Origin: a bacterium
GTDB lineage: Bacteria; Bdellovibrionota_C; UBA2361; RFPC01
Direction of reading: 5' to 3'
Length of the DNA: 64,000 bases
Assembly (NCBI GenBank): GCA_030428205.1
Contig: JAUIBK010000001.1
Span: 62,001 to 126,000 of the forward strand
A model generated the notes under the pieces. It was not told where the DNA came from, did not search any database, and worked only from the letters and a program-made list of their open reading frames with translations. Of this stretch, positions 1-64,000 are shown piece after piece (position 1 is the stretch's first letter; every line of letters begins with the position of its first letter). The position numbers and the translations under genes were made by a program.

Positions 1-43
1 GGTGTTCTTTGTGCCTTGGCGTATTGTCATGCTCGTAGAAAGT

Positions 44-79
44 GAAGCGGGGGCTGAAACCAAGAATAAGACCTACCCT
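44..79. repeat. dispersed GGCGGAG/CCAAGAATAAG repeat, partial copy
   Basis: The stretch gggggctgaaaccaagaat and the bases after it match the core of two other intergenic sites, near 9563-9603 (opposite strand) and 34899-34928. It lies upstream of the first gene. This copy keeps only one side of the inverted repeat seen at 9.6 kb. A small hairpin follows (TCGTAG at 89-94, CTACGA at 102-107). The rest of 1-265 shows no convincing gene. Confidence 0.4.
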
Positions 80-265
80 CTAAGTATTTCGTAGATCCCC
101 CCTACGAGATATTCCCTAATTAGATCCTGAGAAATTTAATGCGCCGCGATTAATTAAGGGGACCCCTTATCTCGTCGACTCCTTTGCTGATGCGTGGGGA
201 AGCTGTGCCTATTGGTATCTCTCTCTTTGCCAGTCTGGTAGTAAAAGAAGCAAGCGGAGTTGTAA

Positions 266-3200
266 GTGGTAAGAAGGTTAACGAAGAGACTGTTTGGTCA
301 TTCTCTCTTTGTGTTTCCGCTGTTTGCTGTTCTCTTCTCTCAATTCGTTTTCAATGTAAGCACAATCCATGCCGAGGTCATGAAGTACCACGTGACTGTT
401 GAGGTCACCGATACAAATGGTGAGCCTGTGCAAGCGGTGACTATACACGGTACTGGTGGCATTGAGTCTTTACCTGGCCGTTTTACTGATTCAAACGGAC
501 AGTGGACACTTGATCTCCGTGATATTGAACAAAGTAGTGCTACCGTTTACCTCGAACGAAACGGTTACCGCCTCAATCCTCCTTCATTCGAAATCAGTCG
601 TGAAAATTGTCCTGATGGATATTGTGAAGTTACCGCTACGCTTGTTCAAAAAGAAGCGACAGCGGTTGTTCGCGCACTTGTCATTGATCAGAATCAAAAT
701 GGAGTTGCCGGCGTTCCTGTAGCTCTTGCTGGTGCGGAAGATGCTGGAATAAAGTATACCGGAAAAGATGGTTACGCGTTTTTTAGTATTCTTACCCGAG
801 AAGATGGGTGTGATGATCGTGACGAGGATAGAACGAATGATTCCTATACTCTTATGGCGACACGTTCAGTGCTTGGAGCTCTTTATGGAGCAAACGTAGG
901 GAGTTCGAATTCAAACGGTTGTACGGTAGAGCTTCCATCACAGACAACACAGTGTCTTACTCGAGGATACCGTTTTGTTGTTCAAGCGCAGTGTTCTGCT
1001 AACACATATGCATATAGTTCCCCCGGAAACGGCTCATATGGCATTCGGGTAGTTGATCCGAATGGTAGTACCATTGCTGTTCCACTCACCGTGTATCCTG
1101 GTGAAGCTACCGTCAATACAAGTTCAAACAGTACTTTCACGCAGTTTACTGAATCAGCGCTTGGTGTCAGTGGTCAGTACCGCTCTATTGCTATCCCAAA
1201 GGGAAACTACGACTTCTATCCTCAAGAAGTTGAGCTTCGACCAGGCGCTTGTCCAAAAAATATCTGTACTGTTTTTGCAAAACCATCGAATCACCACGAG
1301 CAAGGGGTAGCTGTTGTTGAAATCACATACTCCGAGGGGGCCGGTGCCACAGGGGTTGGAGCTAGAGCGCATGGCTCCACCGTGGGCACCTCTTCAGTAA
1401 AGCGATACAGTGATTACGGAGGGGCTTTAATTTTTCCAACACAGCTCCAGAACCAGTGTAACGATGAAGACCTCTCTGCGCTCAATGATCGCATCTCGCT
1501 TGATCTCTCACTAACGGGGTGTGCCTTTGCGCATGAGAGCGCATTTCCATTTGAGCTTTGTCCGACTCACCCTCGTGAAGAGTTAGCCGTTCTTGCAACA
1601 TGTAATCTCGACGATGTGAATCAGTATACGATTAAAGGAACGGTTCGTGGACCTAACGGAGCAGCAGTACCTGGAGCCCGTATTCTTAAAAATGGACAGC
1701 AAGCATTTGTTACCCGTGATGATGGTTCTTACACTATCCAAGTTGATAAGGGAGAGACACTTGGGCTCGTAGCAAGCATCGAGCAGTTCTATTTCGATCC
1801 TCCAGCGTACGATCTCTATGTGGTTCAAGAGAACCTTGAAGATATCGATTTTATGGTTTACACAGCAGAAGGGGGGCTCGCCAGTGGTAACCTTCCGGCA
1901 GGGTGTGAAGCGAAAGACAATTACACAATTTCTGGTATCGTTTTTGATCACGACGGTGAGCCACTCGAAGGTGTTGAAATTCTCAATAATCACTCTGTGG
2001 TTACCCAAACCGGAGAAGATGGAAGGTATACAGTAGATGTTCCTGCTGAAAGTAACGTATGGCTTACAGCAGAATTTGAAGACGAGTATATGGATCCATA
2101 CGGTTACGGTATCCCAGCGGTTGCGTGTGATCGCCCAGAAACAAATTTTCAACTGAGTTATGTGCCTGGATATCTCCTAAGTGGTCAGGTCACCTATACA
2201 GATGGCACACCAATTTCAGAGGTCGAAATTCTTCTCACAGAAAATGGAGAAGAGGTCAATCTTCAAACAGATGCAAATGGCTACTACTCAGGTGGTGTAG
2301 AAGATGGAGCCGAGTGGCGCATCGTTGTGGCCAGAGAGAGTCTCGAATGTGAGCCTGGTGAATACGCCGGTACAGCGGATTCTTCACTTTTCTATCTTAA
2401 CTTTGAGTGTCAAGAAGATCTTTGTGAAAACGACGCAGCGAAGCTTACACCAGGTCAGTGCGGTTGTGGAAATGCAGACACTGATACTGACAGAGACGGT
2501 ACGGCGGATTGTAACGATCAATGTCCGCAGGATGAGAATAAGATAGTTCCGTTGAGTTGTGGATGTGGTATTGCCGAAACAGATAGTGACGGTGATGGAA
2601 GTCTTGATTGTAACGATGGGTGTGTAAGCGACGCTTACAAAACATCTCCTGGAGTTTGTGGTTGTAATGTCCGTGATATTGATTCAGATGGTGACGGAAC
2701 CCTTGATTGCCAAGATGGTTGTCCACAAGATCCAAATAAACTCACTCGAGGTATTTGTGGTTGCGGAGCGCTAGAGACGGATTCAGATAACGATGGTCGC
2801 GTAGATTGTCGTGATGAGTGTCCTAGCGATCCTGGAAAGGCTCTTCCTGGTCAGTGTGGTTGTGGATTTGCTGATACCGACAGTGATGAAGATGGTACGG
2901 CTGATTGCCTTGACCAGTGCGTAGAAGATCCAAACAAAGTGGACCCGGGGGTTTGTGGCTGTGGAGAAGCTGAAACAGACTCTGATGGTGATGGAACTCC
3001 TGACTGTTTTGATCTCTGTCCTGTAGACCCGAGAAAGATTGATGAAGGGGTTTGTGGTTGTGGTACTTCTGATGCTGATACTGATGGTGATGGTATCCCA
3101 GACTGTAATGATGTCTGTGTGAATGATGCTTCCAAATGGACAAGCCAAGGTCAGTGTGGTTGTGGAGTTGCTGATGTTGATACTGACCAAGATGGTACCC

Positions 3201-6200
3201 TCGACTGTCAGGAGTCTTGCCCGACAGATCCTGCGAAGTTAGAACCTGGTGTTTGTGGTTGTGGAAAAGTTGACCAAGATTCTGACGAAGATGGCACGTA
3301 CGATTGTTTTGACACATGCCCAGCAGATCCCTCAAAGAGCGCACCAGGAGTATGTGGATGCTTTGTTCCAGACGAAGATATTAATCTTGATGGACAAGTA
3401 GATTGTCCGATTGAGTGTGATAGTCCTGTAGTGCTCGACTTTGAACTCAATAATCTCGCGTCAGGAACACAAGTAACAAATCAGTACGAACAACAACTTG
3501 GAGTTGTGATTGAAGCAGAGAGTGGTCGTTCCAATGGTCACGATGTGGCGCTCCTATTTAATAGTGCCTCACCAACTGGTGGCGACAATGATCTTGGTAC
3601 ACCAAACGAGCAGTATGGAGGCCCCGGAAAAGGAAATGGTCAAAATGCAGGTGCTGGAAACGATACATCACTTGGAAAAATCCTTATTATTGCTGAGAAC
3701 ACCAAAGATGAAAATAACGATGGGCTTATAGATAACCCCGATGATGAAGCAAAAGGGGGGCGGATAACGTTTACTTTCCCGCAACCAGCTGCTGTTCTCG
3801 ATGTAAAAGTTGTTGATGTTGAAGCCGGATACGGTGATGAGGTCTCTGATGAAGGTGAGCTTGACGAGCAAGTTCAATCTCGAGCGAAGAAGAGCAAGGT
3901 TACAATCTGTCATATTCCTCCAGGAAATCCAGCAAATCTCCATACGATAGAAGTTGGAGAATCTGCTGTTGGTGCACACCTTGCACACGGTGATTACGAA
4001 GGTGCTTGTCAATCTGAGGTGGCAGGAAACACAGAGATTAAAGGAAGCTTTCTTGATGAAGAAATTTACTCGATAACGGCACTTGGCCTTGGAGACAACA
4101 CCGTCCAGGATGTAGCTATGGAGACACGCGTCTACATCGATACACTTGATGTTGAGTTCTCTGGTTCGGGTGCTATCGCTCAAGTAACTTACTGCCCATC
4201 TCCTGACCTCTGTTACTTTGATCCAAACAAAACAGAACCTGGGGTATGTGGTTGTGGTGTTGCCGATACAGACTCTGATGGAGATGGTACTCCTGATTGT
4301 GTTGATCGGTGTGTGAGCGATCCAACAAAGATTGAACCTGGAGTTTGTGGGTGTGGCAATATTGACCTCGATCGTGATGGCGATGGGAAAATGGCGTGTA
4401 TCGATGCGTGTGACCGCGATCCAAACAAGTGGCAGAGCAAAGGCCCATGTGGATGTGGTGTAGAAGATATCGATTCTGACGGTGACGGTTCATACGATTG
4501 TCACGATGAGTGCCTCAGTGATCCCAATAAGACTTCGGCTGGACAATGTGGTTGTGGTGAACTTGAAACTGATAGTGATGGTGATGGTACAGCTGATTGT
4601 ATAGATCTCTGTGTGAGCGACGCAAACAAGACTCTTCCTGGCCAGTGTGGTTGTGGACAAGCTGAAACTGATAGTGATGGAGATGGTGTTCCGGATTGTG
4701 TGGATCTCTGTCCAAATGATTCTGGTAAACTTGAACCTGGGCAGTGCGGATGTGGCAATATTGATCTCGACCGTGATAAAGATGGGGTGATGGCTTGTCG
4801 AGACGCATGTGATCGAGACCCGCTTAAGTCTGAGAGTAAAGGGCCATGTGGTTGTGGAGTAAAGGATATTGACTCTGATGGCGACGGAACTCTTGATTGT
4901 TTTGAAGCGTGTCCATCAGATCCTCTTAAAATTCAACCTGGTCTGTGTGGTTGTGGTGTAGCTGATACTGACTCTGATGGAGATGGTACTCCTGATTGTG
5001 AAGACGAGTGTTCGTTTGACCCTGAAAAAGTTCTTTTTGGTCAGTGTGGTTGTGGTGTAGAAGACGCTGATGCTGATAATGACGGCTATGCAGTGTGTCA
5101 AGATGAGTGTGAAGGAGATCCTAGGAAAACAACAGCTGGTCAGTGTGGTTGTGGCGTTGCTGATATTGATAAGGACAAGGACGGAGTAGCGTCTTGTATC
5201 GATTCATGTGATAGCGATAAGCGTAAAACTGAGCCTGGTGTTTGTGGTTGCGGTGTAGCTGATATCGATAAAGATGGAGATGGGGTCTATAGCTGTCATG
5301 AAACGTGTGACCTTGATCCACTCAAAACAGAGCCAGGTCAGTGTGGTTGTGGTGAGCTTGATATTGATAGTGACGGAGATGGAGTAGCAGATTGTCGAGA
5401 TTCTTGTCCACTTGATCCAGACAAGACAGTTTCAAATGATTCAGATAACGATGGGATGGTTGATTGTCTTGATGAATGCCCTTTTGACGCCGATAAAACT
5501 GAGAGAGGAGTCTGTGGTTGTGGAAATCCTGACTTAGATTGGGATGACAACGGCCAGATCGACTGTGGGATTGAAGTTGTTCAGTATTGCGCCCAGGAGG
5601 GAGCTGATACCCTTCGCTGGCTCTTGAAAAATCACGGAAAGAAAACCATTACTTTTCAAACACATCACAATAACCCGCTTTCTGAAGAACCAGGGATTCA
5701 GAGTCATAATCTAGGGAATAGTCACTCTGAGACAGTTGTTGTTCCTCGAAATATAGGTGCAGCGAATCCTCTTGCTGTCGTTGTCAGTGAGAATACAATT
5801 TTTACTCGCCAGCATTCGATGGCAGCATGTCCACCGGCACCTGTGGAAGTCTCCGGGAAGATTACTGGTAAGAATGGACGTCTTTTGAGCAGTCGCGAAT
5901 CAAAGATGCTTCAGAAAATTCAAGATAAATTCTCCTTGCAAGCTGTTGTGAAACGGTACGAAGATGGTACGAGGATAGCCAGCGATGTTGACGTTCATAC
6001 TGGCGACTATAGCGTTGATATTCAACCTGCAACGCAAGCTTCTCTTCAGCTTTTCTCGGCAGGACAATTAGCTATTCGCTCGAAGCCAAAGTCATATCGA
6101 CCTTACTTAGCAGTCGGTGTCGATAGAGGTGGGTTTCACTTCGCTGTGCGAGCAGCTAAACTACGCAAAGTATACAAGAAGCTCAGACAAAGAGCTCGGA

Positions 6201-6214
6201 GTAGGAAAAAGTAG
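266..6214 (+). CDS. giant secreted protein with Ig-like domains and 24 thrombospondin-type-3-like calcium repeats
   Basis: GTG start with GGAG about 6 bases upstream. The 1982-residue product has a signal peptide ending near IHA (residue 36). Residues about 40-700 hold several beta-sandwich modules of the carboxypeptidase-regulatory/Ig type (segments like YTISGIVFDHDGEPLEGVEI). Two arrays of about 33-residue units follow: 10 units at about 720-1048 and 14 at about 1312-1768. Each unit has an Asp-rich DxDxDGxxDC loop and a CGCG motif, as in TSP3 calcium-binding repeats. The linker holds a domain with ICHIPPGNPAN and HLAHGD motifs. The C-terminal 200 residues are basic at the end and match nothing I recognise; no LPXTG or PEP-CTERM anchor is seen. 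TSP3 repeats bind Ca2+ and stiffen extracellular proteins, so an adhesin or surface-fibre role is likely but inferred. Unit 13 of array 2 is shortened and lacks CGCG. The next gene begins right after its stop codon. Confidence 0.85.
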   Translation: MVRRLTKRLFGHSLFVFPLFAVLFSQFVFNVSTIHAEVMKYHVTVEVTDTNGEPVQAVTIHGTGGIESLPGRFTDSNGQWTLDLRDIEQSSATVYLERNGYRLNPPSFEISRENCPDGYCEVTATLVQKEATAVVRALVIDQNQNGVAGVPVALAGAEDAGIKYTGKDGYAFFSILTREDGCDDRDEDRTNDSYTLMATRSVLGALYGANVGSSNSNGCTVELPSQTTQCLTRGYRFVVQAQCSANTYAYSSPGNGSYGIRVVDPNGSTIAVPLTVYPGEATVNTSSNSTFTQFTESALGVSGQYRSIAIPKGNYDFYPQEVELRPGACPKNICTVFAKPSNHHEQGVAVVEITYSEGAGATGVGARAHGSTVGTSSVKRYSDYGGALIFPTQLQNQCNDEDLSALNDRISLDLSLTGCAFAHESAFPFELCPTHPREELAVLATCNLDDVNQYTIKGTVRGPNGAAVPGARILKNGQQAFVTRDDGSYTIQVDKGETLGLVASIEQFYFDPPAYDLYVVQENLEDIDFMVYTAEGGLASGNLPAGCEAKDNYTISGIVFDHDGEPLEGVEILNNHSVVTQTGEDGRYTVDVPAESNVWLTAEFEDEYMDPYGYGIPAVACDRPETNFQLSYVPGYLLSGQVTYTDGTPISEVEILLTENGEEVNLQTDANGYYSGGVEDGAEWRIVVARESLECEPGEYAGTADSSLFYLNFECQEDLCENDAAKLTPGQCGCGNADTDTDRDGTADCNDQCPQDENKIVPLSCGCGIAETDSDGDGSLDCNDGCVSDAYKTSPGVCGCNVRDIDSDGDGTLDCQDGCPQDPNKLTRGICGCGALETDSDNDGRVDCRDECPSDPGKALPGQCGCGFADTDSDEDGTADCLDQCVEDPNKVDPGVCGCGEAETDSDGDGTPDCFDLCPVDPRKIDEGVCGCGTSDADTDGDGIPDCNDVCVNDASKWTSQGQCGCGVADVDTDQDGTLDCQESCPTDPAKLEPGVCGCGKVDQDSDEDGTYDCFDTCPADPSKSAPGVCGCFVPDEDINLDGQVDCPIECDSPVVLDFELNNLASGTQVTNQYEQQLGVVIEAESGRSNGHDVALLFNSASPTGGDNDLGTPNEQYGGPGKGNGQNAGAGNDTSLGKILIIAENTKDENNDGLIDNPDDEAKGGRITFTFPQPAAVLDVKVVDVEAGYGDEVSDEGELDEQVQSRAKKSKVTICHIPPGNPANLHTIEVGESAVGAHLAHGDYEGACQSEVAGNTEIKGSFLDEEIYSITALGLGDNTVQDVAMETRVYIDTLDVEFSGSGAIAQVTYCPSPDLCYFDPNKTEPGVCGCGVADTDSDGDGTPDCVDRCVSDPTKIEPGVCGCGNIDLDRDGDGKMACIDACDRDPNKWQSKGPCGCGVEDIDSDGDGSYDCHDECLSDPNKTSAGQCGCGELETDSDGDGTADCIDLCVSDANKTLPGQCGCGQAETDSDGDGVPDCVDLCPNDSGKLEPGQCGCGNIDLDRDKDGVMACRDACDRDPLKSESKGPCGCGVKDIDSDGDGTLDCFEACPSDPLKIQPGLCGCGVADTDSDGDGTPDCEDECSFDPEKVLFGQCGCGVEDADADNDGYAVCQDECEGDPRKTTAGQCGCGVADIDKDKDGVASCIDSCDSDKRKTEPGVCGCGVADIDKDGDGVYSCHETCDLDPLKTEPGQCGCGELDIDSDGDGVADCRDSCPLDPDKTVSNDSDNDGMVDCLDECPFDADKTERGVCGCGNPDLDWDDNGQIDCGIEVVQYCAQEGADTLRWLLKNHGKKTITFQTHHNNPLSEEPGIQSHNLGNSHSETVVVPRNIGAANPLAVVVSENTIFTRQHSMAACPPAPVEVSGKITGKNGRLLSSRESKMLQKIQDKFSLQAVVKRYEDGTRIASDVDVHTGDYSVDIQPATQASLQLFSAGQLAIRSKPKSYRPYLAVGVDRGGFHFAVRAAKLRKVYKKLRQRARSRKK

Positions 6215-7999
6215 ATGATGAGAGTACTTGGCCTGAAGACAGCAACGCTCATATTACTCTTTTTTCTTGGAGCACTACCAGTGCATGCACAGGATCTCTT
6301 CAGTTATGTGCCGGAAAAGCGAAACTCGAATCCAAATTATGTTCCTGGTCCCGATGTCGTCCAATCAAAACCAATAAAGTATAATACACACGCATTGCAA
6401 GAAAAAACGTTTCATCTCGATCTGTTTGGAAAGAAATATTCAGCACTGAATCAAACCAAAAAGCCTCAGATTTATCTCCGCTCAGGTACACAACGTACTC
6501 AAACATTTGAGGCAAAAGTTCAGAGAGACGGAAGAACCGTAGGTGATTTTCTTCTTGTTACGAGCTCTACAAAAGACAACGTCTTTGCCTCTGGTCGAAT
6601 CAGAGTGAGGGACGAAGAGGGCAATACGACGTACTATGAACTTACTCCTGACTCAATTGAAGAGAAAGATCCACAAAAGCTCAGTACATGTAGCGAAACT
6701 GAAACTCCAGAGCCAACCGCTCAAGAGCTTGCTCGTCTCAAAGCCCGGAGTGCCGCACCATCCAAGCGGGCGCTCAATCCCGAAGAGTCCGTCGTTGTCG
6801 ATGTTCTTGTGCTCTATCGCCCGAGTGTAACATCGCGTCTTGGCAGTCATGAGGCGGTAGAAGCGAAAATTTTACTTGCTGAAGAGATGATGAATCAATC
6901 TCTTGAAGACGCCAACGTTAACGCCAGTGTTCATTTCGTTCATTATCAAGAAGCAAATATCGGTGGTTCGTCGAGTTTCTCATCAGATCTTAATTCTCTT
7001 CGAACAAGCGCACTCGCCAACGATCTGAGAGATCAATATGGAGCAGACATGGTCACGTTACTCCGCTTAAGCGGTCAGTACTGTGGTATTGGCTACTTCA
7101 TGTCAAGTATCCCAGCTCTTGAGATATATGGTGATAGGTACATGTACAGTGTTACCGCTGAGAGTTGTATCTGGTACAACACCTTTACCCATGAGCTCGG
7201 ACACAACTCTGGACTTGCTCATGATAGAGATAATGCGCCAGGTTCCTCGGGCGTTATTGATGGAGTAGCGTATGGAAAGCGTTTTTACGTAGGAAACTCT
7301 CTCCATCGTTCCATTATGGCTTATGCTCCAGGATATCGTGTCGGATATTACTCTGGTCCTGATGTCTTGTATCAAGGTGTCCCAACAGGAGATGCAAATA
7401 ACAATAACGCGAGTGTCCTCCGTCAAACGATGCCGATTATCTCTGGATTTAGGGAGAGCCTTGTTGACCCTGGTGGACCTAATTATCTTGCTATCAATGT
7501 AGGCGGGGTGCCTGGAGTACACGTTACGCTTGAAACAGGCCCAGCTGATGGAAACTATACCAATAGCCGTGTGCTTGTTTCAGGTGAAGACGGCAAAGTC
7601 CGCTTCGATGAGATGATCAAAGATGAGTTTGTGCGTGTCACGGCTAAAAAAGGTGGATATACCTTTTCATCCTACACAGGAAAGCACCGCTTTGCCGAAA
7701 CGAAGTCACTCTTCGTAACACCACAAAGCTACTCTGTTGTTGTGAAAGCGCTTGATGACCTGAATACTCCAGTCCCTCAGGTGTATGTATACGATGAGTT
7801 TGGCCAGTACCTTTGTCATACAAATAGTGCTGGGATTTGTTCGGCGGGTACTTACAAGTATGGAGAACCGTATGCCGTTGAGGTCGGATTTCCTGAACAG
7901 AGTGATGATCTCGAAACGAAGTTTTTTCCCCAGGGAAATAAGTTAACGGGAAAAATCTATGGGCCAGTCACGCGCGTCATTGTCGTTCACGACCGATAG
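6215..7999 (+). CDS. secreted metzincin zinc metalloprotease
   Basis: The ATG directly follows the TAG of the TSP3-repeat gene, so the two are co-translated or at least co-transcribed. The 594-residue product has a signal peptide ending about residue 25 (VHA-Q), a propeptide-like region to about 185, and a catalytic domain carrying HELGHNSGLAHD from His326. This is the metzincin HExxHxxGxxH/D zinc motif, and the downstream SIMAY segment is the expected Met-turn. Residues about 420-594 form one or two Ig-like beta modules, as in the neighbouring protein. Reprolysin/M12-like bacterial families fit best; the exact MEROPS family is not assigned. It may mature or shed the upstream giant protein (inference from adjacency only). 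Confidence 0.85.
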   Translation: MMRVLGLKTATLILLFFLGALPVHAQDLFSYVPEKRNSNPNYVPGPDVVQSKPIKYNTHALQEKTFHLDLFGKKYSALNQTKKPQIYLRSGTQRTQTFEAKVQRDGRTVGDFLLVTSSTKDNVFASGRIRVRDEEGNTTYYELTPDSIEEKDPQKLSTCSETETPEPTAQELARLKARSAAPSKRALNPEESVVVDVLVLYRPSVTSRLGSHEAVEAKILLAEEMMNQSLEDANVNASVHFVHYQEANIGGSSSFSSDLNSLRTSALANDLRDQYGADMVTLLRLSGQYCGIGYFMSSIPALEIYGDRYMYSVTAESCIWYNTFTHELGHNSGLAHDRDNAPGSSGVIDGVAYGKRFYVGNSLHRSIMAYAPGYRVGYYSGPDVLYQGVPTGDANNNNASVLRQTMPIISGFRESLVDPGGPNYLAINVGGVPGVHVTLETGPADGNYTNSRVLVSGEDGKVRFDEMIKDEFVRVTAKKGGYTFSSYTGKHRFAETKSLFVTPQSYSVVVKALDDLNTPVPQVYVYDEFGQYLCHTNSAGICSAGTYKYGEPYAVEVGFPEQSDDLETKFFPQGNKLTGKIYGPVTRVIVVHDR

Positions 8000-8026
8000 T
8001 ACGCGTTGATCTTGTGTACAATAACT

Positions 8027-8058
8027 TCGTTGTTGGTTTTCATCATATTGAACAACGA
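8027..8058. terminator. hairpin between convergent genes
   Basis: TCGTTGTT at 8027-8034 pairs with AACAACGA at 8051-8058, giving an 8-bp stem with a 16-nt loop. It lies between the convergent metalloprotease and ffh genes. No T-run follows on either strand, so termination activity is uncertain. Confidence 0.3.
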
Positions 8059-8090
8059 GAGAGCGGGAAATGACGTTGTCTGATCCGGAT

Positions 8091-9458
8091 TTATCGAAAT
8101 GGACCGCCCATTCCCCCGAGGCCACCTCCTCCACCGAGGAGTTTTGATAGGCCACCCATGCCCATCTTGGAGACTTTCTTCATCATCTTTCTCATTTCGG
8201 TAAACTGCTTGAGGAGGCGGTTGACGTCTTGAACTTTCGTTCCTGAGCCTGCCGCGATTCGCTTGCGGCGGCTTCCGTTTATCACGCCAGGTTTTCTGCG
8301 CTCTTCGAGGGTCATCGAAAGAATGATTGCTTCGATACGCTTCATCTCTCGATCGGCTTCTTCGTTGTCGATTTGCTTCATCATCTTGCCCATTCCGGGA
8401 ACCATAGAGGCAAGCGAAGAGATGCTCCCCATTTTTTTCATCATATTGAGCTGGCCAAGAAAATCTTCGAACGTAAACTCGTTCTTTTTCATCTTCTTTT
8501 GTAGCGCAAGCGATTCTTCGAGATCGACTTCTTTTGAAGCTTTTTCAATGAGGCTTAAGACATCGCCCATGCCGAGGATGCGCGAAGCCATTCGATCCGG
8601 GTGAAAGACCTCAAGGGCATCTAGTTTTTCGCCAACACCGATGAACTTAATTGGTTTTCCAGAGATGGACTTCATTGAAAGTGCCGCACCACCGCGCGCA
8701 TCACCGTCGAGCTTTGTGAGAATAAGCCCATCAATCTCAAGGGCTTCATCAAAGCCTTTAGCCACATTTACTGCTTCTTGCCCAGTCATGGCATCGGCAA
8801 CGAGGAGAATTTCGTGTGGTTGAACTTCGTCGCTTATCTCTTGGAGCTCTTTCATGAGCTCTTGATCAATCTGGAGTCGGCCAGCAGTATCAAGAATCAT
8901 CACGTCAAAGCCGTGGCTTTGAGCGTACTCTTCAGCTTGTTTGGCAATATCAACAGGATCTTGATCTGCGCTCGATTCAAAAACATCGAGAGAGAGTTGG
9001 CGGCCTACCGTTTTTAACTGCTCAATAGCTGCCGGACGATACACATCAGCGGGAACAAGGAGTGCTTTCTTCTTGAGGTCTTCTCGTAGATATCTTCCGA
9101 GTTTTCCTACTGTTGTTGTTTTACCTGATCCTTGAAGTCCCACGAGCATGAGTACCGCGGGAGGAGCTACTCGTAGGTTGAGCTCGGAAGATTCGCTCCC
9201 CATTGTTTCGATGAGCTCTTCATGAACGAGTTTGATGATCTGTTGATCGGGAGTAAGGCTTTGAAGAACTTCTTCGCCAATGGCTTTTTCTCCGAGTCGT
9301 TCGCAAAACTCTTTGGCAACTTTAAAATTCACATCAGCTTCAAGAAGTGCCATACGCACCTCTTTCATTGTGAGAGCGATATCCTTCTCGGTGAGTACGC
9401 CTTTGCCTCGAATCTTTTTGAAGGCGTTTTCGAGTTTGGTACTAAGTGAATCGAACAT
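8091..9458 (-). CDS. ffh: signal recognition particle protein Ffh (SRP54 GTPase)
   Basis: This is the GTPase subunit of the signal recognition particle. It binds signal peptides and 4.5S RNA and docks ribosomes to FtsY. The start MFDSLSTKLENAF is the usual Ffh N-terminus; the frame stays open upstream to 9515, but those 19 residues are not family-like. The N domain precedes G motifs GLQGSGKTTT, DTAGR and TKLDGDARGG. A methionine-rich M domain ends in a Gly-rich tail (GGGGGLGGMGGPFR). The length, 455 residues, is normal for the family. It is transcribed alone, convergent with the protease. No 4.5S RNA gene was recognised nearby. Confidence 0.97.
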   Translation of the reverse strand: MFDSLSTKLENAFKKIRGKGVLTEKDIALTMKEVRMALLEADVNFKVAKEFCERLGEKAIGEEVLQSLTPDQQIIKLVHEELIETMGSESSELNLRVAPPAVLMLVGLQGSGKTTTVGKLGRYLREDLKKKALLVPADVYRPAAIEQLKTVGRQLSLDVFESSADQDPVDIAKQAEEYAQSHGFDVMILDTAGRLQIDQELMKELQEISDEVQPHEILLVADAMTGQEAVNVAKGFDEALEIDGLILTKLDGDARGGAALSMKSISGKPIKFIGVGEKLDALEVFHPDRMASRILGMGDVLSLIEKASKEVDLEESLALQKKMKKNEFTFEDFLGQLNMMKKMGSISSLASMVPGMGKMMKQIDNEEADREMKRIEAIILSMTLEERRKPGVINGSRRKRIAAGSGTKVQDVNRLLKQFTEMRKMMKKVSKMGMGGLSKLLGGGGGLGGMGGPFR

Positions 9459-9536
9459 AATCTTGAGCCTATCTCTGTGAGTGGCGACTATACGAAATCT
9501 AGGGCATGGAGACAAATGTTCTCATTTTGTTTGGGG

Positions 9537-9613
9537 GTGTTAAAAGATTGGAGGGGGATTTGTTTAGGCGGAGTCTTATTCTTGGTCTCAGCCTCCGCCT
9601 AAAACCTTAACAC
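9537..9613. repeat. nested inverted repeat (GGCGGAG family copy)
   Basis: TTTAGGCGGAG at 9563-9573 is perfectly complementary to CTCCGCCTAAA at 9593-9603. An outer pair, GTGTTAA (9537-9543) and TTAACAC (9607-9613), encloses it. On the minus strand the loop reads CCAAGAATAAG, shared with copies at about 44-79 and 34899-34928. It lies between the divergent ffh and mutY genes, so it is not an ordinary terminator. It could be a small dispersed element or a structured leader. Confidence 0.6.
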
Positions 9614-9651
9614 TTGCCCCTCATCCAGTACTTGATACTATCTCTTCTGCT

Positions 9652-10704
9652 ATGCCTCATCCTAAAGATTTCGCTCCCCCTCTCCTCAAATGGTACGACG
9701 CCAACAAGCGAAATCTCCCGTGGCGCAAAACACAAAATCCATACCGTATCTGGGTTTCTGAAATCATGCTGCAGCAAACCCAAGTCTCTCGGTGTATTGA
9801 GTACTACAAAAACTTCCTGAAAAAATTTCCAACACTCCGCTCTCTTGCCAAAGCATCATGGAGAAATGTTCTCCCTGTTTGGCGTGGTCTTGGGTACTAT
9901 CGGCGTGGTGAGAATATGTTGCTCGCAGCAAAGATTCTCGTCGCCGAGCACGATGCAAAGTTTCCACAAGACAATAGAGCTCTTCAGAAACTTCCTGGCA
10001 TAGGCCCCTATACTGCTGCTGCTATTGCTTCGTTTGCTTTCAATCTTCCAGAACCAGCTATTGATACCAATGTGAAGAGAGTTCTCGGACGCTTCTATGG
10101 TTGCCCCGAAAAGGGGGTTGAGCCTCGTGCTCGAAGCATTTTTCGTAAACATGCACATGACTCTGCCGAGCTCAATCACGCCTTAATGGATCTTGGAAGT
10201 GCTCTTTGTACTTCGCGTAAGGCTGATTGTGAGCAATGTCCACTTGCGAAGGGGTGTGACTACTACCAGTCAGGGAAACGCGACCAGTGGCTTGCACAGC
10301 GCCCGCAAAAAACAAATACGAAGCGTAGTGGTAAAACGGTAATGGACGTGGGGTGTGCCTGTATCCACCGTGATGGGCATTATCTCTTTGCGAAGCGCAT
10401 CAAGGCAAAAGGTGGAAAGTGGGAATTTCCTGGAGGAAAACGAGAGCAGGGAGAGAGTATCAGGGCCTGCCTCAAGCGCGAGATTCAAGAAGAGCTCGGT
10501 GTTGAAGTCTCCGTCCGTCCAGCTTTTCTCGTTGAGGAGTTTGTGGAGAAAGACTTTACCTGGAGGCTTCATTTCTGTCGTTGTCAGATTCTGCGCGGAA
10601 AGCCACAGTGTCGCGAGCATGAAAGGCTCGAATGGGTATCACCTCTAAATTTCTCGAAATATCCTATGCCGAAAGAGAATAAAAGAGCTTTGGATAAACT
10701 CTAA
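9652..10704 (+). CDS. mutY: A/G-specific adenine glycosylase MutY with C-terminal Nudix (MutT-like) domain
   Basis: MutY removes adenine mispaired with 8-oxoguanine. The 350 residues include the catalytic Glu37 in SEIMLQQTQV, the helix-hairpin-helix LPGIGPYTAAAI, Asp138 in AIDTNVKRV, and the 4Fe-4S ligands C186-x6-C193-x2-C196-x5-C202. Residues about 230-350 form a Nudix domain. In ordinary MutY this domain is degenerate and only recognises 8-oxoG. Here it keeps a complete Nudix signature, Gx5Ex7REIQEELGV, at 262-284. It may therefore also hydrolyse 8-oxo-dGTP (inference). The start ATG has no strong Shine-Dalgarno. Transcribed alone, divergent from ffh. Confidence 0.95.
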   Translation: MPHPKDFAPPLLKWYDANKRNLPWRKTQNPYRIWVSEIMLQQTQVSRCIEYYKNFLKKFPTLRSLAKASWRNVLPVWRGLGYYRRGENMLLAAKILVAEHDAKFPQDNRALQKLPGIGPYTAAAIASFAFNLPEPAIDTNVKRVLGRFYGCPEKGVEPRARSIFRKHAHDSAELNHALMDLGSALCTSRKADCEQCPLAKGCDYYQSGKRDQWLAQRPQKTNTKRSGKTVMDVGCACIHRDGHYLFAKRIKAKGGKWEFPGGKREQGESIRACLKREIQEELGVEVSVRPAFLVEEFVEKDFTWRLHFCRCQILRGKPQCREHERLEWVSPLNFSKYPMPKENKRALDKL

Positions 10705-10715
10705 AATATTTTTTA

Positions 10716-10770
10716 TAACGCGAAGAGCGCGAAGTACGCGAAGATCACTTCCTTCGCGCTCTTCGCGTTA
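10716..10770. terminator. long GCGAAG-rich hairpin between convergent genes
   Basis: Arms 10716-10734 and 10752-10770 are perfectly complementary over 19 bp (TAACGCGAAGAGCGCGAAG and its complement). The loop contains a further GAAG/CTTC pair. A run of T precedes it and A/T-rich sequence follows, so it could end transcription from both mutY and the flagellin-like gene. The same TAACGCGAAG arm starts the larger elements at 31.6 and 59.3 kb, so it also belongs to a dispersed repeat family. Confidence 0.6.
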
Positions 10771-10832
10771 AAATTATTCTTCGTTCAGTTCACTTTCGAG
10801 ATAATGGCGTTCTTTTCGAAAGAGAAGGCGAA

Positions 10833-11642
10833 TTACTCAGTGCCCTTGAGTAACTCGAGCGAAGCTTCGGTAAAGTTGTTTGCATTGAGTGCTGCATCTG
10901 GTTGACTATCAATCGAACCACGTAGTTTTCCACTGAGTTCAAGTGCAGCATCGACGTCACGTATACTGGCGCTGCTTGCTTCCGTATTTTGTAGTGCAAC
11001 ATCAACAGCATTCACTACTTCAACAACTTCGCTTTTTGAGCGTTCTACAGCTTCCTTAAGCGACTCAAGACGTTGGCGAGCGCTATCGATAGAGGCCCTT
11101 GTTCGAAGTATGTTCTCTGCAGGAGAGAGTGATACATCTTGAAGACCAAAGGCATCTTTCGCAGTATCAGGAAGAATAACTTCGAGAGTTTTTCCAAGTT
11201 CTTCTTCAACTTCGAGTTTGATCGGATCGCCCCCTAGTGGATTTTCACCTTGTGGACCACGTGTTTCCACACGTTGCTTGATCTCACGTACAAGATTATC
11301 AGCTTCTTGTTCAAGAACTGATATGCGACTTTCGCTCAGTGCCCCTGAAGCTGCTTGCTCGGCAATGCCAGCTAAGCTTTGCACCATCTGGTCGATCTCT
11401 TGAGTCGTATCAGATACAAGATTGAGCGCATTGATCACATCGTTGGCTTTCTTGCGCGTTTCCTGTGCTCCTGACGGCTTTGTACGCTCTTGGACATTGA
11501 GCGATACAGGTTCTGCGCGAGATATGTCGACTTTTTCAGCGGTGAGCCGCGAAAGCGCCCTTTGTTGAGTAGCCCCTTTGCTTTGAGCGGTGGAGCCCTT
11601 ACTGATCTGAGTTTTTACTGATTGAACATCTTTTACATCCAT
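10833..11642 (-). CDS. flagellin-like protein, orphan
   Basis: The 269-residue product has no signal peptide and no cysteine and is predicted mostly helical. Residues about 68-122 (ANDVINALNLVSDTTQEIDQ onward, then EQAASGALSESRI) resemble the flagellin D0/D1 N-terminal helices. Residues about 190-250 (RTRASIDSARQRLESLKEAV and following) resemble the conserved C-terminal flagellin helices. It is as short as minimal flagellins, and its N-terminal 60 residues are Ser/Thr/Lys-rich and not flagellin-like. No other flagellar gene is in the window. It could be a structural flagellin, a hook-associated-like protein or a repurposed homologue; the assignment rests on pattern recognition alone. Confidence 0.55.
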   Translation of the reverse strand: MDVKDVQSVKTQISKGSTAQSKGATQQRALSRLTAEKVDISRAEPVSLNVQERTKPSGAQETRKKANDVINALNLVSDTTQEIDQMVQSLAGIAEQAASGALSESRISVLEQEADNLVREIKQRVETRGPQGENPLGGDPIKLEVEEELGKTLEVILPDTAKDAFGLQDVSLSPAENILRTRASIDSARQRLESLKEAVERSKSEVVEVVNAVDVALQNTEASSASIRDVDAALELSGKLRGSIDSQPDAALNANNFTEASLELLKGTE

Positions 11643-11963
11643 GTCTCTTAACTGTTACCCAGTGCATCTCGTATGTGCCTTGCTCGTTTCCTTTCGAGTG
11701 CTGCGTTACTGGGTGAACAGCCTCCTTTAATGGTTTTCACACACTTGTTTTATCGACATGAGGGGAGGAAACTTGAGCTCAAACCGGAAAAAATTTCCCA
11801 GTATGGTTGAGATTGGTAGGGATTCTAGTGGTTTTTCCTAGGGATTTCATGTGGCTTTCCAATGTAATGAAGAAAATGAGCATAGAAAGTAAGGAGCTCC
11901 TCACTTTCTATGCTCATTTTCTTCATTACATTGGTAGTTCATCTCACACATTATTTTGTTCAA
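11643..11963. other. gene-free interval with a long palindrome
   Basis: No plausible gene is seen. The interval separates the 5' end of the flagellin-like gene from the 3' end of the M48 protease gene, both on the minus strand. It should contain the flagellin-like promoter, but I could not pick one out with confidence. Its main content is the palindrome at 11859-11934. Confidence 0.5.
11859..11934. repeat. 76-nt near-perfect palindrome
   Basis: Arms 11859-11890 and 11903-11934 are perfectly complementary over 32 bp. The 12-base centre is itself palindromic except for its outermost pair, so 37 of 38 pairs match. It lies downstream of the M48 protease gene (minus strand) and could act as its transcription end. 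It is much longer than a normal terminator and has no T-run. Confidence 0.8.
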
Positions 11964-12983
11964 TCACTCTAAGGGCGCAAGCAGCGGACCATACACATAC
12001 CCTTCGGTGGGAGAGGTAATACGAAGCCACCGACCTTCTCTCGTTTGAACAGTGACTGTATCCCCTTCAAGCAGAACGCTTTGAATTTCTGAGTTCGTGT
12101 TCGGGTGGGTACGTACGTTCACTCGAGGCTCAATGACCTTCCACGGTTCTCCCTCTGTTGGTGTCATTGAGGAAACTTCTTTCGTTGTCTCTCCGTTATA
12201 ACGAGCCATCGCTTGAGGAAGGAGCGACTCTAAGCGAGTTAGACGCTCGTCAGAAGATGGGTGAGTAGAGAGAAATTGAATAGGAAAGGACTGAAAATTC
12301 GGATCGTCTTTTGCCCGTCTCCAAAACTCAACCATATCTTCTGGATTATAGTCTGCTTCCGCTAAGAGAAAGATACCGATCTGATCGGCCTCAAATTCTT
12401 CGAGTTGTTGGCTGGGATTGATAATCATGGCGTTAAGAAGTTCGCGGGCGACAAACTCACCAAGGCTTGCAAGTGCTCCAACGTAGCCCCCTTGCCGATA
12501 GATCGCCTCTCGGGCGACCTCTCCTGCAATGCCAGAGATCATCTGACTAGCTGCTTCTGTGGGATCGGGTTGGGTATGCTCAGCCAGAATGTGCGCGATT
12601 TCATGTGCCAATATTCCAGCGAGCTCAGCATCGTTTTGAACGGCTTCGAGCATACCCGTCCAAATAAAGATAAAATTTCCGCGCGTTGCTGCTGCGTTTT
12701 TTACATCATCACCAACTAAAACATAGACATGCCAAATTTGATTGTTAGGGCCATTGTGTGTGGTGAGTCGATCCACAATTGAACGGACACGCTCGATGCG
12801 ATCATCGTTGCGGTCAAGGGGGTACTGTTGGGTGAGTTGGGAGAGGACTTCGTGTCCATACTGTTCATCCTCTGTGAGTGGAGCTTGAAAATCAGGAATC
12901 TCACCTGGGGGTAACAGGGTACGTGATGGAGCACATGAACTGATCAGGAGCGGTAGTAATAGAGAGAGAAGAAAGAGGCGCAT
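11964..12983 (-). CDS. M48-family zinc metalloprotease lipoprotein with C-terminal SH3 domain
   Basis: The 339-residue product is a likely outer-membrane or periplasmic lipoprotein (lipobox ISSC, Cys17). The zinc motif HEIAH is at 127-131, inside AGILAHEIAHILAEH, and the third ligand lies in EEFEADQIG, as in BepA/LoiP-type M48 peptidases. Residues about 275-335 form a bacterial SH3-like domain (VNVRTHPNTNSEIQSVLLEG). BepA-like enzymes degrade or assist misfolded outer-membrane proteins; a similar quality-control role is inferred. Its start overlaps the stop of the upstream lipoprotein gene by one base (TAATG), so the two are translationally coupled. Confidence 0.9.
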   Translation of the reverse strand: MRLFLLSLLLPLLISSCAPSRTLLPPGEIPDFQAPLTEDEQYGHEVLSQLTQQYPLDRNDDRIERVRSIVDRLTTHNGPNNQIWHVYVLVGDDVKNAAATRGNFIFIWTGMLEAVQNDAELAGILAHEIAHILAEHTQPDPTEAASQMISGIAGEVAREAIYRQGGYVGALASLGEFVARELLNAMIINPSQQLEEFEADQIGIFLLAEADYNPEDMVEFWRRAKDDPNFQSFPIQFLSTHPSSDERLTRLESLLPQAMARYNGETTKEVSSMTPTEGEPWKVIEPRVNVRTHPNTNSEIQSVLLEGDTVTVQTREGRWLRITSPTEGYVYGPLLAPLE

Positions 12984-13354
12984 TAGAGGAGTTTCGGAAT
13001 ATAGCGAAGGTAGGTTTTAGGTCTTCTCTTGCAGAAGAAGCGAAGTGATTTTGCCTGTGGTTCGGCGTGAAAACATTCCCAACGCTCTTGGCCGAGTGCT
13101 TGTAATTGCTCTTGCATCTCCTCAGGCGAAAGAGAGCTATCCAGTTCTTCAACTCGGTATTCAAAAGTAAAGAGCTTCTCAACTTCCTTGGTAGCGAGTT
13201 CGTTTCCAGTTGAGGTGGCTCCTTCGAAAAATTGGTGAGCTTCTTGGAGAGTTTGATCGAGCTCTTTGGTGAGACGTTGGAGATCGGGATTATTTGCACC
13301 TTGTTCGCAGCCAGCTAGGAGTATAAGGCAAAGAAGGAGAGAGAAAAGTTTCAA
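12983..13354 (-). CDS. small lipoprotein of unknown function, coupled to the M48 protease
   Basis: I chose a TTG start because GGAGG lies 7 bases upstream and the product then begins MKLFSLLLCLILLAGC, a textbook lipoprotein signal with lipobox LAGC. The frame is open to a further TTG at 13378. The mature part is acidic and helical with two later cysteines and a basic C-terminus (CKRRPKTYLRYIPK). No family is recognised. The one-base overlap with the M48 gene suggests a partner or substrate adaptor, which is inference. Confidence 0.7.
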   Translation of the reverse strand: MKLFSLLLCLILLAGCEQGANNPDLQRLTKELDQTLQEAHQFFEGATSTGNELATKEVEKLFTFEYRVEELDSSLSPEEMQEQLQALGQERWECFHAEPQAKSLRFFCKRRPKTYLRYIPKLL

Positions 13355-13411
13355 GGTGATGCCTCCAAGAAAGAACAATCAGTATACTGTACTATATCAT
13401 AAGAGAAAAAT

Positions 13412-14398
13412 TTATGATTTCAATCTCTCTACGTATGCCTGCCCAGCACCATAGAGACTTGTATATGGATCTTGGAGAAGGAAAATGCTGATAGCATCAA
13501 GAACCTCTCCGTGCTCAGCAAAAGTTTCAAAAGCCTCAAGAAAACAGGGACTATCGAGAATTTCAGGGGTGTTTTTGAGAACGCCCCCACTTAAGTAGAT
13601 CTCATGAGGATACCAGTGAGAGTATGCCACGCTCCTACATTTCATGCCGAGTAGCTCAGCAAAGATGTCGCGCGTTTCATCTGCTTCGCCTGCCTGTATA
13701 CGTAGGCTAACCTCTGAGGGGCGTTGCATGTCGCCTGCTACTATTTGATGTATCATCGAAAGCCCTCTTCCAGAGAGAAAATGTTCCCAAGTCGGTGTAA
13801 TACCATGCTTCTTGAAGTATGCCATGAAGGTTGGCCATCTCTCTTGAGTTTGAGGGCGAAGGGGATATCCCATGGGAGTATGGCCAGATTCTGTTCTCCG
13901 TAGTGAGCCGTCGTGATCAATAACAGCAACTCCAAGACCAGTGCCTGGCCCGACGAGAACCCGCCTCTTTGCTTGTTGCTGTCCTTTTCCTTGCCGGAGA
14001 AGTTTACTTTTTTGTACGACTGATGTGTGGAGAGAGTGAACCTCAGCTTCAAAATCGTTGAGAACAAGAATCTTATCCGCTGAAAGCGAGAGTGTAGAAG
14101 CAGCCTCTCCTACATCAGCAACGCCGTTCCAGTAGTGTTGAAGTGAGATTGTTTGCTTGTCTCTGTTCCACAATCCAGCAGCTCCGAGGCAGATGGTCTG
14201 AGCACCTGTCATTTTTTTTCCTGCAGGGAAATGTTCATTTGCTGCTTGTACGAGCTCACTGAAGCTTGAAAAGGAATGTATCCGTACGGCAAAGGGATCC
14301 ATCCCAAGAGATGCTATTTCGTTTGTTGCGTTAAGCTCAAAAAATGACCAGGCGCACTTGGTTCCACCAAGATCGCCAACAACGATGTACTGACTCAT
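13412..14398 (-). CDS. glk: glucokinase
   Basis: This is an ATP-dependent hexokinase of the proteobacterial Glk family, phosphorylating glucose to glucose-6-phosphate. It has the phosphate-1 motif GDLGGTKCAW near the N-terminus, NDFEAEVHSL with the catalytic Asp region, the adenosine-binding GPGTGLGVAV, LSGRGLSMIH and the late SGGVLKN. The length, 328 residues, is normal. It lies 69 bases downstream of the metallophosphoesterase gene on the same strand and may share its transcript. Confidence 0.9.
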   Translation of the reverse strand: MSQYIVVGDLGGTKCAWSFFELNATNEIASLGMDPFAVRIHSFSSFSELVQAANEHFPAGKKMTGAQTICLGAAGLWNRDKQTISLQHYWNGVADVGEAASTLSLSADKILVLNDFEAEVHSLHTSVVQKSKLLRQGKGQQQAKRRVLVGPGTGLGVAVIDHDGSLRRTESGHTPMGYPLRPQTQERWPTFMAYFKKHGITPTWEHFLSGRGLSMIHQIVAGDMQRPSEVSLRIQAGEADETRDIFAELLGMKCRSVAYSHWYPHEIYLSGGVLKNTPEILDSPCFLEAFETFAEHGEVLDAISIFLLQDPYTSLYGAGQAYVERLKS

Positions 14399-14467
14399 GG
14401 CGGCCAGTCTGACACAAAGAGTGTCTTGAATGGTAGCGAGATAAAAAAAGCTACTGATTTGTGGATA

Positions 14468-15706
14468 TTACGCTGCTAATACCTCAGAGCTTTTTTTGTG
14501 TCCCGTTAACTTGAGGATCGTGCCGCCAGCTTTGTATGTTCGATATCGGAAGTAATGCGTTGCGTGTCCTGGTGAGATATATGAAAGCGTTCTGTCTGTG
14601 AGCGAGGACCATCCCTTTGTGTGTCCATTGAGACCATCAAGGTAGCCGAACCAACGCATGAAATCTGAGCCCGTAACCACCCCGAGATTGACTTCACCTG
14701 CATGGGTGTGTCCTGAGAGGATAAGATCCATACATTTTGGATAATTCTTTTGAACAGCATCGAGATTATGAACGACCATGATGTTCGTGTCGTTCTCTTG
14801 TCCCGGCCGAATAACTGGAGGCTTTGGTACGCCTTCTAGGTGGTCATCAACCCCAAACAGATTAATCCGCTTTCCATCGATGGTGATGGTAAGTTGTGCG
14901 TTGGTGAGATCTGCGTAACCGAGTCGGTGGAGGTGGTGACGAACTTCTCCCTGGCCCTGATTATAAAAGTCATGATTGCCCAATACGGCACACCGAGTGA
15001 TTGAAGCATCAAAGCGGTCTAGTGCATCTTGACCACGTTGCGTAAAGTCTTCTGCTCGTTTGGTAATGATGTCACCAGTTGTTACAACAATCTCAGGCCT
15101 TATTCCTATCTTTCTCAGATCAGCAGCAAGTGACTCAATCTCTTCTTCCCTTCGTCTTGCGGCCTTTCCCTTGTGTTCAAAGTGTACATCGGAGAGTTGA
15201 AGGATTTGTATTCCTTCGAGTTGTGGAGGAAGGTTATCGATCGGCACTTCGTACTGGTAGAGAACGGTATGCCTGGAGATAGGGATGATAGTGGCACTGG
15301 CTTCTACAGATCCTACCTTTTCGAGTCTGCTTAGATGCTCTTGTGACGTGGCTGGTATCGTCGCGTATGCATTTGCTGGGTCTTTGGAGCTAGCGAGATG
15401 TCTACGAACTTCTGTCCCGTGGCGAAAGGCAAACCGCTTGGCAAATTCACGAAAATTACTCGCCCCGGTGAGCCTTACCGCGCGCGAGAGCTCTTCAAAC
15501 GGAACCATGCGGTTATACGAAGTTGGTTGGTGATTTGGTGTTCTGTGTTCTGTTTGGATATCTGGATTTCGCAGATCTGGTATCGAGAGTGCTTCAAAGA
15601 TTTGTTGGGCCGTTGGGCCACGAAGGAGAGAAGCCGAGTGTGGTTCTCGCGGTAGTGAGCCAGGGATGGCGTGTGGTGATGCGGGATGTGTTTCAAGTAT
15701 GCTCAT
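14468..15706 (-). CDS. calcineurin-type metallophosphoesterase
   Basis: The 412-residue product has the full dimetal motif set: SDVH (Asp173, His175), GD at 211-212, GNHD at 243-246 and GHTHAGE with His333 and His335. The spacing resembles YkuE/LpxG-type phosphoesterases acting on lipid or nucleotide pyrophosphates, but the substrate is unknown. The N-terminal 130 residues are polar, without a signal peptide, and not recognised. It is divergent from the glycosyltransferase at 15879; the 172-bp gap must hold both promoters. Confidence 0.85.
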   Translation of the reverse strand: MSILETHPASPHAIPGSLPREPHSASLLRGPTAQQIFEALSIPDLRNPDIQTEHRTPNHQPTSYNRMVPFEELSRAVRLTGASNFREFAKRFAFRHGTEVRRHLASSKDPANAYATIPATSQEHLSRLEKVGSVEASATIIPISRHTVLYQYEVPIDNLPPQLEGIQILQLSDVHFEHKGKAARRREEEIESLAADLRKIGIRPEIVVTTGDIITKRAEDFTQRGQDALDRFDASITRCAVLGNHDFYNQGQGEVRHHLHRLGYADLTNAQLTITIDGKRINLFGVDDHLEGVPKPPVIRPGQENDTNIMVVHNLDAVQKNYPKCMDLILSGHTHAGEVNLGVVTGSDFMRWFGYLDGLNGHTKGWSSLTDRTLSYISPGHATHYFRYRTYKAGGTILKLTGHKKSSEVLAA

Positions 15707-15751
15707 GTTTCTACCTTACGGTCAGCAAGGAAGAGATGACGAGTTAGAAGA

Positions 15752-15774
15752 TTGTTTATACAGGGGGTATACAA
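15752..15774. promoter_or_regulatory. imperfect dyad in a divergent promoter region
   Basis: TTGTTTATAC (15752-15761) and GTATACAA (15767-15774) form an imperfect inverted repeat around a G-run. It sits between the divergent metallophosphoesterase and glycosyltransferase genes. TATACAAT could be part of a rightward -10 box. It may be an operator or promoter; the support is positional only. Confidence 0.25.
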
Positions 15775-15878
15775 TTTTCTCATTCACTCGTAACAGTCTT
15801 GTAACATTTCTTTTACCTATTTCTCACAACACGTTGACGAGACATGAAGTAACCTGAGAACAAGTGCTCTGACCTGAG

Positions 15879-17042
15879 ATGAGTTGCAGCGCTGTGGATT
15901 GCTCTATGAATACCACCTCTGTTTCTGAACGCTCTCGAAGTAACGGAGAAGAATTTTCTCTGTCTGGAAATCGAATCCTCTTTATCTCCGATACGCATAC
16001 TGGTCCTGATGGATTTAATGGGGTGCAGCGTACAATGGAACGAAGCAAGAAAGTTCTTCAGCAGTGGGGGAATCAAGTTTTCGTCTTTCAAACCAACGAA
16101 AAACGTTCGTTTTCTGTACCAGGGCATCCGGAAGTTCGGCTTTCTGTAGCCTTGCCAAGTCATTTTCGTCAGGTTTTTCAAACCTTCCGTCCGACACATA
16201 TTCATATTTTTACCGAAGGACCAATAGGAGTGTTAGGTCGGTGGATGTGTAAGAAACATGGGATGCCCTATACCACATCGTACCATACTCAGTGGGTTGA
16301 TTTTTTTGCGAAGAACCATCCTCTTCTCTCTAAACTTCTTCCAGACGGCGGGTGGCCGTTTATTCGCTTCTGCCATTCCAGGGCAAAGCGAGTCATGACA
16401 CGCACGGAGTCTATTCGTCAGATTCTTCTGGAAAAAGGGTTCTCTAATGTTGTGCTTTGGCCTGGTGGTGTAGACACAGAGGTGTTCATGCCATGTGATC
16501 CAATAGTGTGGAGTAATCTTGTTGATGTTGATGGAAAGCCTGTTGATATCACTCCCCAAGAGCGAACGATGCTTTATGTCGGGCGTATCTCAAAAGAGAA
16601 AAATCTCCGAGCGCTTCTCTCGTTAAATATTGAGAATACTCGAGCCGTACTTGTCGGCTCGGGTCCAGATTTACGTTCTCTCCAACGTGATTTTCCACGG
16701 GGGGTGTTTCTTGGTGTAAAATCTCCCGAGGAGCTCCCCCCGCTCTATTCCTCTGCGACGCTTTTTGTTCATCCAGGTAAGCACGAAACGTTTTGCCTCG
16801 GAGCCGCAGAGGCTCTCGTTTGTGATACGCCTGTTGCTGCGTTTACAAGTACTGGACTTGTGAATCTTATTGATCATGAAAGACTTGGTGTGCTCGATGA
16901 CGAAGATCTTGAGAAAGCTGTACGAGCCGCCTTTGAACTCCCCCCCAGTAACGGGTTTTGTGCTCAGTATGCAAGGGAGCGCTATGGTACCGAGGTCGTC
17001 ACTCGTCAGTTTTTCAAAAATTGTGTTCCTACGAGCTTATAG
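15879..17042 (+). CDS. GT4-type glycosyltransferase
   Basis: The 387-residue GT-B fold enzyme has no signal peptide. The N-terminal half has ISDTHTGPDGFNGVQRTME (acceptor-side Gly loop) and HTQWVDFF. The C-terminal half has LYVGRISKEKN and the donor-binding HETFCLGAAEALVCDTPVAAF (E-x7-E). This is closest in feel to MgtA/SQD2-like alpha-mannosyl or sulfoquinovosyl transferases, which transfer sugars to lipids. The start may instead be the ATG at 15906. It stands alone, separate from the glycan operon at 19 kb. The 141-bp interval to the next gene holds nothing clear. Confidence 0.85.
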   Translation: MSCSAVDCSMNTTSVSERSRSNGEEFSLSGNRILFISDTHTGPDGFNGVQRTMERSKKVLQQWGNQVFVFQTNEKRSFSVPGHPEVRLSVALPSHFRQVFQTFRPTHIHIFTEGPIGVLGRWMCKKHGMPYTTSYHTQWVDFFAKNHPLLSKLLPDGGWPFIRFCHSRAKRVMTRTESIRQILLEKGFSNVVLWPGGVDTEVFMPCDPIVWSNLVDVDGKPVDITPQERTMLYVGRISKEKNLRALLSLNIENTRAVLVGSGPDLRSLQRDFPRGVFLGVKSPEELPPLYSSATLFVHPGKHETFCLGAAEALVCDTPVAAFTSTGLVNLIDHERLGVLDDEDLEKAVRAAFELPPSNGFCAQYARERYGTEVVTRQFFKNCVPTSL

Positions 17043-17183
17043 GTGTAAGGAGTAGGAGGTTGAGAGCTCGAAGACACCATCGGAGTACGTGCTCTATAAC
17101 CGTTCGGCGTGAACTCAGTCGAGGGAGCAAGGAGCAGGCGAGATGCGTCGTTTTACCTATTTCACAAAAATGAAGAAGCTCAC

Positions 17184-18716
17184 TTACGTAAATTTTACGT
17201 ACTGTGAGTCCTCAAAGACTCTTTCGACAAAATCTCGATCTATGACAATGGTGCTCTCATCGTGAGAGTGTTTCAGTTCTGGCCCTTCAAGCTCTTTCTC
17301 TCGAAAGAGAGCATCGAGAATAGGTCTCAGTCCTCGTGCGCCGGTTTTTTGCTTGAGAGCTCTCTCGACAATTGCATCAGCACCATCATCTGTGAGCTCT
17401 AGAGTATAGCCATCTACCTCAACAAGTTTTCTCTTTTGTGCAAGAAGTGTTTTCCCAGTGCCAAGGAGTATGGCTTTCATTTTTTCAGCATCGACAGGCT
17501 CAGTGTATGTGATATTGACCCGCCCGATAAACTCAGGAATCATTCCAAATTTTTCTAAATCAGTAGGGGTGACCTGGGCGAGCACTCTCTCTTGTGAGAA
17601 GTCATCGTTTCCATGCACTGCTCCGAATTCAGCACTCCCAAATCCTATAGAGCCTCCACCGAGGCGTTTAATGATGAGCTTTCCAAGTCCATCAAACCGA
17701 CCTCCAAAAACAAAAAGAACGGAAGAGAAGTCGATTCCCGTTTCCTGATCTACTCGATCTTCAAGCAAGGTGAGAAGGGCTTGTTGTACACCGATTCCGC
17801 TTACATCTTTACCTTGTGTCGTATCTGCACCTTTTTTATCAATCTCGTCGATAAAGACGATTCCTTGGCTTGCCCATTCGGGATCCTTGTCGGCTTGCCT
17901 CAGGAGTTCCTTGGGGATCTCGCTAATACTTCGTCCTTCGTAACCTTCCTCAGTAAACATAGTCGCATCGAGTTTCACAAAGGGAACGTCAAGAATTTTC
18001 GCTAGCTCTCTTACGGTAAGTGTTTTACCGCTTCCAGTTGGCCCCACAATCAGAACATTTTCTTCAGTGAGATCAAGGCCGTGTTCTTCAAATTCTCGTG
18101 CTTTATTGTGCAGAGCCCGGATAAAGTTTCTAGTTTGGCGAGTGAGTAGGTCCGTCTTTGATTTTGGAGCAGCTTTTTTCGAGCCGCTCTTTCGCTTTGC
18201 TTGAGCCGTTGTTTTTCGGCGTCGCTTAGCTTTGAGTAGCCCCTCGCTCTTTCCAAGTTTTATGAGGAATGTAATATCCTGCCAGAGTGGATTCCTTGTG
18301 CTTTGGTTGACTTCATGGATTCGAGCTACGCGTGTTAACGCGTAAAGCAGATTCGTTGTTCTTGGACTATTTGGATGAACGAGTTTGAATTGGCGTTCGA
18401 CGACTTCACGCATAAGGGGAACAGGGAACTGTCTGCCGGCATTTTTGTAGTGGCGGTGTGCAGCAAGAGCAAGTGTTGTTTTGAGCTCATCGTTTCCGAG
18501 CACTTCGTTGTCGAGTGCTGCTATTAATTGTTTAGGAGTTGGTACGCCTTCGAAGGTTGTTTTTTTCTTCGTCGAGGGCAGATCCTCTTCCTTTACAACA
18601 AGGGCTTCTTCTGTAAGTGGATTCTCTTGAGGGGAGGGATGAGTCTGTGGAACTTTTCGCGCAGGAACGTCGCCTCTCCCTTGCTGGTTGTGATTTCTTT
18701 GGGAAGCATCGAGCAT
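17184..18716 (-). CDS. divergent ClpX-like AAA+ ATPase with large insertion and no zinc domain
   Basis: This resembles the ClpX unfoldase subunit but is unusual. Numbering is from an in-frame TTG at 18731; the ATG used here is residue 6. ClpX-like landmarks are PKQLIAALDNEVLGNDE (about 66-82), Walker A GPTGSGKT (230-237), Walker B IVFIDEIDK (291-299), the segment GLGKLIIKRLGGGSIGFGS that keeps the IGF tripeptide used by ClpX to contact ClpP, and the sensor region ARGLRPILD. Differences: the N-terminal four-cysteine zinc domain is absent; about 120 residues with a Lys/Arg-rich stretch (168-190) separate the first helix from Walker A, where ClpX has roughly 20; and the pore loop reads GYEG instead of GYVG. 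It is probably a paralogue with its own substrates. No clpP is adjacent. Confidence 0.8.
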   Translation of the reverse strand: MLDASQRNHNQQGRGDVPARKVPQTHPSPQENPLTEEALVVKEEDLPSTKKKTTFEGVPTPKQLIAALDNEVLGNDELKTTLALAAHRHYKNAGRQFPVPLMREVVERQFKLVHPNSPRTTNLLYALTRVARIHEVNQSTRNPLWQDITFLIKLGKSEGLLKAKRRRKTTAQAKRKSGSKKAAPKSKTDLLTRQTRNFIRALHNKAREFEEHGLDLTEENVLIVGPTGSGKTLTVRELAKILDVPFVKLDATMFTEEGYEGRSISEIPKELLRQADKDPEWASQGIVFIDEIDKKGADTTQGKDVSGIGVQQALLTLLEDRVDQETGIDFSSVLFVFGGRFDGLGKLIIKRLGGGSIGFGSAEFGAVHGNDDFSQERVLAQVTPTDLEKFGMIPEFIGRVNITYTEPVDAEKMKAILLGTGKTLLAQKRKLVEVDGYTLELTDDGADAIVERALKQKTGARGLRPILDALFREKELEGPELKHSHDESTIVIDRDFVERVFEDSQYVKFT

Positions 18717-19129
18717 AATGGTGTCTCGCAAACAAATAACGGACGTATCCTGTTCTCCTCGATTCCTAAGCAGTTTGCTTGGTAGGGAAAAGAGAGGGAG
18801 CGGGAAAGATCGAGTTTCGTAGAGGGTGAAGTAGGGGCTCTTTTTAAGAGCAAAAGAGGACTACAAGAACAAGCCTACACTGGTTTTGAGGATTTGCAAA
18901 AAAGTGTTTCATCGCGCTTTGGGCTTGTCTTATAGTTTGAGCACAACGACCTCAGCGAAGAAGGAGGAAGAGGAGGAAGGCGCGTAAGTGCCTGAAAACA
19001 CTAGAGCGGGTTGGTCGTTTGTTTGAGTTTCTCTGAGTCCTAGAGTATGATGCGCTCCTTTCTGTCCCCCAGAGTTCCCCAATATTTTTAGGGGTTTGTG
19101 AAGGTATTGTTTAGAAGGAAACCTTTTTC
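18717..19129. other. divergent intergenic region upstream of clpX-like and hpt
   Basis: No gene is seen. It must hold promoters for the clpX-like gene (leftward) and the hpt-led operon (rightward). AACGACC (18945-18951) pairs with GGTCGTT (19013-19019), enclosing a purine-rich stretch; this could fold in the hpt leader. No known riboswitch core was recognised. Confidence 0.35.
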
Positions 19130-19687
19130 ATGTCGACACTTCCTCACAGCTTTAAGCTAGAGTATTCGCACTCACACATTCAAGAGCAGGTTGCTCGCCT
19201 GGGAAATGAGATCTCTGTTTGGGCAAAGCAAGTTTGGGATGACTCCCATACCGATCTTCTTACTATTCCTGTTCTACGTGGAGGAATCTTTTTCTTTGCG
19301 GATCTTGTTCGCGAGATATCCTCTTCTGTAGAAATTGCTCCTGCGCAAACTTGGGCGTATGAGCTCGAACAAAATGCTGTGATGCGCTCTGAGGTGAAGG
19401 TTCGCGTTGATGATGTTCCTGCAAAGGGACGCTCTATTCTTCTTATTGATGATATCTGTGATTCAGGAAAAACACTTGCGGCGCTCTCTCAGTCAATGAA
19501 AGAAGCAGGAGCTGTTGATGTGAAGTCTGCCGTACTCATCCGTCGAAACATTGAGGATCAAGCGTTTACTCCTGATTGGGTTGGTTTTGAATATGTTGGC
19601 CCGGAGTGGTTTGTTGGTTACGGCATGGAAGACTCCGGTCGTTGGCGGAATCTTCCAGACATATATATTATCCAGCAGTCAAAGTAG
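19130..19687 (+). CDS. hpt: hypoxanthine/guanine phosphoribosyltransferase
   Basis: This is a purine-salvage enzyme making IMP or GMP from the base and PRPP. The PRPP loop LLIDDICDSGKTL is clear, with VLRGGIFFFADLVR near the N-terminus and the typical C-terminal PDWVGFEYVGPEWFVGYGM...RNLPDI. The length, 185 residues, is normal. AGAAGGAAA precedes the ATG. It leads a run of seven tightly spaced plus-strand genes; the gap to wzt is 6 bases, an odd pairing of nucleotide salvage with glycan export. Confidence 0.92.
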   Translation: MSTLPHSFKLEYSHSHIQEQVARLGNEISVWAKQVWDDSHTDLLTIPVLRGGIFFFADLVREISSSVEIAPAQTWAYELEQNAVMRSEVKVRVDDVPAKGRSILLIDDICDSGKTLAALSQSMKEAGAVDVKSAVLIRRNIEDQAFTPDWVGFEYVGPEWFVGYGMEDSGRWRNLPDIYIIQQSK

Positions 19688-19693
19688 TACGAT

Positions 19694-21055
19694 ATGAAAC
19701 CTTCTCAAGGTGCTTTGGAGCACGTCATTGATATTCGAGACCTCTCGAAGACATTTCGTAGGCACCGTATCGGAAGGGGGAGCTATTCTACGCTCAAGTC
19801 TCTTTTTCTTGGACTTTTTCGAAAAAATACCGCGAAAGATACTCGTGTTATTTGTGCCATTGACGATCTTACTATACGCATTCCCAAAGGAAGCTCTGTT
19901 GGAATTATAGGGCGAAACGGCTCTGGAAAATCTACTTTACTCAAGCTTATTACTGGTATTTATAAGCCGACCACTGGTTCTGTCTCTCTTAAGGGGAGGG
20001 TCTCTGCGCTCATTGAATTGGGTGCCGGATTTCATCCTGATTTTACGGGGAGAGAGAACCTTTATCTCGGTGGTGCTATTCACGGCATGAGCCGAAAAGA
20101 GATCGATGAACGTTTTGACGATATCGTTCGGTTTGCTGAGCTTGAAGACTATATTGATGAGCCTGTGCGAACGTACTCCTCGGGAATGTTTATGCGACTC
20201 GGTTTTAGTCTCGCAGTGCACACGGAGCCAGATATTCTCTTAGTCGACGAGGTGTTGGCCGTTGGCGATGCCTCTTTTGTGGCAAAGTGTAAGGATCGCA
20301 TTGCGCAGATGCGAAAAGAGGGAATCACTCTTTTGCTGGTGACCCACGATCTTGCTGCTGTTGAACGGTGGTGTGACGAGGTAGTCTGGTTAAACGATGG
20401 AGAAGTACAAGATCGTGGAGATCCGCGTCGTGTGATTGATGCTTATCGTGAGTTTCTTGAGCGTGGAGAAGATGAAGAACTCCTCTCTGATCTTGAACAC
20501 CAGGTTGAAGAGGAAGTTGCTGTGCCTGTTGACGAGGATGGAGCAAGACAGCGGCAACGGTGGGGAAGCCGAGAGGTAGAAGTTCACGATGTTCGCTTAC
20601 TCTCTGAGCATTCTCAAGAGCACCTTGTCTATCATCCTGAAGATAGCTGTACGGTTGAATTCTCTTATACAGTGCATGAACTTACGGATGACATCGTATT
20701 TGGTGTTGGTATTGAACGTGTTGATGGTCTTCAGATTCATGGCACCAATACGGAACTTGAAAAACTTGAACTTCCCGAGATGGGCAAGAAGGGAAAGGTT
20801 CGCTTTGTTATTCAACGGATTGGGCTTTTAAGTGGACGATATGCCCTTGATCTTGCTGTCCATCGCCAAGACGGATACCCCTACGATTACCACAAAGGTG
20901 TTCTTGAGTTTGTTGTTCGGGGAGACGGTGAGGCTGTTGGAGTAGTTCAGTTTCCACATCGTTGGGAGATTTCCCAAGATGGAGCTGAAGTTTTCATCCC
21001 TCTTGAGCGCTCTTCGACCCACACTGTTACCCTGCAGGAGGCTACCGGATGTTAA
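19694..21055 (+). CDS. wzt: polysaccharide ABC exporter ATPase, Wzt-like
   Basis: ATPase of a Wzm/Wzt-type exporter for lipid-linked O-antigen or a similar surface glycan. Walker A GRNGSGKS is at 73-80, the signature YSSGMFMRLGFSLAV and Walker B ILLVDEVLAVGD follow, then the H-loop VTHD. Residues about 285-440 form an extra beta domain, as in Wzt proteins that read the glycan's non-reducing end (family knowledge). This implies a capped or modified polymer, with specificity unknown. The stop overlaps the permease start by 7 bases. Confidence 0.92.
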   Translation: MKPSQGALEHVIDIRDLSKTFRRHRIGRGSYSTLKSLFLGLFRKNTAKDTRVICAIDDLTIRIPKGSSVGIIGRNGSGKSTLLKLITGIYKPTTGSVSLKGRVSALIELGAGFHPDFTGRENLYLGGAIHGMSRKEIDERFDDIVRFAELEDYIDEPVRTYSSGMFMRLGFSLAVHTEPDILLVDEVLAVGDASFVAKCKDRIAQMRKEGITLLLVTHDLAAVERWCDEVVWLNDGEVQDRGDPRRVIDAYREFLERGEDEELLSDLEHQVEEEVAVPVDEDGARQRQRWGSREVEVHDVRLLSEHSQEHLVYHPEDSCTVEFSYTVHELTDDIVFGVGIERVDGLQIHGTNTELEKLELPEMGKKGKVRFVIQRIGLLSGRYALDLAVHRQDGYPYDYHKGVLEFVVRGDGEAVGVVQFPHRWEISQDGAEVFIPLERSSTHTVTLQEATGC

Positions 21056-21828
21056 CACTCTTTGGAGAGGTGTATCGGTATCGTGGTCTTGTTTCTGCGC
21101 TTGTGACACGTCACTTAGCCGCCCGGTATCGTGGCTCAGTGCTCGGATTTTTGTGGTCGTTTCTCAATCCCCTCTGCTTGATGCTCGTTTATACCCTCGT
21201 GTTTCGGTATTACGTGCGCTTCGACTCAGTGGATAATTACACGATCTTCCTTTTTTGTGGCTTACTCCCTTGGATATGGCTCTCATCAGGGCTCATTGAG
21301 GGCACCTCTTCTATTGTGGCAAGTGGAAGTCTGATAACGAAATCTCTTTTTCCTGCCCATCTATTGCCCATTGTTTCTGTTCTTACGGCGATGGTCCATT
21401 TTGTGCTCTCCTTGCCTCTTCTTTTTGTCTTTATGTTGCTTGCCGGCCTTGAGTTTCATGTAACACTCCTTCTTCTTCCTATTGTTGTTGCTGTTCAGTT
21501 TTTTCTCTTATGTGGGCTGTGCCTCGCTTTGAGCTCGCTGAATGTGTATTTTCGAGATGTTCAGCACGTTGTTGCGAATGTCTTAAATCTTCTATTCTTT
21601 CTCTGTCCAATTATTTACCCACTCACTTCTGTCCCTGACCGTTTTCAGTTCACCATGATCTATAATCCTTTTGCGGTGCTGACGACGATGTATCAGCAAG
21701 TGGTCTTAGAGGGAGTGTTCCCCTCATTCTTTGGCATCGTGTTTGTGCTTCTCTTCTCGTTACTCGTACTCTACCTCGGAGTTGCTATCTTTGATCGTCA
21801 CCGAGAGGGATTTGCGGAGATGTTATGA
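21049..21828 (+). CDS. wzm: polysaccharide ABC exporter permease, Wzm-like
   Basis: The 259-residue ABC-2 type permease has about six membrane segments and an N-terminal motif (RHLAARYRGSVLGFLWSFLN) typical of O-antigen and teichoic acid exporters. The start follows AGGAGG by 7 bases, inside the end of wzt. It would form the channel half of the exporter with the Wzt-like ATPase in the inner membrane. The stop overlaps the next start (ATGA). Confidence 0.92.
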   Translation: MLTLFGEVYRYRGLVSALVTRHLAARYRGSVLGFLWSFLNPLCLMLVYTLVFRYYVRFDSVDNYTIFLFCGLLPWIWLSSGLIEGTSSIVASGSLITKSLFPAHLLPIVSVLTAMVHFVLSLPLLFVFMLLAGLEFHVTLLLLPIVVAVQFFLLCGLCLALSSLNVYFRDVQHVVANVLNLLFFLCPIIYPLTSVPDRFQFTMIYNPFAVLTTMYQQVVLEGVFPSFFGIVFVLLFSLLVLYLGVAIFDRHREGFAEML

Positions 21829-22919
21829 CCCAAAAAATCTTTCAACTTGTTCATACCCTAAGCTACGGTGATGCTATCTCAAGCGAAGTGCTTGCTCTGC
21901 AACGTTGTTTTCGAAAGCTCGGGTTTGAAAGCGAGATCTATGCTATCAATGTGCATCCGAAGCTGAAGGGGCAAGCGTTAGACTTCGAGGATTTTCCAAC
22001 TGACTTTCATGGCGAGGTAATCCTTCATTATTCGTTGGGCTCTCCTCTCAACGCACTCTACCGAAACCTGGCAAGGGCAAAAAGAGCCCTCATTTACCAC
22101 AATCTAACACCTTCGCATTGGTTTGAGGGCGTTAATCCACGTATCGTTCGTGATATCCAAGCCGGTGAAAAAGAACTTCCTGAGCTCTTGGCGATTACAG
22201 ATCGTATTCTTGCGGACTCTCCATTTAACGCCTCAGAACTACGAAAGCTCGGATTTGAAGCTCAGGTGCTTGAGTTGGCTGTTGACCCAAGTAGATGGGA
22301 GGTTGAATCCAATAGTGGAATAGCGCAGATGGTTCGCGCCGAAGGAGGTATTCATCTCTTACATGTAGGACGCCTTGCACCGAATAAGTGTATTGAGGAT
22401 ATCATTCGTGCTTTTTATTTTTTGCACCATTATATCGAAGAACAGAGCCGCCTGTGGCTTGTCGGGATTGATATCGATACGGAGCTTTACTCTTTCTCGC
22501 TACGTCACCTCGTGCATCAACTTGGACTTGAAGATGCAGTTTCATTTGTTGGCTGTATGGCTGACTCCGAGGTTCGTGCGCTTTACGAAAATGCTTCAGT
22601 GTACGTTTGTATGAGTGAGCATGAGGGGTTTTGTCTTCCTGTGATTGAAGCAATGCATTTTGGATTGCCTGTTGTTGCGTATGCTTCGTCTGCACTTCCT
22701 GATACGGTCGGAGATGGGGGAGTGCTTGTACACGAGAAGCGCCCTGCTGAGTTGGCGGAGCTTCTCGCTCATGTGGCTCGTGATAGCTCCTTACGTGAAA
22801 AACTCGTCCAGCAAGGAAAAAAACGAGTTGCAGACTTGTCTTTTGAACGCTTTTTCGAAGACGTCTCTCGCCTCTTTGTCTCTTCTGATTTTGAAGAGAA
22901 GCAGGCCTCTGCCATATAG
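21825..22919 (+). CDS. GT4-type glycosyltransferase
   Basis: The 364-residue GT-B enzyme overlaps the permease gene by four bases. Its N-terminal domain reads FQLVHTLSYGDAISSE. The donor domain has LLHVGRLAPNKC and EHEGFCLPVIEAMHFGLPVV with the two family glutamates. Its place between the exporter permease and another GT4 gene indicates it builds the exported glycan. Donor and acceptor are unknown; mannosyltransferases such as WbdA/WbaZ share this architecture. Confidence 0.88.
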   Translation: MTQKIFQLVHTLSYGDAISSEVLALQRCFRKLGFESEIYAINVHPKLKGQALDFEDFPTDFHGEVILHYSLGSPLNALYRNLARAKRALIYHNLTPSHWFEGVNPRIVRDIQAGEKELPELLAITDRILADSPFNASELRKLGFEAQVLELAVDPSRWEVESNSGIAQMVRAEGGIHLLHVGRLAPNKCIEDIIRAFYFLHHYIEEQSRLWLVGIDIDTELYSFSLRHLVHQLGLEDAVSFVGCMADSEVRALYENASVYVCMSEHEGFCLPVIEAMHFGLPVVAYASSALPDTVGDGGVLVHEKRPAELAELLAHVARDSSLREKLVQQGKKRVADLSFERFFEDVSRLFVSSDFEEKQASAI

Positions 22920-22931
22920 GTATTGAAACGT

Positions 22932-24128
22932 ATGTTTTCTGTCGGACTTGATACGAGCGCACTTGATGCTGAATTTAAAGCGCATGCCATGCGTGGTACA
23001 GGCCGGTATGTCTCTGAGCTCTCTCGGTACTTTCGTGAGTATCCAGATGATGACATATCAATATGTACTTTTTCACATGCAGAGCTCCTTGAGCGTTCTC
23101 GCCTAGCTGCGCTTTCGTCTTGTCTTCCTGCAGGAAAGGTGACCTTTCGCCAACAACTCGCCTATCCTCTGGCACTCTCTGGGGAGAAACTTCAAGGCGT
23201 TGATGTACTCCATTTTCCTGCTCATGTTGATGCTCCAACTTGGAGCTCAAAACGTACGATCGTTACGGTGCTTGATCTCATTCCCGTGGTTCTCGCGGAT
23301 CTCTATGCACCAGAAAAACACTCTTGGAGGTTTCGACTTGCTCGCTGGCTTGAGCTAAGGGCTATTTCTCATGCAGAGCTTATTCTTGCTATTAGTGAAC
23401 ATACGGCTCATGACGTACACCGCGTATTGGGAATCCCTCGTGAGAAGATAGTGGTGACTCCCCTTGGAGTAGATGGACGCTTCTTCGAACCTGCACCAGT
23501 TGAAGCAATGTTTCAAAAATACCCACTACCACATAATAGACCTATTGTTCTTTATGTCGGTGGAATTGATCAGAGAAAAAACATTGGTGTTATGTTTCAA
23601 GCGTTTCGTGGACTTATTGAAGCTTGTGTGGAACAAGGGATGGCGGAGCCTATTCTTGCTCTCGCTGGAAACATAAGAAGCGATAAAGAGTATGATAATC
23701 TCTGTGCTTTGCGCAGGCAGTTCTCACTTGATGAGCATGTTGTGGAGCTTGGTTTTGTTCCTGATGAAGATCTTCCTGCTATCTACCAAGCCGCTGATGT
23801 GTTTTTCTTTCCCAGTCTCTATGAAGGGTTTGGTCTTCCTCCTCTAGAAGCAATGGCCTCAGGTACTCCGGTGGTAAGCTCAAGCGCCTCGTGTCTACCG
23901 GAAGTTTTAGGGGATGCTGGCCTCTTGTTTGCAGCGAAAGACATAAGAGCTGCGACAGAGCAGCTCTTGTCTGTCCTCTCAAAGAGTGAGCTTGCCGCAG
24001 ATCTGAGCAATATTGGAAGAGAGCGAGCACAACAGTTCACATGGGATCAGACCGCGCGCTTGACTCGCGAAGCGTATCTCCGCTTAGCTCACTCTCAAAA
24101 CCGCATGACACACAAGGTTGCCGCATGA
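22932..24128 (+). CDS. GT4-type glycosyltransferase (mannosyltransferase-like)
   Basis: The 398-residue GT-B enzyme is taken from ATG 22932; a TTG three codons earlier has no room for a ribosome site. N-terminal features are GLDTSAL...[14 protein letters not shown] and the [17 protein letters not shown] segment typical of WbaZ/MtfB-type mannosyltransferases. The donor motif is [20 protein letters not shown]. It overlaps the acyltransferase gene by four bases (ATGA). It probably adds sugars to the same polymer as the preceding GT. Confidence 0.88.
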
Positions 24129-25387
24129 TCTTCTCATTCTTGCGAATGGTTGTTTCATTCTTCATCCGTCAATTCTATTCCCGTGTGTCATTTGAGGGAG
24201 CTGCTCCACAAGAATCTGCTCCGCTGCTTGTGGTCAGTAATCACCCCAACTTCTTGCTCGATCCGCTTGTCCTCTTGAGTGCTTTCAAGCGAAATCTTTG
24301 GTTTTTAGCGAAATCAACTCTGTTTCGCCCTCCGTTTATTGGCATCCTTGAGGCTCTCCATCTCATACCGATCTATCGCAGGCAGGATAACCCTCAGGAC
24401 GTGACAAAAAATGAGCAGAGTTTTCAGCGGGTGCTCGAGCACTTTGAAAAAGGACGAGCTGTGCTTATCTTCCCAGAAGGAAAAAGTATGGGGGAGCGGA
24501 AGTTGTATCCGATGAAAACAGGAGCCGCAAGAATGGCACTCCAGTACGCTTCTGAGCACTCTTTTGCATCTGAACTTTGCATTCAGCCAGTGGGGCTTAC
24601 CTATACTGATTTTGGTAGGTTTCGTAGTGCAGTCACCCTTTCGTTTGCTGAGCCTATCCGTATTGATGACTATCAACAGAGGTATTATGCAGATTCTAAA
24701 GAGGCGGTTCGAGATCTCACTGAGGAGATTGATAGGGTTCTCCGTTCTGTCACTGTTGAAATTGATGATAGCGAGCACGAACAACTTATAGAAGAGGTGG
24801 CCAAGCTCTATGCCTCTCAACATGGGAGTGGGGAGAATGACCGTGAACGCTACCAATTGATCGTAGAGAACATTCGAGCTTTGGGAGAGAGCTTTCCTGC
24901 GCAAAGAGAACGATTTGAATCTCGCATTCGACAGTACAGTGGTTTTTGCGAAGCTCTTGCTCTCCCTCCCGAAGAGGTTGCTACAGATAGAGCCGATAGG
25001 CTTTTTATTGTCCTCTGTATGCCATTCCTTCTTTTGGGAGTGCTGACACACTATCCGATCTATCGCTTGATTGGTTGGCTTGTGAATCAAAAGTGGGTTG
25101 ACGATCTTGTGCGTGGCACCATGAAGCTTGTTTTTGGGTGCGTCTTCTATGCTCTTTTATACCTCATACTTTTTCTTCTCGTTTTCAGTACGAGTGGTAG
25201 TTTTTTCTTTGGTTTCGTCACACTTCTTAGTGTTGCTTGGTCGGGGTACTGTGTGAATAATTATCTGCAAGAGGCTCGATTTATTCTCCTCTCCTGGCTT
25301 TGGCCGGGCCGTGCGCATCCCGTTCGTATGCTTCACCTTGTGAGAGATGAGCTCATCCGTGAGCTTGATGAGCTCCGTATTGTGTAA
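24125..25387 (+). CDS. PlsC-type glycerophosphate acyltransferase family protein
   Basis: The 420-residue product begins [13 protein letters not shown]; the frame is open further upstream inside the GT gene. The acyltransferase motifs SNHPNFLLDP and FPEGKSMGERKLYPMKTGAAR are present, in the HPN...D variant found in long PlsC-like proteins. About 150 residues of mixed helix follow, then two or three membrane segments (about residues 300-390). It could acylate a lipid precursor or glycolipid for the exported glycan. It is longer than classic PlsC (about 245). Confidence 0.82.
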   Translation: MIFSFLRMVVSFFIRQFYSRVSFEGAAPQESAPLLVVSNHPNFLLDPLVLLSAFKRNLWFLAKSTLFRPPFIGILEALHLIPIYRRQDNPQDVTKNEQSFQRVLEHFEKGRAVLIFPEGKSMGERKLYPMKTGAARMALQYASEHSFASELCIQPVGLTYTDFGRFRSAVTLSFAEPIRIDDYQQRYYADSKEAVRDLTEEIDRVLRSVTVEIDDSEHEQLIEEVAKLYASQHGSGENDRERYQLIVENIRALGESFPAQRERFESRIRQYSGFCEALALPPEEVATDRADRLFIVLCMPFLLLGVLTHYPIYRLIGWLVNQKWVDDLVRGTMKLVFGCVFYALLYLILFLLVFSTSGSFFFGFVTLLSVAWSGYCVNNYLQEARFILLSWLWPGRAHPVRMLHLVRDELIRELDELRIV

Positions 25388-25394
25388 GGATGTA

Positions 25395-26345
25395 ATGTCT
25401 CAACGACTCTTGAAATACTTTTTTGCTCTTCTCCTTATCTGCCTTCTTGTGTGGTGGGTAGATTTTCGGAGCCTTTGGGAGGCACTCTCACAGCTCACGT
25501 TGTTTCTTGCAGGTTACTTACTCCTTATCTCTGTTCTCCTCATTTATGTCAGCGCGCTCAAGTGGAAGCTCTTTGTTGAGTCGTATGGAAAAGAGGCCTC
25601 GTTGGGCTATCTCTTTCACCTCTACCTTGTGGGATACTTCGTGAATCTTCTTGTGCCTTCGTATATCGGGGGTGATGTGGTGCGTAGTTGGTATATAGGA
25701 AAGCGCATTGGTCAGCACGAGGCAGCTGCTTCAACGATACTTGAGCGATACACCGGGTTGGTTGCGATGATCTTTCTAGCGCTTGTCTTTCTCGGAGTTG
25801 TCTCTGGAGTGCCCGTTGAAGTTCAAATCGTTACTGTGCTGCTTGCCGTGGGAGTCGTTGGACTTACCGTTGCTGCTTTATCTCCGTCTGTTATGGGAGT
25901 TGTTACTCGTCTTCCGCTGATCGGCACACTCGAAGGGCACCTCAAAAAAATTCAAGAGGCGCTTATTCTGGCGAAAGAACGCCGGGGGCTTCTTATCAAG
26001 ACGATGTTACTCTCGTTTCTCTTTCACTCTGTTACAGTTGTAAATACCTTTGTCGCTGCGTATGCGGTGGGTTGGTATGATGCGCCGTTTTGGGACCTGT
26101 TTGTTGTCTTGCCTCTTATCTTGCTTATTGGTGTTATTCCACTAGCTCCCAGCGGGCTTGGTCTCCAAGAGGGAGCTTTTTACTTTTTTCTTCAGCTGAT
26201 TGGTGCAACGCCAGCTCAAGCTTTAGGAGTAGGTATTCTTCTTAGAGCGAAGAGCTACGTTCTTGCCCTTTGGGGAGGGGCTGTTTGGTTCTTTATTCGT
26301 GAGCGAAAAGAGCCGCCAGCTGCGTCTGTAATCTCCTTGAAATAA
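25395..26345 (+). CDS. lysylphosphatidylglycerol-synthase-type/AglD-like flippase membrane protein
   Basis: The 316-residue integral membrane protein has about eight segments. AAGGA precedes ATG 25395. It carries the YLVGYFVNLLVPSYIGGDVVR and EAAASTILERYTG motifs of the LPG_synthase_TM/UPF0104 family, and a late APSGLGLQEGAFYFFLQLIG. Members lacking the MprF catalytic domain are proposed lipid or lipid-sugar translocases. It ends the hpt-wzt-wzm operon, which suggests moving a lipid-linked intermediate (inference). Confidence 0.85.
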   Translation: MSQRLLKYFFALLLICLLVWWVDFRSLWEALSQLTLFLAGYLLLISVLLIYVSALKWKLFVESYGKEASLGYLFHLYLVGYFVNLLVPSYIGGDVVRSWYIGKRIGQHEAAASTILERYTGLVAMIFLALVFLGVVSGVPVEVQIVTVLLAVGVVGLTVAALSPSVMGVVTRLPLIGTLEGHLKKIQEALILAKERRGLLIKTMLLSFLFHSVTVVNTFVAAYAVGWYDAPFWDLFVVLPLILLIGVIPLAPSGLGLQEGAFYFFLQLIGATPAQALGVGILLRAKSYVLALWGGAVWFFIRERKEPPAASVISLK

Positions 26346-26480
26346 CACGTTTTTTTGTTTTTTTTTGAAGCAAATGAGTCTCTAGTAAGGATGAGGGAGT
26401 AGGAGAGGGAAGTCTCTTTGGGGAAAGAGATGTTCGTTGTTGAATGGGTCTATTTATAACCTTTTTCAAGAGAGGATATA

Positions 26481-26594
26481 ATGATGTACGAAGATCCTTC
26501 AAAATCAAATATGACACAGTGGCTTATTGATCTGAGTCCTTACCTTTTGGGTGTAGTCGCCATTGCTGTTTTTTTCTTCCTTAAGTTGAGCTAG
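26481..26594 (+). CDS. putative 37-residue single-span membrane protein
   Basis: This is a short frame: ATGATG start with AGAGG 5-8 bases upstream, ending at TAG 26592. The product starts MMYEDPSKSNMTQWL and continues with one hydrophobic span (LLGVVAIAVFFFLKLS) to the C-terminus. The layout, a polar N-terminus with a tail anchor and a positioned ribosome site, suggests a real small membrane protein. No family is recognised. A hairpin (GTCGGAAG 26599-26606, CTTCTGAC 26617-26624) follows the stop. Confidence 0.4.
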   Translation: MMYEDPSKSNMTQWLIDLSPYLLGVVAIAVFFFLKLS

Positions 26595-26723
26595 TCTCGT
26601 CGGAAGAGTTTTTTTACTTCTGACGTGCGGTGGTATAACGAAACACTCGCTGTATTGTCTCTTCGGCCTCTTTCGCCATTCGCCGAAATCATCTAGGTGA
26701 AAAAACTTTTCTGATGAGTATGG

Positions 26724-26739
26724 CCTCCTCAGGAGGAGG
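26724..26739. terminator. CCTCCTC/GAGGAGG hairpin near the end of the Cys-rich gene
   Basis: CCTCCTC (26724-26730) and GAGGAGG (26733-26739) form a tight stem just downstream of the minus-strand cysteine-rich gene. There is no T-run, and the two-base loop is strained, so the function is uncertain. Confidence 0.25.
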
Positions 26740-26753
26740 TAACAAAATGCCCT

Positions 26754-27080
26754 TTAGCTTCCAACGAGCTTAATCACGTTGTCTGGGAGGTCTTCACAAG
26801 AAGACTCATCTTGGTGACAGTGGATTTCAGGAATAGAGCAGAGCCTTCCTGCAATACGGTCTTTTTTCTGGGCGTGTAGAGCTCTCCAACACATAGCTTC
26901 ATTCACATCACCACAACAGCCTCGGCAGGTAAAGTTATCCCAGTTGAGAGCAGCTGCTAAATCAAGACAAGTGTTGTAATTTTCGCATGAATACCTGCGG
27001 CGTGGAGCAGTCATTGGGCTTTCGACTTCGCCCGATCCTTCGCTCTCTATAACTTGAAAAGGACCTGGATTCCCTATCAT
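26754..27080 (-). CDS. cysteine-rich small protein of unknown function
   Basis: The 108-residue product has eleven cysteines and no signal peptide. The core reads RRRYSCENYNTCLDLAAALN followed by WDNFTC-RG-CCGDVNEAMC. This C-x5-C...W-x2-F-x-C-x2-CC layout recalls short cysteine-motif proteins I associate with deltaproteobacteria, which may bind zinc or iron; I cannot name the family with certainty. The N-terminal 25 residues are acidic linker, and a start at MTAPRRRY is possible. It stands alone on the minus strand. Confidence 0.6.
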   Translation of the reverse strand: MIGNPGPFQVIESEGSGEVESPMTAPRRRYSCENYNTCLDLAAALNWDNFTCRGCCGDVNEAMCWRALHAQKKDRIAGRLCSIPEIHCHQDESSCEDLPDNVIKLVGS

Positions 27081-27404
27081 AACGTGACCATAGTCTCTAC
27101 GTATTCGCTTGAACCCCTGCTGACTACTCTTTCAGGTTTACACATATTGGCCCCGCGATCAAACTTCTTGCCCTAGTTTTTTTTAGCAGAAATGACATCT
27201 GTTAATTAGTCGATATCACAAACAATAAAATGTGTTGCTCCTCTTGATTAGCTCATTAATTTAGGCCTCAATTGTAAGGCACTTCTTCTGGCTATTTTTT
27301 CTTTACTCCGTAGGATGAGGTTTGTCGTACTCTCTGGATTTATTCGCCGGGTATAGTGGCGCGAAAACGGATCGCTTTCACTCTTCTTTTCATACGAAGG
27401 ATAT
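27081..27404. other. AT-rich divergent intergenic region
   Basis: No gene is seen. It lies between the starts of the Cys-rich gene (leftward) and the hydrolase-like gene (rightward), and is AT-rich with several short T-runs. It should contain both promoters. TATAGT near 27350 is a possible -10 without a clear -35. Confidence 0.3.
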
Positions 27405-28205
27405 TTGTCTTCCCCAGGAAAATATGACACGCATCATATCTTCCGTGTGTCGTCCCCGAGGACGGCTTATACAGCGCTATGCGCTTTTATACTCAAATCA
27501 GCTTTGACTGACGACAAACCTGAGCTGTTTGAGTATACTCCACCCAGTATGAGTGATTGTGAGATTCTACTTGATGAAGGGAAGGGAAGGGCGTACGTAG
27601 TGCTCACTGAAAGGTCTGGTGATGCGCTCGTCCCTCTTTGTCGGAAGCTCTCTCAGGGTTCACGGTGTCTTTTACTTCAGTTAAAAAGTGCCCGAACGAG
27701 TGAAGAGCTGAACCTTCGGGTGCAAGCAGTTCTTGAAGTTCTCACAGAAGCAAACATCAGACAGTTTTCGTGTGTGGGGCTCCAAGATTCTTGTGTCGTT
27801 GTTCTGCAACTTGCTTTGAAGCAGCCGAAGCGGATCCGTACACTTGTTCTTATTGATGCTGTTACGCGACCTCACCCGACCGCTCTCGAACGTTTGTATG
27901 ATCGGATTGAGAGCTATCTCCCACTTGGTCTTCCTTTTCGTGTTCGCTCAAAAGGAGCTCACTTTAAACCTTTCGTACAACGATTACGATGCCCCGTTCT
28001 TGTCGTTCGAACAAAGGAGTTTTCGTCCTATCTCGAAAATGAATTTCAGGCGCTCCTTAGCCTTCTGCCAACTTCTTGGGCTATTCGCTGGCCAACGTAT
28101 CCAGAGCCTGAAGGGATTATTGAAGCTATTGAGCAGTTTCAGGATGTGCCAGTAAAGTGCCCACAGAAGAATCTGCGAAAAAGAGCTTCTCATGTTTCAC
28201 CGTAA
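27405..28205 (+). CDS. alpha/beta-hydrolase-fold-like protein lacking the usual nucleophile motif
   Basis: TTG start preceded by AAGGA; ATG 27549 is an alternative. In 266 residues, the segment FSCVGLQDSCVVVLQLALKQ followed by PKRIRTLVLIDAVTRPHP matches the nucleophile-elbow strand-helix-strand of alpha/beta hydrolases (GHSxGG...P..V..LVLID). The Gx-Ser-xG triad position reads GLQDS, with Gln where the catalytic Ser should be, and no obvious C-terminal catalytic His follows. It is probably a non-enzymatic or altered member. It overlaps the next gene by 14 bases, forming an operon with two membrane proteins. Confidence 0.6.
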   Translation: MSSPGKYDTHHIFRVSSPRTAYTALCAFILKSALTDDKPELFEYTPPSMSDCEILLDEGKGRAYVVLTERSGDALVPLCRKLSQGSRCLLLQLKSARTSEELNLRVQAVLEVLTEANIRQFSCVGLQDSCVVVLQLALKQPKRIRTLVLIDAVTRPHPTALERLYDRIESYLPLGLPFRVRSKGAHFKPFVQRLRCPVLVVRTKEFSSYLENEFQALLSLLPTSWAIRWPTYPEPEGIIEAIEQFQDVPVKCPQKNLRKRASHVSP

Positions 28206-28539
28206 AACCGTTGGAGCCAGGTGGCTCATCGTACTCTTCTTTAGCTTGCAAGCTGTCGTTGCTTTCGTCGCATTCGTGCGTTCCGATTCTATGAATCGGT
28301 TTGGTTGGCAAATGTTCTCTCGAGTTGCTCAGGTGAGGGAGCTTGCCGTAGAGCAAGGAGGGGAGCGAATTTCTCTCTGGGAACAGGAGTGGTTACGTCG
28401 TTCCGATCTTCGTGTAGATGAAATTCAGTTTGAATGTCTCTGTTCAAAATATGAAGGGGATATTTCCTTTGAACTGCTTCGAAGGGGAAAGTATGAGAAA
28501 CAGGTATTTTCCTGTGAGCTTTTTGGGAAGGAGCTGTGA
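28192..28539 (+). CDS. small membrane-anchored protein paired with the HTTM-like gene
   Basis: The 115-residue product has an N-terminal membrane segment (WLIVLFFSLQAVVAFVAFV) and a soluble C-terminal part (FGWQMFSRVAQVRELAVEQG...). No family is recognised. It overlaps the hydrolase-like gene upstream by 14 bases and the HTTM-like gene downstream by 4 bases (GTGA). The tight coupling suggests a complex with the HTTM-like protein. The WQMF segment recalls the region after the last helices of HTTM proteins, so this may be a split-off part (inference). Confidence 0.6.
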   Translation: MFHRKTVGARWLIVLFFSLQAVVAFVAFVRSDSMNRFGWQMFSRVAQVRELAVEQGGERISLWEQEWLRRSDLRVDEIQFECLCSKYEGDISFELLRRGKYEKQVFSCELFGKEL

Positions 28540-29267
28540 AATTTTCTCTTGTGGGCTCTCGGTGTATAGGCTTTGCGGCATGTATTACTGCGATTGAGCT
28601 ACGTAGTATCGCCCAGGTTATTGAGGAGCAAGAGCTCTGTCGTTTCCCGTACTCTTTTTTTTCTCTCGTCGACTATCCATTTGAGCCTGCTGTTCTAGCC
28701 CTTGGGACATTAGGAGTGCTGCTCTGTCTTTTTCCGTGTGCTCTTTTCTTTACACTTCTCTGTCCAGTAACATTCACGCTCCTGCTCTCAGATATCCGGA
28801 TGTATTCTAATCACCTCTATCTTCTCTCGATTTTTTCACTTATGGCAGCGTTGTGCTATAGCCACCAAAAGAATGAAGAGCCTGCTCGAGATAGTTATCG
28901 TTTTCTTTTTCAGTGGCAGTTAGGTCTTACCTATTTCTTTGCTGCCTTAACCAAGATAAACGCTTTTTATCTCTCTGGTGGGATTGTCAATGCTTATTGG
29001 AGTGACACTTCCCTTCTCCCGCTTCCAGATTTTTTACGTACGTTTGAGGTGTTCACTTGTGTTGCTCTTTGCTCCATTGTGGCAGAGTGTTGTCTGGCGT
29101 TCGCTGTTTTTCTTAAGAGAAGACTGAGTATGACTCTTCCGCTGGCTTTTCTCTTTCATGTGGGGTTGATCCTTACGGCTACAAGCACTCAAGTGCTAGG
29201 AGTTTCGGCGTTTAGTTTGCTCATGATGGCGGGATGGTTGGCGACACGTGAGCACTATACGCAGTAA
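28536..29267 (+). CDS. HTTM-domain (vitamin-K-dependent-carboxylase-like) membrane protein
   Basis: GTG start inside the previous stop, with AAGGAG just upstream. The 243-residue product has about seven membrane segments. Segments YSNHLYLLSIFSLMAAL and WQLGLTYFFAALTKINAFYLSG match the HTTM family signature (QL...YF.aGl.KLN). HTTM proteins are related to gamma-carboxylases, but most bacterial ones have unknown function. It is shorter than usual because the C-terminal lumenal domain is absent. Confidence 0.7.
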   Translation: MKFSLVGSRCIGFAACITAIELRSIAQVIEEQELCRFPYSFFSLVDYPFEPAVLALGTLGVLLCLFPCALFFTLLCPVTFTLLLSDIRMYSNHLYLLSIFSLMAALCYSHQKNEEPARDSYRFLFQWQLGLTYFFAALTKINAFYLSGGIVNAYWSDTSLLPLPDFLRTFEVFTCVALCSIVAECCLAFAVFLKRRLSMTLPLAFLFHVGLILTATSTQVLGVSAFSLLMMAGWLATREHYTQ

Positions 29268-29422
29268 GAAAGAAGGCCACCCATTACTTTGGTTATAGCA
29301 CTAGAAAATGAACCTTAGATATGGTTTCAGTCCATTACCTTTGTGGTGAGTTTTTCGAGGGCTATCGAGAGCCAGAAGAATCGTGGAAGAAAGCTTCTTT
29401 GTGCGGAATTGACCTAGGAATT

Positions 29423-29475
29423 CCACCGAGCACATCAAGAGTACCGAGAAGATGACTCTGCGATGCGCTCGGTGG
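29423..29475. terminator. inverted repeat between convergent genes
   Basis: CCACCGAGC (29423-29431) pairs with GCTCGGTGG (29467-29475), a perfect 9-bp stem with a 35-nt loop. It lies between the convergent HTTM operon and VWA gene. There is no T-run. It is plausibly a bidirectional transcript end. Confidence 0.35.
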
Positions 29476-29522
29476 CTATAAAGGTTCCTTGGAGCTCCTA
29501 CATATGAGCCCTTAAACGAGAA

Positions 29523-31493
29523 TTATCCTTCTTGCGAGAGTGTTAGCTCTTCTTTGGTAATCTTTCCAGGTCGTACCTCGAACTCTTTTTCGTATTTCTT
29601 TCGATCGTAAGTAGCTCGAGCCATATACTTTCCTGGGAGCATACGGTATTTGGGAGTTTTTCCTCCGCCCGATTTGAGTTGTTCAGGCTTTTCCATACTA
29701 TCAGCTTCAACGAGAGTATAGACTTCCCAGTAAATTCTTTCCGGGTTTTGGCCCTCAGATGTTACTGCTGAGAGTTGAATCTCTCCTTCTTGTGGAAAGA
29801 TGACCTCAATGCGGTTCTTTTTGAGAGGCTTTACCTCAACTTCTTGTTCAACTTTAGCCATTCCCCGACGAGAGCGAACTTTTGCTAAATAGGTTCCGCC
29901 GAGGAGCTTATAAGAGGGCTCTGCTCCTTTTCCGTATGTGACAAGCTCAGGTTTCTCGATGCTGTCTTCAGCTACGATAGAGTGAATCTCCCACAGAACA
30001 TCAGTGAGTGGTTTGCCGCCTGCTTGGTGAACTGCGACAAGCTCAAGGAGTCCTTCGGCAGCAATGAGAACCTCGGTTGTTGTTTTCTTACCTCCAATGA
30101 CTTCGATCTCTTGCTCCGCCGATGCCTTTCCCCCACGAGAAGAAACAACTGCCATATATTTTCCAGGGAGAAGCTTGTATTCAGGTTGCGCACCTTTTCC
30201 ATATGTCACGTTCGTCCCTTTTGCCATTTCAGTATCAAGGGTGTTTACCTTCCAGTGGACTTCGTTGAGAGGTTTTCCACCTGGCTCGTTTACGGCAACA
30301 AGCTTAATAATTCCTTCCTGCGTAAGAACAACTTCGATCGTGTCTTTTTTACCAGGGCGAACTTCGATTTCTTGAGTCGCGGTAGCTTTTCCACCGAGAG
30401 ATCTTACTTCGGCGAGATATTTCCCAGGAAGAAGCTTGTATTCGGGTTGTGCCCCTTTGCCGTACGCAACGTTTGCCCCTTTTGTGTTGTCTTCAGAAAT
30501 GGTGTTTACGTGCCAAGCAACCTGCTCAAGAGGCTCTTCCCCAGCTCTATTCACAGCAACAAGTTTCACAATCCCCTCGAGAGGAAGAACAACTTCCTGT
30601 GTCGTTTCTCCTTCAGCTGGGACTTCAAACTCTTTTGATGCAGTGGCTTTTCCGCCGAGTGATTTGACCTCGGCAACGTAGAGTCCTGGTTCTAGGGTAT
30701 AGTCTGGAGTTGGCCCACGTCCGTAAGCGACCGCTGAAACTGCCTTTTTCCCTTGGTCTTCGGCTTTAAATACTAGCCATGAGACGTTTTCGAGTGGTTC
30801 ACCTCCCTCATGGTGAACAGCATAGAGATGAACATTCTTCTCGTTGGCACGAGCTACCTCTTGAACAGCCTCATCAAGTGAGGATTTCAGAGAGGCCGCA
30901 TCATTTGCTGCCAGGAAGCGTCCTCCGGTGTTTTCAGCAAGACAAGTAAGTTGAGCTTTGGCCTCTTTCTCTTTGATATCAAATCCAACCACGTGAGTCG
31001 TAAAATCAATTCCGCTTGCTTCAAGTTTTCGAGCAACTTCACATGGGTCGTAGTCACATGTCTCGATGCCGTCGCTCACAAGAATAACGGTAGCTTTTTG
31101 CTCGGTGTACTTGAGCTCCTCGGCTGCTTGCATGACTGCCTGAGAAAGAGGTGTTTTTCCTTTTGGATTAATTGCATTGAGCTTTGATTCGATAACGCCA
31201 GGCTTGATGTGTGATACTGGAACAAGGGCTTCGATATCAGAGCAGTCTCCCTTCTTGCGGTGACCGTAAGCGGTCAAGCCGAGTTCAATGGAAGGATCCC
31301 AGTCCTTAACAAGGTCGCGAACGACCGACTTGGCGATGCCAATTTTTGGCTCAGCATTAATTTGTCCCCACATACTACCGGAAGCATCAAGCACGATGAT
31401 GACCTTGTTTGCTTCAGCTGTTTGTGGAAGATCGGCTAGAACACTCATTGGGAGAAAGAGGAGTGTGGCTAGGATGAGGTGGATATATTTCAT
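29523..31493 (-). CDS. secreted VWA-domain protein with five tandem beta repeats
   Basis: The 656-residue product has a signal peptide ending about VLA (residue 20). A von Willebrand A domain (30-205) carries a full metal-ion site: DASGS at 36-40, the threonine in GKTPLSQAV, and VSDGIETC. Two disulphide-capable cysteine pairs are present. From about residue 220 to the end, five repeats of about 87 residues follow, with consensus features LVAVN-xxGGxPL-xxVxW, VTYGKGAQPEYKLLPGKYLA and a closing EVVL-xxEG. The repeats look like carboxypeptidase-regulatory/Ig-type beta sandwiches. It is probably periplasmic or surface-exposed and ligand-binding. Transcribed alone. Confidence 0.85.
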   Translation of the reverse strand: MKYIHLILATLLFLPMSVLADLPQTAEANKVIIVLDASGSMWGQINAEPKIGIAKSVVRDLVKDWDPSIELGLTAYGHRKKGDCSDIEALVPVSHIKPGVIESKLNAINPKGKTPLSQAVMQAAEELKYTEQKATVILVSDGIETCDYDPCEVARKLEASGIDFTTHVVGFDIKEKEAKAQLTCLAENTGGRFLAANDAASLKSSLDEAVQEVARANEKNVHLYAVHHEGGEPLENVSWLVFKAEDQGKKAVSAVAYGRGPTPDYTLEPGLYVAEVKSLGGKATASKEFEVPAEGETTQEVVLPLEGIVKLVAVNRAGEEPLEQVAWHVNTISEDNTKGANVAYGKGAQPEYKLLPGKYLAEVRSLGGKATATQEIEVRPGKKDTIEVVLTQEGIIKLVAVNEPGGKPLNEVHWKVNTLDTEMAKGTNVTYGKGAQPEYKLLPGKYMAVVSSRGGKASAEQEIEVIGGKKTTTEVLIAAEGLLELVAVHQAGGKPLTDVLWEIHSIVAEDSIEKPELVTYGKGAEPSYKLLGGTYLAKVRSRRGMAKVEQEVEVKPLKKNRIEVIFPQEGEIQLSAVTSEGQNPERIYWEVYTLVEADSMEKPEQLKSGGGKTPKYRMLPGKYMARATYDRKKYEKEFEVRPGKITKEELTLSQEG

Positions 31494-31840
31494 AGCACTA
31501 GTTTCCCTAGGAATATACGCTTTTTGCCCGTTTGGGCGTTGGGAAGATATACCAAAAAGGGGGGAGGATTTGAAGTGCTATATCAATTCCTTGCTTATCT
31601 CCTTGATCTGGCTCCGCCTGGTTACAAATTTATAACGCGAAGTACGCGAGGGACGCGAAGTCGTCTTTTTCCTCTTCGCGTCCCTCGCGTACTTCGCGTT
31701 ATAAAATTTCACCGTGGGATCTGCATTTTCTATGAAATTGCCCCTTGCCCGTGGATCTGGGCCTAGTCCTAGGCCTGCTCCAAGCCGAAAGATGCCAAGG
31801 CTCGTTTGTTATGAGCGCGTACAAGAGGAAGAAGGAGCTA
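31494..31840. other. gene-free interval dominated by a dispersed element
   Basis: It lies between the starts/ends of two minus-strand genes (VWA protein and AlgX-like). No plausible gene is present: an apparent plus-strand frame near 31714 is read through the repeat element and recurs on the minus strand at the other copy near 59260. The promoter for the VWA gene should be near 31500-31560. Confidence 0.5.
31590..31775 (+). repeat. ~170-bp dispersed element with 32-bp perfect hairpin, copy 1
   Basis: Arms 31629-31660 and 31674-31705 are perfectly complementary over 32 bp and built from GCGAAG/GACGCGAAG blocks, with a 13-nt loop. Both flanks are also shared with the inverted copy at 59202-59372: the left flank with GGCTCCGCCTGGTTACAAAT, the right with CTGCATTTTCTATGAAATTG and CCCCTT-CCC-x3-GATCTGGG. 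Homology beyond the hairpin shows a mobile-type repeat, not two independent terminators. No transposase is linked; it is MITE-like or RNA-like. Confidence 0.8.
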
Positions 31841-32986
31841 TCAGGATTGCCCCTGTTCGAGCACCCGTTTTGGAAATCCATGACCCAATCGGTGAATGAA
31901 TCCTTCATTCACCTCAAGAACAATATATTTACTTTTGAGTGCTCGAGTGATCCACCGGGATTCTTTTCGTTTGATTGGTGTGACCTTTCCACGTGGAAAA
32001 GGAACAGAACGTTTAAAGTAGTAATACATATCACGGTGTGAAAAGAATGGGGCTTTATCAAGGTGGTGAAAGAGGGACCAAAGAAAACTTGTTCCTACAA
32101 ATAGAATTCTTTCGCGTGAGTTTTCGGGGTGTGGGGTGAAGTTTCGGACTACTTTGGGAGTAGGTTTGATGAGTTTCTTGGGAAACCAGAGATTTGCTAC
32201 AGATAAAAGATCTCTGTCCATTTGTAAAGGAGTCTGTCGCTTTCCATCAACATCGCACTTTAGTGACCCACTAAATGTAGAGTCAATCTTTGAGATGGTT
32301 TGCGCAAGCTCTGAGACGATTAAGCACGCCCCCAGCTCATTCCAATGAGTCCCGGTAGGGGCGAAGAAAGAGTCTTCGAAGTTTACAGCGTGTCTTCTGA
32401 GCACAGCTGGCCCATCGATCACTGGTACGCCTGCAGCGTTGAGTTTCTCAATGAGAAATGGAAGAGGTGCTTCGGGGTTCTTAAACGAATCGTCGACTCT
32501 ATAGAGCGAAGGAATAAGCTCTGGATAAAGCGCTGGCTTATTCGCGCTTATGAGGATGATGAGTGATTTGCCTTGTGAGGTAAGGAGTTCGCTTAGAGCT
32601 TTAAGCTCTCGAATTCTCTCTTTGAGCACCTTCTTTTTGGGATAGAGCACTCCTTGTGCTCTGAGCAGGTAAGACTTTTCAATGAGGTGTCCATCGTTTC
32701 CAAGGATAGCCTTTCCTTTTGTGCTCGAAAAAAGCTGAGAGAAGATCGAATAGTTCAGTTGATTATCTGTTTTGACGAGTGGTGTTCGAATGCCAAGGGT
32801 ATTGATGAACCACTTTTCAAAACGGGCTTGAAATTTTCCAGATGAAAATGTTTCAAGGGAAAGTTTTGGTTGTTTTCGCTCTTTACTCACGCCGCCAAGC
32901 TGGTCCCACTGTGGTGCAACAACTTCAGTCAGAAGAGGAAAAGAGAGAAAGCAAAACGTTAAAAGTGGAAAGAGAAGCTTCATCAT
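31841..32986 (-). CDS. AlgX/AlgJ-like SGNH O-acetyltransferase family protein
   Basis: The 381-residue product has a signal peptide or anchor (MMKLLFPLLTFCFLSFPLL). SGNH-type motifs are GTHWNELGA and FVGTSFLWSL (Ser of GxSF). In AlgX/AlgJ the first motif is usually DTHW; here the Asp position is Gly, so the catalytic triad may be altered. These proteins take acetyl groups passed across the membrane by AlgI-type MBOATs and add them to exported glycans. It lies 8 bases downstream of the MBOAT gene, a standard pairing. Confidence 0.82.
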   Translation of the reverse strand: MMKLLFPLLTFCFLSFPLLTEVVAPQWDQLGGVSKERKQPKLSLETFSSGKFQARFEKWFINTLGIRTPLVKTDNQLNYSIFSQLFSSTKGKAILGNDGHLIEKSYLLRAQGVLYPKKKVLKERIRELKALSELLTSQGKSLIILISANKPALYPELIPSLYRVDDSFKNPEAPLPFLIEKLNAAGVPVIDGPAVLRRHAVNFEDSFFAPTGTHWNELGACLIVSELAQTISKIDSTFSGSLKCDVDGKRQTPLQMDRDLLSVANLWFPKKLIKPTPKVVRNFTPHPENSRERILFVGTSFLWSLFHHLDKAPFFSHRDMYYYFKRSVPFPRGKVTPIKRKESRWITRALKSKYIVLEVNEGFIHRLGHGFPKRVLEQGQS

Positions 32987-32994
32987 CGAATCGA

Positions 32995-34413
32995 TTAAAA
33001 CCTAAAGTAAAGAAATGGGGTGTAATCGAGCCCGGCAAGAGCGCTGAGCGACAGTATCAGGACACAAAAGGCAGAGAGCTGATAGGTATACGAAGGAGGT
33101 TGTAATTGAGCGTTGCTGCTCTGTTTGTGCCGGATGAGCGGATAAAAACTTAAAGCGATAGCAAGGATAAACATGCCTAAGCTTCTCGGTTGAAGGAGCT
33201 CCCCAAGCATAACCGCTTTGGTAGCAGGCTCTCCTAGTCCAAACAGGTAACTAAAGTAGGTCAGTGCATCACCGAGAGAATCTGCGCGAAAGAGAACCCA
33301 GGAGAAGACAACAAGAAGAAAGGTAAAAAGGGTGCGAAAGATGTTGTTTTGACGATTCATTGGAACGCCCAAGAGTCGTTCAAGACTCATGAAGAAACCG
33401 TGATACCCTCCCCAGACGATGAAGTTCCAACTTGCACCGTGCCACACCCCAGAGAGTAAGAACACCATCCAGAGGTTGAGAGCGTTTCTCAAAGACGAGA
33501 CTCTATTTCCACCAAGTGGAATGTAGAGATACTCTTTCATCCAGTTGGAAAGAGTCATGTGCCACCGTGTCCAAAACTCACGAACGGTTTCTGAGATGTA
33601 GGGGTGATTGAAATTTTCAGGGAATCGAAATCCAAAGAGCCGACCGAGCCCAATAGCCATATCCGAGTAGCCACTAAAATCGAAATAGATCTGAAAGGTG
33701 TAGCAGAGAATTCCTAGCCAAGCGAAAAAGGTTGTTTGCTCACCGACAGAGAGGGCAAACACACCATCGGCAACCTGGCCTACAAAATCTGCGATAAGAA
33801 CTTTTTTTCCGAGTCCGAGAGAAAAGCGTGAGATGCCGATTGTGAGATCGTCTGCGCGCACCTTTCGAAGGTGAAGTTGTTCTGAGATTTCGTGATAGCG
33901 AACAATTGGACCGGCGATGAGCTGTGGAAAAAGTGCAACATAGAGAGCGTAGTCAGTCAGTGAGACGGCAGGCTTAGCGGTGCCTCGGTAGACATCAACA
34001 AGGTAGCTAATCTTCTGAAAGGTAAAGAAGGAGATGCCAATAGGTAGGAGTACTTCGGCCCAGACGAGACTTGAAAAACCGAGAGAGGTGAGCAGGGCGC
34101 TAAGCTCACCAAGTAAAAAATTCCAGTATTTATAGTAGAGAAGAAGAGAGAGGTTGGCAGTGATGCCAAAACCAAGCAGCCATTTCTTTGCTCGATCCGA
34201 GTGCGAGCTCAGGGACGAGAGGTGCTTACCAAGGAGGTAGTCAAAGACACTCATCCCAAAAAGAAGTGGGATGATGGTTGGAGCCCCCCACGCATAAAAC
34301 AGATAGCTTAGAGCGAGAAGGACTCCATTCTTCCACCTAGTTGGCGAGAGCCAGTAGAGGCAAAGCGTGAGTGGAAGAAAAAGGCAGAGAAAGGTAAACG
34401 AACTAAAAAGCAC
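32995..34413 (-). CDS. MBOAT-family O-acyltransferase, AlgI-like
   Basis: The 472-residue polytopic protein has the MBOAT histidine in LSGVWHGASWNFIVWGGYHG. AlgI hallmarks are LLYYKYWNFL, LLPIGISFFTFQKISYLVDVY and the PLIAGPIVRYHE-like segment. It transfers acetyl groups from cytoplasmic donors to a periplasmic acetylation partner, here the adjacent AlgX-like protein. The glycan may be the one exported from the 19-26 kb operon, or peptidoglycan or another polymer; nothing in the sequence decides. The upstream gene ends 3 bases before. Confidence 0.92.
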   Translation of the reverse strand: MLFSSFTFLCLFLPLTLCLYWLSPTRWKNGVLLALSYLFYAWGAPTIIPLLFGMSVFDYLLGKHLSSLSSHSDRAKKWLLGFGITANLSLLLYYKYWNFLLGELSALLTSLGFSSLVWAEVLLPIGISFFTFQKISYLVDVYRGTAKPAVSLTDYALYVALFPQLIAGPIVRYHEISEQLHLRKVRADDLTIGISRFSLGLGKKVLIADFVGQVADGVFALSVGEQTTFFAWLGILCYTFQIYFDFSGYSDMAIGLGRLFGFRFPENFNHPYISETVREFWTRWHMTLSNWMKEYLYIPLGGNRVSSLRNALNLWMVFLLSGVWHGASWNFIVWGGYHGFFMSLERLLGVPMNRQNNIFRTLFTFLLVVFSWVLFRADSLGDALTYFSYLFGLGEPATKAVMLGELLQPRSLGMFILAIALSFYPLIRHKQSSNAQLQPPSYTYQLSAFCVLILSLSALAGLDYTPFLYFRF

Positions 34414-34416
34414 GCA

Positions 34417-34815
34417 TTACTTTCCAGGCATTCCCATCGGAGGCATCCCCATTGGTGGCATCCCGCCCATCATCTTTGCGCCCATGTTTTTCATTGGGTT
34501 TGGGCAAAGTTTGTCTATCTCTTTTTCGACAGCAGCACTAAATTCTTTATCATCTTTGAGATCGCCGTACTTCTCTTCGAGCTTATTCATACAAGCTTCC
34601 ATTTTTGGCATCAGTCCTTGCATCTCTTGAGACATAGATTGAAGCGCAGAGAAGTCTCCTTTGCTCATGGCATCATTGACTGTGTTCATCTTGTCAAAGA
34701 GTGGTTTTGAGCAGGAGCAAAATTCTTTTGCAGCTGATTCCGGGCCCTTTTTGGAGCATCCTGAGAAGAAAAAGCAGAGAGCAAGTAGAGTTACTAGTAG
34801 ACGAGCAATATTCAT
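34417..34815 (-). CDS. small Met-rich lipoprotein
   Basis: I chose ATG 34815 because AAGGAG lies 8 bases upstream; a GTG at 34824 abuts the ribosome site. The 132-residue product has lipobox FSGC, then a helical domain with four more cysteines (FCSCSKPLFDKM..., EACMNKLEEKYGD, KLCPNP), and ends in a Gly/Met/Pro repeat with PMGMPPMGM. It precedes the MBOAT gene by 3 bases and is probably in the same operon. The function is unknown; metal binding through Met/Cys is possible. Confidence 0.7.
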   Translation of the reverse strand: MNIARLLVTLLALCFFFSGCSKKGPESAAKEFCSCSKPLFDKMNTVNDAMSKGDFSALQSMSQEMQGLMPKMEACMNKLEEKYGDLKDDKEFSAAVEKEIDKLCPNPMKNMGAKMMGGMPPMGMPPMGMPGK

Positions 34816-34898
34816 ATCAAACACTCCTTAACACAGTTGTGCCGGGAGGATATCGAAGGATGGAGGGGAAGGGAAGGGATTTTGGAGATTCTGATTAT

Positions 34899-35010
34899 TA
34901 GGCGGAGGCTGATGCCAAGAATAAGGCCAAGGCCAAGATATAAGATGAAGGCGGAGGTGAAGGTTGAGGCTGAGGAATAGACCTCCTTATTCTGAGTCTT
35001 TCTCTCAGCC
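34899..35010. repeat. dispersed GGCGGAG repeat, expanded copy
   Basis: Starts GGCGGAGGCTGATGCCAAGA, matching the minus-strand reading of 9563-9603 and the partial copy at 44-79. It continues with a second GGCGGAGG (34951) and an inverted pair GGCTGAG (34968-34974)/CTCAGCC (35004-35010). It lies between the divergent lipoprotein and cysteine-synthase-like genes. Confidence 0.5.
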
Positions 35011-35054
35011 CCTTCCTCCCCGTTCCTATTCAACATGTGTTAGTATCCTCCTAC

Positions 35055-35948
35055 ATGTTATCCGATCTCACCCACTATCTTCAGTCTTCGCATCTAATCT
35101 ATGCCTGGCACGAAGAGTCGAATCCTACTGGTTCGCTCAAAGATAAAATGGTTGGTTTTGCTCTTGAACGGGCGAAGAAGAACGGCGAGCTAAAAGAGGG
35201 AGTACCTGTAGTTGAAGCAAGCTCAGGAAACACTGGTGCTGCCCTTGCATATGCTGCGAGAGAGCTTGGGCATCTTGTTCATATCTTTGTCTCTGAGGCA
35301 GTTTCGATAGATAAGAAAGACGCACTCCGTTCATACGGTGCAACGGTACATGAAATTTCCGTGAGTGCTGGCCCACAATCTGAGATACGTTCTGCTCAGG
35401 AGTTTGCCGACCAACATGAATTTTATTTTTTTAATCAGTTTGAAAATCCGTACCATATTGAAGGATATCGACACGCGCTTGTGCCTCCTCTTCTTCGTGC
35501 TCTCGAGAAACAAAATATTCTCATTGATACCTTTGTTGGTGGAGTAGGCTCAGGTGCAAGTGTCCGAGCTATTGGAGAAGCGCTCCGTACAATTAATTCC
35601 GAACTCCGCATCCTTGCTGTTCTTCCGCAATCATTTCCCTCTGCAATAGAAGGTCTCCACCCCGCGCACCTCTCTCCTGTAGGAGAATTTCCCCTCTGGG
35701 CTGCTCGTGAAAATGGTTTTGAGAGTGAGACGATCTTAGTGGATGACGAGCAGGCGCTTTCTCAAGCAGTACACTTACACCATTATGGTTTTGAGGTAGG
35801 GCCAGCAAGTGGCGCTGTTGTTTCTGTTGCCAAAGGGCCGAAAGCACTTGGAAATACGTTAGTAGTGTTCACTGATCATAAAAATAAGTATACTCAAAAG
35901 TTTCAAGAGTGGAGAGAAAAGCTCAAGGAGGGTCATGGAGAGGCATAA
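35055..35948 (+). CDS. PLP-dependent cysteine-synthase-family enzyme
   Basis: The 297-residue fold-type II PLP enzyme starts at ATG 35055; an in-frame GTG at 35037 is possible. The Schiff-base lysine is in NPTGSLKDK, the substrate loop in SSGNTGAALAY and the phosphate-binding loop in VGGVGSGASVRAIGEAL. The PLP-nitrogen region reads EVGPASGAVVS. It is close to CysK/CysM (O-acetylserine plus sulfide) but with GVGSGAS instead of GTGGT, so the substrate is not certain. Its end overlaps the carbonic anhydrase gene by 14 bases. Confidence 0.85.
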   Translation: MLSDLTHYLQSSHLIYAWHEESNPTGSLKDKMVGFALERAKKNGELKEGVPVVEASSGNTGAALAYAARELGHLVHIFVSEAVSIDKKDALRSYGATVHEISVSAGPQSEIRSAQEFADQHEFYFFNQFENPYHIEGYRHALVPPLLRALEKQNILIDTFVGGVGSGASVRAIGEALRTINSELRILAVLPQSFPSAIEGLHPAHLSPVGEFPLWAARENGFESETILVDDEQALSQAVHLHHYGFEVGPASGAVVSVAKGPKALGNTLVVFTDHKNKYTQKFQEWREKLKEGHGEA

Positions 35949-36558
35949 ACGATATTTAGAGCAAAACCGAGCCTGGGTCGCAGAGCGTAAGTCTCATGAT
36001 CCTGATTTTTTTCGACGCATGGCAGAGGGGCAAACACCTGAGATCTTGTGGATTGGTTGTTCTGATAGTCGCGTCTCTTCCTTGGAAATTACTAAAAGTG
36101 GACTTGGGGAGGTTTTTGTACACCGAAACATTGCGAATCAAGCAAAACCTGACGATGCAAGCTTTCTGAGTGTTATCGAGTTCTCTCTCGAGGTGTTAAG
36201 GATCCCCCAAATCATTGTCTGTGGTCACTACGGATGTGGTGGGGTAGAAGCAGCCTTATCCGGATTGACAGGCCACTGCGCTGTAGATGGGTGGCTCGGT
36301 GGTGTGCGAGACCTTGCTGAAAAGCACCGAGCAGAGCTCGAGGAGCTTCCAGGTTCAACAGCACAAGCGAACCGTCTTGTAGAGCTCAATATCTATGAGC
36401 AGATTGACCATATTTGTAACCTCGATGTCGTTCAACAAACGTGGAAGAAGGGACAACTTCTCTGTATTCATGGTTGGGTGTATGACATGCCAAATGGCTT
36501 GCTGAGAGACCTTGAGATGAATATCAACGGTCTCGGTGATATACCAAAGCGCCCGTAA
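35935..36558 (+). CDS. can: beta-class carbonic anhydrase
   Basis: The 207-residue cytoplasmic zinc enzyme interconverts CO2 and bicarbonate. Zinc ligands lie in IGCSDSRV (Cys, with the Asp-Arg dyad) and CGHYGCGG (His and Cys). The ATG follows AAGGAGGG and lies inside the end of the cysteine-synthase-like gene, so the two are coupled. Its 3' end overlaps the end of the opposing membrane glycosyltransferase gene by 35 bases. Confidence 0.96.
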   Translation: MERHKRYLEQNRAWVAERKSHDPDFFRRMAEGQTPEILWIGCSDSRVSSLEITKSGLGEVFVHRNIANQAKPDDASFLSVIEFSLEVLRIPQIIVCGHYGCGGVEAALSGLTGHCAVDGWLGGVRDLAEKHRAELEELPGSTAQANRLVELNIYEQIDHICNLDVVQQTWKKGQLLCIHGWVYDMPNGLLRDLEMNINGLGDIPKRP

Positions 36559-37825
36559 GTGTAACGCAGCAAAGCAGGGCAAATTCGGCGGGAAGAAAGA
36601 GTCTTGTCCCTGAAAGAAAGCTGATTCCACTGAGTATAAGAAAGTATACGCAAATAGTGAGGAAAAAGAGGTAAAGATAAGCGCTTTGTCTCTTCTTTTC
36701 CTTTGCAACGAGCGAGAAAGGGAGAGCAAGAAGCACCAGCCCAAAGCAGAGCATTCGTAAGTATTTTTCAACATAGAGGCCTGAGAGTACGACATTACTC
36801 CAACTTCCTACTCCAAGTGGTAGTTGATTTGGAAAGCCGTCCCAACCAGTGAAAGCATTTTCCCAAATATTGAGCGCCCAGCACTGAAGAGTGAGAAGAG
36901 GAGATCTTGAGAGGATGCGGAGTGTGTCATTTCTTGAAAATGATACTTGCTCTTGCATAGAGCGCTTTTGCTTTGCCTTTGCTTGCCGCATGGCATACCG
37001 CTTTGCTTTCATCTCATCCCATGTTGGAAGGCGTCCGAGTTCATGTGCTGCTTCAACTCTTGCTCCGAGGTATTCGTGTGCCGTAAATGTCCCAATGGTT
37101 GAGTAGGTGAACATTCCAGTCCTCGTATAGTTTATGTAGCTCCAACTGAGAGCGGTGAGAACGAGAGGAGCAACGAGAGAGAAAAGAGAGCTTATTTTTA
37201 TTCTTTGTTCGTAGGCTTTGCACAGGAGAACATAGAGAATCGGGAAGAGAAGAATGCCAAAAAGAAGTACTGGTTTTACCAGCAAACTTAGAGCAGAAAG
37301 TACTCCTGAGAGTAGGAAAAAAAGAGAGTTTTTTGCTTGCGTGGCCCACCACATCGCAAAAACTGAGGAAGCAAAGAGGAAGCAGAAGAGGGCGTCAGCA
37401 ACAAGTATTCCTGAGACGCCGATAAGAGATGGATGTACTGAGAGACAGAGAGCGGCAATGAATGCAAGAGGGCTCCCATTCGTTATTTTCGCTAAGAGAG
37501 CATACGTACCTACTGGAATAAGAGCACTGAGGATACTTTGCACAAAGAGTACGAGGAAAGGGGAAATCCCTAGCATCGCCAGAAAAAGTGGATACCCTGG
37601 TGTGCGTCTCTGATTTCCTGCTAAGAGAAGATTGTTCTCGAGTGCATCAAAAGCACGCTGAATATACATCCGTGAATCTTGGGCAATGTACGTAGTATTT
37701 TGTGCGTGAAGCGTGTCTTGAGGAATTGCAATTGATTGCTCAAAAACCGTGTGTACGAAAAGAATGCGCAATGAGAGTGAGAGTAGAGCGATAAAGAGGA
37801 GGGCGGCTTTTTGTCGGGGAGTCAC
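36524..37825 (-). CDS. membrane glycosyltransferase, ArnT/PMT (GT39/GT83) type
   Basis: The 433-residue polytopic protein has about ten segments. The first periplasmic loop has the acidic/aromatic stretch TTYIAQDSRMYIQRAFDALE and GNQRRTPGYPLFLAM, as in polyprenyl-phosphate-sugar transferases such as ArnT and protein mannosyltransferases. It would move a lipid-linked sugar onto a lipid or protein in the periplasm; the acceptor is unknown. Its start overlaps the patatin gene stop by 4 bases, while its end runs 35 bases into the opposing can gene. Confidence 0.8.
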   Translation of the reverse strand: MTPRQKAALLFIALLSLSLRILFVHTVFEQSIAIPQDTLHAQNTTYIAQDSRMYIQRAFDALENNLLLAGNQRRTPGYPLFLAMLGISPFLVLFVQSILSALIPVGTYALLAKITNGSPLAFIAALCLSVHPSLIGVSGILVADALFCFLFASSVFAMWWATQAKNSLFFLLSGVLSALSLLVKPVLLFGILLFPILYVLLCKAYEQRIKISSLFSLVAPLVLTALSWSYINYTRTGMFTYSTIGTFTAHEYLGARVEAAHELGRLPTWDEMKAKRYAMRQAKAKQKRSMQEQVSFSRNDTLRILSRSPLLTLQCWALNIWENAFTGWDGFPNQLPLGVGSWSNVVLSGLYVEKYLRMLCFGLVLLALPFSLVAKEKKRQSAYLYLFFLTICVYFLILSGISFLSGTRLFLPAEFALLCCVTLTGALVYHRDR

Positions 37826-39006
37826 TGTTGCACTATCTGAGCGAGTTCTTCGTAGTTCTTATTGTGATGAAAATCGACTTCAGTACGATCTCGGAGCATA
37901 GAGATGGTGTCGTTATAGCCAGCTTCGATGAGTCCTGTGAGGTAATCCTCATCGAGAGCAACATAGGTTGCCGCCTCAAACGCGAGGGCTTCGCCGATTT
38001 TGCTTTTCAGGAGTTTAAAAACTGGCCAAGTTGGTCCAACAGCACGCATAAATTTTCCTGTGGAACCTCCCACTGCGTCTTTTAATATAGGTCCAAATGG
38101 CTTTGGATTTCGTATGACGAAGGTGTCAGGGGGACGCATACAAAATGTTTTAAATTCTGCAGGAACTTCCCAGTCGGGGCGTGTGTCATGAGCTTCGTTG
38201 TACTCATCAAGCCAGAAGTGTCTGCCTGAGATATCAACAATAATTACCCGATCGGCACCGAGCCGTGCTGCTGGGTCTACAGGTACATTCTGAGAGATGC
38301 CTCCATCAACAAGCCGAAAAGACCCCATGTCAGTATCAATCTCTACAGGGGGAAGTACTGAGGGAAGAGCTGCTGAAGCAAAGCCGTGCTTGGCGGTGAG
38401 AGAGGGCACTTGGCAGATTTCAAACGAAGCTCCTTCGAGAAGATCTTCTTGTACATGAGTCTGAGTGCTGAGAAAGAGCAGCGGCTTACGCTCTTCTCCT
38501 TCAATGGTGGTCATGACTCCGATAGACTCAAGCTTTGGGTGGCGTTGTTTTGGACCGAGCCCTCCGTGAGATAGGATTACATCGTCGACCTCAGTCATAA
38601 GAGGAGTTGGATCAAAGATGGCGTCTCCAGTTGGCTTTGGTCCAGGAGACATGTATTGCACCATTGCCATTCGCACGGCGCGAAAGAAAGCTCCAGATGG
38701 TGAGCCAGCAAAGGTGTTACGAAAGTTACGTTTTTGCCAGAGAGATTCGAGCTCTTCAACAGCTGATGTTATGCCGTCCTTTAGGCATGCAGAAAAGACA
38801 AGGCCATTGACAGCGCCAATGCTACTTCCCATTACAATTGAAACGTGGTGTTTTTCACGCTTAAAAAAAGGCAAAAGAGCTTTGAGCGCTCCAGCTTGAT
38901 ACGCAGCGCGAGAGCCTCCTCCTGAGAGGACAAGCGCGAGCTTCATTTCGTTTCCTTCCGTGGCTGAGCGTACCTCTATGCCGTCTTTGTTTGTTGCATC
39001 GTTCAT
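37822..39006 (-). CDS. patatin-like phospholipase
   Basis: The 394-residue product has the Ser-Asp dyad of patatins: the oxyanion loop GGGSRAAYQAGAL, the nucleophile elbow GSSIG, and DGGISQNVPV with the catalytic Asp. It probably hydrolyses acyl groups from membrane lipids. There is no signal peptide. The start could instead be ATG 38946 (MKLALVLSGGG), which has a good GGAAGGA site; the longer form also has GAGG 8 bases upstream. It is coupled to the downstream membrane glycosyltransferase. Confidence 0.9.
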   Translation of the reverse strand: MNDATNKDGIEVRSATEGNEMKLALVLSGGGSRAAYQAGALKALLPFFKREKHHVSIVMGSSIGAVNGLVFSACLKDGITSAVEELESLWQKRNFRNTFAGSPSGAFFRAVRMAMVQYMSPGPKPTGDAIFDPTPLMTEVDDVILSHGGLGPKQRHPKLESIGVMTTIEGEERKPLLFLSTQTHVQEDLLEGASFEICQVPSLTAKHGFASAALPSVLPPVEIDTDMGSFRLVDGGISQNVPVDPAARLGADRVIIVDISGRHFWLDEYNEAHDTRPDWEVPAEFKTFCMRPPDTFVIRNPKPFGPILKDAVGGSTGKFMRAVGPTWPVFKLLKSKIGEALAFEAATYVALDEDYLTGLIEAGYNDTISMLRDRTEVDFHHNKNYEELAQIVQQ

Positions 39007-39258
39007 CGGTTATGCCTCTATCCCCTTATTATCTCACGTCTTTTAGGGAGGAACAGTAGTGAAAATGTCTCTTTCAAATCTATCGCTTATGTTATCGGCG
39101 GTTTATAGTGATGACTTGAGATTTCAGGGGGTTAGGGGCCGGTAAGTGATGCCACGCTGGAGCGTGACGTCCATGAGATTTTCCACAGTAACTACGAAAA
39201 TATTCTATTTTCTTCTCATTTTACCACAAATCCACAATATTGAGGTACCATGTATATA

Positions 39259-39273
39259 TGCACAAATTGTGCA
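39259..39273. promoter_or_regulatory. operator-like palindrome TGCACAAATTGTGCA
   Basis: Two 7-base arms are perfectly inverted around one central base, in an AT-rich region with TATATAT just upstream. It lies about 29 bases before the start of the small secreted protein gene, the right size and place for a dimeric repressor site. A second small dyad, CACGCT/AGCGTG, is at 39153-39166. Confidence 0.35.
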
Positions 39274-39301
39274 GCTATAGGTTTTTGAAGTGTGGCTCAG
39301 T

Positions 39302-39517
39302 ATGAATATGAAAAAATACTTTTTACTTTGTAGCTTGATTGTCTTCCTTGGCGGAATGCAAATGAAAGAGAGCTCTTTGATAGAGGTGGCATACCACGAA
39401 AGGGGAATAGAGGCGCTTCATGCAGTGGCTCGATACCTCCCCCGCCAAGTACAATTACAACTTTTAGGTTACTATGTGTCTAGAGATAAGACAGAGTGGC
39501 GTAGCATTGCTCCGTAG
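39302..39517 (+). CDS. small predicted secreted or membrane protein
   Basis: The product of about 71 residues begins MNMKKYFLLCSLIVFLGG, a plausible signal peptide or anchor. It is followed by a helical basic segment (ERGIEALHAVARYLPRQVQL). The frame extends upstream to a GTG at 39290. There is no strong ribosome site and no recognisable family. It is kept as a gene because of the signal-like N-terminus and the regulatory-looking upstream region. Confidence 0.45.
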   Translation: MNMKKYFLLCSLIVFLGGMQMKESSLIEVAYHERGIEALHAVARYLPRQVQLQLLGYYVSRDKTEWRSIAP

Positions 39518-39536
39518 ATTTTAGTGTGGGAATGAG

Positions 39537-40034
39537 TCAGCCTTGCGCAGTCCTACCGGGGACATCCATCAGAAGTGGTTTGTGGTTTAATTCATAAAGA
39601 AGTTTTTCAATTCCCTCTCGGGGAATGACAAGAGTACTCGTATTCACTAACGGATGGCATTGCAGAGCTTGAGCATTGGCAATAGGACTATCGAGCACGA
39701 GTTGAACCGAGCCCCCCGTATCATTTACAAGAGCGAGCAGTGATACAGATCCTGGTTCAACACCAAGGTGTGTCATAAGTCGTTCGGGTGAGCCCATACT
39801 TAATCTGCTCGTTTCGATACTTTTTGCAAGGGCGTTGAGATCTACCTGCTTTTCATCAGAAACGACGATCAGGAAATGTTGTTTTCCTTTCTTGTCTCGG
39901 ACAAAGAGGTTCTTTGTCTTTGTGCCTGGGAGGTCGGGGATAAGTTCATTGGCTTGTTCGCAGGTGAATACTGGTGGGTGGTCGTGGCGTTTGAATGGTA
40001 TCAGGTGTGTTTGGAGGAAGTTGTAAATGTCCAT
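39537..40034 (-). CDS. ProXp/YbaK-type aminoacyl-tRNA deacylase
   Basis: The 165-residue single-domain protein resembles the prolyl-tRNA-synthetase-associated editing domain. Family features are TKNLFVRDKKGKQHFLIVV, the catalytic-region lysine in that segment, SPERLMTHLGVEPGSVSLLA and HPLVNTSTLVI. Such trans-editing enzymes hydrolyse mischarged Ala-tRNA(Pro) and related errors in the cytoplasm. It stands alone at the edge of the accessory region. Confidence 0.88.
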   Translation of the reverse strand: MDIYNFLQTHLIPFKRHDHPPVFTCEQANELIPDLPGTKTKNLFVRDKKGKQHFLIVVSDEKQVDLNALAKSIETSRLSMGSPERLMTHLGVEPGSVSLLALVNDTGGSVQLVLDSPIANAQALQCHPLVNTSTLVIPREGIEKLLYELNHKPLLMDVPGRTAQG

Positions 40035-40165
40035 GCGATCAGGAAAGTACAGGTTAAGAAGCGATTGCCGTTACAAATGTTTCATATTTTCTATGCGGCT
40101 ACTAAAATCTATTATTATGCTACCGTTCCTTGTAGAAAGTAATGTATGGCTAGCGTTTAAGGGGG

Positions 40166-41074
40166 TTATGTGAGACCAGAAGTCGAGCTCCCTTCACCCT
40201 GTTTATGCACCTTATCGTGTTCTTTCATTTTTTCCAGAGAATATTCGACTAAGATATGGTGAGGAGCATCTTGTAGGTATTTCAGGAGGGGGCCAAAATT
40301 CTTTACGGCGTCAAATAGATGAAAAACCTTTGCAGTTACTATGAGGGATTCAAGATACTTGCCTCTAGAGGTGTCAAAGGCAATTCCGTAAAGCCCTTCA
40401 AATCCCTCTTCGGATATTCCCACGATACCTGTGCTTCCAGAATGTGTGTACCAGCTAAGCATTCCATAGAGTTCGCGATATTCGTGTTCGTATATTGGCC
40501 CGAGAAGTCGAGCTCGATCGTATGTCGACAGACCTGACCAGTGCTCTGGCCAGTCGAGTTTGCCATTCTTATCGAGGCCCCAAACCTTTTGTACTGTAGC
40601 TTCTATTTCGTCCTTCTTACCTGGTCGAGTCACGAAATTTTTCCGCTGATGGCTATGGGCTATTTCTGCATTCTTTAGTTCCGGGTGCTTGAGCTCCAAG
40701 TCATGTATGCGTCTTGCCACGCGATAGCGAGCGACATCAGGAAAGGAGTGATACTTCTCTACAGCGCCAGGAAACTTCTTCGAGTCTGTGAGAACTCGAA
40801 GATCAAGCCATAGTTCGTATAAAGTGCGACAGCAACTTGCCGCCACAGTTGCGTCGAGCACATTGTTCAACCGGGAGAGTGACGCGGCAACAGCATGTGC
40901 ACGATAAAATGTCCCTTGAACTGCGATTTCGAGATCGGTTGCGTTGAGCTGACCGCTGATAAGACGAACCACATTTTCTTGGGCGTAATCGTAGGTCTGT
41001 TTGATGGCGTCGTAGTACGCCCCTAAGAGGTCCGTATTCGTTAAATCAGGCAAGTCTTCTTCGGAATAACTCAT
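40166..41074 (-). CDS. DUF5677-like protein of unknown function
   Basis: The 302-residue protein is mostly helical with no signal peptide. ATG 41074 lies right at the inner edge of a 70-bp repeat copy; the frame runs on to 41125 through the repeat, so the shorter start is preferred. The segment AAS-CCRTLYELWLDLRVLTDS is like the DUF5677 core (R.l.E...dl..l). Codon choice looks like its neighbours. It lies in the accessory stretch and is probably a single-gene insert. The function is unknown; some relatives sit near defence genes. Confidence 0.6.
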   Translation of the reverse strand: MSYSEEDLPDLTNTDLLGAYYDAIKQTYDYAQENVVRLISGQLNATDLEIAVQGTFYRAHAVAASLSRLNNVLDATVAASCCRTLYELWLDLRVLTDSKKFPGAVEKYHSFPDVARYRVARRIHDLELKHPELKNAEIAHSHQRKNFVTRPGKKDEIEATVQKVWGLDKNGKLDWPEHWSGLSTYDRARLLGPIYEHEYRELYGMLSWYTHSGSTGIVGISEEGFEGLYGIAFDTSRGKYLESLIVTAKVFHLFDAVKNFGPLLKYLQDAPHHILVEYSLEKMKEHDKVHKQGEGSSTSGLT

Positions 41075-41077
41075 GGT

Positions 41078-41147
41078 GCATAACGGTTTTATTGACCACC
41101 CTATCTTATATTTTCCCTGATGCAAGGATACTCCGCCATAAGGAAAC
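41078..41147 (+). repeat. ~70-bp accessory-region repeat, copy A
   Basis: Runs from GCATAAC to GGAAACT and shares with copies B (42286) and C (43845) the blocks AC-CTA-CTTAT, TTTCCC, ATGCAAG and GGAAA. The gene on its left begins 4 bases away on the minus strand. See the finding on cassette-like boundaries. Confidence 0.7.
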
Positions 41148-41182
41148 TATGAAAAACCCAAGTCGGTCGAAGGGCTGTATCT

Positions 41183-41425
41183 TTAATCGCTGATTGTCCA
41201 TCCTTTGTAGCGCTCACAGCGATACTTGCTCTTGGGAAACTTCACTTCAAGTGCTTCAACCACTTCTTCGCAACCTTCCTCGTTATCTGCAAATCCGTGG
41301 ACTCTAATTACCGGATCCCAGTCTCCAGAAAATCTACTAAGCTTAGATAGCTCGTAATCAGACTTATCTGATTCACAAGAACTGCAACAGAGTAACACGG
41401 CGAGTAAACAAGTTAGCCTCAGCAT
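41183..41425 (-). CDS. small lipoprotein of unknown function
   Basis: The 80-residue product is taken from MLRLTCLLAVLLCCSSC (lipobox CSSC). The frame is open upstream to 41470, but that would bury the signal peptide. The mature part has three cysteines and motifs VIRVHGFADNEEGCEEV and YRCERYKGW. No family is recognised. It lies between repeat copy A and the DUF3800-like gene, all on the minus strand. Confidence 0.55.
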   Translation of the reverse strand: MLRLTCLLAVLLCCSSCESDKSDYELSKLSRFSGDWDPVIRVHGFADNEEGCEEVVEALEVKFPKSKYRCERYKGWTISD

Positions 41426-41531
41426 AGGTTGAAAAAATCCCTCGGTATTAAAGCTCATCGTTATGGGCACAGAATGCTTTCAAACAATGCCGCGGGTTGC
41501 CACGTGCTTTGATTCCGTTTGTTAAGCATCT

Positions 41532-42275
41532 TTAAATTTTAGCTGCTTTATCCCTCGGAATCCAATAGGAATTTTTAGTTGGCCAATCCTTGCAGCTATC
41601 AGGATAATAATTGGTTTCTTCTTGAACATATCGACAGATTTCCATCTGTGGGTATTTGTCTTGCGGCACTTCTTGTAGAGCGCAGGTATAAACATATACG
41701 TCAGCTAGCTGCAGAAACCTGCTATGGTGACTGTTCGTGTGATGAACAGTATCAATAACGTTAGTAATTGTTCTTCTAAGGGCATATTCTGTTTTGTAAT
41801 GGCGATAGTGGTTAAGAGAGTCGATCTTGCTGGTTCGCTTCTCCGGGTGACTGTCTGCAATTAGTAGACCTAGGCTATCTTTCGATTTTAAGTATCCATC
41901 TAATTTCTCGGTGAAGAACATGAAAGCTTGGTCTGATAAGTCTTTAGGGAACTGTATGTACTTTGGATTGACTTTAATCTTTATTTTGCCAATCTGTTCG
42001 CGATAGTCGTCAATGACTTTTATCAATTCTTTGTATAAGTCCAGTCTTTTCTCTATTTTATGTCCCTTGTAAGGCCCCTTCCCGTGAATGATATCTTTGG
42101 CATGAAACTCTGTATCTTTTGATAGTGCGATACTACCGAAGTAACTTTTCGAGATAGATGAGAGTTTGTTGTCTATATCGAGACAGACCTCTTCAGGGAA
42201 CGCCAAGCCGCAAAGCCATTCAAATGGCTGATTGTCTCCATTATATTTGACTTCATCAAAGTAAACTAAGTACAC
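41532..42275 (-). CDS. DUF3800-like protein
   Basis: GTG start with no visible ribosome site. The 247-residue protein has an acidic N-terminal motif (YFDEVKYNGDN), a central LLIADSHPEK and the C-terminal HHSRFLQLADVYVYTC, matching the DUF3800 pattern of spaced Asp residues (RNase-H-like fold proposed for the family). Members often occur on mobile or defence-linked DNA. The gene fits tightly between an inverted pair of GATGCTTAAC sequences (42283-42292 on the plus strand, and its complement at 41521-41530), only 1 and 7 bases from its ends. Confidence 0.7.
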   Translation of the reverse strand: MYLVYFDEVKYNGDNQPFEWLCGLAFPEEVCLDIDNKLSSISKSYFGSIALSKDTEFHAKDIIHGKGPYKGHKIEKRLDLYKELIKVIDDYREQIGKIKIKVNPKYIQFPKDLSDQAFMFFTEKLDGYLKSKDSLGLLIADSHPEKRTSKIDSLNHYRHYKTEYALRRTITNVIDTVHHTNSHHSRFLQLADVYVYTCALQEVPQDKYPQMEICRYVQEETNYYPDSCKDWPTKNSYWIPRDKAAKI

Positions 42276-42285
42276 GAGGCGAGAT

Positions 42286-42358
42286 GCTTAACCGTTGTAT
42301 GAACTACTCTATCTTATTCTTTCCCATATGCAAGAACACTCCCTCGTCATGAGGAAAT
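42286..42358 (+). repeat. ~70-bp accessory-region repeat, copy B
   Basis: Begins GCTTAAC and ends in GAGGAAAT, in the same orientation as copies A and C at roughly 70 percent identity by eye. It directly precedes the start of the DUF3800-like gene on the minus strand. With copy C it brackets the Y1 transposase locus as direct repeats. Confidence 0.7.
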
Positions 42359-42378
42359 CTTGGCTGAGTCGGCTCCCC

Positions 42379-42490
42379 TGAGTCTGGTGGGTGGTGGGTG
42401 CCGGTGGGTGTCAACTCTGGTGGGTGCCGGTGGGTGTCAACTCTTCCCCCCTGAGTCTGGTGGGTGCCTGAGTCTGGTGGGTGCCAACTC
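42379..42490. repeat. G-rich tandem repeats upstream of the transposase
   Basis: A 26-base unit is perfectly duplicated (42393-42418 and 42419-42444). A second motif, CTGAGTCTGGTGGGTG, recurs at 42379, 42451 and 42468. The strand is rich in GGTGGG runs and could form G-quadruplexes. It sits 80 bases before the Y1 transposase, where REP-type targets would be expected. Confidence 0.7.
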
Positions 42491-42566
42491 ACCTACCTAA
42501 AAGCAGCACCAAATAAGAGCAACCAAACACGCAACTTTCCGTTTCAATCGACGACTCTTGAGTGCT

Positions 42567-43562
42567 ATGGCAAGACCTAGACGCCAAATATACTCCCAAC
42601 AGGTATACGAGATCTGCATGCGCACATCGCGGGGACTCCCCTTTGTATGCACCAAGACGCTAAAGACCATCATGGCAAGCGTTATGGCTCGCGTACAGCG
42701 TGATGAGAAGGTAACGCTGTGCCATTTTGTGTGGATGGGAAACCATGCCCATATCATCATAGTAGTAAACGATACTGCTCAGTGTGTGCGCTTTTACGGG
42801 GAACTTCAAAAGCAGCTAACAGATGCTATGAAGAGACTCCTTGGCTTTAAGCACCTCAATCTATGGAAGAAAAATGGCACTTCGGTTGTCAGGTATTGTG
42901 ACGTGGATACTATCGTAGAGCGTATAGCGTACCTCTATGCCAACCCTGCTAATGCCAACCTTGTTGACTGTATAGAGAGGTATCCAGGGCTTAGCTCGTG
43001 GAAAGCTTTTAGAGAGGCTCTTAGTTCTGTTCTTGCAGAGCACTCATCGGGCATCCCTTGGATTAGAGCTCCTTTTATATCGAAGCTATCTAGTCGCTCT
43101 CTCACTGAGGCTCAAGACAGAGCTTGCTCAACGAAGTTAGCCAATAAGGCAAAAGTGCGCCACGCTCTTACTCTTCGTCCCAATGCGTGGTTTTCTGTAT
43201 TTGGAATAGAAGAGGAGCAAGAGATTGAAGAAGTAAATACCCGTATTGTAGAGAGGCTTAGAGAGTTTGAGAGTGAAGCTCGGGTCAAGAGGGCTCTAAA
43301 GGGGTGGAAGGTAAAGGGGACTAGAAGGCTTCAGGAAGAAGCTATTAGTCTTGAGCATGCTCCTAAGGAAGATTCTGTTCGGATATATGTCTACTCTATT
43401 GTGAAAGAGATTCGAATTCAGATGTTAGAGGAGTACACGGAGTTTTGTAGGGCGTGTTCTCATTGTTATGACAGGTGGAAACAGGGCGACTTTACTGTGG
43501 ACTGGCCCCCTGGAGCGCTTCTTCCTTGTGTGCCGCCTACTGCTAATTACTTTCATTGCTAG
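42567..43562 (+). CDS. REP-associated-type Y1 (HUH) transposase
   Basis: The 331-residue protein starts at ATG 42567 (an in-frame TTG lies at 42558). The HUH motif is in HFVWMGNHAHIIIVV, and the likely catalytic tyrosine is in RIAYLYANPANANLV, both typical of the IS200-like/RAYT superfamily that nicks single-stranded hairpins. A C-terminal extension of about 170 residues is helical and basic and not recognised. It stands alone without IS ends, as usual for RAYTs, with G-rich tandem repeats upstream and a 26-bp direct repeat downstream. It appears intact. Confidence 0.85.
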   Translation: MARPRRQIYSQQVYEICMRTSRGLPFVCTKTLKTIMASVMARVQRDEKVTLCHFVWMGNHAHIIIVVNDTAQCVRFYGELQKQLTDAMKRLLGFKHLNLWKKNGTSVVRYCDVDTIVERIAYLYANPANANLVDCIERYPGLSSWKAFREALSSVLAEHSSGIPWIRAPFISKLSSRSLTEAQDRACSTKLANKAKVRHALTLRPNAWFSVFGIEEEQEIEEVNTRIVERLREFESEARVKRALKGWKVKGTRRLQEEAISLEHAPKEDSVRIYVYSIVKEIRIQMLEEYTEFCRACSHCYDRWKQGDFTVDWPPGALLPCVPPTANYFHC

Positions 43563-43736
43563 AGATTTCCTCATCTTGCTTGTAGGGGGGTATCTACCGC
43601 TTCGAAAAATGTCTCTTGCAGAGTCTCCCAGCCAACTTTAACTCTCCTTTTCTACCCCATTCCTCAGATCGTAGTGCTCGATTTTTCCCTACTCTTGAGG
43701 ACTATGATCTATGACTAATTTCTTCCACTCCTTTCC

Positions 43737-43802
43737 GATCAGTTGGCGCGCACTAGTTCGCTGGGGGTTCGCTGGGGATCAGTTGGCGCGCACTAGTTCG
43801 CT
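43737..43802. repeat. 26-bp direct repeat
   Basis: 43737-43762 is repeated exactly at 43777-43802, with 14 bases between. Each unit starts GATCAGTTGGCGCGCACTAG. It is adjacent to repeat copy C and downstream of the Y1 transposase. It may be a duplicated target or recombination site. Confidence 0.7.
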
Positions 43803-43844
43803 TAAGCAAGTCCTATCTTCATTTTTTACCTAAGAGTTTAAAGC

Positions 43845-43919
43845 GGATAACAGTTACATTAACCACTCTACCTTATATTTCCCTCCATGCAAGAAAACTG
43901 TCGTAGGCATGTGGAAACT
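43845..43919 (+). repeat. ~70-bp accessory-region repeat, copy C
   Basis: Runs from GGATAAC to GGAAACT in the same orientation as A and B. Unlike A and B, no intact minus-strand gene starts at its left end; only a six-codon frame is left before the 26-bp direct repeat. Confidence 0.65.
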
Positions 43920-44020
43920 CCAAGTAGTTTCAGTGATATCTTCTCTTTCTTTGGTGAGGAAACTCAAGGAAACTGAAGGAAGCCGGGTGCTAGTTTCCTT
44001 GGAGCGAGGAAACTGAAGAC

Positions 44021-45823
44021 CTATTGCTCAAAATCTCGCACAAACAGCTCTTGTCGAAGATAGACAAACCTCGGCGAAAGTGGCGGAAGATTACTCGCAT
44101 CATTAAAATCAGTATCGTAGTCCCAGTTTCTTCCTGGCGCTGTGTATTGTGGAGAGCCGTAAACCCATGCGCCATTTACGTGTTGTGGGTTATTGAGACT
44201 TACAAACGAGCCGCGATAGTTCAGTGTACGCCCTGACCATGATTCGTGAAAGCGAGGGTAGTTTTCAAGCCCCCCGTTGTATCCACCACCTTGCCCACCA
44301 GCTCCCTCAATACCGCCAGTAGAGTCAGTTCCAGAAAGAAATGCAGCGTTGATTGTTGTGTTTGAGGCAACGCGTGAACTAAGCGAAGAAGTACTCAGTG
44401 AATCATTGAGATTCCAGTTGTTTGAAAGGACATTGATTGAATCACACAAGATAGCTGCTGGGATTTTATTTGTCGCATTATAGTTGCCAGCTGTATAAAA
44501 TGCTTGGTTGCTGACCACGGTCATCCCTACAACATCTGGCGCAGAGCCGTCTGTGGATTGTAGCTCTGAGGCGTTTCGTACTCGTACTCCGTACGTATTT
44601 ATCCCCGCAGAGTTTGGTCCATCGACGGTAAAGTGAAAGACAAGACCTCCTTCACTTGTGTCATCGAGGGGTAATCCTTCTCCCAACCAATTGGTTGTAT
44701 GAAGGCAATCGAGAAGTCCTTGCATATCCACTTCAGCCATTTGAATGGTGGCGCTTTCTCTGTTGTTATAAAAAGTAGAGCTTGCTCCAACTGGCAAGCC
44801 GCTGACAGTACCTGTACATCCATGTATGGCAAGGGTCGCGGCAGTATTTATGGAAAGGTCGCCATTCATCACATACATGCCAGTCGAAGAATTGGCATCA
44901 GTGATTGGGTTATTGCTTGCGTTAAGACGGAGCATGAGGCGCAAGTCTGCTTCATCCCAATAGATCTCCCCAGGCGCTGGGTTGAGATCTTCTGGTTCAG
45001 GCACCGTAACCACATCAACTCTGGATTCAACCATGCCGTTCCAGGGAGTAAGATCTCCCTGAGGAACAAGAGTTCGACTTGGACATGACGGAAGAATTGC
45101 TAATGGACTGGTTGGATCGAGTGCGGTGACGGGTTTAGAGTTACATGAAGAGTCATTTTTTCTTCCTCTGTAGAGATCTCCTGCAGTGGTTATCTGGCCG
45201 GCGATGTTGAGTGCATTGTTAGCATTCAAGTAGAGATCTCCATTGGTGTGAATAGGGCCTGAGAGATTCATTGTTGGTCCGGGAAGAATTTCTAAGTCTT
45301 TGTTGTAAAAAGCGACAAACTGGAAAAGTGGTACGAGCCGGCTCTTAAAACGGAGCTCCAGAATAGCTTCAGGGTTCTCTTCGATGTTTTCTGCCACAGA
45401 TCGGACGGTATAGCGGTATTCTTGAGCGTTGAGATTTTGGTACAGCTCTCCAGGAGGAATTGTAATCATAAGCGGATTTCCCGCTTCTTCTTCTACGTAA
45501 TGCATAGCAGTGCGATTGTTTAGTGCGAGAGTATTGCAGATAAAATCTCCGCTTCCATTATTTCCTCCCTCGCATGGATTCGTCGCTGATGGGCTTGTGC
45601 CAGTTGGCCGGTTGTAGCCAATGAATATATCTCGAATCTCCTTGGCTCGGACATTGAGCGCCGCTTCTGCGGTATAAAAACCTGTTGCACTATCTTTCGA
45701 GTGCTTTGTGGTCGCTAATTCAATTTCTGTAAGCGAAAAGTACACCCCGAGGAGAGCTAGGAGTGCTGAAAGAAAGACGTATACTGTAAGAAGTACATAT
45801 CCAGATTCGCTATGTCGGTTCAT
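44021..45823 (-). CDS. PilX-like type IV pilus-associated protein with large C-terminal domain
   Basis: The 600-residue product is taken from ATG 45823 with AAGGTG 6 bases upstream. The N-terminus (MNRHSESGYVLLTVYVFLSA) is a PilX_N-like prepilin segment with one membrane helix, followed by the conserved TGFYTAEAALNVRAKEIRD helix. The remainder is beta-rich with Gly/Asn-rich stretches (SGPIHTNGDLYLNANNAL, IAGQITTAGDLY), as in pilus-assembly proteins of deltaproteobacteria. Last gene of a fimT-pilV-pilW-pilX set. PilY1, which normally follows, is absent; the accessory region begins here. Confidence 0.8.
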   Translation of the reverse strand: MNRHSESGYVLLTVYVFLSALLALLGVYFSLTEIELATTKHSKDSATGFYTAEAALNVRAKEIRDIFIGYNRPTGTSPSATNPCEGGNNGSGDFICNTLALNNRTAMHYVEEEAGNPLMITIPPGELYQNLNAQEYRYTVRSVAENIEENPEAILELRFKSRLVPLFQFVAFYNKDLEILPGPTMNLSGPIHTNGDLYLNANNALNIAGQITTAGDLYRGRKNDSSCNSKPVTALDPTSPLAILPSCPSRTLVPQGDLTPWNGMVESRVDVVTVPEPEDLNPAPGEIYWDEADLRLMLRLNASNNPITDANSSTGMYVMNGDLSINTAATLAIHGCTGTVSGLPVGASSTFYNNRESATIQMAEVDMQGLLDCLHTTNWLGEGLPLDDTSEGGLVFHFTVDGPNSAGINTYGVRVRNASELQSTDGSAPDVVGMTVVSNQAFYTAGNYNATNKIPAAILCDSINVLSNNWNLNDSLSTSSLSSRVASNTTINAAFLSGTDSTGGIEGAGGQGGGYNGGLENYPRFHESWSGRTLNYRGSFVSLNNPQHVNGAWVYGSPQYTAPGRNWDYDTDFNDASNLPPLSPRFVYLRQELFVRDFEQ

Positions 45824-45833
45824 AGAATCACCT

Positions 45834-46712
45834 TTAGTTTGAGAGCACATTGCGTGGAAAGAAACTTGCGTTGAGCGTACGGTCAATATCTTGAAGAGAG
45901 CTTGTGTCTGCTGCGGTGAGAGAGATGTCCACCGATTGAATATCTGTCCAATCATCAGAGGAGCTAAATGAAGTTTTCGTTGTTCCCGTTGACTCCGTAA
46001 TGGTTACTTGGAAATCGCTTACGCCAAAAATAACGTTTTGTGGATTGGCATTATTACCATCGATGATCAGTTGAATATTGTCTCCGAGGAGACGAAAGTG
46101 CCACTGTTCGATGATGTATGAGGCGGCCTGGCCAACTGCATAGTTTTGTGTCCATGAATCATCTGGCTGAACATACATCTGTGTTCCGGTGTCTGTTACG
46201 GCAGAGAACCAGTAGAATTCGCCGAGCTGTGTCGAGGAATCGTAGATGTAGCCGAGAGCTGTCCCTCCAAGTGTTCCAAGGTGCGATGTCCAAGATGTAA
46301 GATTTTGGGTTTGATCTGCGTAGATACACCCTGGTGTTGTGCCACCCGTTGCAAAATAGAGAGGGTCGGTGGAGCCTGTTGTAATCGGTGTACATACTTT
46401 CAATACTTCATCGAGAAGGTTTCTACGTAAGATGAGTTCATCGGGAGCGTCAGATGTTCCGTTTATCAGTTCAATAGCAGGGAAGGAGCCCGAGAGGTTT
46501 TCACCTGCAAGCCGGATATTCATTCCAAGAATATCCATAGCACTTCGTAGATTTTGGTTTACCGCCGTGCGCTTTATGTCGTGGCCAACAAGCTCTCGTT
46601 GTGTGAGAAACGTACTTGCTGCAACCGCAAGCAATACAGATGCTATTCCCGAAGCTACGAGGAGCTCGACAATTGTCATTCCATTAGCGGAGTTTTGTGT
46701 AAATAGTCTCAA
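45834..46712 (-). CDS. PilW-like minor pilin
   Basis: TTG start, since the prepilin site NGMTIVELLVASG lies close behind and no other start leaves a leader. The cut would fall between Gly and Met, with Glu at +5. The hydrophobic helix is followed by a PilW-type domain (NLRSAMDILGMNIRLAGEN) and a beta-rich C-terminus. Minor pilins prime assembly of the type IV pilus. It overlaps the pilV-like gene by 29 bases and precedes the pilX-like gene by 10. Confidence 0.85.
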   Translation of the reverse strand: MRLFTQNSANGMTIVELLVASGIASVLLAVAASTFLTQRELVGHDIKRTAVNQNLRSAMDILGMNIRLAGENLSGSFPAIELINGTSDAPDELILRRNLLDEVLKVCTPITTGSTDPLYFATGGTTPGCIYADQTQNLTSWTSHLGTLGGTALGYIYDSSTQLGEFYWFSAVTDTGTQMYVQPDDSWTQNYAVGQAASYIIEQWHFRLLGDNIQLIIDGNNANPQNVIFGVSDFQVTITESTGTTKTSFSSSDDWTDIQSVDISLTAADTSSLQDIDRTLNASFFPRNVLSN

Positions 46713-47064
46713 CGGTATAGAGCTCCTGGTTGTTTCGAGTGACTGAAATGGTTACAAAACGTGAAGTTGACGCATCGCAGTATGATGAGTCAGAGCAGTA
46801 TGTCTCAGTGACAAAATAGGTGTGGGAACCGACTTGTATCGGGACAGCCGTAGTCGTTCCGCTCATAGGAAGAGAGGCAGGGCTTGCCGTTCGAAGCTCA
46901 TCGAGCACGACTTGTGCGGCAGCTATGGCTTCTGTACGGAATTCGTTTTCACTTATTGTCTTAAAGTGATGGAGAAATGAAGGGAGTACTCCAGCCGAGG
47001 TGACTCCGAGGAGGACCGTTGCAACTAATACTTCAAAGAGCGAAAAGCCTCTATCATCGTTCAT
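46684..47064 (-). CDS. PilV-like minor pilin
   Basis: The product of about 126 residues starts at ATG 47064, overlapping the fimT-like stop. A short leader MNDDRG precedes the prepilin site G-FSLFEVLVATVLLG, matching PilV. The body has conserved segments such as SENEFRTEAIAAAQVVLDEL and two cysteines in a likely disulphide (TYCSDSSYC). Operon member two of four. Confidence 0.85.
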   Translation of the reverse strand: MNDDRGFSLFEVLVATVLLGVTSAGVLPSFLHHFKTISENEFRTEAIAAAQVVLDELRTASPASLPMSGTTTAVPIQVGSHTYFVTETYCSDSSYCDASTSRFVTISVTRNNQELYTVETIYTKLR

Positions 47065-47528
47065 CAATCTATCCTCACTGCTCCACCAAGAAAGACTTCC
47101 ACACTGTGTGTATCGCCTTTGTCGTCAATCAAGGTGGCGGTGATATTATCGGTTGCTAGTCCACGTGGCTGAAAGCAAGTACTCCACGAGATGTCAGTGA
47201 GCGATACGTACTGTGGTAGGTCGAGAATGAGACGAGTATCTTGTGTAGGAGTGCTGGAGCAGTTCGAACCAGAGTAGACTATCACCTGGGTCGGATTCGC
47301 AGGTTGAACGCGATACGCAGAGGTTGTCGATACAGCGCGAGCGCGAGCTTCTTTGAAAAATGCCCCAAGTGCTGCCGCACCACTTTGTGATGGATTGAGA
47401 AGATCGCGGTAGTGAAGTGCTGCGGTGCCAAGGAGAAAAGTTGATATTGCAATAGCAACGATGAGTTCAAGCAGGCTAAAGCCTTGCTCAACTTGGTAGG
47501 TGTCAGTAGTGGAGGAACGGGGATCCAT
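47064..47528 (-). CDS. GspH/FimT-like minor pilin
   Basis: The 154-residue product has leader MDPRSSTTDTYQVEQG, a prepilin site before FSLLELIVAIAIS, and the FimT/GspH segment FFKEARARAVSTTSAYRV. It is the first gene of the minor-pilin operon. The 207-bp upstream interval to the next minus-strand gene holds no clear promoter but must contain one. Confidence 0.85.
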   Translation of the reverse strand: MDPRSSTTDTYQVEQGFSLLELIVAIAISTFLLGTAALHYRDLLNPSQSGAAALGAFFKEARARAVSTTSAYRVQPANPTQVIVYSGSNCSSTPTQDTRLILDLPQYVSLTDISWSTCFQPRGLATDNITATLIDDKGDTHSVEVFLGGAVRID

Positions 47529-47735
47529 TGCTTCGCTTCGTTTATACGTTAATGAGAAATTCTCGTACGGCCCCGTTCGATCCGTAGAGAAGTGAATGAA
47601 TCAACAGCATGGAATGTGCCAAGAGCGAGTGTTTGGCTAACGTTTTAGATTTACTATCTAAGAAGAAGGGGGAGAGAAGAGCGGGAGAGGAAGTGTGTAC
47701 CGGTATTGTGCAAGGTTTGCAGATCTTGATTTTGC

Positions 47736-47939
47736 TTAGAGATAAAACTCTTCGGTAATAATCGGGAGTTCGGAAAGCTTCTTGCGGCGGTCCTTATTCC
47801 AAAAAGGAAGCATCTCTTCCATGAGCTTTATTTGAGCTTCTATGGAAAGCTCAAGCGCTTTTTCTCTGTAGTCAGATACGTCGGGAAAGTCAGGAAGATC
47901 GACACATTTTGTCTCTGTGCTATTTTTTGAATTTGTCAT
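47736..47939 (-). CDS. small partner protein of the nucleotidyltransferase remnant
   Basis: The 67-residue product is taken from ATG 47939 (MTNSKNSTETKC...), overlapping the end of the upstream nucleotidyltransferase frame by 20 bases. It is charged and helical (YREKALELSIEAQIKLMEE, FWNKDRRKKL). No family is recognised. The overlap and size are like small partners in nucleotidyltransferase gene pairs, but its role is unknown. Confidence 0.5.
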   Translation of the reverse strand: MTNSKNSTETKCVDLPDFPDVSDYREKALELSIEAQIKLMEEMLPFWNKDRRKKLSELPIITEEFYL

Positions 47940-48285
47940 ACAAATCCATTCTATCATATTTTTTACACATGTGTTGAAACTCTTCATTTGATATTTCGTT
48001 AAGCCGTAGTAACTCAGCGACATCCAAGCTATCTTTTGCTTCTCGGTGCTCATGGCGTTGTTTAAGAGCGTGGAGCTTTAAAGCGATCATGTGGTGTGCA
48101 CTTGGAATGCGTACGGTGCATTGAGAGAGCTCTGCTGTAACTGAATCAACCATAAGAGGCTCAAAAACTCTATCGTTGACGAGCATAAGATCGATGGGCC
48201 AGTTATCGAGCCCCTTGGGACTGTAGCGGCAAAAGACATCATGTTTTTGATGGCATTCATAGCCTGGTAAGGTATGGTATTCCAC
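47920..48285 (-). pseudogene. N-terminally truncated AbiEii-like nucleotidyltransferase
   Basis: A 121-residue frame from GTG 48285. The segment IDLMLVNDRVFEPLMVDSV, then VRIPSAHHMIALKLHAL and DVAELLRL, matches the C-terminal half of nucleotidyl-transferase-fold proteins. The N-terminal half with the GS/GG...DxD active site is missing, and an in-frame TGA lies 45 bases upstream (48328-48330). It is therefore a remnant or a non-catalytic fragment. The small downstream gene overlaps its end. Confidence 0.6.
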
Positions 48286-48364
48286 TTGATTTCTGGTATT
48301 GTTGCTCAGAGCGTTGTGCCTTTTTTTTCAAGAAGGAATAGTGAAAAACCGAGAATAAGTCTTT

Positions 48365-49087
48365 ATGGATAGAACGGTCATTACTGTTGATGGATTAGCT
48401 GGAACGGGAAAAACCTCTCTTTCCAAGGAGCTTGCCCGAAGACTTGGGTTTGTACATTTAAGTACAGGGATGCTCTACCGTGCCGTTGGTTATCTCGCCT
48501 TGTCCTCAAAGATAGCACTTGAAGACGAATCTGCGATTGCTGATATGCTCTCCCAACATACCCTCTCTCTTGTGTGTGATGATTCTGGAAGTGCCCGACT
48601 CTTACTCGACGGGGAAGATATTGTAGACGCTCTCTATGCCCCTGAAGTTTCTGAAGCCACCTCAAAGACAGCTCAGCTTGGAGCTGTTCGTGAAGCGCTC
48701 GTGGAGCCTCAGCGAGAAGCTTTTGCCGGAAAACCGCTCGTTGCTGAGGGCAGAGACATGGGAAGTGTTATCTTTCCTGATGCTGATGTGAAGTTTTTTA
48801 TCTCCGTTCCTGAGGAAGTGAAGGTCCAGCGGAGGCTCGCGCAGCTTATAGAGGCCGGGCACGCGAAGACTGAGCAGGAGCGTAACTCACTGAAAGAAAA
48901 GATGAAAATTGAGATTCACGAGAGAGACGTTCGAGATGCCGAGCGAAACCTTGCTCCGACCCTTCAAACGGACGAGATGGAGGTCGTAGATAATTCCTCG
49001 CAACCGTTGGAAAAAGTTGTGCAAAACATGTATAACCTCGTGACCGCACGGGGGATTCTTCCCTGCCAGGACCCCCCTTCTTCGTAA
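48365..49087 (+). CDS. cmk: cytidylate kinase
   Basis: It phosphorylates CMP and dCMP. The P-loop is VDGLAGTGKTSLSKELA, followed by LSTGMLYRAVG, the EGRDMGSVIFPDADVKFF segment and the lid ERDVRDAERNLAP, all typical of Cmk. 240 residues. The AAGAAGGAA-rich stretch upstream may hold the ribosome site. The cmk-rpsA order is common across bacteria. Confidence 0.95.
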   Translation: MDRTVITVDGLAGTGKTSLSKELARRLGFVHLSTGMLYRAVGYLALSSKIALEDESAIADMLSQHTLSLVCDDSGSARLLLDGEDIVDALYAPEVSEATSKTAQLGAVREALVEPQREAFAGKPLVAEGRDMGSVIFPDADVKFFISVPEEVKVQRRLAQLIEAGHAKTEQERNSLKEKMKIEIHERDVRDAERNLAPTLQTDEMEVVDNSSQPLEKVVQNMYNLVTARGILPCQDPPSS

Positions 49088-49264
49088 GAGAACGACTCAT
49101 TTGTTCTTTGCAAGGTTGATGTCTCTGGCCCTTCGAACCCTACCTGTGCGAATTCACCTACAGGAGTGCTTACTGGAAGTGAGGTCTGTTTTTGATGCTA
49201 CAGATCTAACTCAAGCATACTTGTTATTGTAAAAACATAAAGCATCGTAAAAAAACTAACTTAC

Positions 49265-50968
49265 ATGGAAAGTTCAGAAATTAATTATAGCTCTTTTGCA
49301 GAAGCGTTTGAAAGTCAGATCAGCTCACAAGTTGCTGAGCTGCGCCCCGGCCGTGTTGTCCACGGTACGGTTTCAGAGATTGGAAAGGATTACGTCTCAG
49401 TTGATATCGGATTTAAAACTGAAGGGATCGTTCCTGTTGAACAGTTCAAGAATCACGAAGGGAAATTAAAAAATGCCCTCGGTGATAAAGTTGAGGTGTA
49501 CATCGTTCATCTCGAAAACGATTTTGGTCAACTTATTCTCTCCCACGAAAAAGCAGTACAAAAACGTGTGTGGGCTGAGGTTGAGAAAGTATTCGAAGAT
49601 GGTGGGCTCGTTCACGGTCGCGTTGTCCAGAAGGTAAAAGGTGGTTTGCAGGTTGATATTGGCATTCCAGCGTTCCTTCCTGGCTCGCAAATTGATGTTC
49701 GTCCTCACCGTAACCTCGATAAGTTTATCGGCGAAGAGTACGATTTTAAAGTGCTTAAGATTACTCGCGAGAAGGGGAATATTGTTCTCTCTCGACGTGC
49801 CGTACTTATGCAAGAGCGTGATGAACTCCGTTCAGAGACACTCAAAGTTCTCTCTGAAGGTGTTGTTATGGAAGGTGTTGTCAAAAACATCACTGACTAC
49901 GGAGCGTTTATCGATCTCGGTGGAATTGATGGCCTTCTCCACATTACGGACATCTCTTGGGGGCGTATTAATCACCCATCTGAGAAGCTCTCAGTTGGTC
50001 AAAGTGTTCCAGTCGTTGTTCTCAAATATGACGAAGAGAAAGAGCGCGTCAGCCTCGGCATGAAGCAGCTCAAGGATGATCCTTGGCTCGAGATTCATTC
50101 GAAGTACCCCGTCAACAGCACTATTAAAGGTAGGGTTGTTAGTCTCGCTGACTACGGTGCCTTTGTTGAGATCGAAGAAGGTGTTGAAGGGCTTATTCAC
50201 GTTTCAGAAATGAGCTGGACGAAGAAAGTTCGGAACCCTGGCAAGATTGTTAGCGCTGGTGATGAAGTTGAAGCGATTGTGCTTGGTCTCGACGACGAAC
50301 AGCGTCGTGTAAGCCTCGGTATGAAGCAACTTATGCCAAACCCATGGAAGGATCTCGCAGATCGTTATCCATCTGGCTCACGAGTGACTGGTAAAGTTCG
50401 CTCTATTACTGAGTTCGGTATCTTTGTTGAAATCGAAGATGGTATCGATGGCCTTATCCACGTTTCTGACTTCTCTTGGACGAAGCGTATTAAGGACCCA
50501 TCTGAAATCGCTGAGCTTTACAACAAAGGTGATGAGATCGAGGCTATTATCCTCGACATCGATCCTGATGGAGAGCGACTCAGCCTCGGTATTAAGCAGC
50601 TCGAGTCCGATCCATGGGATACGCTCTCGCAGCGCTACCCAGTTGGCTCAAAAGTGAAAGGAAAAGTCAGCTCTATTACTGATTTCGGTGTCTTTGTTGA
50701 GATCGAAGACGGTATCGAGGGGCTAATCCACAACTCACAACTCGACATCAAGAAGGACGAAGACCCTCGCGAGCGTTATTCTGAAGGAATGGAGCTTGAG
50801 TCTGAAGTGACTGCCGTCGACCGTGAAGAGCGTCGAATCAGCCTTAGCATGCGTGCTATCTCTCGCCGTGAAGAGAAGCAGGACATGGCAGAATTCATGC
50901 AGGATTCTGGTGGAGCTGTTACTTTTGGAGACTTACTCCGTGAGAAAATTGATACTTCTGATGAGTAG
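49265..50968 (+). CDS. rpsA: 30S ribosomal protein S1
   Basis: The 567-residue product has six S1 RNA-binding domains, each with a G-xV-x-G/DYGAF(V/I)xI-x-GL(I/L)H core (for example ITDYGAFIDLGGIDGLLHI and ITEFGIFVEIEDGIDGLIHV). The first two are more divergent, as in E. coli S1, where they contact the ribosome. It delivers mRNA to the 30S subunit. It lies 177 bases after cmk; an own promoter is likely but not identified. A strong terminator follows. Confidence 0.97.
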   Translation: MESSEINYSSFAEAFESQISSQVAELRPGRVVHGTVSEIGKDYVSVDIGFKTEGIVPVEQFKNHEGKLKNALGDKVEVYIVHLENDFGQLILSHEKAVQKRVWAEVEKVFEDGGLVHGRVVQKVKGGLQVDIGIPAFLPGSQIDVRPHRNLDKFIGEEYDFKVLKITREKGNIVLSRRAVLMQERDELRSETLKVLSEGVVMEGVVKNITDYGAFIDLGGIDGLLHITDISWGRINHPSEKLSVGQSVPVVVLKYDEEKERVSLGMKQLKDDPWLEIHSKYPVNSTIKGRVVSLADYGAFVEIEEGVEGLIHVSEMSWTKKVRNPGKIVSAGDEVEAIVLGLDDEQRRVSLGMKQLMPNPWKDLADRYPSGSRVTGKVRSITEFGIFVEIEDGIDGLIHVSDFSWTKRIKDPSEIAELYNKGDEIEAIILDIDPDGERLSLGIKQLESDPWDTLSQRYPVGSKVKGKVSSITDFGVFVEIEDGIEGLIHNSQLDIKKDEDPRERYSEGMELESEVTAVDREERRISLSMRAISRREEKQDMAEFMQDSGGAVTFGDLLREKIDTSDE

Positions 50969-51005
50969 TCGATAGCTAGAAAGATTTACTCTTTGTAGTA
51001 AGACG

Positions 51006-51037
51006 AAAAAGGGGGCCCACTTTGGGCCCCTTTTTTT
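51006..51037 (+). terminator. Rho-independent terminator of rpsA
   Basis: GGGGCCC (51012-51018), loop ACTTT, GGGCCCC (51024-51030), then seven Ts; an A-run on the left extends the pairing and gives a T-run for the opposite strand too. It lies between the convergent rpsA and response-regulator genes, so it probably works in both directions. Confidence 0.92.
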
Positions 51038-51079
51038 ATTCCTTGCTCTTTCTCCCAATGAGCATCTAGAGCAAGGGGG

Positions 51080-51514
51080 CTATCCCCGAAGCTCAGCCAC
51101 AATCTCGTGAATTTGATCTGGCGTAAACGGTTTTGCAAGGAAACCAGCAGCGCCGTGTTGTAGCGCTTCTTCCACGTCACTTGAGGTGGCATGTCCGGAC
51201 ATGAGGACAAAGGGAAGCTCTGGGCAGTGCTTTGTGCGAGCAGCTAGCACTGCCATGCCGTCAAAGTCTGGCATCCTTAGATCACACAAGATGAGCTGGT
51301 ACTTCTTTCGTTCTTCTGTTTGAAAAAAGGCGATAGCTTCTGCTGGTTTGGGAAAAGTAATGCACTCATATCCGATGGCTTTTAAAAGCAGAGAGAGAGC
51401 ATGCAGAACTGAGGGCTCATCATCAATGAGAACAATACGAAAGGAATCGGAATTACCAGAAGGTGATGTGTTCATTCGTTGGGAGATGAGTCTCGCGGTT
51501 TGTACAAAAGACAT
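51080..51514 (-). CDS. single-domain response regulator
   Basis: The 144-residue receiver domain has the acidic pair LIDDE, phospho-acceptor Asp in LILCDLRMPDFDG, the Ser/Thr site in LMSGHA and Lys in LAKPF. No output domain follows, as in CheY or Spo0F-type proteins. The start is uncertain: MSFVQ (51514), MNTSPSG (51475) and TTG 51541 are all in frame. No histidine kinase is nearby, so the partner is unknown. Confidence 0.88.
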   Translation of the reverse strand: MSFVQTARLISQRMNTSPSGNSDSFRIVLIDDEPSVLHALSLLLKAIGYECITFPKPAEAIAFFQTEERKKYQLILCDLRMPDFDGMAVLAARTKHCPELPFVLMSGHATSSDVEEALQHGAAGFLAKPFTPDQIHEIVAELRG

Positions 51515-51677
51515 CTTACCCAAGGTGGACGAGGACTTCAATCGAGTGAGGGTGAAAAAAAATAAGAATGAGACTCAAAAAAAAATGGTACTTTCGGACA
51601 GGTAGAGAAAGGGAGCTGGATATCGCTTGTGTATTTTGATACACCTTTCTACTGTCTTATCTGATCCGGAATGATCT

Positions 51678-54341
51678 ATGTCTCTTGCTGCAGTACAAAC
51701 GAACTCTTCGTCAGGTTCATATCCCAAAAAGCTTCCACCAATGCTTCAGCAGTATGTTGAGTACAAAGAGAAGTATTCCGATTGTCTCATCTTTTTTCAG
51801 GTTGGCGATTTCTACGAACTTTTTTTTGATGATGCTGTTACCGTTTCTCAAGAACTGAACTTAACGTTAACGAGTCGAGACAAGAATAGCCCCAATCCTA
51901 TCCCGATGTGTGGGGTGCCAATTGCTGTTATTGATAACTATGTTGAGCGGTTAGTTGATCTGAGGTACTCAGTTGCGCTTATAAGCCAGTGCTCTTTGCC
52001 TCAACCCGGCAAGGGAATGGTCGATAGAAAACTCGACCGCATTATTACACCTGCGGTTCGTGTCACGGGCGGTGCTGACGGCGCCTCAACGGGAACTTCT
52101 CTTGCCTCTGTTGTTGTTGATAGTGACGATCGCTATAACCTCGTGTTTGGTGAGGTTGAATCTGGTGTGCTACATGTCCGAGACTCGCTCACTTTTGAGG
52201 TGTTACAACAGGAGCTTGCTCGCATTGCTCCTGAAGAGGTTGTCTTTCCTCGAACCGTAGGTGAGCGCACACTCGACCTCCGCACAAACTGGGTTCGACT
52301 TCTGGTGAGTCGTCTCAGTCATGCCTCGATTAAGTATCGCCCCGAAGAGTATATGCAGCGGTGTTCGGTAGCTACACGTTCTCTTTCGGGAGTAAAAGGG
52401 TACGGTTCTCTCTCTCCTGCTTCTAAGAAAGCAGTCCTTCTTTTTGTGAATTACCTGGATGAAACTACTGTTGAAGCTCAAGTTTCGCTCACCGAAGTGC
52501 AAACCGAGAGGGGGGAAGGGCTTGTTGAAATTGATGCGACAAGCCGGCGCAATCTTGAACTCCTTGTGAACGACAAAGATCGCAGTGAGGAAGGAAGTCT
52601 TTTTCACTACATGAATCGGTGTATGACAGCCGGTGGGCGACGTGTCCTGCGCGAGTGGATTCTTGCACCGCTCTCCCAGGTTGATGCTATCACTGCTCGT
52701 CAAGAAGCCGTTTGTGCGCTTTTAGAAGAAAAAACGAGTCGCACAACGTTGCGCGATCTCTTTCGTCGAATGACAGATCTTCAACGGCTTGCTACTCGGA
52801 TTGAACTGGGCATTGTCTCACCACGTGAGCTTTCTGCGTTGCGTGAGGCTTTGACATCTCTCCCCGCTCTGTATGAACATCTTGCTGGAGCATCGTTTGA
52901 GTCGGTACGCTCAGTGCTCGGTTCTGCCAAACTCCCTGCCGCGCTGAGAGAAAAAGGTGCTCTTCTGGAAGGGGTGTTGGTCGAACAACCTCCGGTAAAT
53001 CTCGCTGAGGGAGGAGTTTTTCGACCCGAGAGCGACAGTGAACTTGCTCGCTACTGTGAACTACGATCTTCCGGTGGAAAATGGATGGCGGAGCTCGAGC
53101 TCAAAGAGCGCGAATCAACAGGTATTTCCTCTTTAAAGGTGAAGTTTAATAACGCTATTGGTTATTTCATTGAAATAACAAAGGCTAATGTCGATAAGGC
53201 TCCAGAGCATTATCACAAACGTCAGACGATGACGAACGCGTCGCGCTATACAACTCCTGAGCTCAAAGAACGTGAAGAAGAGATTCTTTCAGCAAAATCA
53301 AAGCAAATTGAGAGAGAGCGTCACCTCTATCAGCAACTTCTTGATGAACTTCGTCCAGTGCTCGATGAACTTCGTAGTGTTCATTCCTTTCTCTCTCACC
53401 TGGATGCACTTACTGGGCTAGCGCAGTTAGCTGAGGATGAAGATCTCACACGGCCCGTGTTGTCTGCTGAGCGTACACTCTCAATTAAAGAGGGAAAGCA
53501 CCCAGTTCTCGGTTCTCTGATGGAGGGGCAGTTTGTTCCGAACTCACTTGAGATGGATCCTGATAAGAGACGTTTTCTTATCATTACAGGACCAAATATG
53601 GGCGGAAAATCAACGTACCTCCGCCAAGCAGCTCTCATTATTGTCATGGCCCAAGTTGGAAGCTTCGTTCCAGCGCGTGAAGCTCATATAGGTGTCGTTG
53701 ATAAAGTATTTGCACGGCTTGGTGCTTCAGACGATATGCTCGAAGGAGAGTCAACCTTTATGGTTGAAATGCGAGAAGCTGCGCTTATTACATCAGCTGC
53801 AACAGATAGGTCCTTTGTGCTTATTGATGAAATTGGGCGAGGAACGGCAACAGCTGATGGCTTAGCACTCGCGCATGCTATTGTTGAGTGGCTGACGAAG
53901 GAGGTGAAGTGTCGCACTCTTTTTGCAACACACTTTCACGAACTGACCTCACTTGAGACAGAGCTCTCAGGTGTGTACAACCTCTCAGTGGGGTCTGTTG
54001 ACCGTGGTGGAAAAGTCTTTTTTACACATCAAATTTGTGGTGGCCCCGCAAGTCGTTCCTACGGTATTGAAGTAGCAAGGCTTGCTGGCTTGCCTGATAA
54101 AATTCTCTCTCGAGCAAGGCAACTCAATGCCTCTTACCCAGTAACTGCCTCCAAAGGCGCACAACAGCAGCTTGATATGTTTTCAAACAGCTCTGTGGCC
54201 CAGGTCCGTACAGAAGTACGAGAGCCAGAGGATTACCCAGCGCTACAGGCCTTACGCGATCTCATTTCGGAAGTGAAAATTAACGAGACAACTCCCGTCG
54301 AAGCGCTTATGGTACTAGAGAAGTTAACAAAGCAACTTTAG
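51678..54341 (+). CDS. mutS: DNA mismatch repair protein MutS
   Basis: The 887-residue product is full length. The mismatch-recognition motif is VGDFYELFFDDA (Phe-x-Glu). The connector, lever and clamp domains follow, then Walker A GPNMGGKSTYLRQ, Walker B LIDEIGRGTATADG and THFHEL. The C-terminus ends with a helical dimerisation segment. It heads a dense plus-strand run; the next gene starts 12 bases later. Confidence 0.97.
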   Translation: MSLAAVQTNSSSGSYPKKLPPMLQQYVEYKEKYSDCLIFFQVGDFYELFFDDAVTVSQELNLTLTSRDKNSPNPIPMCGVPIAVIDNYVERLVDLRYSVALISQCSLPQPGKGMVDRKLDRIITPAVRVTGGADGASTGTSLASVVVDSDDRYNLVFGEVESGVLHVRDSLTFEVLQQELARIAPEEVVFPRTVGERTLDLRTNWVRLLVSRLSHASIKYRPEEYMQRCSVATRSLSGVKGYGSLSPASKKAVLLFVNYLDETTVEAQVSLTEVQTERGEGLVEIDATSRRNLELLVNDKDRSEEGSLFHYMNRCMTAGGRRVLREWILAPLSQVDAITARQEAVCALLEEKTSRTTLRDLFRRMTDLQRLATRIELGIVSPRELSALREALTSLPALYEHLAGASFESVRSVLGSAKLPAALREKGALLEGVLVEQPPVNLAEGGVFRPESDSELARYCELRSSGGKWMAELELKERESTGISSLKVKFNNAIGYFIEITKANVDKAPEHYHKRQTMTNASRYTTPELKEREEEILSAKSKQIERERHLYQQLLDELRPVLDELRSVHSFLSHLDALTGLAQLAEDEDLTRPVLSAERTLSIKEGKHPVLGSLMEGQFVPNSLEMDPDKRRFLIITGPNMGGKSTYLRQAALIIVMAQVGSFVPAREAHIGVVDKVFARLGASDDMLEGESTFMVEMREAALITSAATDRSFVLIDEIGRGTATADGLALAHAIVEWLTKEVKCRTLFATHFHELTSLETELSGVYNLSVGSVDRGGKVFFTHQICGGPASRSYGIEVARLAGLPDKILSRARQLNASYPVTASKGAQQQLDMFSNSSVAQVRTEVREPEDYPALQALRDLISEVKINETTPVEALMVLEKLTKQL

Positions 54342-54353
54342 GCCTTTCTTTCT

Positions 54354-56048
54354 ATGCACTTTCGTTTCTCTACGGCTCGTCATTCCTCAGGACCGAATGA
54401 GGAACGTGGTATGCTTGGCAAGATAGGAATATCTCTCTTTCTCTCGCTGTTTCTTGCCGCTGGTCTTTTTTTCTTCTACATGCTTTCTCTTGAAGTGCTC
54501 GATCGAGCAGCTGTGTATCAGTGGGATAAATCAGAGTGTTTTGTGCACTCAAGTTCTATTGAGGAGCAGTCAGGTGACAATCCGTACCTTATCCGTGTTC
54601 TATATTCATATCGTTACCAGGGGGTACGTTATGAAAATACGCAGATTTCTAAGGAAGAACCGAGCTACGATAAGTATACTCGTGCTTCAAAAGCCTTGGC
54701 CCCTTACAAGCAAGATACGCCCGTTGATTGTTATGTAAATCCTGAAGCCCCCTCTGAGGCCGTGCTCTCACGTGACGGACTTTGGATAGCATTTTTTCTC
54801 TTGCTTCCCCTTGTCTTTATTGGTGTTGGTGGAGGGGGAATCTACGGTGTGTGGTCAGCTTCAAGTGATACTGGAAAAAGTCGTGGCGCTAAGCGCGCGA
54901 CATCTCGAGATGCATCTTCAGGAAGCAATACAGTACGGATTATTGGGGCTATCTTCTTTCTTGTCGGCGTAGGGATCTTTTACCCCTTTGTGGTCGTTCC
55001 CTTGTGGAATATCTACGATGCTCAGTCTTGGGTTCCAACAGAGTGCACAGTTATTTCGAGTTATGTGAAATCTCATGATTCAGATGATGGGACGACCTAT
55101 AGCGTTGAAATTCTCTATCGCTATATGTTTAATGGTGAGAACTATAAGTCTGATCGATATGAGTTTTTTGGTGGCTCCTCGAGCGGGTACGACGGAAAGA
55201 AGCAAATAGTAAAACAGCATCCAAGAGGAAAAACTTTTACCTGTTATGTTGATCCAGACACTCCCTCGGAAGCTGTTATCCATCGAGGGCTTTCGTGGAT
55301 GGCTCTCTTAGGACTCCTCCCTCTCTTTTTTATCGGTTTTGGTCTTCTTATGATGACCATCTCCAAAAAATCAGAAAAGAAAAAGAAATCGTTGAATGCT
55401 TTCTCAAGCATCCCGAGAGAGAGTGGTGTCTCAGCTGGTCCACTTGAACTGAAGCCAGCCTCCTCCAGGATGACAAAACTCTTTGGAATTACTTTTGCTG
55501 CGCTTTTTTGGAACGGTATTGTGAGCGTGTTTCTCTACGAAGTGTGGGAGTCTTGGAATAGCGGCTCGCTTAATATTTTTCTGACAGTTTTTCTTATCCC
55601 CTTTGTGCTCATTGGAATCGCTCTTCTTTTTGGAATTCTTCATTCATTTCTTTCGCTCTTTAATCCACTACCAATTATTACTCTTGAAAATGGAAAGCTC
55701 GTCTTAGGAGGAGAGATCAAGCTTCGTTGGCAGATACAGGGAAAAGCTGAGCGATTAGCCCACTTCTCGATTCGTCTCGAAGGAGGAGAAGAAGCCACAT
55801 ATACCAGAGGAACTGACACCTATACCGCCAAAAGTACATTTTACCGTCAAACTCTTTATGAAACGTCTCGCGTGCGAGAGATGGTTCGAGGAGAAGCCAC
55901 AGTACAAATACCAAAAGATGCCATGCATACGTTTGCTTCATCGAACAATAAGATCGTTTGGAAGATTGTTGTTGTTGGTGATATTCCCAAGTGGCCCGAT
56001 ATCAATCGTGAGCACATTATTTCTATAGGCCCTATGGAGGAGGTATGA
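54354..56048 (+). CDS. membrane protein with two DUF3592 modules
   Basis: The 564-residue product has about six membrane segments (near 25-44, 147-168, 198-220, 310-330, 375-395, 415-440). Two copies of a DUF3592-like extracytoplasmic module lie between paired helices: IRVLYSYRYQGVRYENTQIS...VDCYVNPEAPSEAVLSRD and VEILYRYMFNGENYKSDRYE...FTCYVDPDTPSEAVIHRG. The C-terminal 130 residues are a soluble beta domain. The following arrestin-like gene overlaps by 4 bases after a GGAGGAGG site. The function is unknown; the arrestin-like partner suggests a membrane scaffold. Confidence 0.75.
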   Translation: MHFRFSTARHSSGPNEERGMLGKIGISLFLSLFLAAGLFFFYMLSLEVLDRAAVYQWDKSECFVHSSSIEEQSGDNPYLIRVLYSYRYQGVRYENTQISKEEPSYDKYTRASKALAPYKQDTPVDCYVNPEAPSEAVLSRDGLWIAFFLLLPLVFIGVGGGGIYGVWSASSDTGKSRGAKRATSRDASSGSNTVRIIGAIFFLVGVGIFYPFVVVPLWNIYDAQSWVPTECTVISSYVKSHDSDDGTTYSVEILYRYMFNGENYKSDRYEFFGGSSSGYDGKKQIVKQHPRGKTFTCYVDPDTPSEAVIHRGLSWMALLGLLPLFFIGFGLLMMTISKKSEKKKKSLNAFSSIPRESGVSAGPLELKPASSRMTKLFGITFAALFWNGIVSVFLYEVWESWNSGSLNIFLTVFLIPFVLIGIALLFGILHSFLSLFNPLPIITLENGKLVLGGEIKLRWQIQGKAERLAHFSIRLEGGEEATYTRGTDTYTAKSTFYRQTLYETSRVREMVRGEATVQIPKDAMHTFASSNNKIVWKIVVVGDIPKWPDINREHIISIGPMEEV

Positions 56049-56422
56049 ATAAGCTCAGCATCTCTTTTGAAGACGGAAAGTCGAGTTACCTTCCTGGGGA
56101 AATCGTACGTGGAAGAGGGGAGTGGTTTCTTCAAGAGGCACCGAAAGAGCTGGAAGTCACTCTTTTTTGGTATACAAGTGGGAAGGGGACAGAAGATGTC
56201 GAAGTGGTTGATTCACTATCACACCCAAACCCAGGTGCGCACGGTGAAATGCCGTTCTCGTTTCAACTTCCTAAGGAGCCCTACAGTTTTTCAGGTACAT
56301 ATATCACGCTCTCGTGGGCAGTAGAGCTTCTTGTGCACGACCCTGATGATAGCCACACTGAGGAGATTATTCTGAGTCCCACATTGAACGAAATTCTTTT
56401 GCATGAAGTTCCTAAATTTTGA
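56045..56422 (+). CDS. small arrestin-like beta-sandwich protein
   Basis: The 125-residue product begins MNKLSISFEDGKSSYLPGEI, the opening of arrestin/Spo0M/Vps26-type folds (yxPGexvxG). The later FSFQLPKEPYSFSGTYITLS is also family-like (lP...ps..g..i.i.y.v). Only one half of the fold is present. It is translationally coupled to the DUF3592 gene. Its partner is probably the cytoplasmic side of that protein (inference). Confidence 0.6.
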   Translation: MNKLSISFEDGKSSYLPGEIVRGRGEWFLQEAPKELEVTLFWYTSGKGTEDVEVVDSLSHPNPGAHGEMPFSFQLPKEPYSFSGTYITLSWAVELLVHDPDDSHTEEIILSPTLNEILLHEVPKF

Positions 56423-56429
56423 GGTGAAG

Positions 56430-57044
56430 ATGGCAAGCGCTCTCTTTGTAAGGGCAGGTGACAATCCTTTTCGAAGTTCGCGCCTTGAATCACTGAAGTA
56501 CACTTTTGAGAGGGGCTCTCATGAGCAATTGCTCAAACAATGTGAGCTGTTCAAATACCGCGGAGCGATAGTTGGGGCGCACGGCACAGGAAAAACAACC
56601 CTGCTCCGAGAGCTCCAAGATCATCTGAGAGGCAAACACTTTGAGACTGAGCTTATCTCTCTACATGATTGGTGCCGCACACCTCAGTGGCGTAATCTCG
56701 AGGCTGCAGCTCGGAGAAAGGCCATCATTTTTCTAGATGGAGCAGAGCTCCTTAGCCGCTTTGCCTGGTTTCGACTCCGGTGTATCACCCGTCATGCAGC
56801 GGGATTGATTCTTACCTCTCATACTCCAGGCCTTCTTCCGACCTTGTATACGACGACGACCTCTTTTGAGCTTTTTGAGCAATTGACACGTGAGCTCTTG
56901 GAAGGGGAGTACCCAGCAGAGAGCTTGAGATCGCTCTATGAGAAGTATCAAGGGAACCTACGCCAGTGTTTTTTTGAGCTCTATGATCTCTATCCGGCGA
57001 TTTGTTATAGTGGACCTCGATATGCGTCTACTCTTTCTTGTTAG
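56430..57044 (+). CDS. small P-loop ATPase
   Basis: The 204-residue product is taken from ATG 56430 after GAGGTG. Walker A is VGAHGTGKTTLLREL, and a Walker-B-like IIFLDGAELL follows. An LILTSHTPGLLPTLYTTTTS segment resembles the sensor region of small STAND/AAA ATPases. It has no N-terminal membrane segment. It overlaps the amidase gene by 23 bases. The role is unknown; it is in one run with the DUF3592 and arrestin-like genes. Confidence 0.7.
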   Translation: MASALFVRAGDNPFRSSRLESLKYTFERGSHEQLLKQCELFKYRGAIVGAHGTGKTTLLRELQDHLRGKHFETELISLHDWCRTPQWRNLEAAARRKAIIFLDGAELLSRFAWFRLRCITRHAAGLILTSHTPGLLPTLYTTTTSFELFEQLTRELLEGEYPAESLRSLYEKYQGNLRQCFFELYDLYPAICYSGPRYASTLSC

Positions 57045-58251
57045 TCTTCTCTTCTTTTTGGTACCTACGTCGACCCATGCGGCTCCACAGGAAAAGCGTG
57101 CATACGAAGAGCTTCGTGCAAAGTATCTTACTCTGCGAAACACAGATAATGGTGTGCAACGTCTTGACGAGTGGGCGTCGGTTGCCAATGGTATGTTGGG
57201 GCATGTCAGTCGTCACCCTCAATCTGAAAATGCCGCATCCCTTCTTTTCGACGCGTCTATTGTCTATGAAAAGATCTATCAGGCACACGGCGGAAAGGAG
57301 CGAGCTCTTCGGGCAGCAACGTTACTCGACCGCCTAGCTCGTGACTACCCTGGGCACATGTTAGCTGATGACGCTCTTGTTCGGCGTGGCGATCTATCTC
57401 TTTACGTACTTGAGGATGTAGATGCTGCGAAAAGGAGCTATCAAGAAGTCATAGGTGCTTACAAAGAGACTGATATGTATCCTATTGCTCAGCTACGTTT
57501 GTCTGAGCTTAAAAGTGGCTCGTATCTCCTCAAAGAACAGCATGCAGAGCAACCACGGGTAAAACGCGAAGGGGCTCCCTTAATTGTTATTGATCCTGGG
57601 CACGGAGGGGAAGACTTCGGAGCTGTTGGTCATGCAGGAATGATGGAAAAAGATGTCGCACTTTCTGTGGCTCTCGAATTGGAGAAAATTCTTGTTGCTC
57701 AGCACGGAGCCACGGTACGTCTTACAAGAAGAAAAGATGTATTTGTTCCACTCATGGAACGAACGCAGATGGCCAATGACTATGAGGCGGATCTCTTTGT
57801 CAGCCTGCATGCCAATGCGAGTCCGAAAGGAAATCTTTCAGGGCTTGAGGTATACTACCTCGACAATCAAGGCGATCGTTCTTCGAAAGCCCTCGCTGAG
57901 CGTGAAAATAGCTCGGTTCGCTTTGAGGGACCTCAAGGGGATTTACAGTACATATTAAGCGATCTTATTCAAAACGCCAAAGTAGAGGAGTCTATTACCT
58001 TTGCCAATCAGCTTCACTCTTCAGTTTTGTCGACGCTTTCTCCAAAATGGAAAGGACTCAAAGGTCTGGGAGTGAAGCGCGCTCCTTTTTATGTACTTGT
58101 CGGTGCGCATATGCCATGTGCCCTTGTTGAGATGTTTTTTATGAATCATAAATCAGACGGAAAGCTTCTCGCTGATGCTTTGTTTCGAAAGCAAATAGCA
58201 CAAGGAATCGCTCAAGGAATTGGGGCTTATCTTCAGGAGCATGGAGCGTGA
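57022..58251 (+). CDS. N-acetylmuramoyl-L-alanine amidase, AmiC-type, with TPR-like N-domain
   Basis: The 409-residue product has a signal peptide (MRLLFLVSLLFFLVPT...HA). Residues about 25-175 form helical tetratricopeptide-like repeats. The Amidase_3 domain (about 185-405) has zinc-site motifs IDPGHGGEDFG and DLFVSLHANAS, and the catalytic Glu in ALVEMFFMNHKSD. It cleaves the peptide from MurNAc during cell separation. The start lies inside the ATPase gene; the stop overlaps the next start (GTGA). Confidence 0.92.
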   Translation: MRLLFLVSLLFFLVPTSTHAAPQEKRAYEELRAKYLTLRNTDNGVQRLDEWASVANGMLGHVSRHPQSENAASLLFDASIVYEKIYQAHGGKERALRAATLLDRLARDYPGHMLADDALVRRGDLSLYVLEDVDAAKRSYQEVIGAYKETDMYPIAQLRLSELKSGSYLLKEQHAEQPRVKREGAPLIVIDPGHGGEDFGAVGHAGMMEKDVALSVALELEKILVAQHGATVRLTRRKDVFVPLMERTQMANDYEADLFVSLHANASPKGNLSGLEVYYLDNQGDRSSKALAERENSSVRFEGPQGDLQYILSDLIQNAKVEESITFANQLHSSVLSTLSPKWKGLKGLGVKRAPFYVLVGAHMPCALVEMFFMNHKSDGKLLADALFRKQIAQGIAQGIGAYLQEHGA

Positions 58252-59183
58252 AGTACTCTCTTGAACAGCAAAAACTTCTCTCTCTTGTATCTGACCTCGA
58301 ATCAAAAAATGAAGCCTCACTGTATCTTGTTGGAGGTCTCGTCAGAGATCTCTTTCTCGGTCACGATATAGAGGATAAAGACATTGATTTTCTTGTTGCC
58401 GGAAGCGCAGCGGCATTCGCCAGCGAAGTTGTTGCGTTATCGGGTGGAAAATTAGAGAAATACTCAAAATTTCTCACGGCAAAGATTATCAATCCTGAGA
58501 TCTTCACAACGATAAAAGAGATTGATTTTGCTTCAGCTCGAGAAGAGATATACGAAACGCCAGGCGCATTACCTACCGTATCTCAGAGTACTCTGGCAGA
58601 TGATTTGAGAAGGCGTGACTTTACGGTTAATGCGATTGCACTCCCTGTGTCAGAGGCTCATAAGACGCGCGCAGAGCTCGTTGAGGTCGCCATTGATCCG
58701 TTTCATGGAAGAGCGGATCTTGAGCGTGGCTTGATCCGTGTTCTGCACAAAGATAGTTTTCGAGATGATCCTACGAGGTTGTATCGAGCGTGTCGCTACC
58801 TTGCTCGAATGGATGGCGCTCTTGAGCAAGAAACCAAAGAACTGTTTGGGCATGCTATTGCGGGGAATTATCTTGAGACCATTTCAGCCTTCCGACAATT
58901 TCGAGAGCTTGAAAAGATCTTTCAAGAGCCACTTGCAGGAAAGATTCTTGATTGGATGGTTACCTTAGAGTTGTATGCCCAAACAGATCTTCTTTTGACC
59001 GTAGATGCAAAAGTATTCCGAGATGAAGCGAGTTTGCTTGGAGAAGAACAGATTACCCCAGAGTCTCTGTTTGGCCTGCTGTATAAGTGTAGTGCAGATA
59101 GAGACGAGTTGACCGCGGCGTTTCGTAGGGCGAATGTTTCAAAGAAGAGGATTGAGGGGTATGAGAGTCTTCTGCTTCGATAA
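58248..59183 (+). CDS. short tRNA nucleotidyltransferase/poly(A) polymerase family protein
   Basis: GTG start overlapping the amidase stop. The 311-residue class-II nucleotidyltransferase has VGGLVRDLFLG, IEDKDIDFLV (catalytic DxD), RRRDFTVNAIA and the neck-domain motif DPTRLYRACRYLARM. It is shorter than a typical CCA-adding enzyme or PcnB (400-450), with no HD domain and little tail. It could be an A-adding, CC-adding or complete CCA enzyme; the sequence alone cannot decide. Confidence 0.85.
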   Translation: MKYSLEQQKLLSLVSDLESKNEASLYLVGGLVRDLFLGHDIEDKDIDFLVAGSAAAFASEVVALSGGKLEKYSKFLTAKIINPEIFTTIKEIDFASAREEIYETPGALPTVSQSTLADDLRRRDFTVNAIALPVSEAHKTRAELVEVAIDPFHGRADLERGLIRVLHKDSFRDDPTRLYRACRYLARMDGALEQETKELFGHAIAGNYLETISAFRQFRELEKIFQEPLAGKILDWMVTLELYAQTDLLLTVDAKVFRDEASLLGEEQITPESLFGLLYKCSADRDELTAAFRRANVSKKRIEGYESLLLR

Positions 59184-59201
59184 TCTTCTTTTTTTCTATG
59201 T

Positions 59202-59372
59202 CTAAGTCTACACCCAGATCTATGGGTAAGGGGCAATTTCATAGAAAATGCAGATACCACGGTGAAATATTATAACGCGAAGAGGGAGGGGCGAGAGCTT
59301 CGCGTACTTCGCGCCCTTCGCGTTATAAATTTGTAATCAGTCGGAGTCAGTTCAAGAAAGAGAAGCTTAAAT
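59202..59372 (-). repeat. ~170-bp dispersed element, copy 2 (inverted)
   Basis: Reverse-oriented homologue of 31590-31775. Outer stem TTATAACGCGAAG (59270-59282) pairs with 59316-59328. The middle of the hairpin is rearranged relative to copy 1 and less symmetric. Flanks match copy 1 on both sides (GGGGCAATTTCATAGAAAAT on the left; GTTATAAATTTGTAA and CGGAG on the right). Confidence 0.78.
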
Positions 59373-59450
59373 CCTGGGTAGAGTTCCTGTATTGAACAGA
59401 CATCACCTTATGGGTTTCAAACTGCTTTCTCTTCTTAACTGGTTCTCCAG

Positions 59451-59479
59451 CTTACCCGTGGATCTGGGTTTAGACTCAG
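59451..59479 (+). repeat. partial copy of the element's right flank
   Basis: CTTACCCGTGGATCTGGGTT and the following bases match the outer right flank of copy 1 (31744-31772) and, inverted, 59209-59230. No hairpin is attached. It shows that the flank can occur separately from the palindrome. Confidence 0.5.
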
Positions 59480-59512
59480 AAGTCGGCGCTAAGTTCCCAA
59501 ACACATTGGATA

Positions 59513-59542
59513 TTGCAATTAGCTCCAGAGATAGGTGATAAT
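59513..59542 (+). promoter_or_regulatory. predicted sigma-70-type promoter of the SPOR gene
   Basis: TTGCAA (59513-59518) and GATAAT (59537-59542) are separated by 18 bases, a plausible vegetative promoter about 30 bases before the first possible start codon. Confidence 0.4.
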
Positions 59543-59610
59543 GTACTGAAATTCTCATTACCTCTTCGATCTTTATGCGCACCTATCCTACAGTATACAA
59601 TCTAGCGACC

Positions 59611-60702
59611 ATGAATAAACGTAATCTTCGCTCCTTCGAACTCCATATGAGCCTCCTTCAACTCGCTGTTGCACTCGGTATTGTCACTGGTTCGATGTGT
59701 GTTGCTTTTTATCTCGGTTTTGGTTCGGGGCACAGTTCTGGTTTTCAAGAGGCCTCAGTTTCTGACTTAAAGCGTGCCATGAAGCTCCCTATTTCTGATG
59801 ATGAGCTAGAGGGGGTCGTCAGTAATGAAAATGCTTCTGCTGTGTATGCCAAGCTTGGAAATAATGTGCTTCCTCCGCTTGGCGAAGGAGAGGTGAGCAA
59901 GGATTTAGAGCTCCCTGAGTTATCAACCATTGAAGAAGCCCCCCAAAAATTAGCATCCGTACGAGATATTGTAGTTGATGATTTAGGGGATGTTGAACCA
60001 CTGCTTGGAGAGAATAAGTCAAACACGCTTAAGACGGCATCACTTGGTGATATGAAAAAACAACATCAGGTCACTATTGCAGATGATATTTCACAACGTC
60101 CTATTGATAAGAGTGTGTCCGAGGCTGTTAAGGTTATGGGGACAGGTGAAAGTCTTGGCGATGTTGCAAAGAAAAAGAAGACTCTGGGCGGGCTTCTTGA
60201 TCTGCAAAATGATGACATGCACCAAGCAAAACTAAAAAAGAAAGTAGAGCCAAAAACGACGGTTGTTGAACAAGCGGAGACCAAGAAGGTTGCAGCTCTT
60301 CTACCTCCTCCTTCAATGAACCAAGCGGAGATGCTCAAGAAGGAGCCCGCGCAAATTCAACCAAAAGAAGCATTCTTAGAGTCAAAAGAAACGGCAAAAG
60401 CTTCGCTTCCTCAAATACGGAAACAAGTAAAGAGAGAAAACCTTGTGCAAACAAAAGTTTCTGGTGGTTGGTATGCGCAAGTAGCGGCACCTCGGAAAGT
60501 CTCTGATGCAAAGTCGCTTGCTTCGAAGCTGCGAGGTTCGGGTTTTTCTGTGGCAATTGAGCAAGCTGATGTTCGTGGTCAGATCTATTATCGAGTTCTG
60601 GTTGGGCCAGAGGAAAATCGTACATTCGCTTCGAGGCTTATTGGACAGCTAAAGCGAGAATCCTACATTTCAGGTGAACCGTTTATTAAGAAAGTGAAGT
60701 AA
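59611..60702 (+). CDS. SPOR-domain membrane protein
   Basis: The 363-residue product is taken from ATG 59611 (MNKRNLRSFELHMSLLQLAV); ATG 59575 is an in-frame alternative. One N-terminal membrane span is followed by a long low-complexity Lys/Glu-rich periplasmic linker, and a C-terminal SPOR domain from about residue 285 (VSGGWYAQVAAPRKVSDAKS). SPOR domains bind denuded glycan strands at the division septum. Nearby amidase supports a cell-division role. No enzymatic domain is present. Confidence 0.85.
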   Translation: MNKRNLRSFELHMSLLQLAVALGIVTGSMCVAFYLGFGSGHSSGFQEASVSDLKRAMKLPISDDELEGVVSNENASAVYAKLGNNVLPPLGEGEVSKDLELPELSTIEEAPQKLASVRDIVVDDLGDVEPLLGENKSNTLKTASLGDMKKQHQVTIADDISQRPIDKSVSEAVKVMGTGESLGDVAKKKKTLGGLLDLQNDDMHQAKLKKKVEPKTTVVEQAETKKVAALLPPPSMNQAEMLKKEPAQIQPKEAFLESKETAKASLPQIRKQVKRENLVQTKVSGGWYAQVAAPRKVSDAKSLASKLRGSGFSVAIEQADVRGQIYYRVLVGPEENRTFASRLIGQLKRESYISGEPFIKKVK

Positions 60703-61097
60703 CCACTTTGAGACCATAAGATCCCCCAAAGAGCTTCTCGCTAAACTCATGTTCTGTAATTTGCTGTTTTTTGGCCTAAAACCTGCCTTTTAAACGGTGT
60801 TTTGTATAAATATTGGGACAAGGGCTCTAGTCTCCTGAGTAGATTCCCGATTCATGAACCGCTGATTTCTTTCTTCATATCTAATTGTAGGAGGGGTATT
60901 TTCTATATGGTGCCCTGAATATTTCGTAGTAGTTGGTTTGTTCGGCACGAACTTTGCCTACTTCTGGGTATGGGTAGGTTTGATTTGAGTCGTGCTGGTT
61001 GGTGAGTAATGTTATCGAACGTGCAGTTGGGGTATAATATGCTTATATCGTTTCTTTTTTTGCACCTCGGTTTTTTTTCGTTAGCGAATCTCGTTAA
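60703..61097. other. AT-rich leader region of the PP2C gene
   Basis: No gene is supported; a minus-strand frame at 60903-61229 runs antisense into the phosphatase gene and has no family match. The interval is AT-rich with several T-runs and a good -10 box at 61033. Confidence 0.4.
61033..61038 (+). promoter_or_regulatory. predicted -10 box of the PP2C gene
   Basis: A consensus TATAAT preceded by GTTGGGG lies 60 bases before the start codon. No good -35 hexamer is found at normal spacing, so an activator or a different sigma factor may be needed. Confidence 0.35.
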
Positions 61098-63131
61098 ATG
61101 AGTGTTGAGACATCTCCGTCGGTAGAAGATGTATTGCCTTTTCTCTCTCACGCTAGTGGGACAGATATTGGTATGCGCCGAGAGGAAAATCAGGACTCGT
61201 TTGGAGTTCTCCAACTCGACCAGTGCCACTTCTATGTAGTGGCCGACGGAATGGGAGGTGTCAAGGGCGGAGCTGTTGCCTCAAAGCTTGCTATCGAGGT
61301 TTTTTCAAAGTGTCTTGAAGGTGTTGCTGTCCCATCCCCTGAATCTCTCTCTGAAGCCCTCCGAGAGGCTAATCGCCAAATTTTCGATCGTGGTAATACC
61401 GAACCCTCTCTTGCTGGAATGGGGACAACGTTTGTTGGTATCGCTTTTTTCGAGCAAAAAATGATTCTCATGAATGTGGGTGATTCGCGAGTCTATAGAG
61501 TGCGTGAGGGGCAGATTTCTCAACTCACCCAAGACCACACACTTATCCATGAACTTATTATGTCGGGCGCGATCTCTCCCGAACAAGCAGAGGACCACCC
61601 CGTAGCACATATGCTTACCCGCTCACTTGGTCCAACCCCCGCTGTTGAGCCTGACTGCTGGTTCTCACCCGATGGACCCGCTTGTGGAGACAGATATCTG
61701 CTCTGTTCCGATGGGCTCTATAACCTCGTCAGCGATGATGAGATTGCAACTCTTCTGATAGAAAACTCATTAGAACAGGCCGTAGAAAAGTCGATTCAGT
61801 TAGCGAATGAACGGGGTGGGACAGATAATATTACGGTTATTACCTTAGAAGTTGGTGAAGATTTTCCAGTAGCTCCAGGCTCATTTGAAGTGCCCGAAGT
61901 GGATAGCGAATCCGATACTCTTGAGCTAGACGCAAATGAATTTAATGGAGTCAATGGTCACGTCAATGGCACTGCTTTCAGTGATGATGAGCCTCAGTCC
62001 TCTCCACTGATTTCAGGGGCTGTTTCTATTGATGATATCGATGTTGCTGATAGGGAGAGTGAAGAAGATCCCGAAGAAGTTGAAGAGGAAAATGATAAAG
62101 GGAGATATAATCCGAATTGGAAGGCACTCGCTGGTATTTTTGTCGCTGCTGCGTGTCTCGTTATAGGAGCGGCCTATGTGCAACAAGGCTTACGTCAGCC
62201 TCAACAGGCACAGCAAAGAGTAACTCAAGTTCCTCAGGCTCAACAAGAATTGAAAGCTCCCGCTTTTCGTGGGGAAGAGGTTAGCCCACCAAAGCCGGAT
62301 TTTGCTTCTGCTGAGATCGATTCTTCTCCAAGTCAGAGTGAGGATCCTGTGATTGTTTCTGAGGAACCATCCCCTGAGCCGATCCTTGAAGAAGAAGCCG
62401 AAGAAACAGAAGAGACAGTTTCAGTAGTTCCTGTAAGTGAAGATGTTGAGAGTGAGCTTGTATCTCGTCGAAAGCATCTGACAATTCTTGCAGAGGAGTT
62501 ACGTCATCAGGTCTCTTCTTTTGATCAGCCTCTTTCTGGAAGTGTCGGAAGTATTCTCACTGAATCTTCGAATACGATTAAAGTCCTTGAAGATAAGCTT
62601 ATCGAGCTACGTGCTGAGGTTGATGTCGCGACACGCAAGCTTGCTGTCTGGTATGGGCGGAGAAAGCGTATTGAATCAATAGATCCTGTAAACCTTGCTG
62701 CAGAAGTCGCGGTTGTTTCCGAGAGCGTACGCCAGAGCAAAGGAGCATTTGAAAAGGCAACTTGGGATTATCTCAAAGCAGCAGAAACGCTCCGCTATAA
62801 TCCTACCGACTCTGAGCAGAAGCAGCTTGTTGTTGAGCTTACTCAAAAGAGAAAAGAGCTCCAGCAGCAGCTTGTACTTGATGTACGTGAAGCAATCGAT
62901 CAAGAAGTTGGTGTTGCTGATCATCGCATTACGGAACTGGCTCTCGAGCGTGATAAACTTGAAGAGCAGCTTGTCCGTGCTCGCCAACGCCTCGACTATG
63001 CCAAAGTGCTCATGCACGGAGATAGTGAGCAGAAAGAAGCCAAAAAAATGGAACTAAGCTCTGAGCTTGAGATAGTAGAAGCAGAGCTCTCCCAGCTCCA
63101 AGAGATTCGCACTATTCCTTCCGCTGAATAA
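61098..63131 (+). CDS. membrane-anchored PP2C-type Ser/Thr phosphatase with coiled-coil domain
   Basis: The 677-residue product has a PP2C domain (about 15-255) with all metal motifs: GMRREENQDSF, VADGMGGVKGG, MGTTFVG, VGDSRVYRV, LCSDGLYNLVSD and GGTDNITVI. An acidic linker follows, then one membrane span at about 341-363 (WKALAGIFVAAACLVIGAAY), a Pro/Glu-rich stretch, and about 220 residues of predicted coiled coil at the C-terminus, outside. Such proteins counteract Hanks-type kinases. No kinase gene is in the window. The external coiled coil may sense envelope state (inference). Confidence 0.9.
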   Translation: MSVETSPSVEDVLPFLSHASGTDIGMRREENQDSFGVLQLDQCHFYVVADGMGGVKGGAVASKLAIEVFSKCLEGVAVPSPESLSEALREANRQIFDRGNTEPSLAGMGTTFVGIAFFEQKMILMNVGDSRVYRVREGQISQLTQDHTLIHELIMSGAISPEQAEDHPVAHMLTRSLGPTPAVEPDCWFSPDGPACGDRYLLCSDGLYNLVSDDEIATLLIENSLEQAVEKSIQLANERGGTDNITVITLEVGEDFPVAPGSFEVPEVDSESDTLELDANEFNGVNGHVNGTAFSDDEPQSSPLISGAVSIDDIDVADRESEEDPEEVEEENDKGRYNPNWKALAGIFVAAACLVIGAAYVQQGLRQPQQAQQRVTQVPQAQQELKAPAFRGEEVSPPKPDFASAEIDSSPSQSEDPVIVSEEPSPEPILEEEAEETEETVSVVPVSEDVESELVSRRKHLTILAEELRHQVSSFDQPLSGSVGSILTESSNTIKVLEDKLIELRAEVDVATRKLAVWYGRRKRIESIDPVNLAAEVAVVSESVRQSKGAFEKATWDYLKAAETLRYNPTDSEQKQLVVELTQKRKELQQQLVLDVREAIDQEVGVADHRITELALERDKLEEQLVRARQRLDYAKVLMHGDSEQKEAKKMELSSELEIVEAELSQLQEIRTIPSAE

Positions 63132-63207
63132 CGCTTCCCCTTGCTTTTACGTTCCCCCTTCGGTATCAAAGAGGCGTACTTTTCCCTCGTTCTAAGGCTA
63201 AACCATC

Positions 63208-64000
63208 ATGAAGCGATTTGCTTTGATAAGCGTCTCTGACAAGACAGGAGTCGTTGATTTTGCACGTGCTCTTACTGAGCTTGGTTTTGAAATTCTCACT
63301 ACTGGCGGAACAGGCAAGATCCTTCAAGAGAATGGTGTTCCCATTGTATCTGTTGAAGAATATACTGGCCAAAAAGAGATCTTAGATGGTCGAGTAAAGA
63401 CTCTCCATCCGAAAATTCACGCAGGCCTCCTAGCGCGTCGCAACGATGCAGACCATATGCGTCAGCTCGAAGAAGATGGCATTGTGCCTATTGATATTGT
63501 GGCGATTAACCTCTACCCATTTGAGCAACACCTCGGAACGGAAACAGCTGCTTCCCCGAAGAAGATGGTAGAACTGATCGATATTGGTGGTCCGACTATG
63601 CTACGTTCTGCAGCCAAGAATATGGACACTCTCTATGCTGTAAGTGATCCTTGCGATTATGCTGCGGTCCTTGATGCCCTAGCGGCTAAGAGTGAACAGG
63701 ACAGCATGGGACTCCGTTTACGTCTCGCGCAAAAAGTCTTCTCACAGCTTGCTCGGTATAATCTCTCAATTGCCAATTACTTTTCTCGAGTTTCCTCTGA
63801 AACATTTGAAAGCGAAGGGCAGCTTCCACTTCTTGATGAAGAGATTCCTTCTCGGCTCGCTCCTCTCTCTGGTGTAGTGCTCGAAAAAAGGCAAGCTCTT
63901 CGCTACGGTGAAAATCCTAAGCAATCAGCGGCTTACTATCTTCCTCAAGGAGAAACAGAGCTTGGCTGGTCACAACACAATGGAAAAGAGCTCTCATACA
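63208..64000 (+). CDS. purH: bifunctional AICAR transformylase/IMP cyclohydrolase, 5' part
   Basis: The frame is open to the window edge, so it is incomplete at the 3' end. It starts MKRFALISVSDKTGVVDFAR, the PurH N-terminus (IMP cyclohydrolase domain), with TTGGTGKILQE, ILDGRVKTLHPKIHAGLLAR and VAINLYPFEQ. The beginning of the transformylase domain (LRYGENPKQSAAYY) is also visible. It catalyses the last two steps of purine synthesis. AAGG lies about 10 bases upstream of the ATG. Confidence 0.96.
   Translation, partial: MKRFALISVSDKTGVVDFARALTELGFEILTTGGTGKILQENGVPIVSVEEYTGQKEILDGRVKTLHPKIHAGLLARRNDADHMRQLEEDGIVPIDIVAINLYPFEQHLGTETAASPKKMVELIDIGGPTMLRSAAKNMDTLYAVSDPCDYAAVLDALAAKSEQDSMGLRLRLAQKVFSQLARYNLSIANYFSRVSSETFESEGQLPLLDEEIPSRLAPLSGVVLEKRQALRYGENPKQSAAYYLPQGETELGWSQHNGKELSY

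Follow-up and report, generated by a model that had tools for sequence, protein, structure and literature searches.

Integron cassettes carry GTTRRRY before the gene and RYYYAAC after it, and attI is usually found near a promoter. In the available portions of two studies, integrons are described as one attI beside one integrase, with the nearest cassettes best expressed, and cassette arrays that are defined by attC sites and have no integrase nearby are named CALIN (PMC9024848, PMC8618304). Delta-attI-type cassettes, in which a partial or complete copy of attI (14-244 nt kept) stands between cassettes in place of attC, were also reported, together with one full attI1-ORF-attI1 case, in the part of the source available (PMC12901181). 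This work on class 1 and 2 integrons is the nearest precedent that we recognised, from that part of the source, for surplus attI. In chromosomal integrons, no description of multiple, orphan, second, additional, internal, tandem, duplicated or truncated attI was recognised in the literature searched, in the portions available and with subscription papers outside its scope, which is weak evidence of absence.

Here we describe a locus at which three related repeats, A, B and C, stand in a row with accessory genes. It lies in the window, that is, the whole stretch of 64,000 nucleotides of bacterial DNA analysed. Like the attI of class 1, class 2 and chromosomal integrons, these repeats are of the double-strand type without a hairpin, end at GTT and have the cassette gene just behind them, and their last 20 bases resemble the attI of the same order; unlike integron attI, they have no adjacent integrase, stand three in tandem and show no full-length homology to the four attI of their own genome. 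The window shares with CALIN the presence of cassette genes without a nearby integrase and differs from them in having no attC, as far as the accessible parts of the two papers define the class (PMC9024848, PMC8618304). The closest published layout, judged from the portion available, is that of the delta-attI-type cassettes (PMC12901181). At identities of 72-75%, A and B could have been copied from C, which is a putative attI without an adjacent intI; those cassettes belong to class 1 and 2 integrons with attI of known sequence, and A, B and C are not copies of the attI family on contig C22. In the reading that we prefer, with a probability of roughly 0.58, A, B and C would be tandem attI-like platforms, each heading a former integron cassette, in a decayed array without an integrase.

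The repeats were recovered by an unprompted repeat search of the window, which returned direct repeats at 41077-41134, 42285-42342 and 43844-43901, so that the three same-orientation copies of about 70 bp seen in the initial annotation are confirmed. All are read on the minus strand. Repeat C (43845-43918; putative crossover GTTA at 43851-43848) heads the row, directly past the stop of gene 44021-45955, and is followed by repeat B (42286-42357; GTTA at 42292-42289) and repeat A (41078-41147; GTTA at 41084-41081). The ends had been given correctly as GTTATGC (A), GTTAAGC (B) and GTTATCC (C). Trimmed at GTTA, each copy measures 67-71 bp and pairwise identities are 71.6-74.6%; a 28-base core pattern has three matches in the window against 0.01 expected. 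Each copy precedes a coding unit, ending at GTTA, and no repeat follows the last unit of the row in the window; this is the layout that attI would give. Additional copies elsewhere, for which a search had been proposed, were not found: in the whole genome (3.76 Mb, 81 contigs) only the same three were detected, whether the pattern was allowed up to 3 mismatches or a sequence model was run at E <=10. A genome-wide repeat family was thus ruled out, all three copies being at one locus. In relatives, only weak matches to the repeats were obtained (14 of 57 genomes at E <=0.1, own genome included; best outside it 0.011). Exact-pattern scans of genome contigs and viral contigs gave 0 matches, Rfam and tRNA searches found nothing, and PADLOC gave weak matches only.

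The units behind the repeats differ in how well their ends are preserved. The DUF3800 gene (41532-42275, minus strand; PF12686, 5.9e-13), which would be the former cassette headed by B, starts with GTG 10 bases after GTTAAGC. Directly after its stop lies AGATGCTTAAC (41521-41531, minus strand), which is complementary over 11 bases to GTTAAGCATCT at the gene's start and is read as the start of a decayed attC; the end retains AGATGCTTAACAAAC, which by eye resembles the 5' terminus of attC sites in this genome, and the rest of the hairpin is unrecognisable. End-complementarity was compared among all window ORFs of at least 80 aa (n = 132), and the bracketing by GTTAAGC and GCTTAAC described in the initial annotation proved to be the sole value above 6 bases: two other ORFs reached 6, and 129 had no complement of at least 6. 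When the window was searched for GTTANNNNN with its reverse complement 200-2500 bp downstream, exactly one pair was found, namely the DUF3800 unit, while the same search over the part of C22 that was read returned exactly 4 pairs, each of which marks the start and the end of a cassette. The DUF5677 gene (40166-41074, minus strand; PF18928, 8e-12), the former cassette that A would head, starts with ATG 3 bases after GTTATGC, and its stop is overlapped by ACATAAC (40165-40171, minus strand), as had been noticed; 6 bases of this motif are complementary to GTTATG of A, counted from the designated start. For the C unit, no complement to the end of C was found in the window by the end-complementarity test. 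The close spacing of gene starts behind A and B was therefore described correctly, whereas the description of the units as single-gene holds in part only. Between GCTTAAC and A lies a 95-codon ORF (41183-41470, minus strand) with a lipoprotein-like start by eye and no Pfam match, so the B-headed unit is not single-gene; this ORF is either a second ORF of that unit or an additional decayed cassette. The interval from C to B, in turn, holds a transposase gene on the opposite strand. With respect to the consensus, GTTATGC and GTTATCC depart from a strict GTTRRRY, but GTTATNN is also found at the integron cassettes of this genome. The DUF3800 protein had no confirmed relatives in the genome contigs searched and four distant plasmid matches (24-26% identity), and the DUF5677 protein had no relatives in the plasmids searched.

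The likeness of the repeat ends to attI was assessed with a matrix of the 20 bases up to GTTA, built from 10 sites next to an integrase in the same order (own genome, G003, G007, G011, G013 twice, G017, G019, G022 and G026). At 7 of these 10 sites end-complementarity supported the crossover, the other three having too little downstream sequence; at the integrase loci with more than 1.1 kb of downstream sequence, cassette end-complementarity of 8-12 bp was present in 7/7. Among the 271 GTTA sites of the window, C, A and B ranked 1, 3 and 6, and these ranks are not independent because the three copies are mutually homologous. The ranks became 1, 3 and 12 when the own-genome site was left out of the matrix, and stayed at 1, 3 and 6 without the three unchecked sites. 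In a column-permuted control, the first six positions included all three copies in 1 of 2000 trials, and rank 1 went to the best copy in 13 of 2000. The matrix is a modest one: when true attI were scored after removal of their own or family sites from it, they came at rank 4-7 among 42-84 sites in the four own-genome stretches, and at rank 1-4 among 26-68 in nine stretches from G019 and G026. An earlier, narrower comparison pointed the same way: among 15 AACNGTTA sites other than true attI, from 13 stretches, B, C and A came at 1, 2 and 4. To the extent that this modest matrix can tell, the last 20 bases of A, B and C resemble attI.

The alternative that survives best, though it is unlikely, is that the repeats are a duplicated promoter or leader which co-regulates neighbouring accessory genes, that they are no recombination site, and that the complementary ends arose by chance. 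The repeats do directly precede two start codons, and their three copies are confined to a single locus; but this explanation leaves aside the 11-base complement of the DUF3800 gene, found at 1 of 132 ORFs, and the attI-like ends, and a sigma-70 promoter scan flagged none of A, B and C. A promoter within the repeats is possible, with the scan not supporting it. By eye, TTGCAT-N16-TAGRGT is common to the three copies and agrees with the consensus at 7 of 12 bases at best; the initial idea that it is a clear sigma-70 promoter was dropped in view of the scan. Slightly less probable still is that the repeats are ordinary genomic leaders and that cassettes were inserted off-target, at attG-type sites, at the GTT of three homologous leaders. 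Off-target insertion is a published route to integrase-less arrays (PMC8618304), and attG sites are cited in PMC12901181, in the portions of both papers available. However, a tandem triplication of the leader would have to come first, the repeat search found no homologous right halves of such targets, and the attI-like ends would be a coincidence.

A tyrosine recombinase was sought in the genome, and one integron integrase over cut-off was indeed found, at C22:138104-139039 (TIGR02249, 431.5 bits; cut-off 265), with four further genome matches all far below cut-off. Next to it lie an attI and a hairpin attC array. At the repeat locus the search was negative: the window has no IntI match below E 1.6, and no integrase or remnant was present in the flanks read on contig C62. 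An attC model built from three of the C22 sites gave 10 genome matches at E <=1; they lie close to the two ends of C22 and on C60 and C66, and the window has none of them. These results bear on a further explanation, a very improbable one that is already disfavoured, in which the repeats would be attC sites, now decayed, from a chromosomal integron whose attC are homogeneous, like those of Vibrio. The repeats have R'-like GTTANNC ends and recur between genes, as such sites would. But none of the three folded better than shuffled sequences on either strand, the best score of the attC model at 39000-45000 with filters off was 7.9 bits (E 2.5), no AAC-type partner box was seen by eye at the left end of the repeats, and the last unit has no repeat behind it. 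The absence of a fold is expected for attI and not for attC. Of the integron-like capture proposed in the initial annotation, the integron part is favoured by the genomic integrase, the attC arrays and the cassette-like ends of the DUF3800 gene, whereas a role of the repeats as attC-type spacers is not supported; the repeat ends instead resemble the attI of integrons, and a wholly novel capture system is not needed.

Between B and C, within the unit headed by C and on the strand opposite the repeats, sits the gene (42558-43562) of a Y1 (REP-type) transposase element (42375-43802, plus strand; limits approximate, from flanking short repeats). The gene matches NF047646 at 1.5e-9, which is below cut-off, and has three other close copies in the genome (82-89%). 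That the repeats belong to this element, as its place between B and C could suggest, is the least probable explanation and already disfavoured, since no such repeat lies near any of the other three close copies, the element's own flanks carry different short repeats, and copy A is not adjacent to the transposase. Copy C had been thought to mark a lost cassette; the transposase there is consistent with a broken first unit. Among the 26 other genomes searched, relatives of the gene before C (44021-45955) occur in 10. An empty site was looked for in 8 stretches downstream of its homologues, and none of them had the window's neighbour genes.

To return to the reading of A, B and C as attI-like platforms, the locus would have carried the platform in three tandem copies, and cassettes would have entered at the GTTA crossover of each. 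The integrase would have acted in trans, being either IntI on C22 or one since lost; the attC hairpins of the inserted cassettes would then have decayed, and the Y1 transposase would have destroyed the first unit, behind C. Any recombination at the three copies, past or present, the integrase that acted and the way the site multiplied are inferred. With the integrase absent from the locus and the attC hairpins decayed, the units have probably become fixed genes that have the platform as leader. The observations that support the attI reading are the repeats and where they stand, the complementary ends of the DUF3800 gene, the attI-like repeat ends, the integrase with four homologous attI in the genome, and a tandem attI pair in the related genome G019. 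Counting against it are the lack of full-length homology to the four attI, the absence of attC from the window and of an integrase from the locus, the mere 6 complementary bases of the A unit with none for the C unit, the promoter scan that leaves the repeats unflagged when attI usually has a promoter nearby, the mutual homology of the copies that makes their ranks interdependent, the fall of B to rank 12 without the own-genome site, and the three of ten matrix ends that are unchecked by complementarity.

The four attI of the genome were found by a DNA search with the integrase-adjacent site on C22 as query: besides the query itself, sites were recovered at C22:1804-1987 (85% to it), C60:67787-67970 (74%) and C39:701-874 (71%). 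All four end exactly at AACTGTTA, and a model of the own-genome attI returned only these four. Two of them are on one contig, C22, 137 kb apart. Around each of the three others than the query, no integrase was found within the 8-10 kb read. Two of these three, on C60 and at the start of C22, head attC arrays; the remaining one, on C39, heads a single cassette, which an insertion sequence truncates and whose ends show 10 complementary bases by eye. The arrays on C60 and at the start of C22 match CALIN yet also carry attI, which is outside the CALIN definition as given in the accessible parts of the sources (PMC9024848, PMC8618304). Because CALIN are there defined by attC without an integrase, arrays headed by attI would be counted among them.

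The window locus by itself is a worn relic; the interesting part is the pattern of one integrase with several attI. We tentatively consider, as a possibility somewhat short of even, a distributed integron in which one integrase serves many chromosomal attI and the platforms multiply to new loci and in tandem, so that several cassettes would each be first behind a promoter; A, B and C would then be an old second family. If true, one detected integrase with four attI, or in G019 one with seven attI-like places, would offer several first positions at once, and arrays without an integrase could remain open to new cassettes.

Relatives provide comparable cases. IntI is present in 10 of 28 genomes of the order, own included, and the own attI model found nothing in the other 27, so attI either drifts fast or differs in origin. 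When the attI of G019 was used as a query in 13 genomes, matches were obtained in four, at seven places in G019 (five over most of the query and two over its last 36-39 bases), four in G026 and one each in G022 and G016; integrase matches numbered one in G019, one in G026, two in G022 and none in G016. On contig C194 of G019, two attI in the same orientation lie 2.9 kb apart and share 91% identity across 160 bp; the genes between the two are cassette-like, and the contig has weak attC matches. Two orphan attI retain a piece of the integrase N-terminus, of 50 aa on contig C209 of G026 and of 29 aa on contig C126 of G019, so that at least some of the orphans go back to a copy of intI together with attI that later lost its intI.

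Three attI sites homologous to the attI that adjoins the integrase were identified by sequence homology in the source genome, at positions 67787-67970 of contig C60 (stretch L076), 1804-1987 of C22 (L077), the contig that also carries the one integron integrase (IntI) over the cut-off, and 701-874 of C39 (L090). No integrase was found near any of them within the stretches examined around each, and two of the three head arrays of hairpin attC sites. Inspection by eye revealed that all four own-genome attI (L076, L077, L010, and L090) share a conserved TTGTTCC..GGAACAA-like inverted repeat near the left end, and TTGAC-N16-TANANT lies 5' of the crossover in each.

Among the relatives, seven attI-like sites were detected in genome G019 (L121-L125), including a tandem pair at 1112 and 4054 of contig C194 (L121), versus a single integrase match. 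Genome G013 possesses two complete intI-attI pairs (L133 on C84 and L134 on C115), the attI regions of which are similar. Each integrase match in G022 (two matches), G026, and G019 (L099, L101, L103, and L106) contains one stop within the matched stretch, which may mean either that some of these integrases are broken or that the match extends beyond the true end.

Mobile elements were also observed. A shared insertion sequence end is present at the same point within an attC at the starts of C22 (L077) and C39 (L090), and looks like an attC-targeting element. The Y1 (REP-type) transposase has four close copies (82-100%), located at 42375-43802 of the window, L011:3995-4993, C9:26990, and C62:292454, two of which are contained in cassette arrays; runs of short repeats flank some copies.
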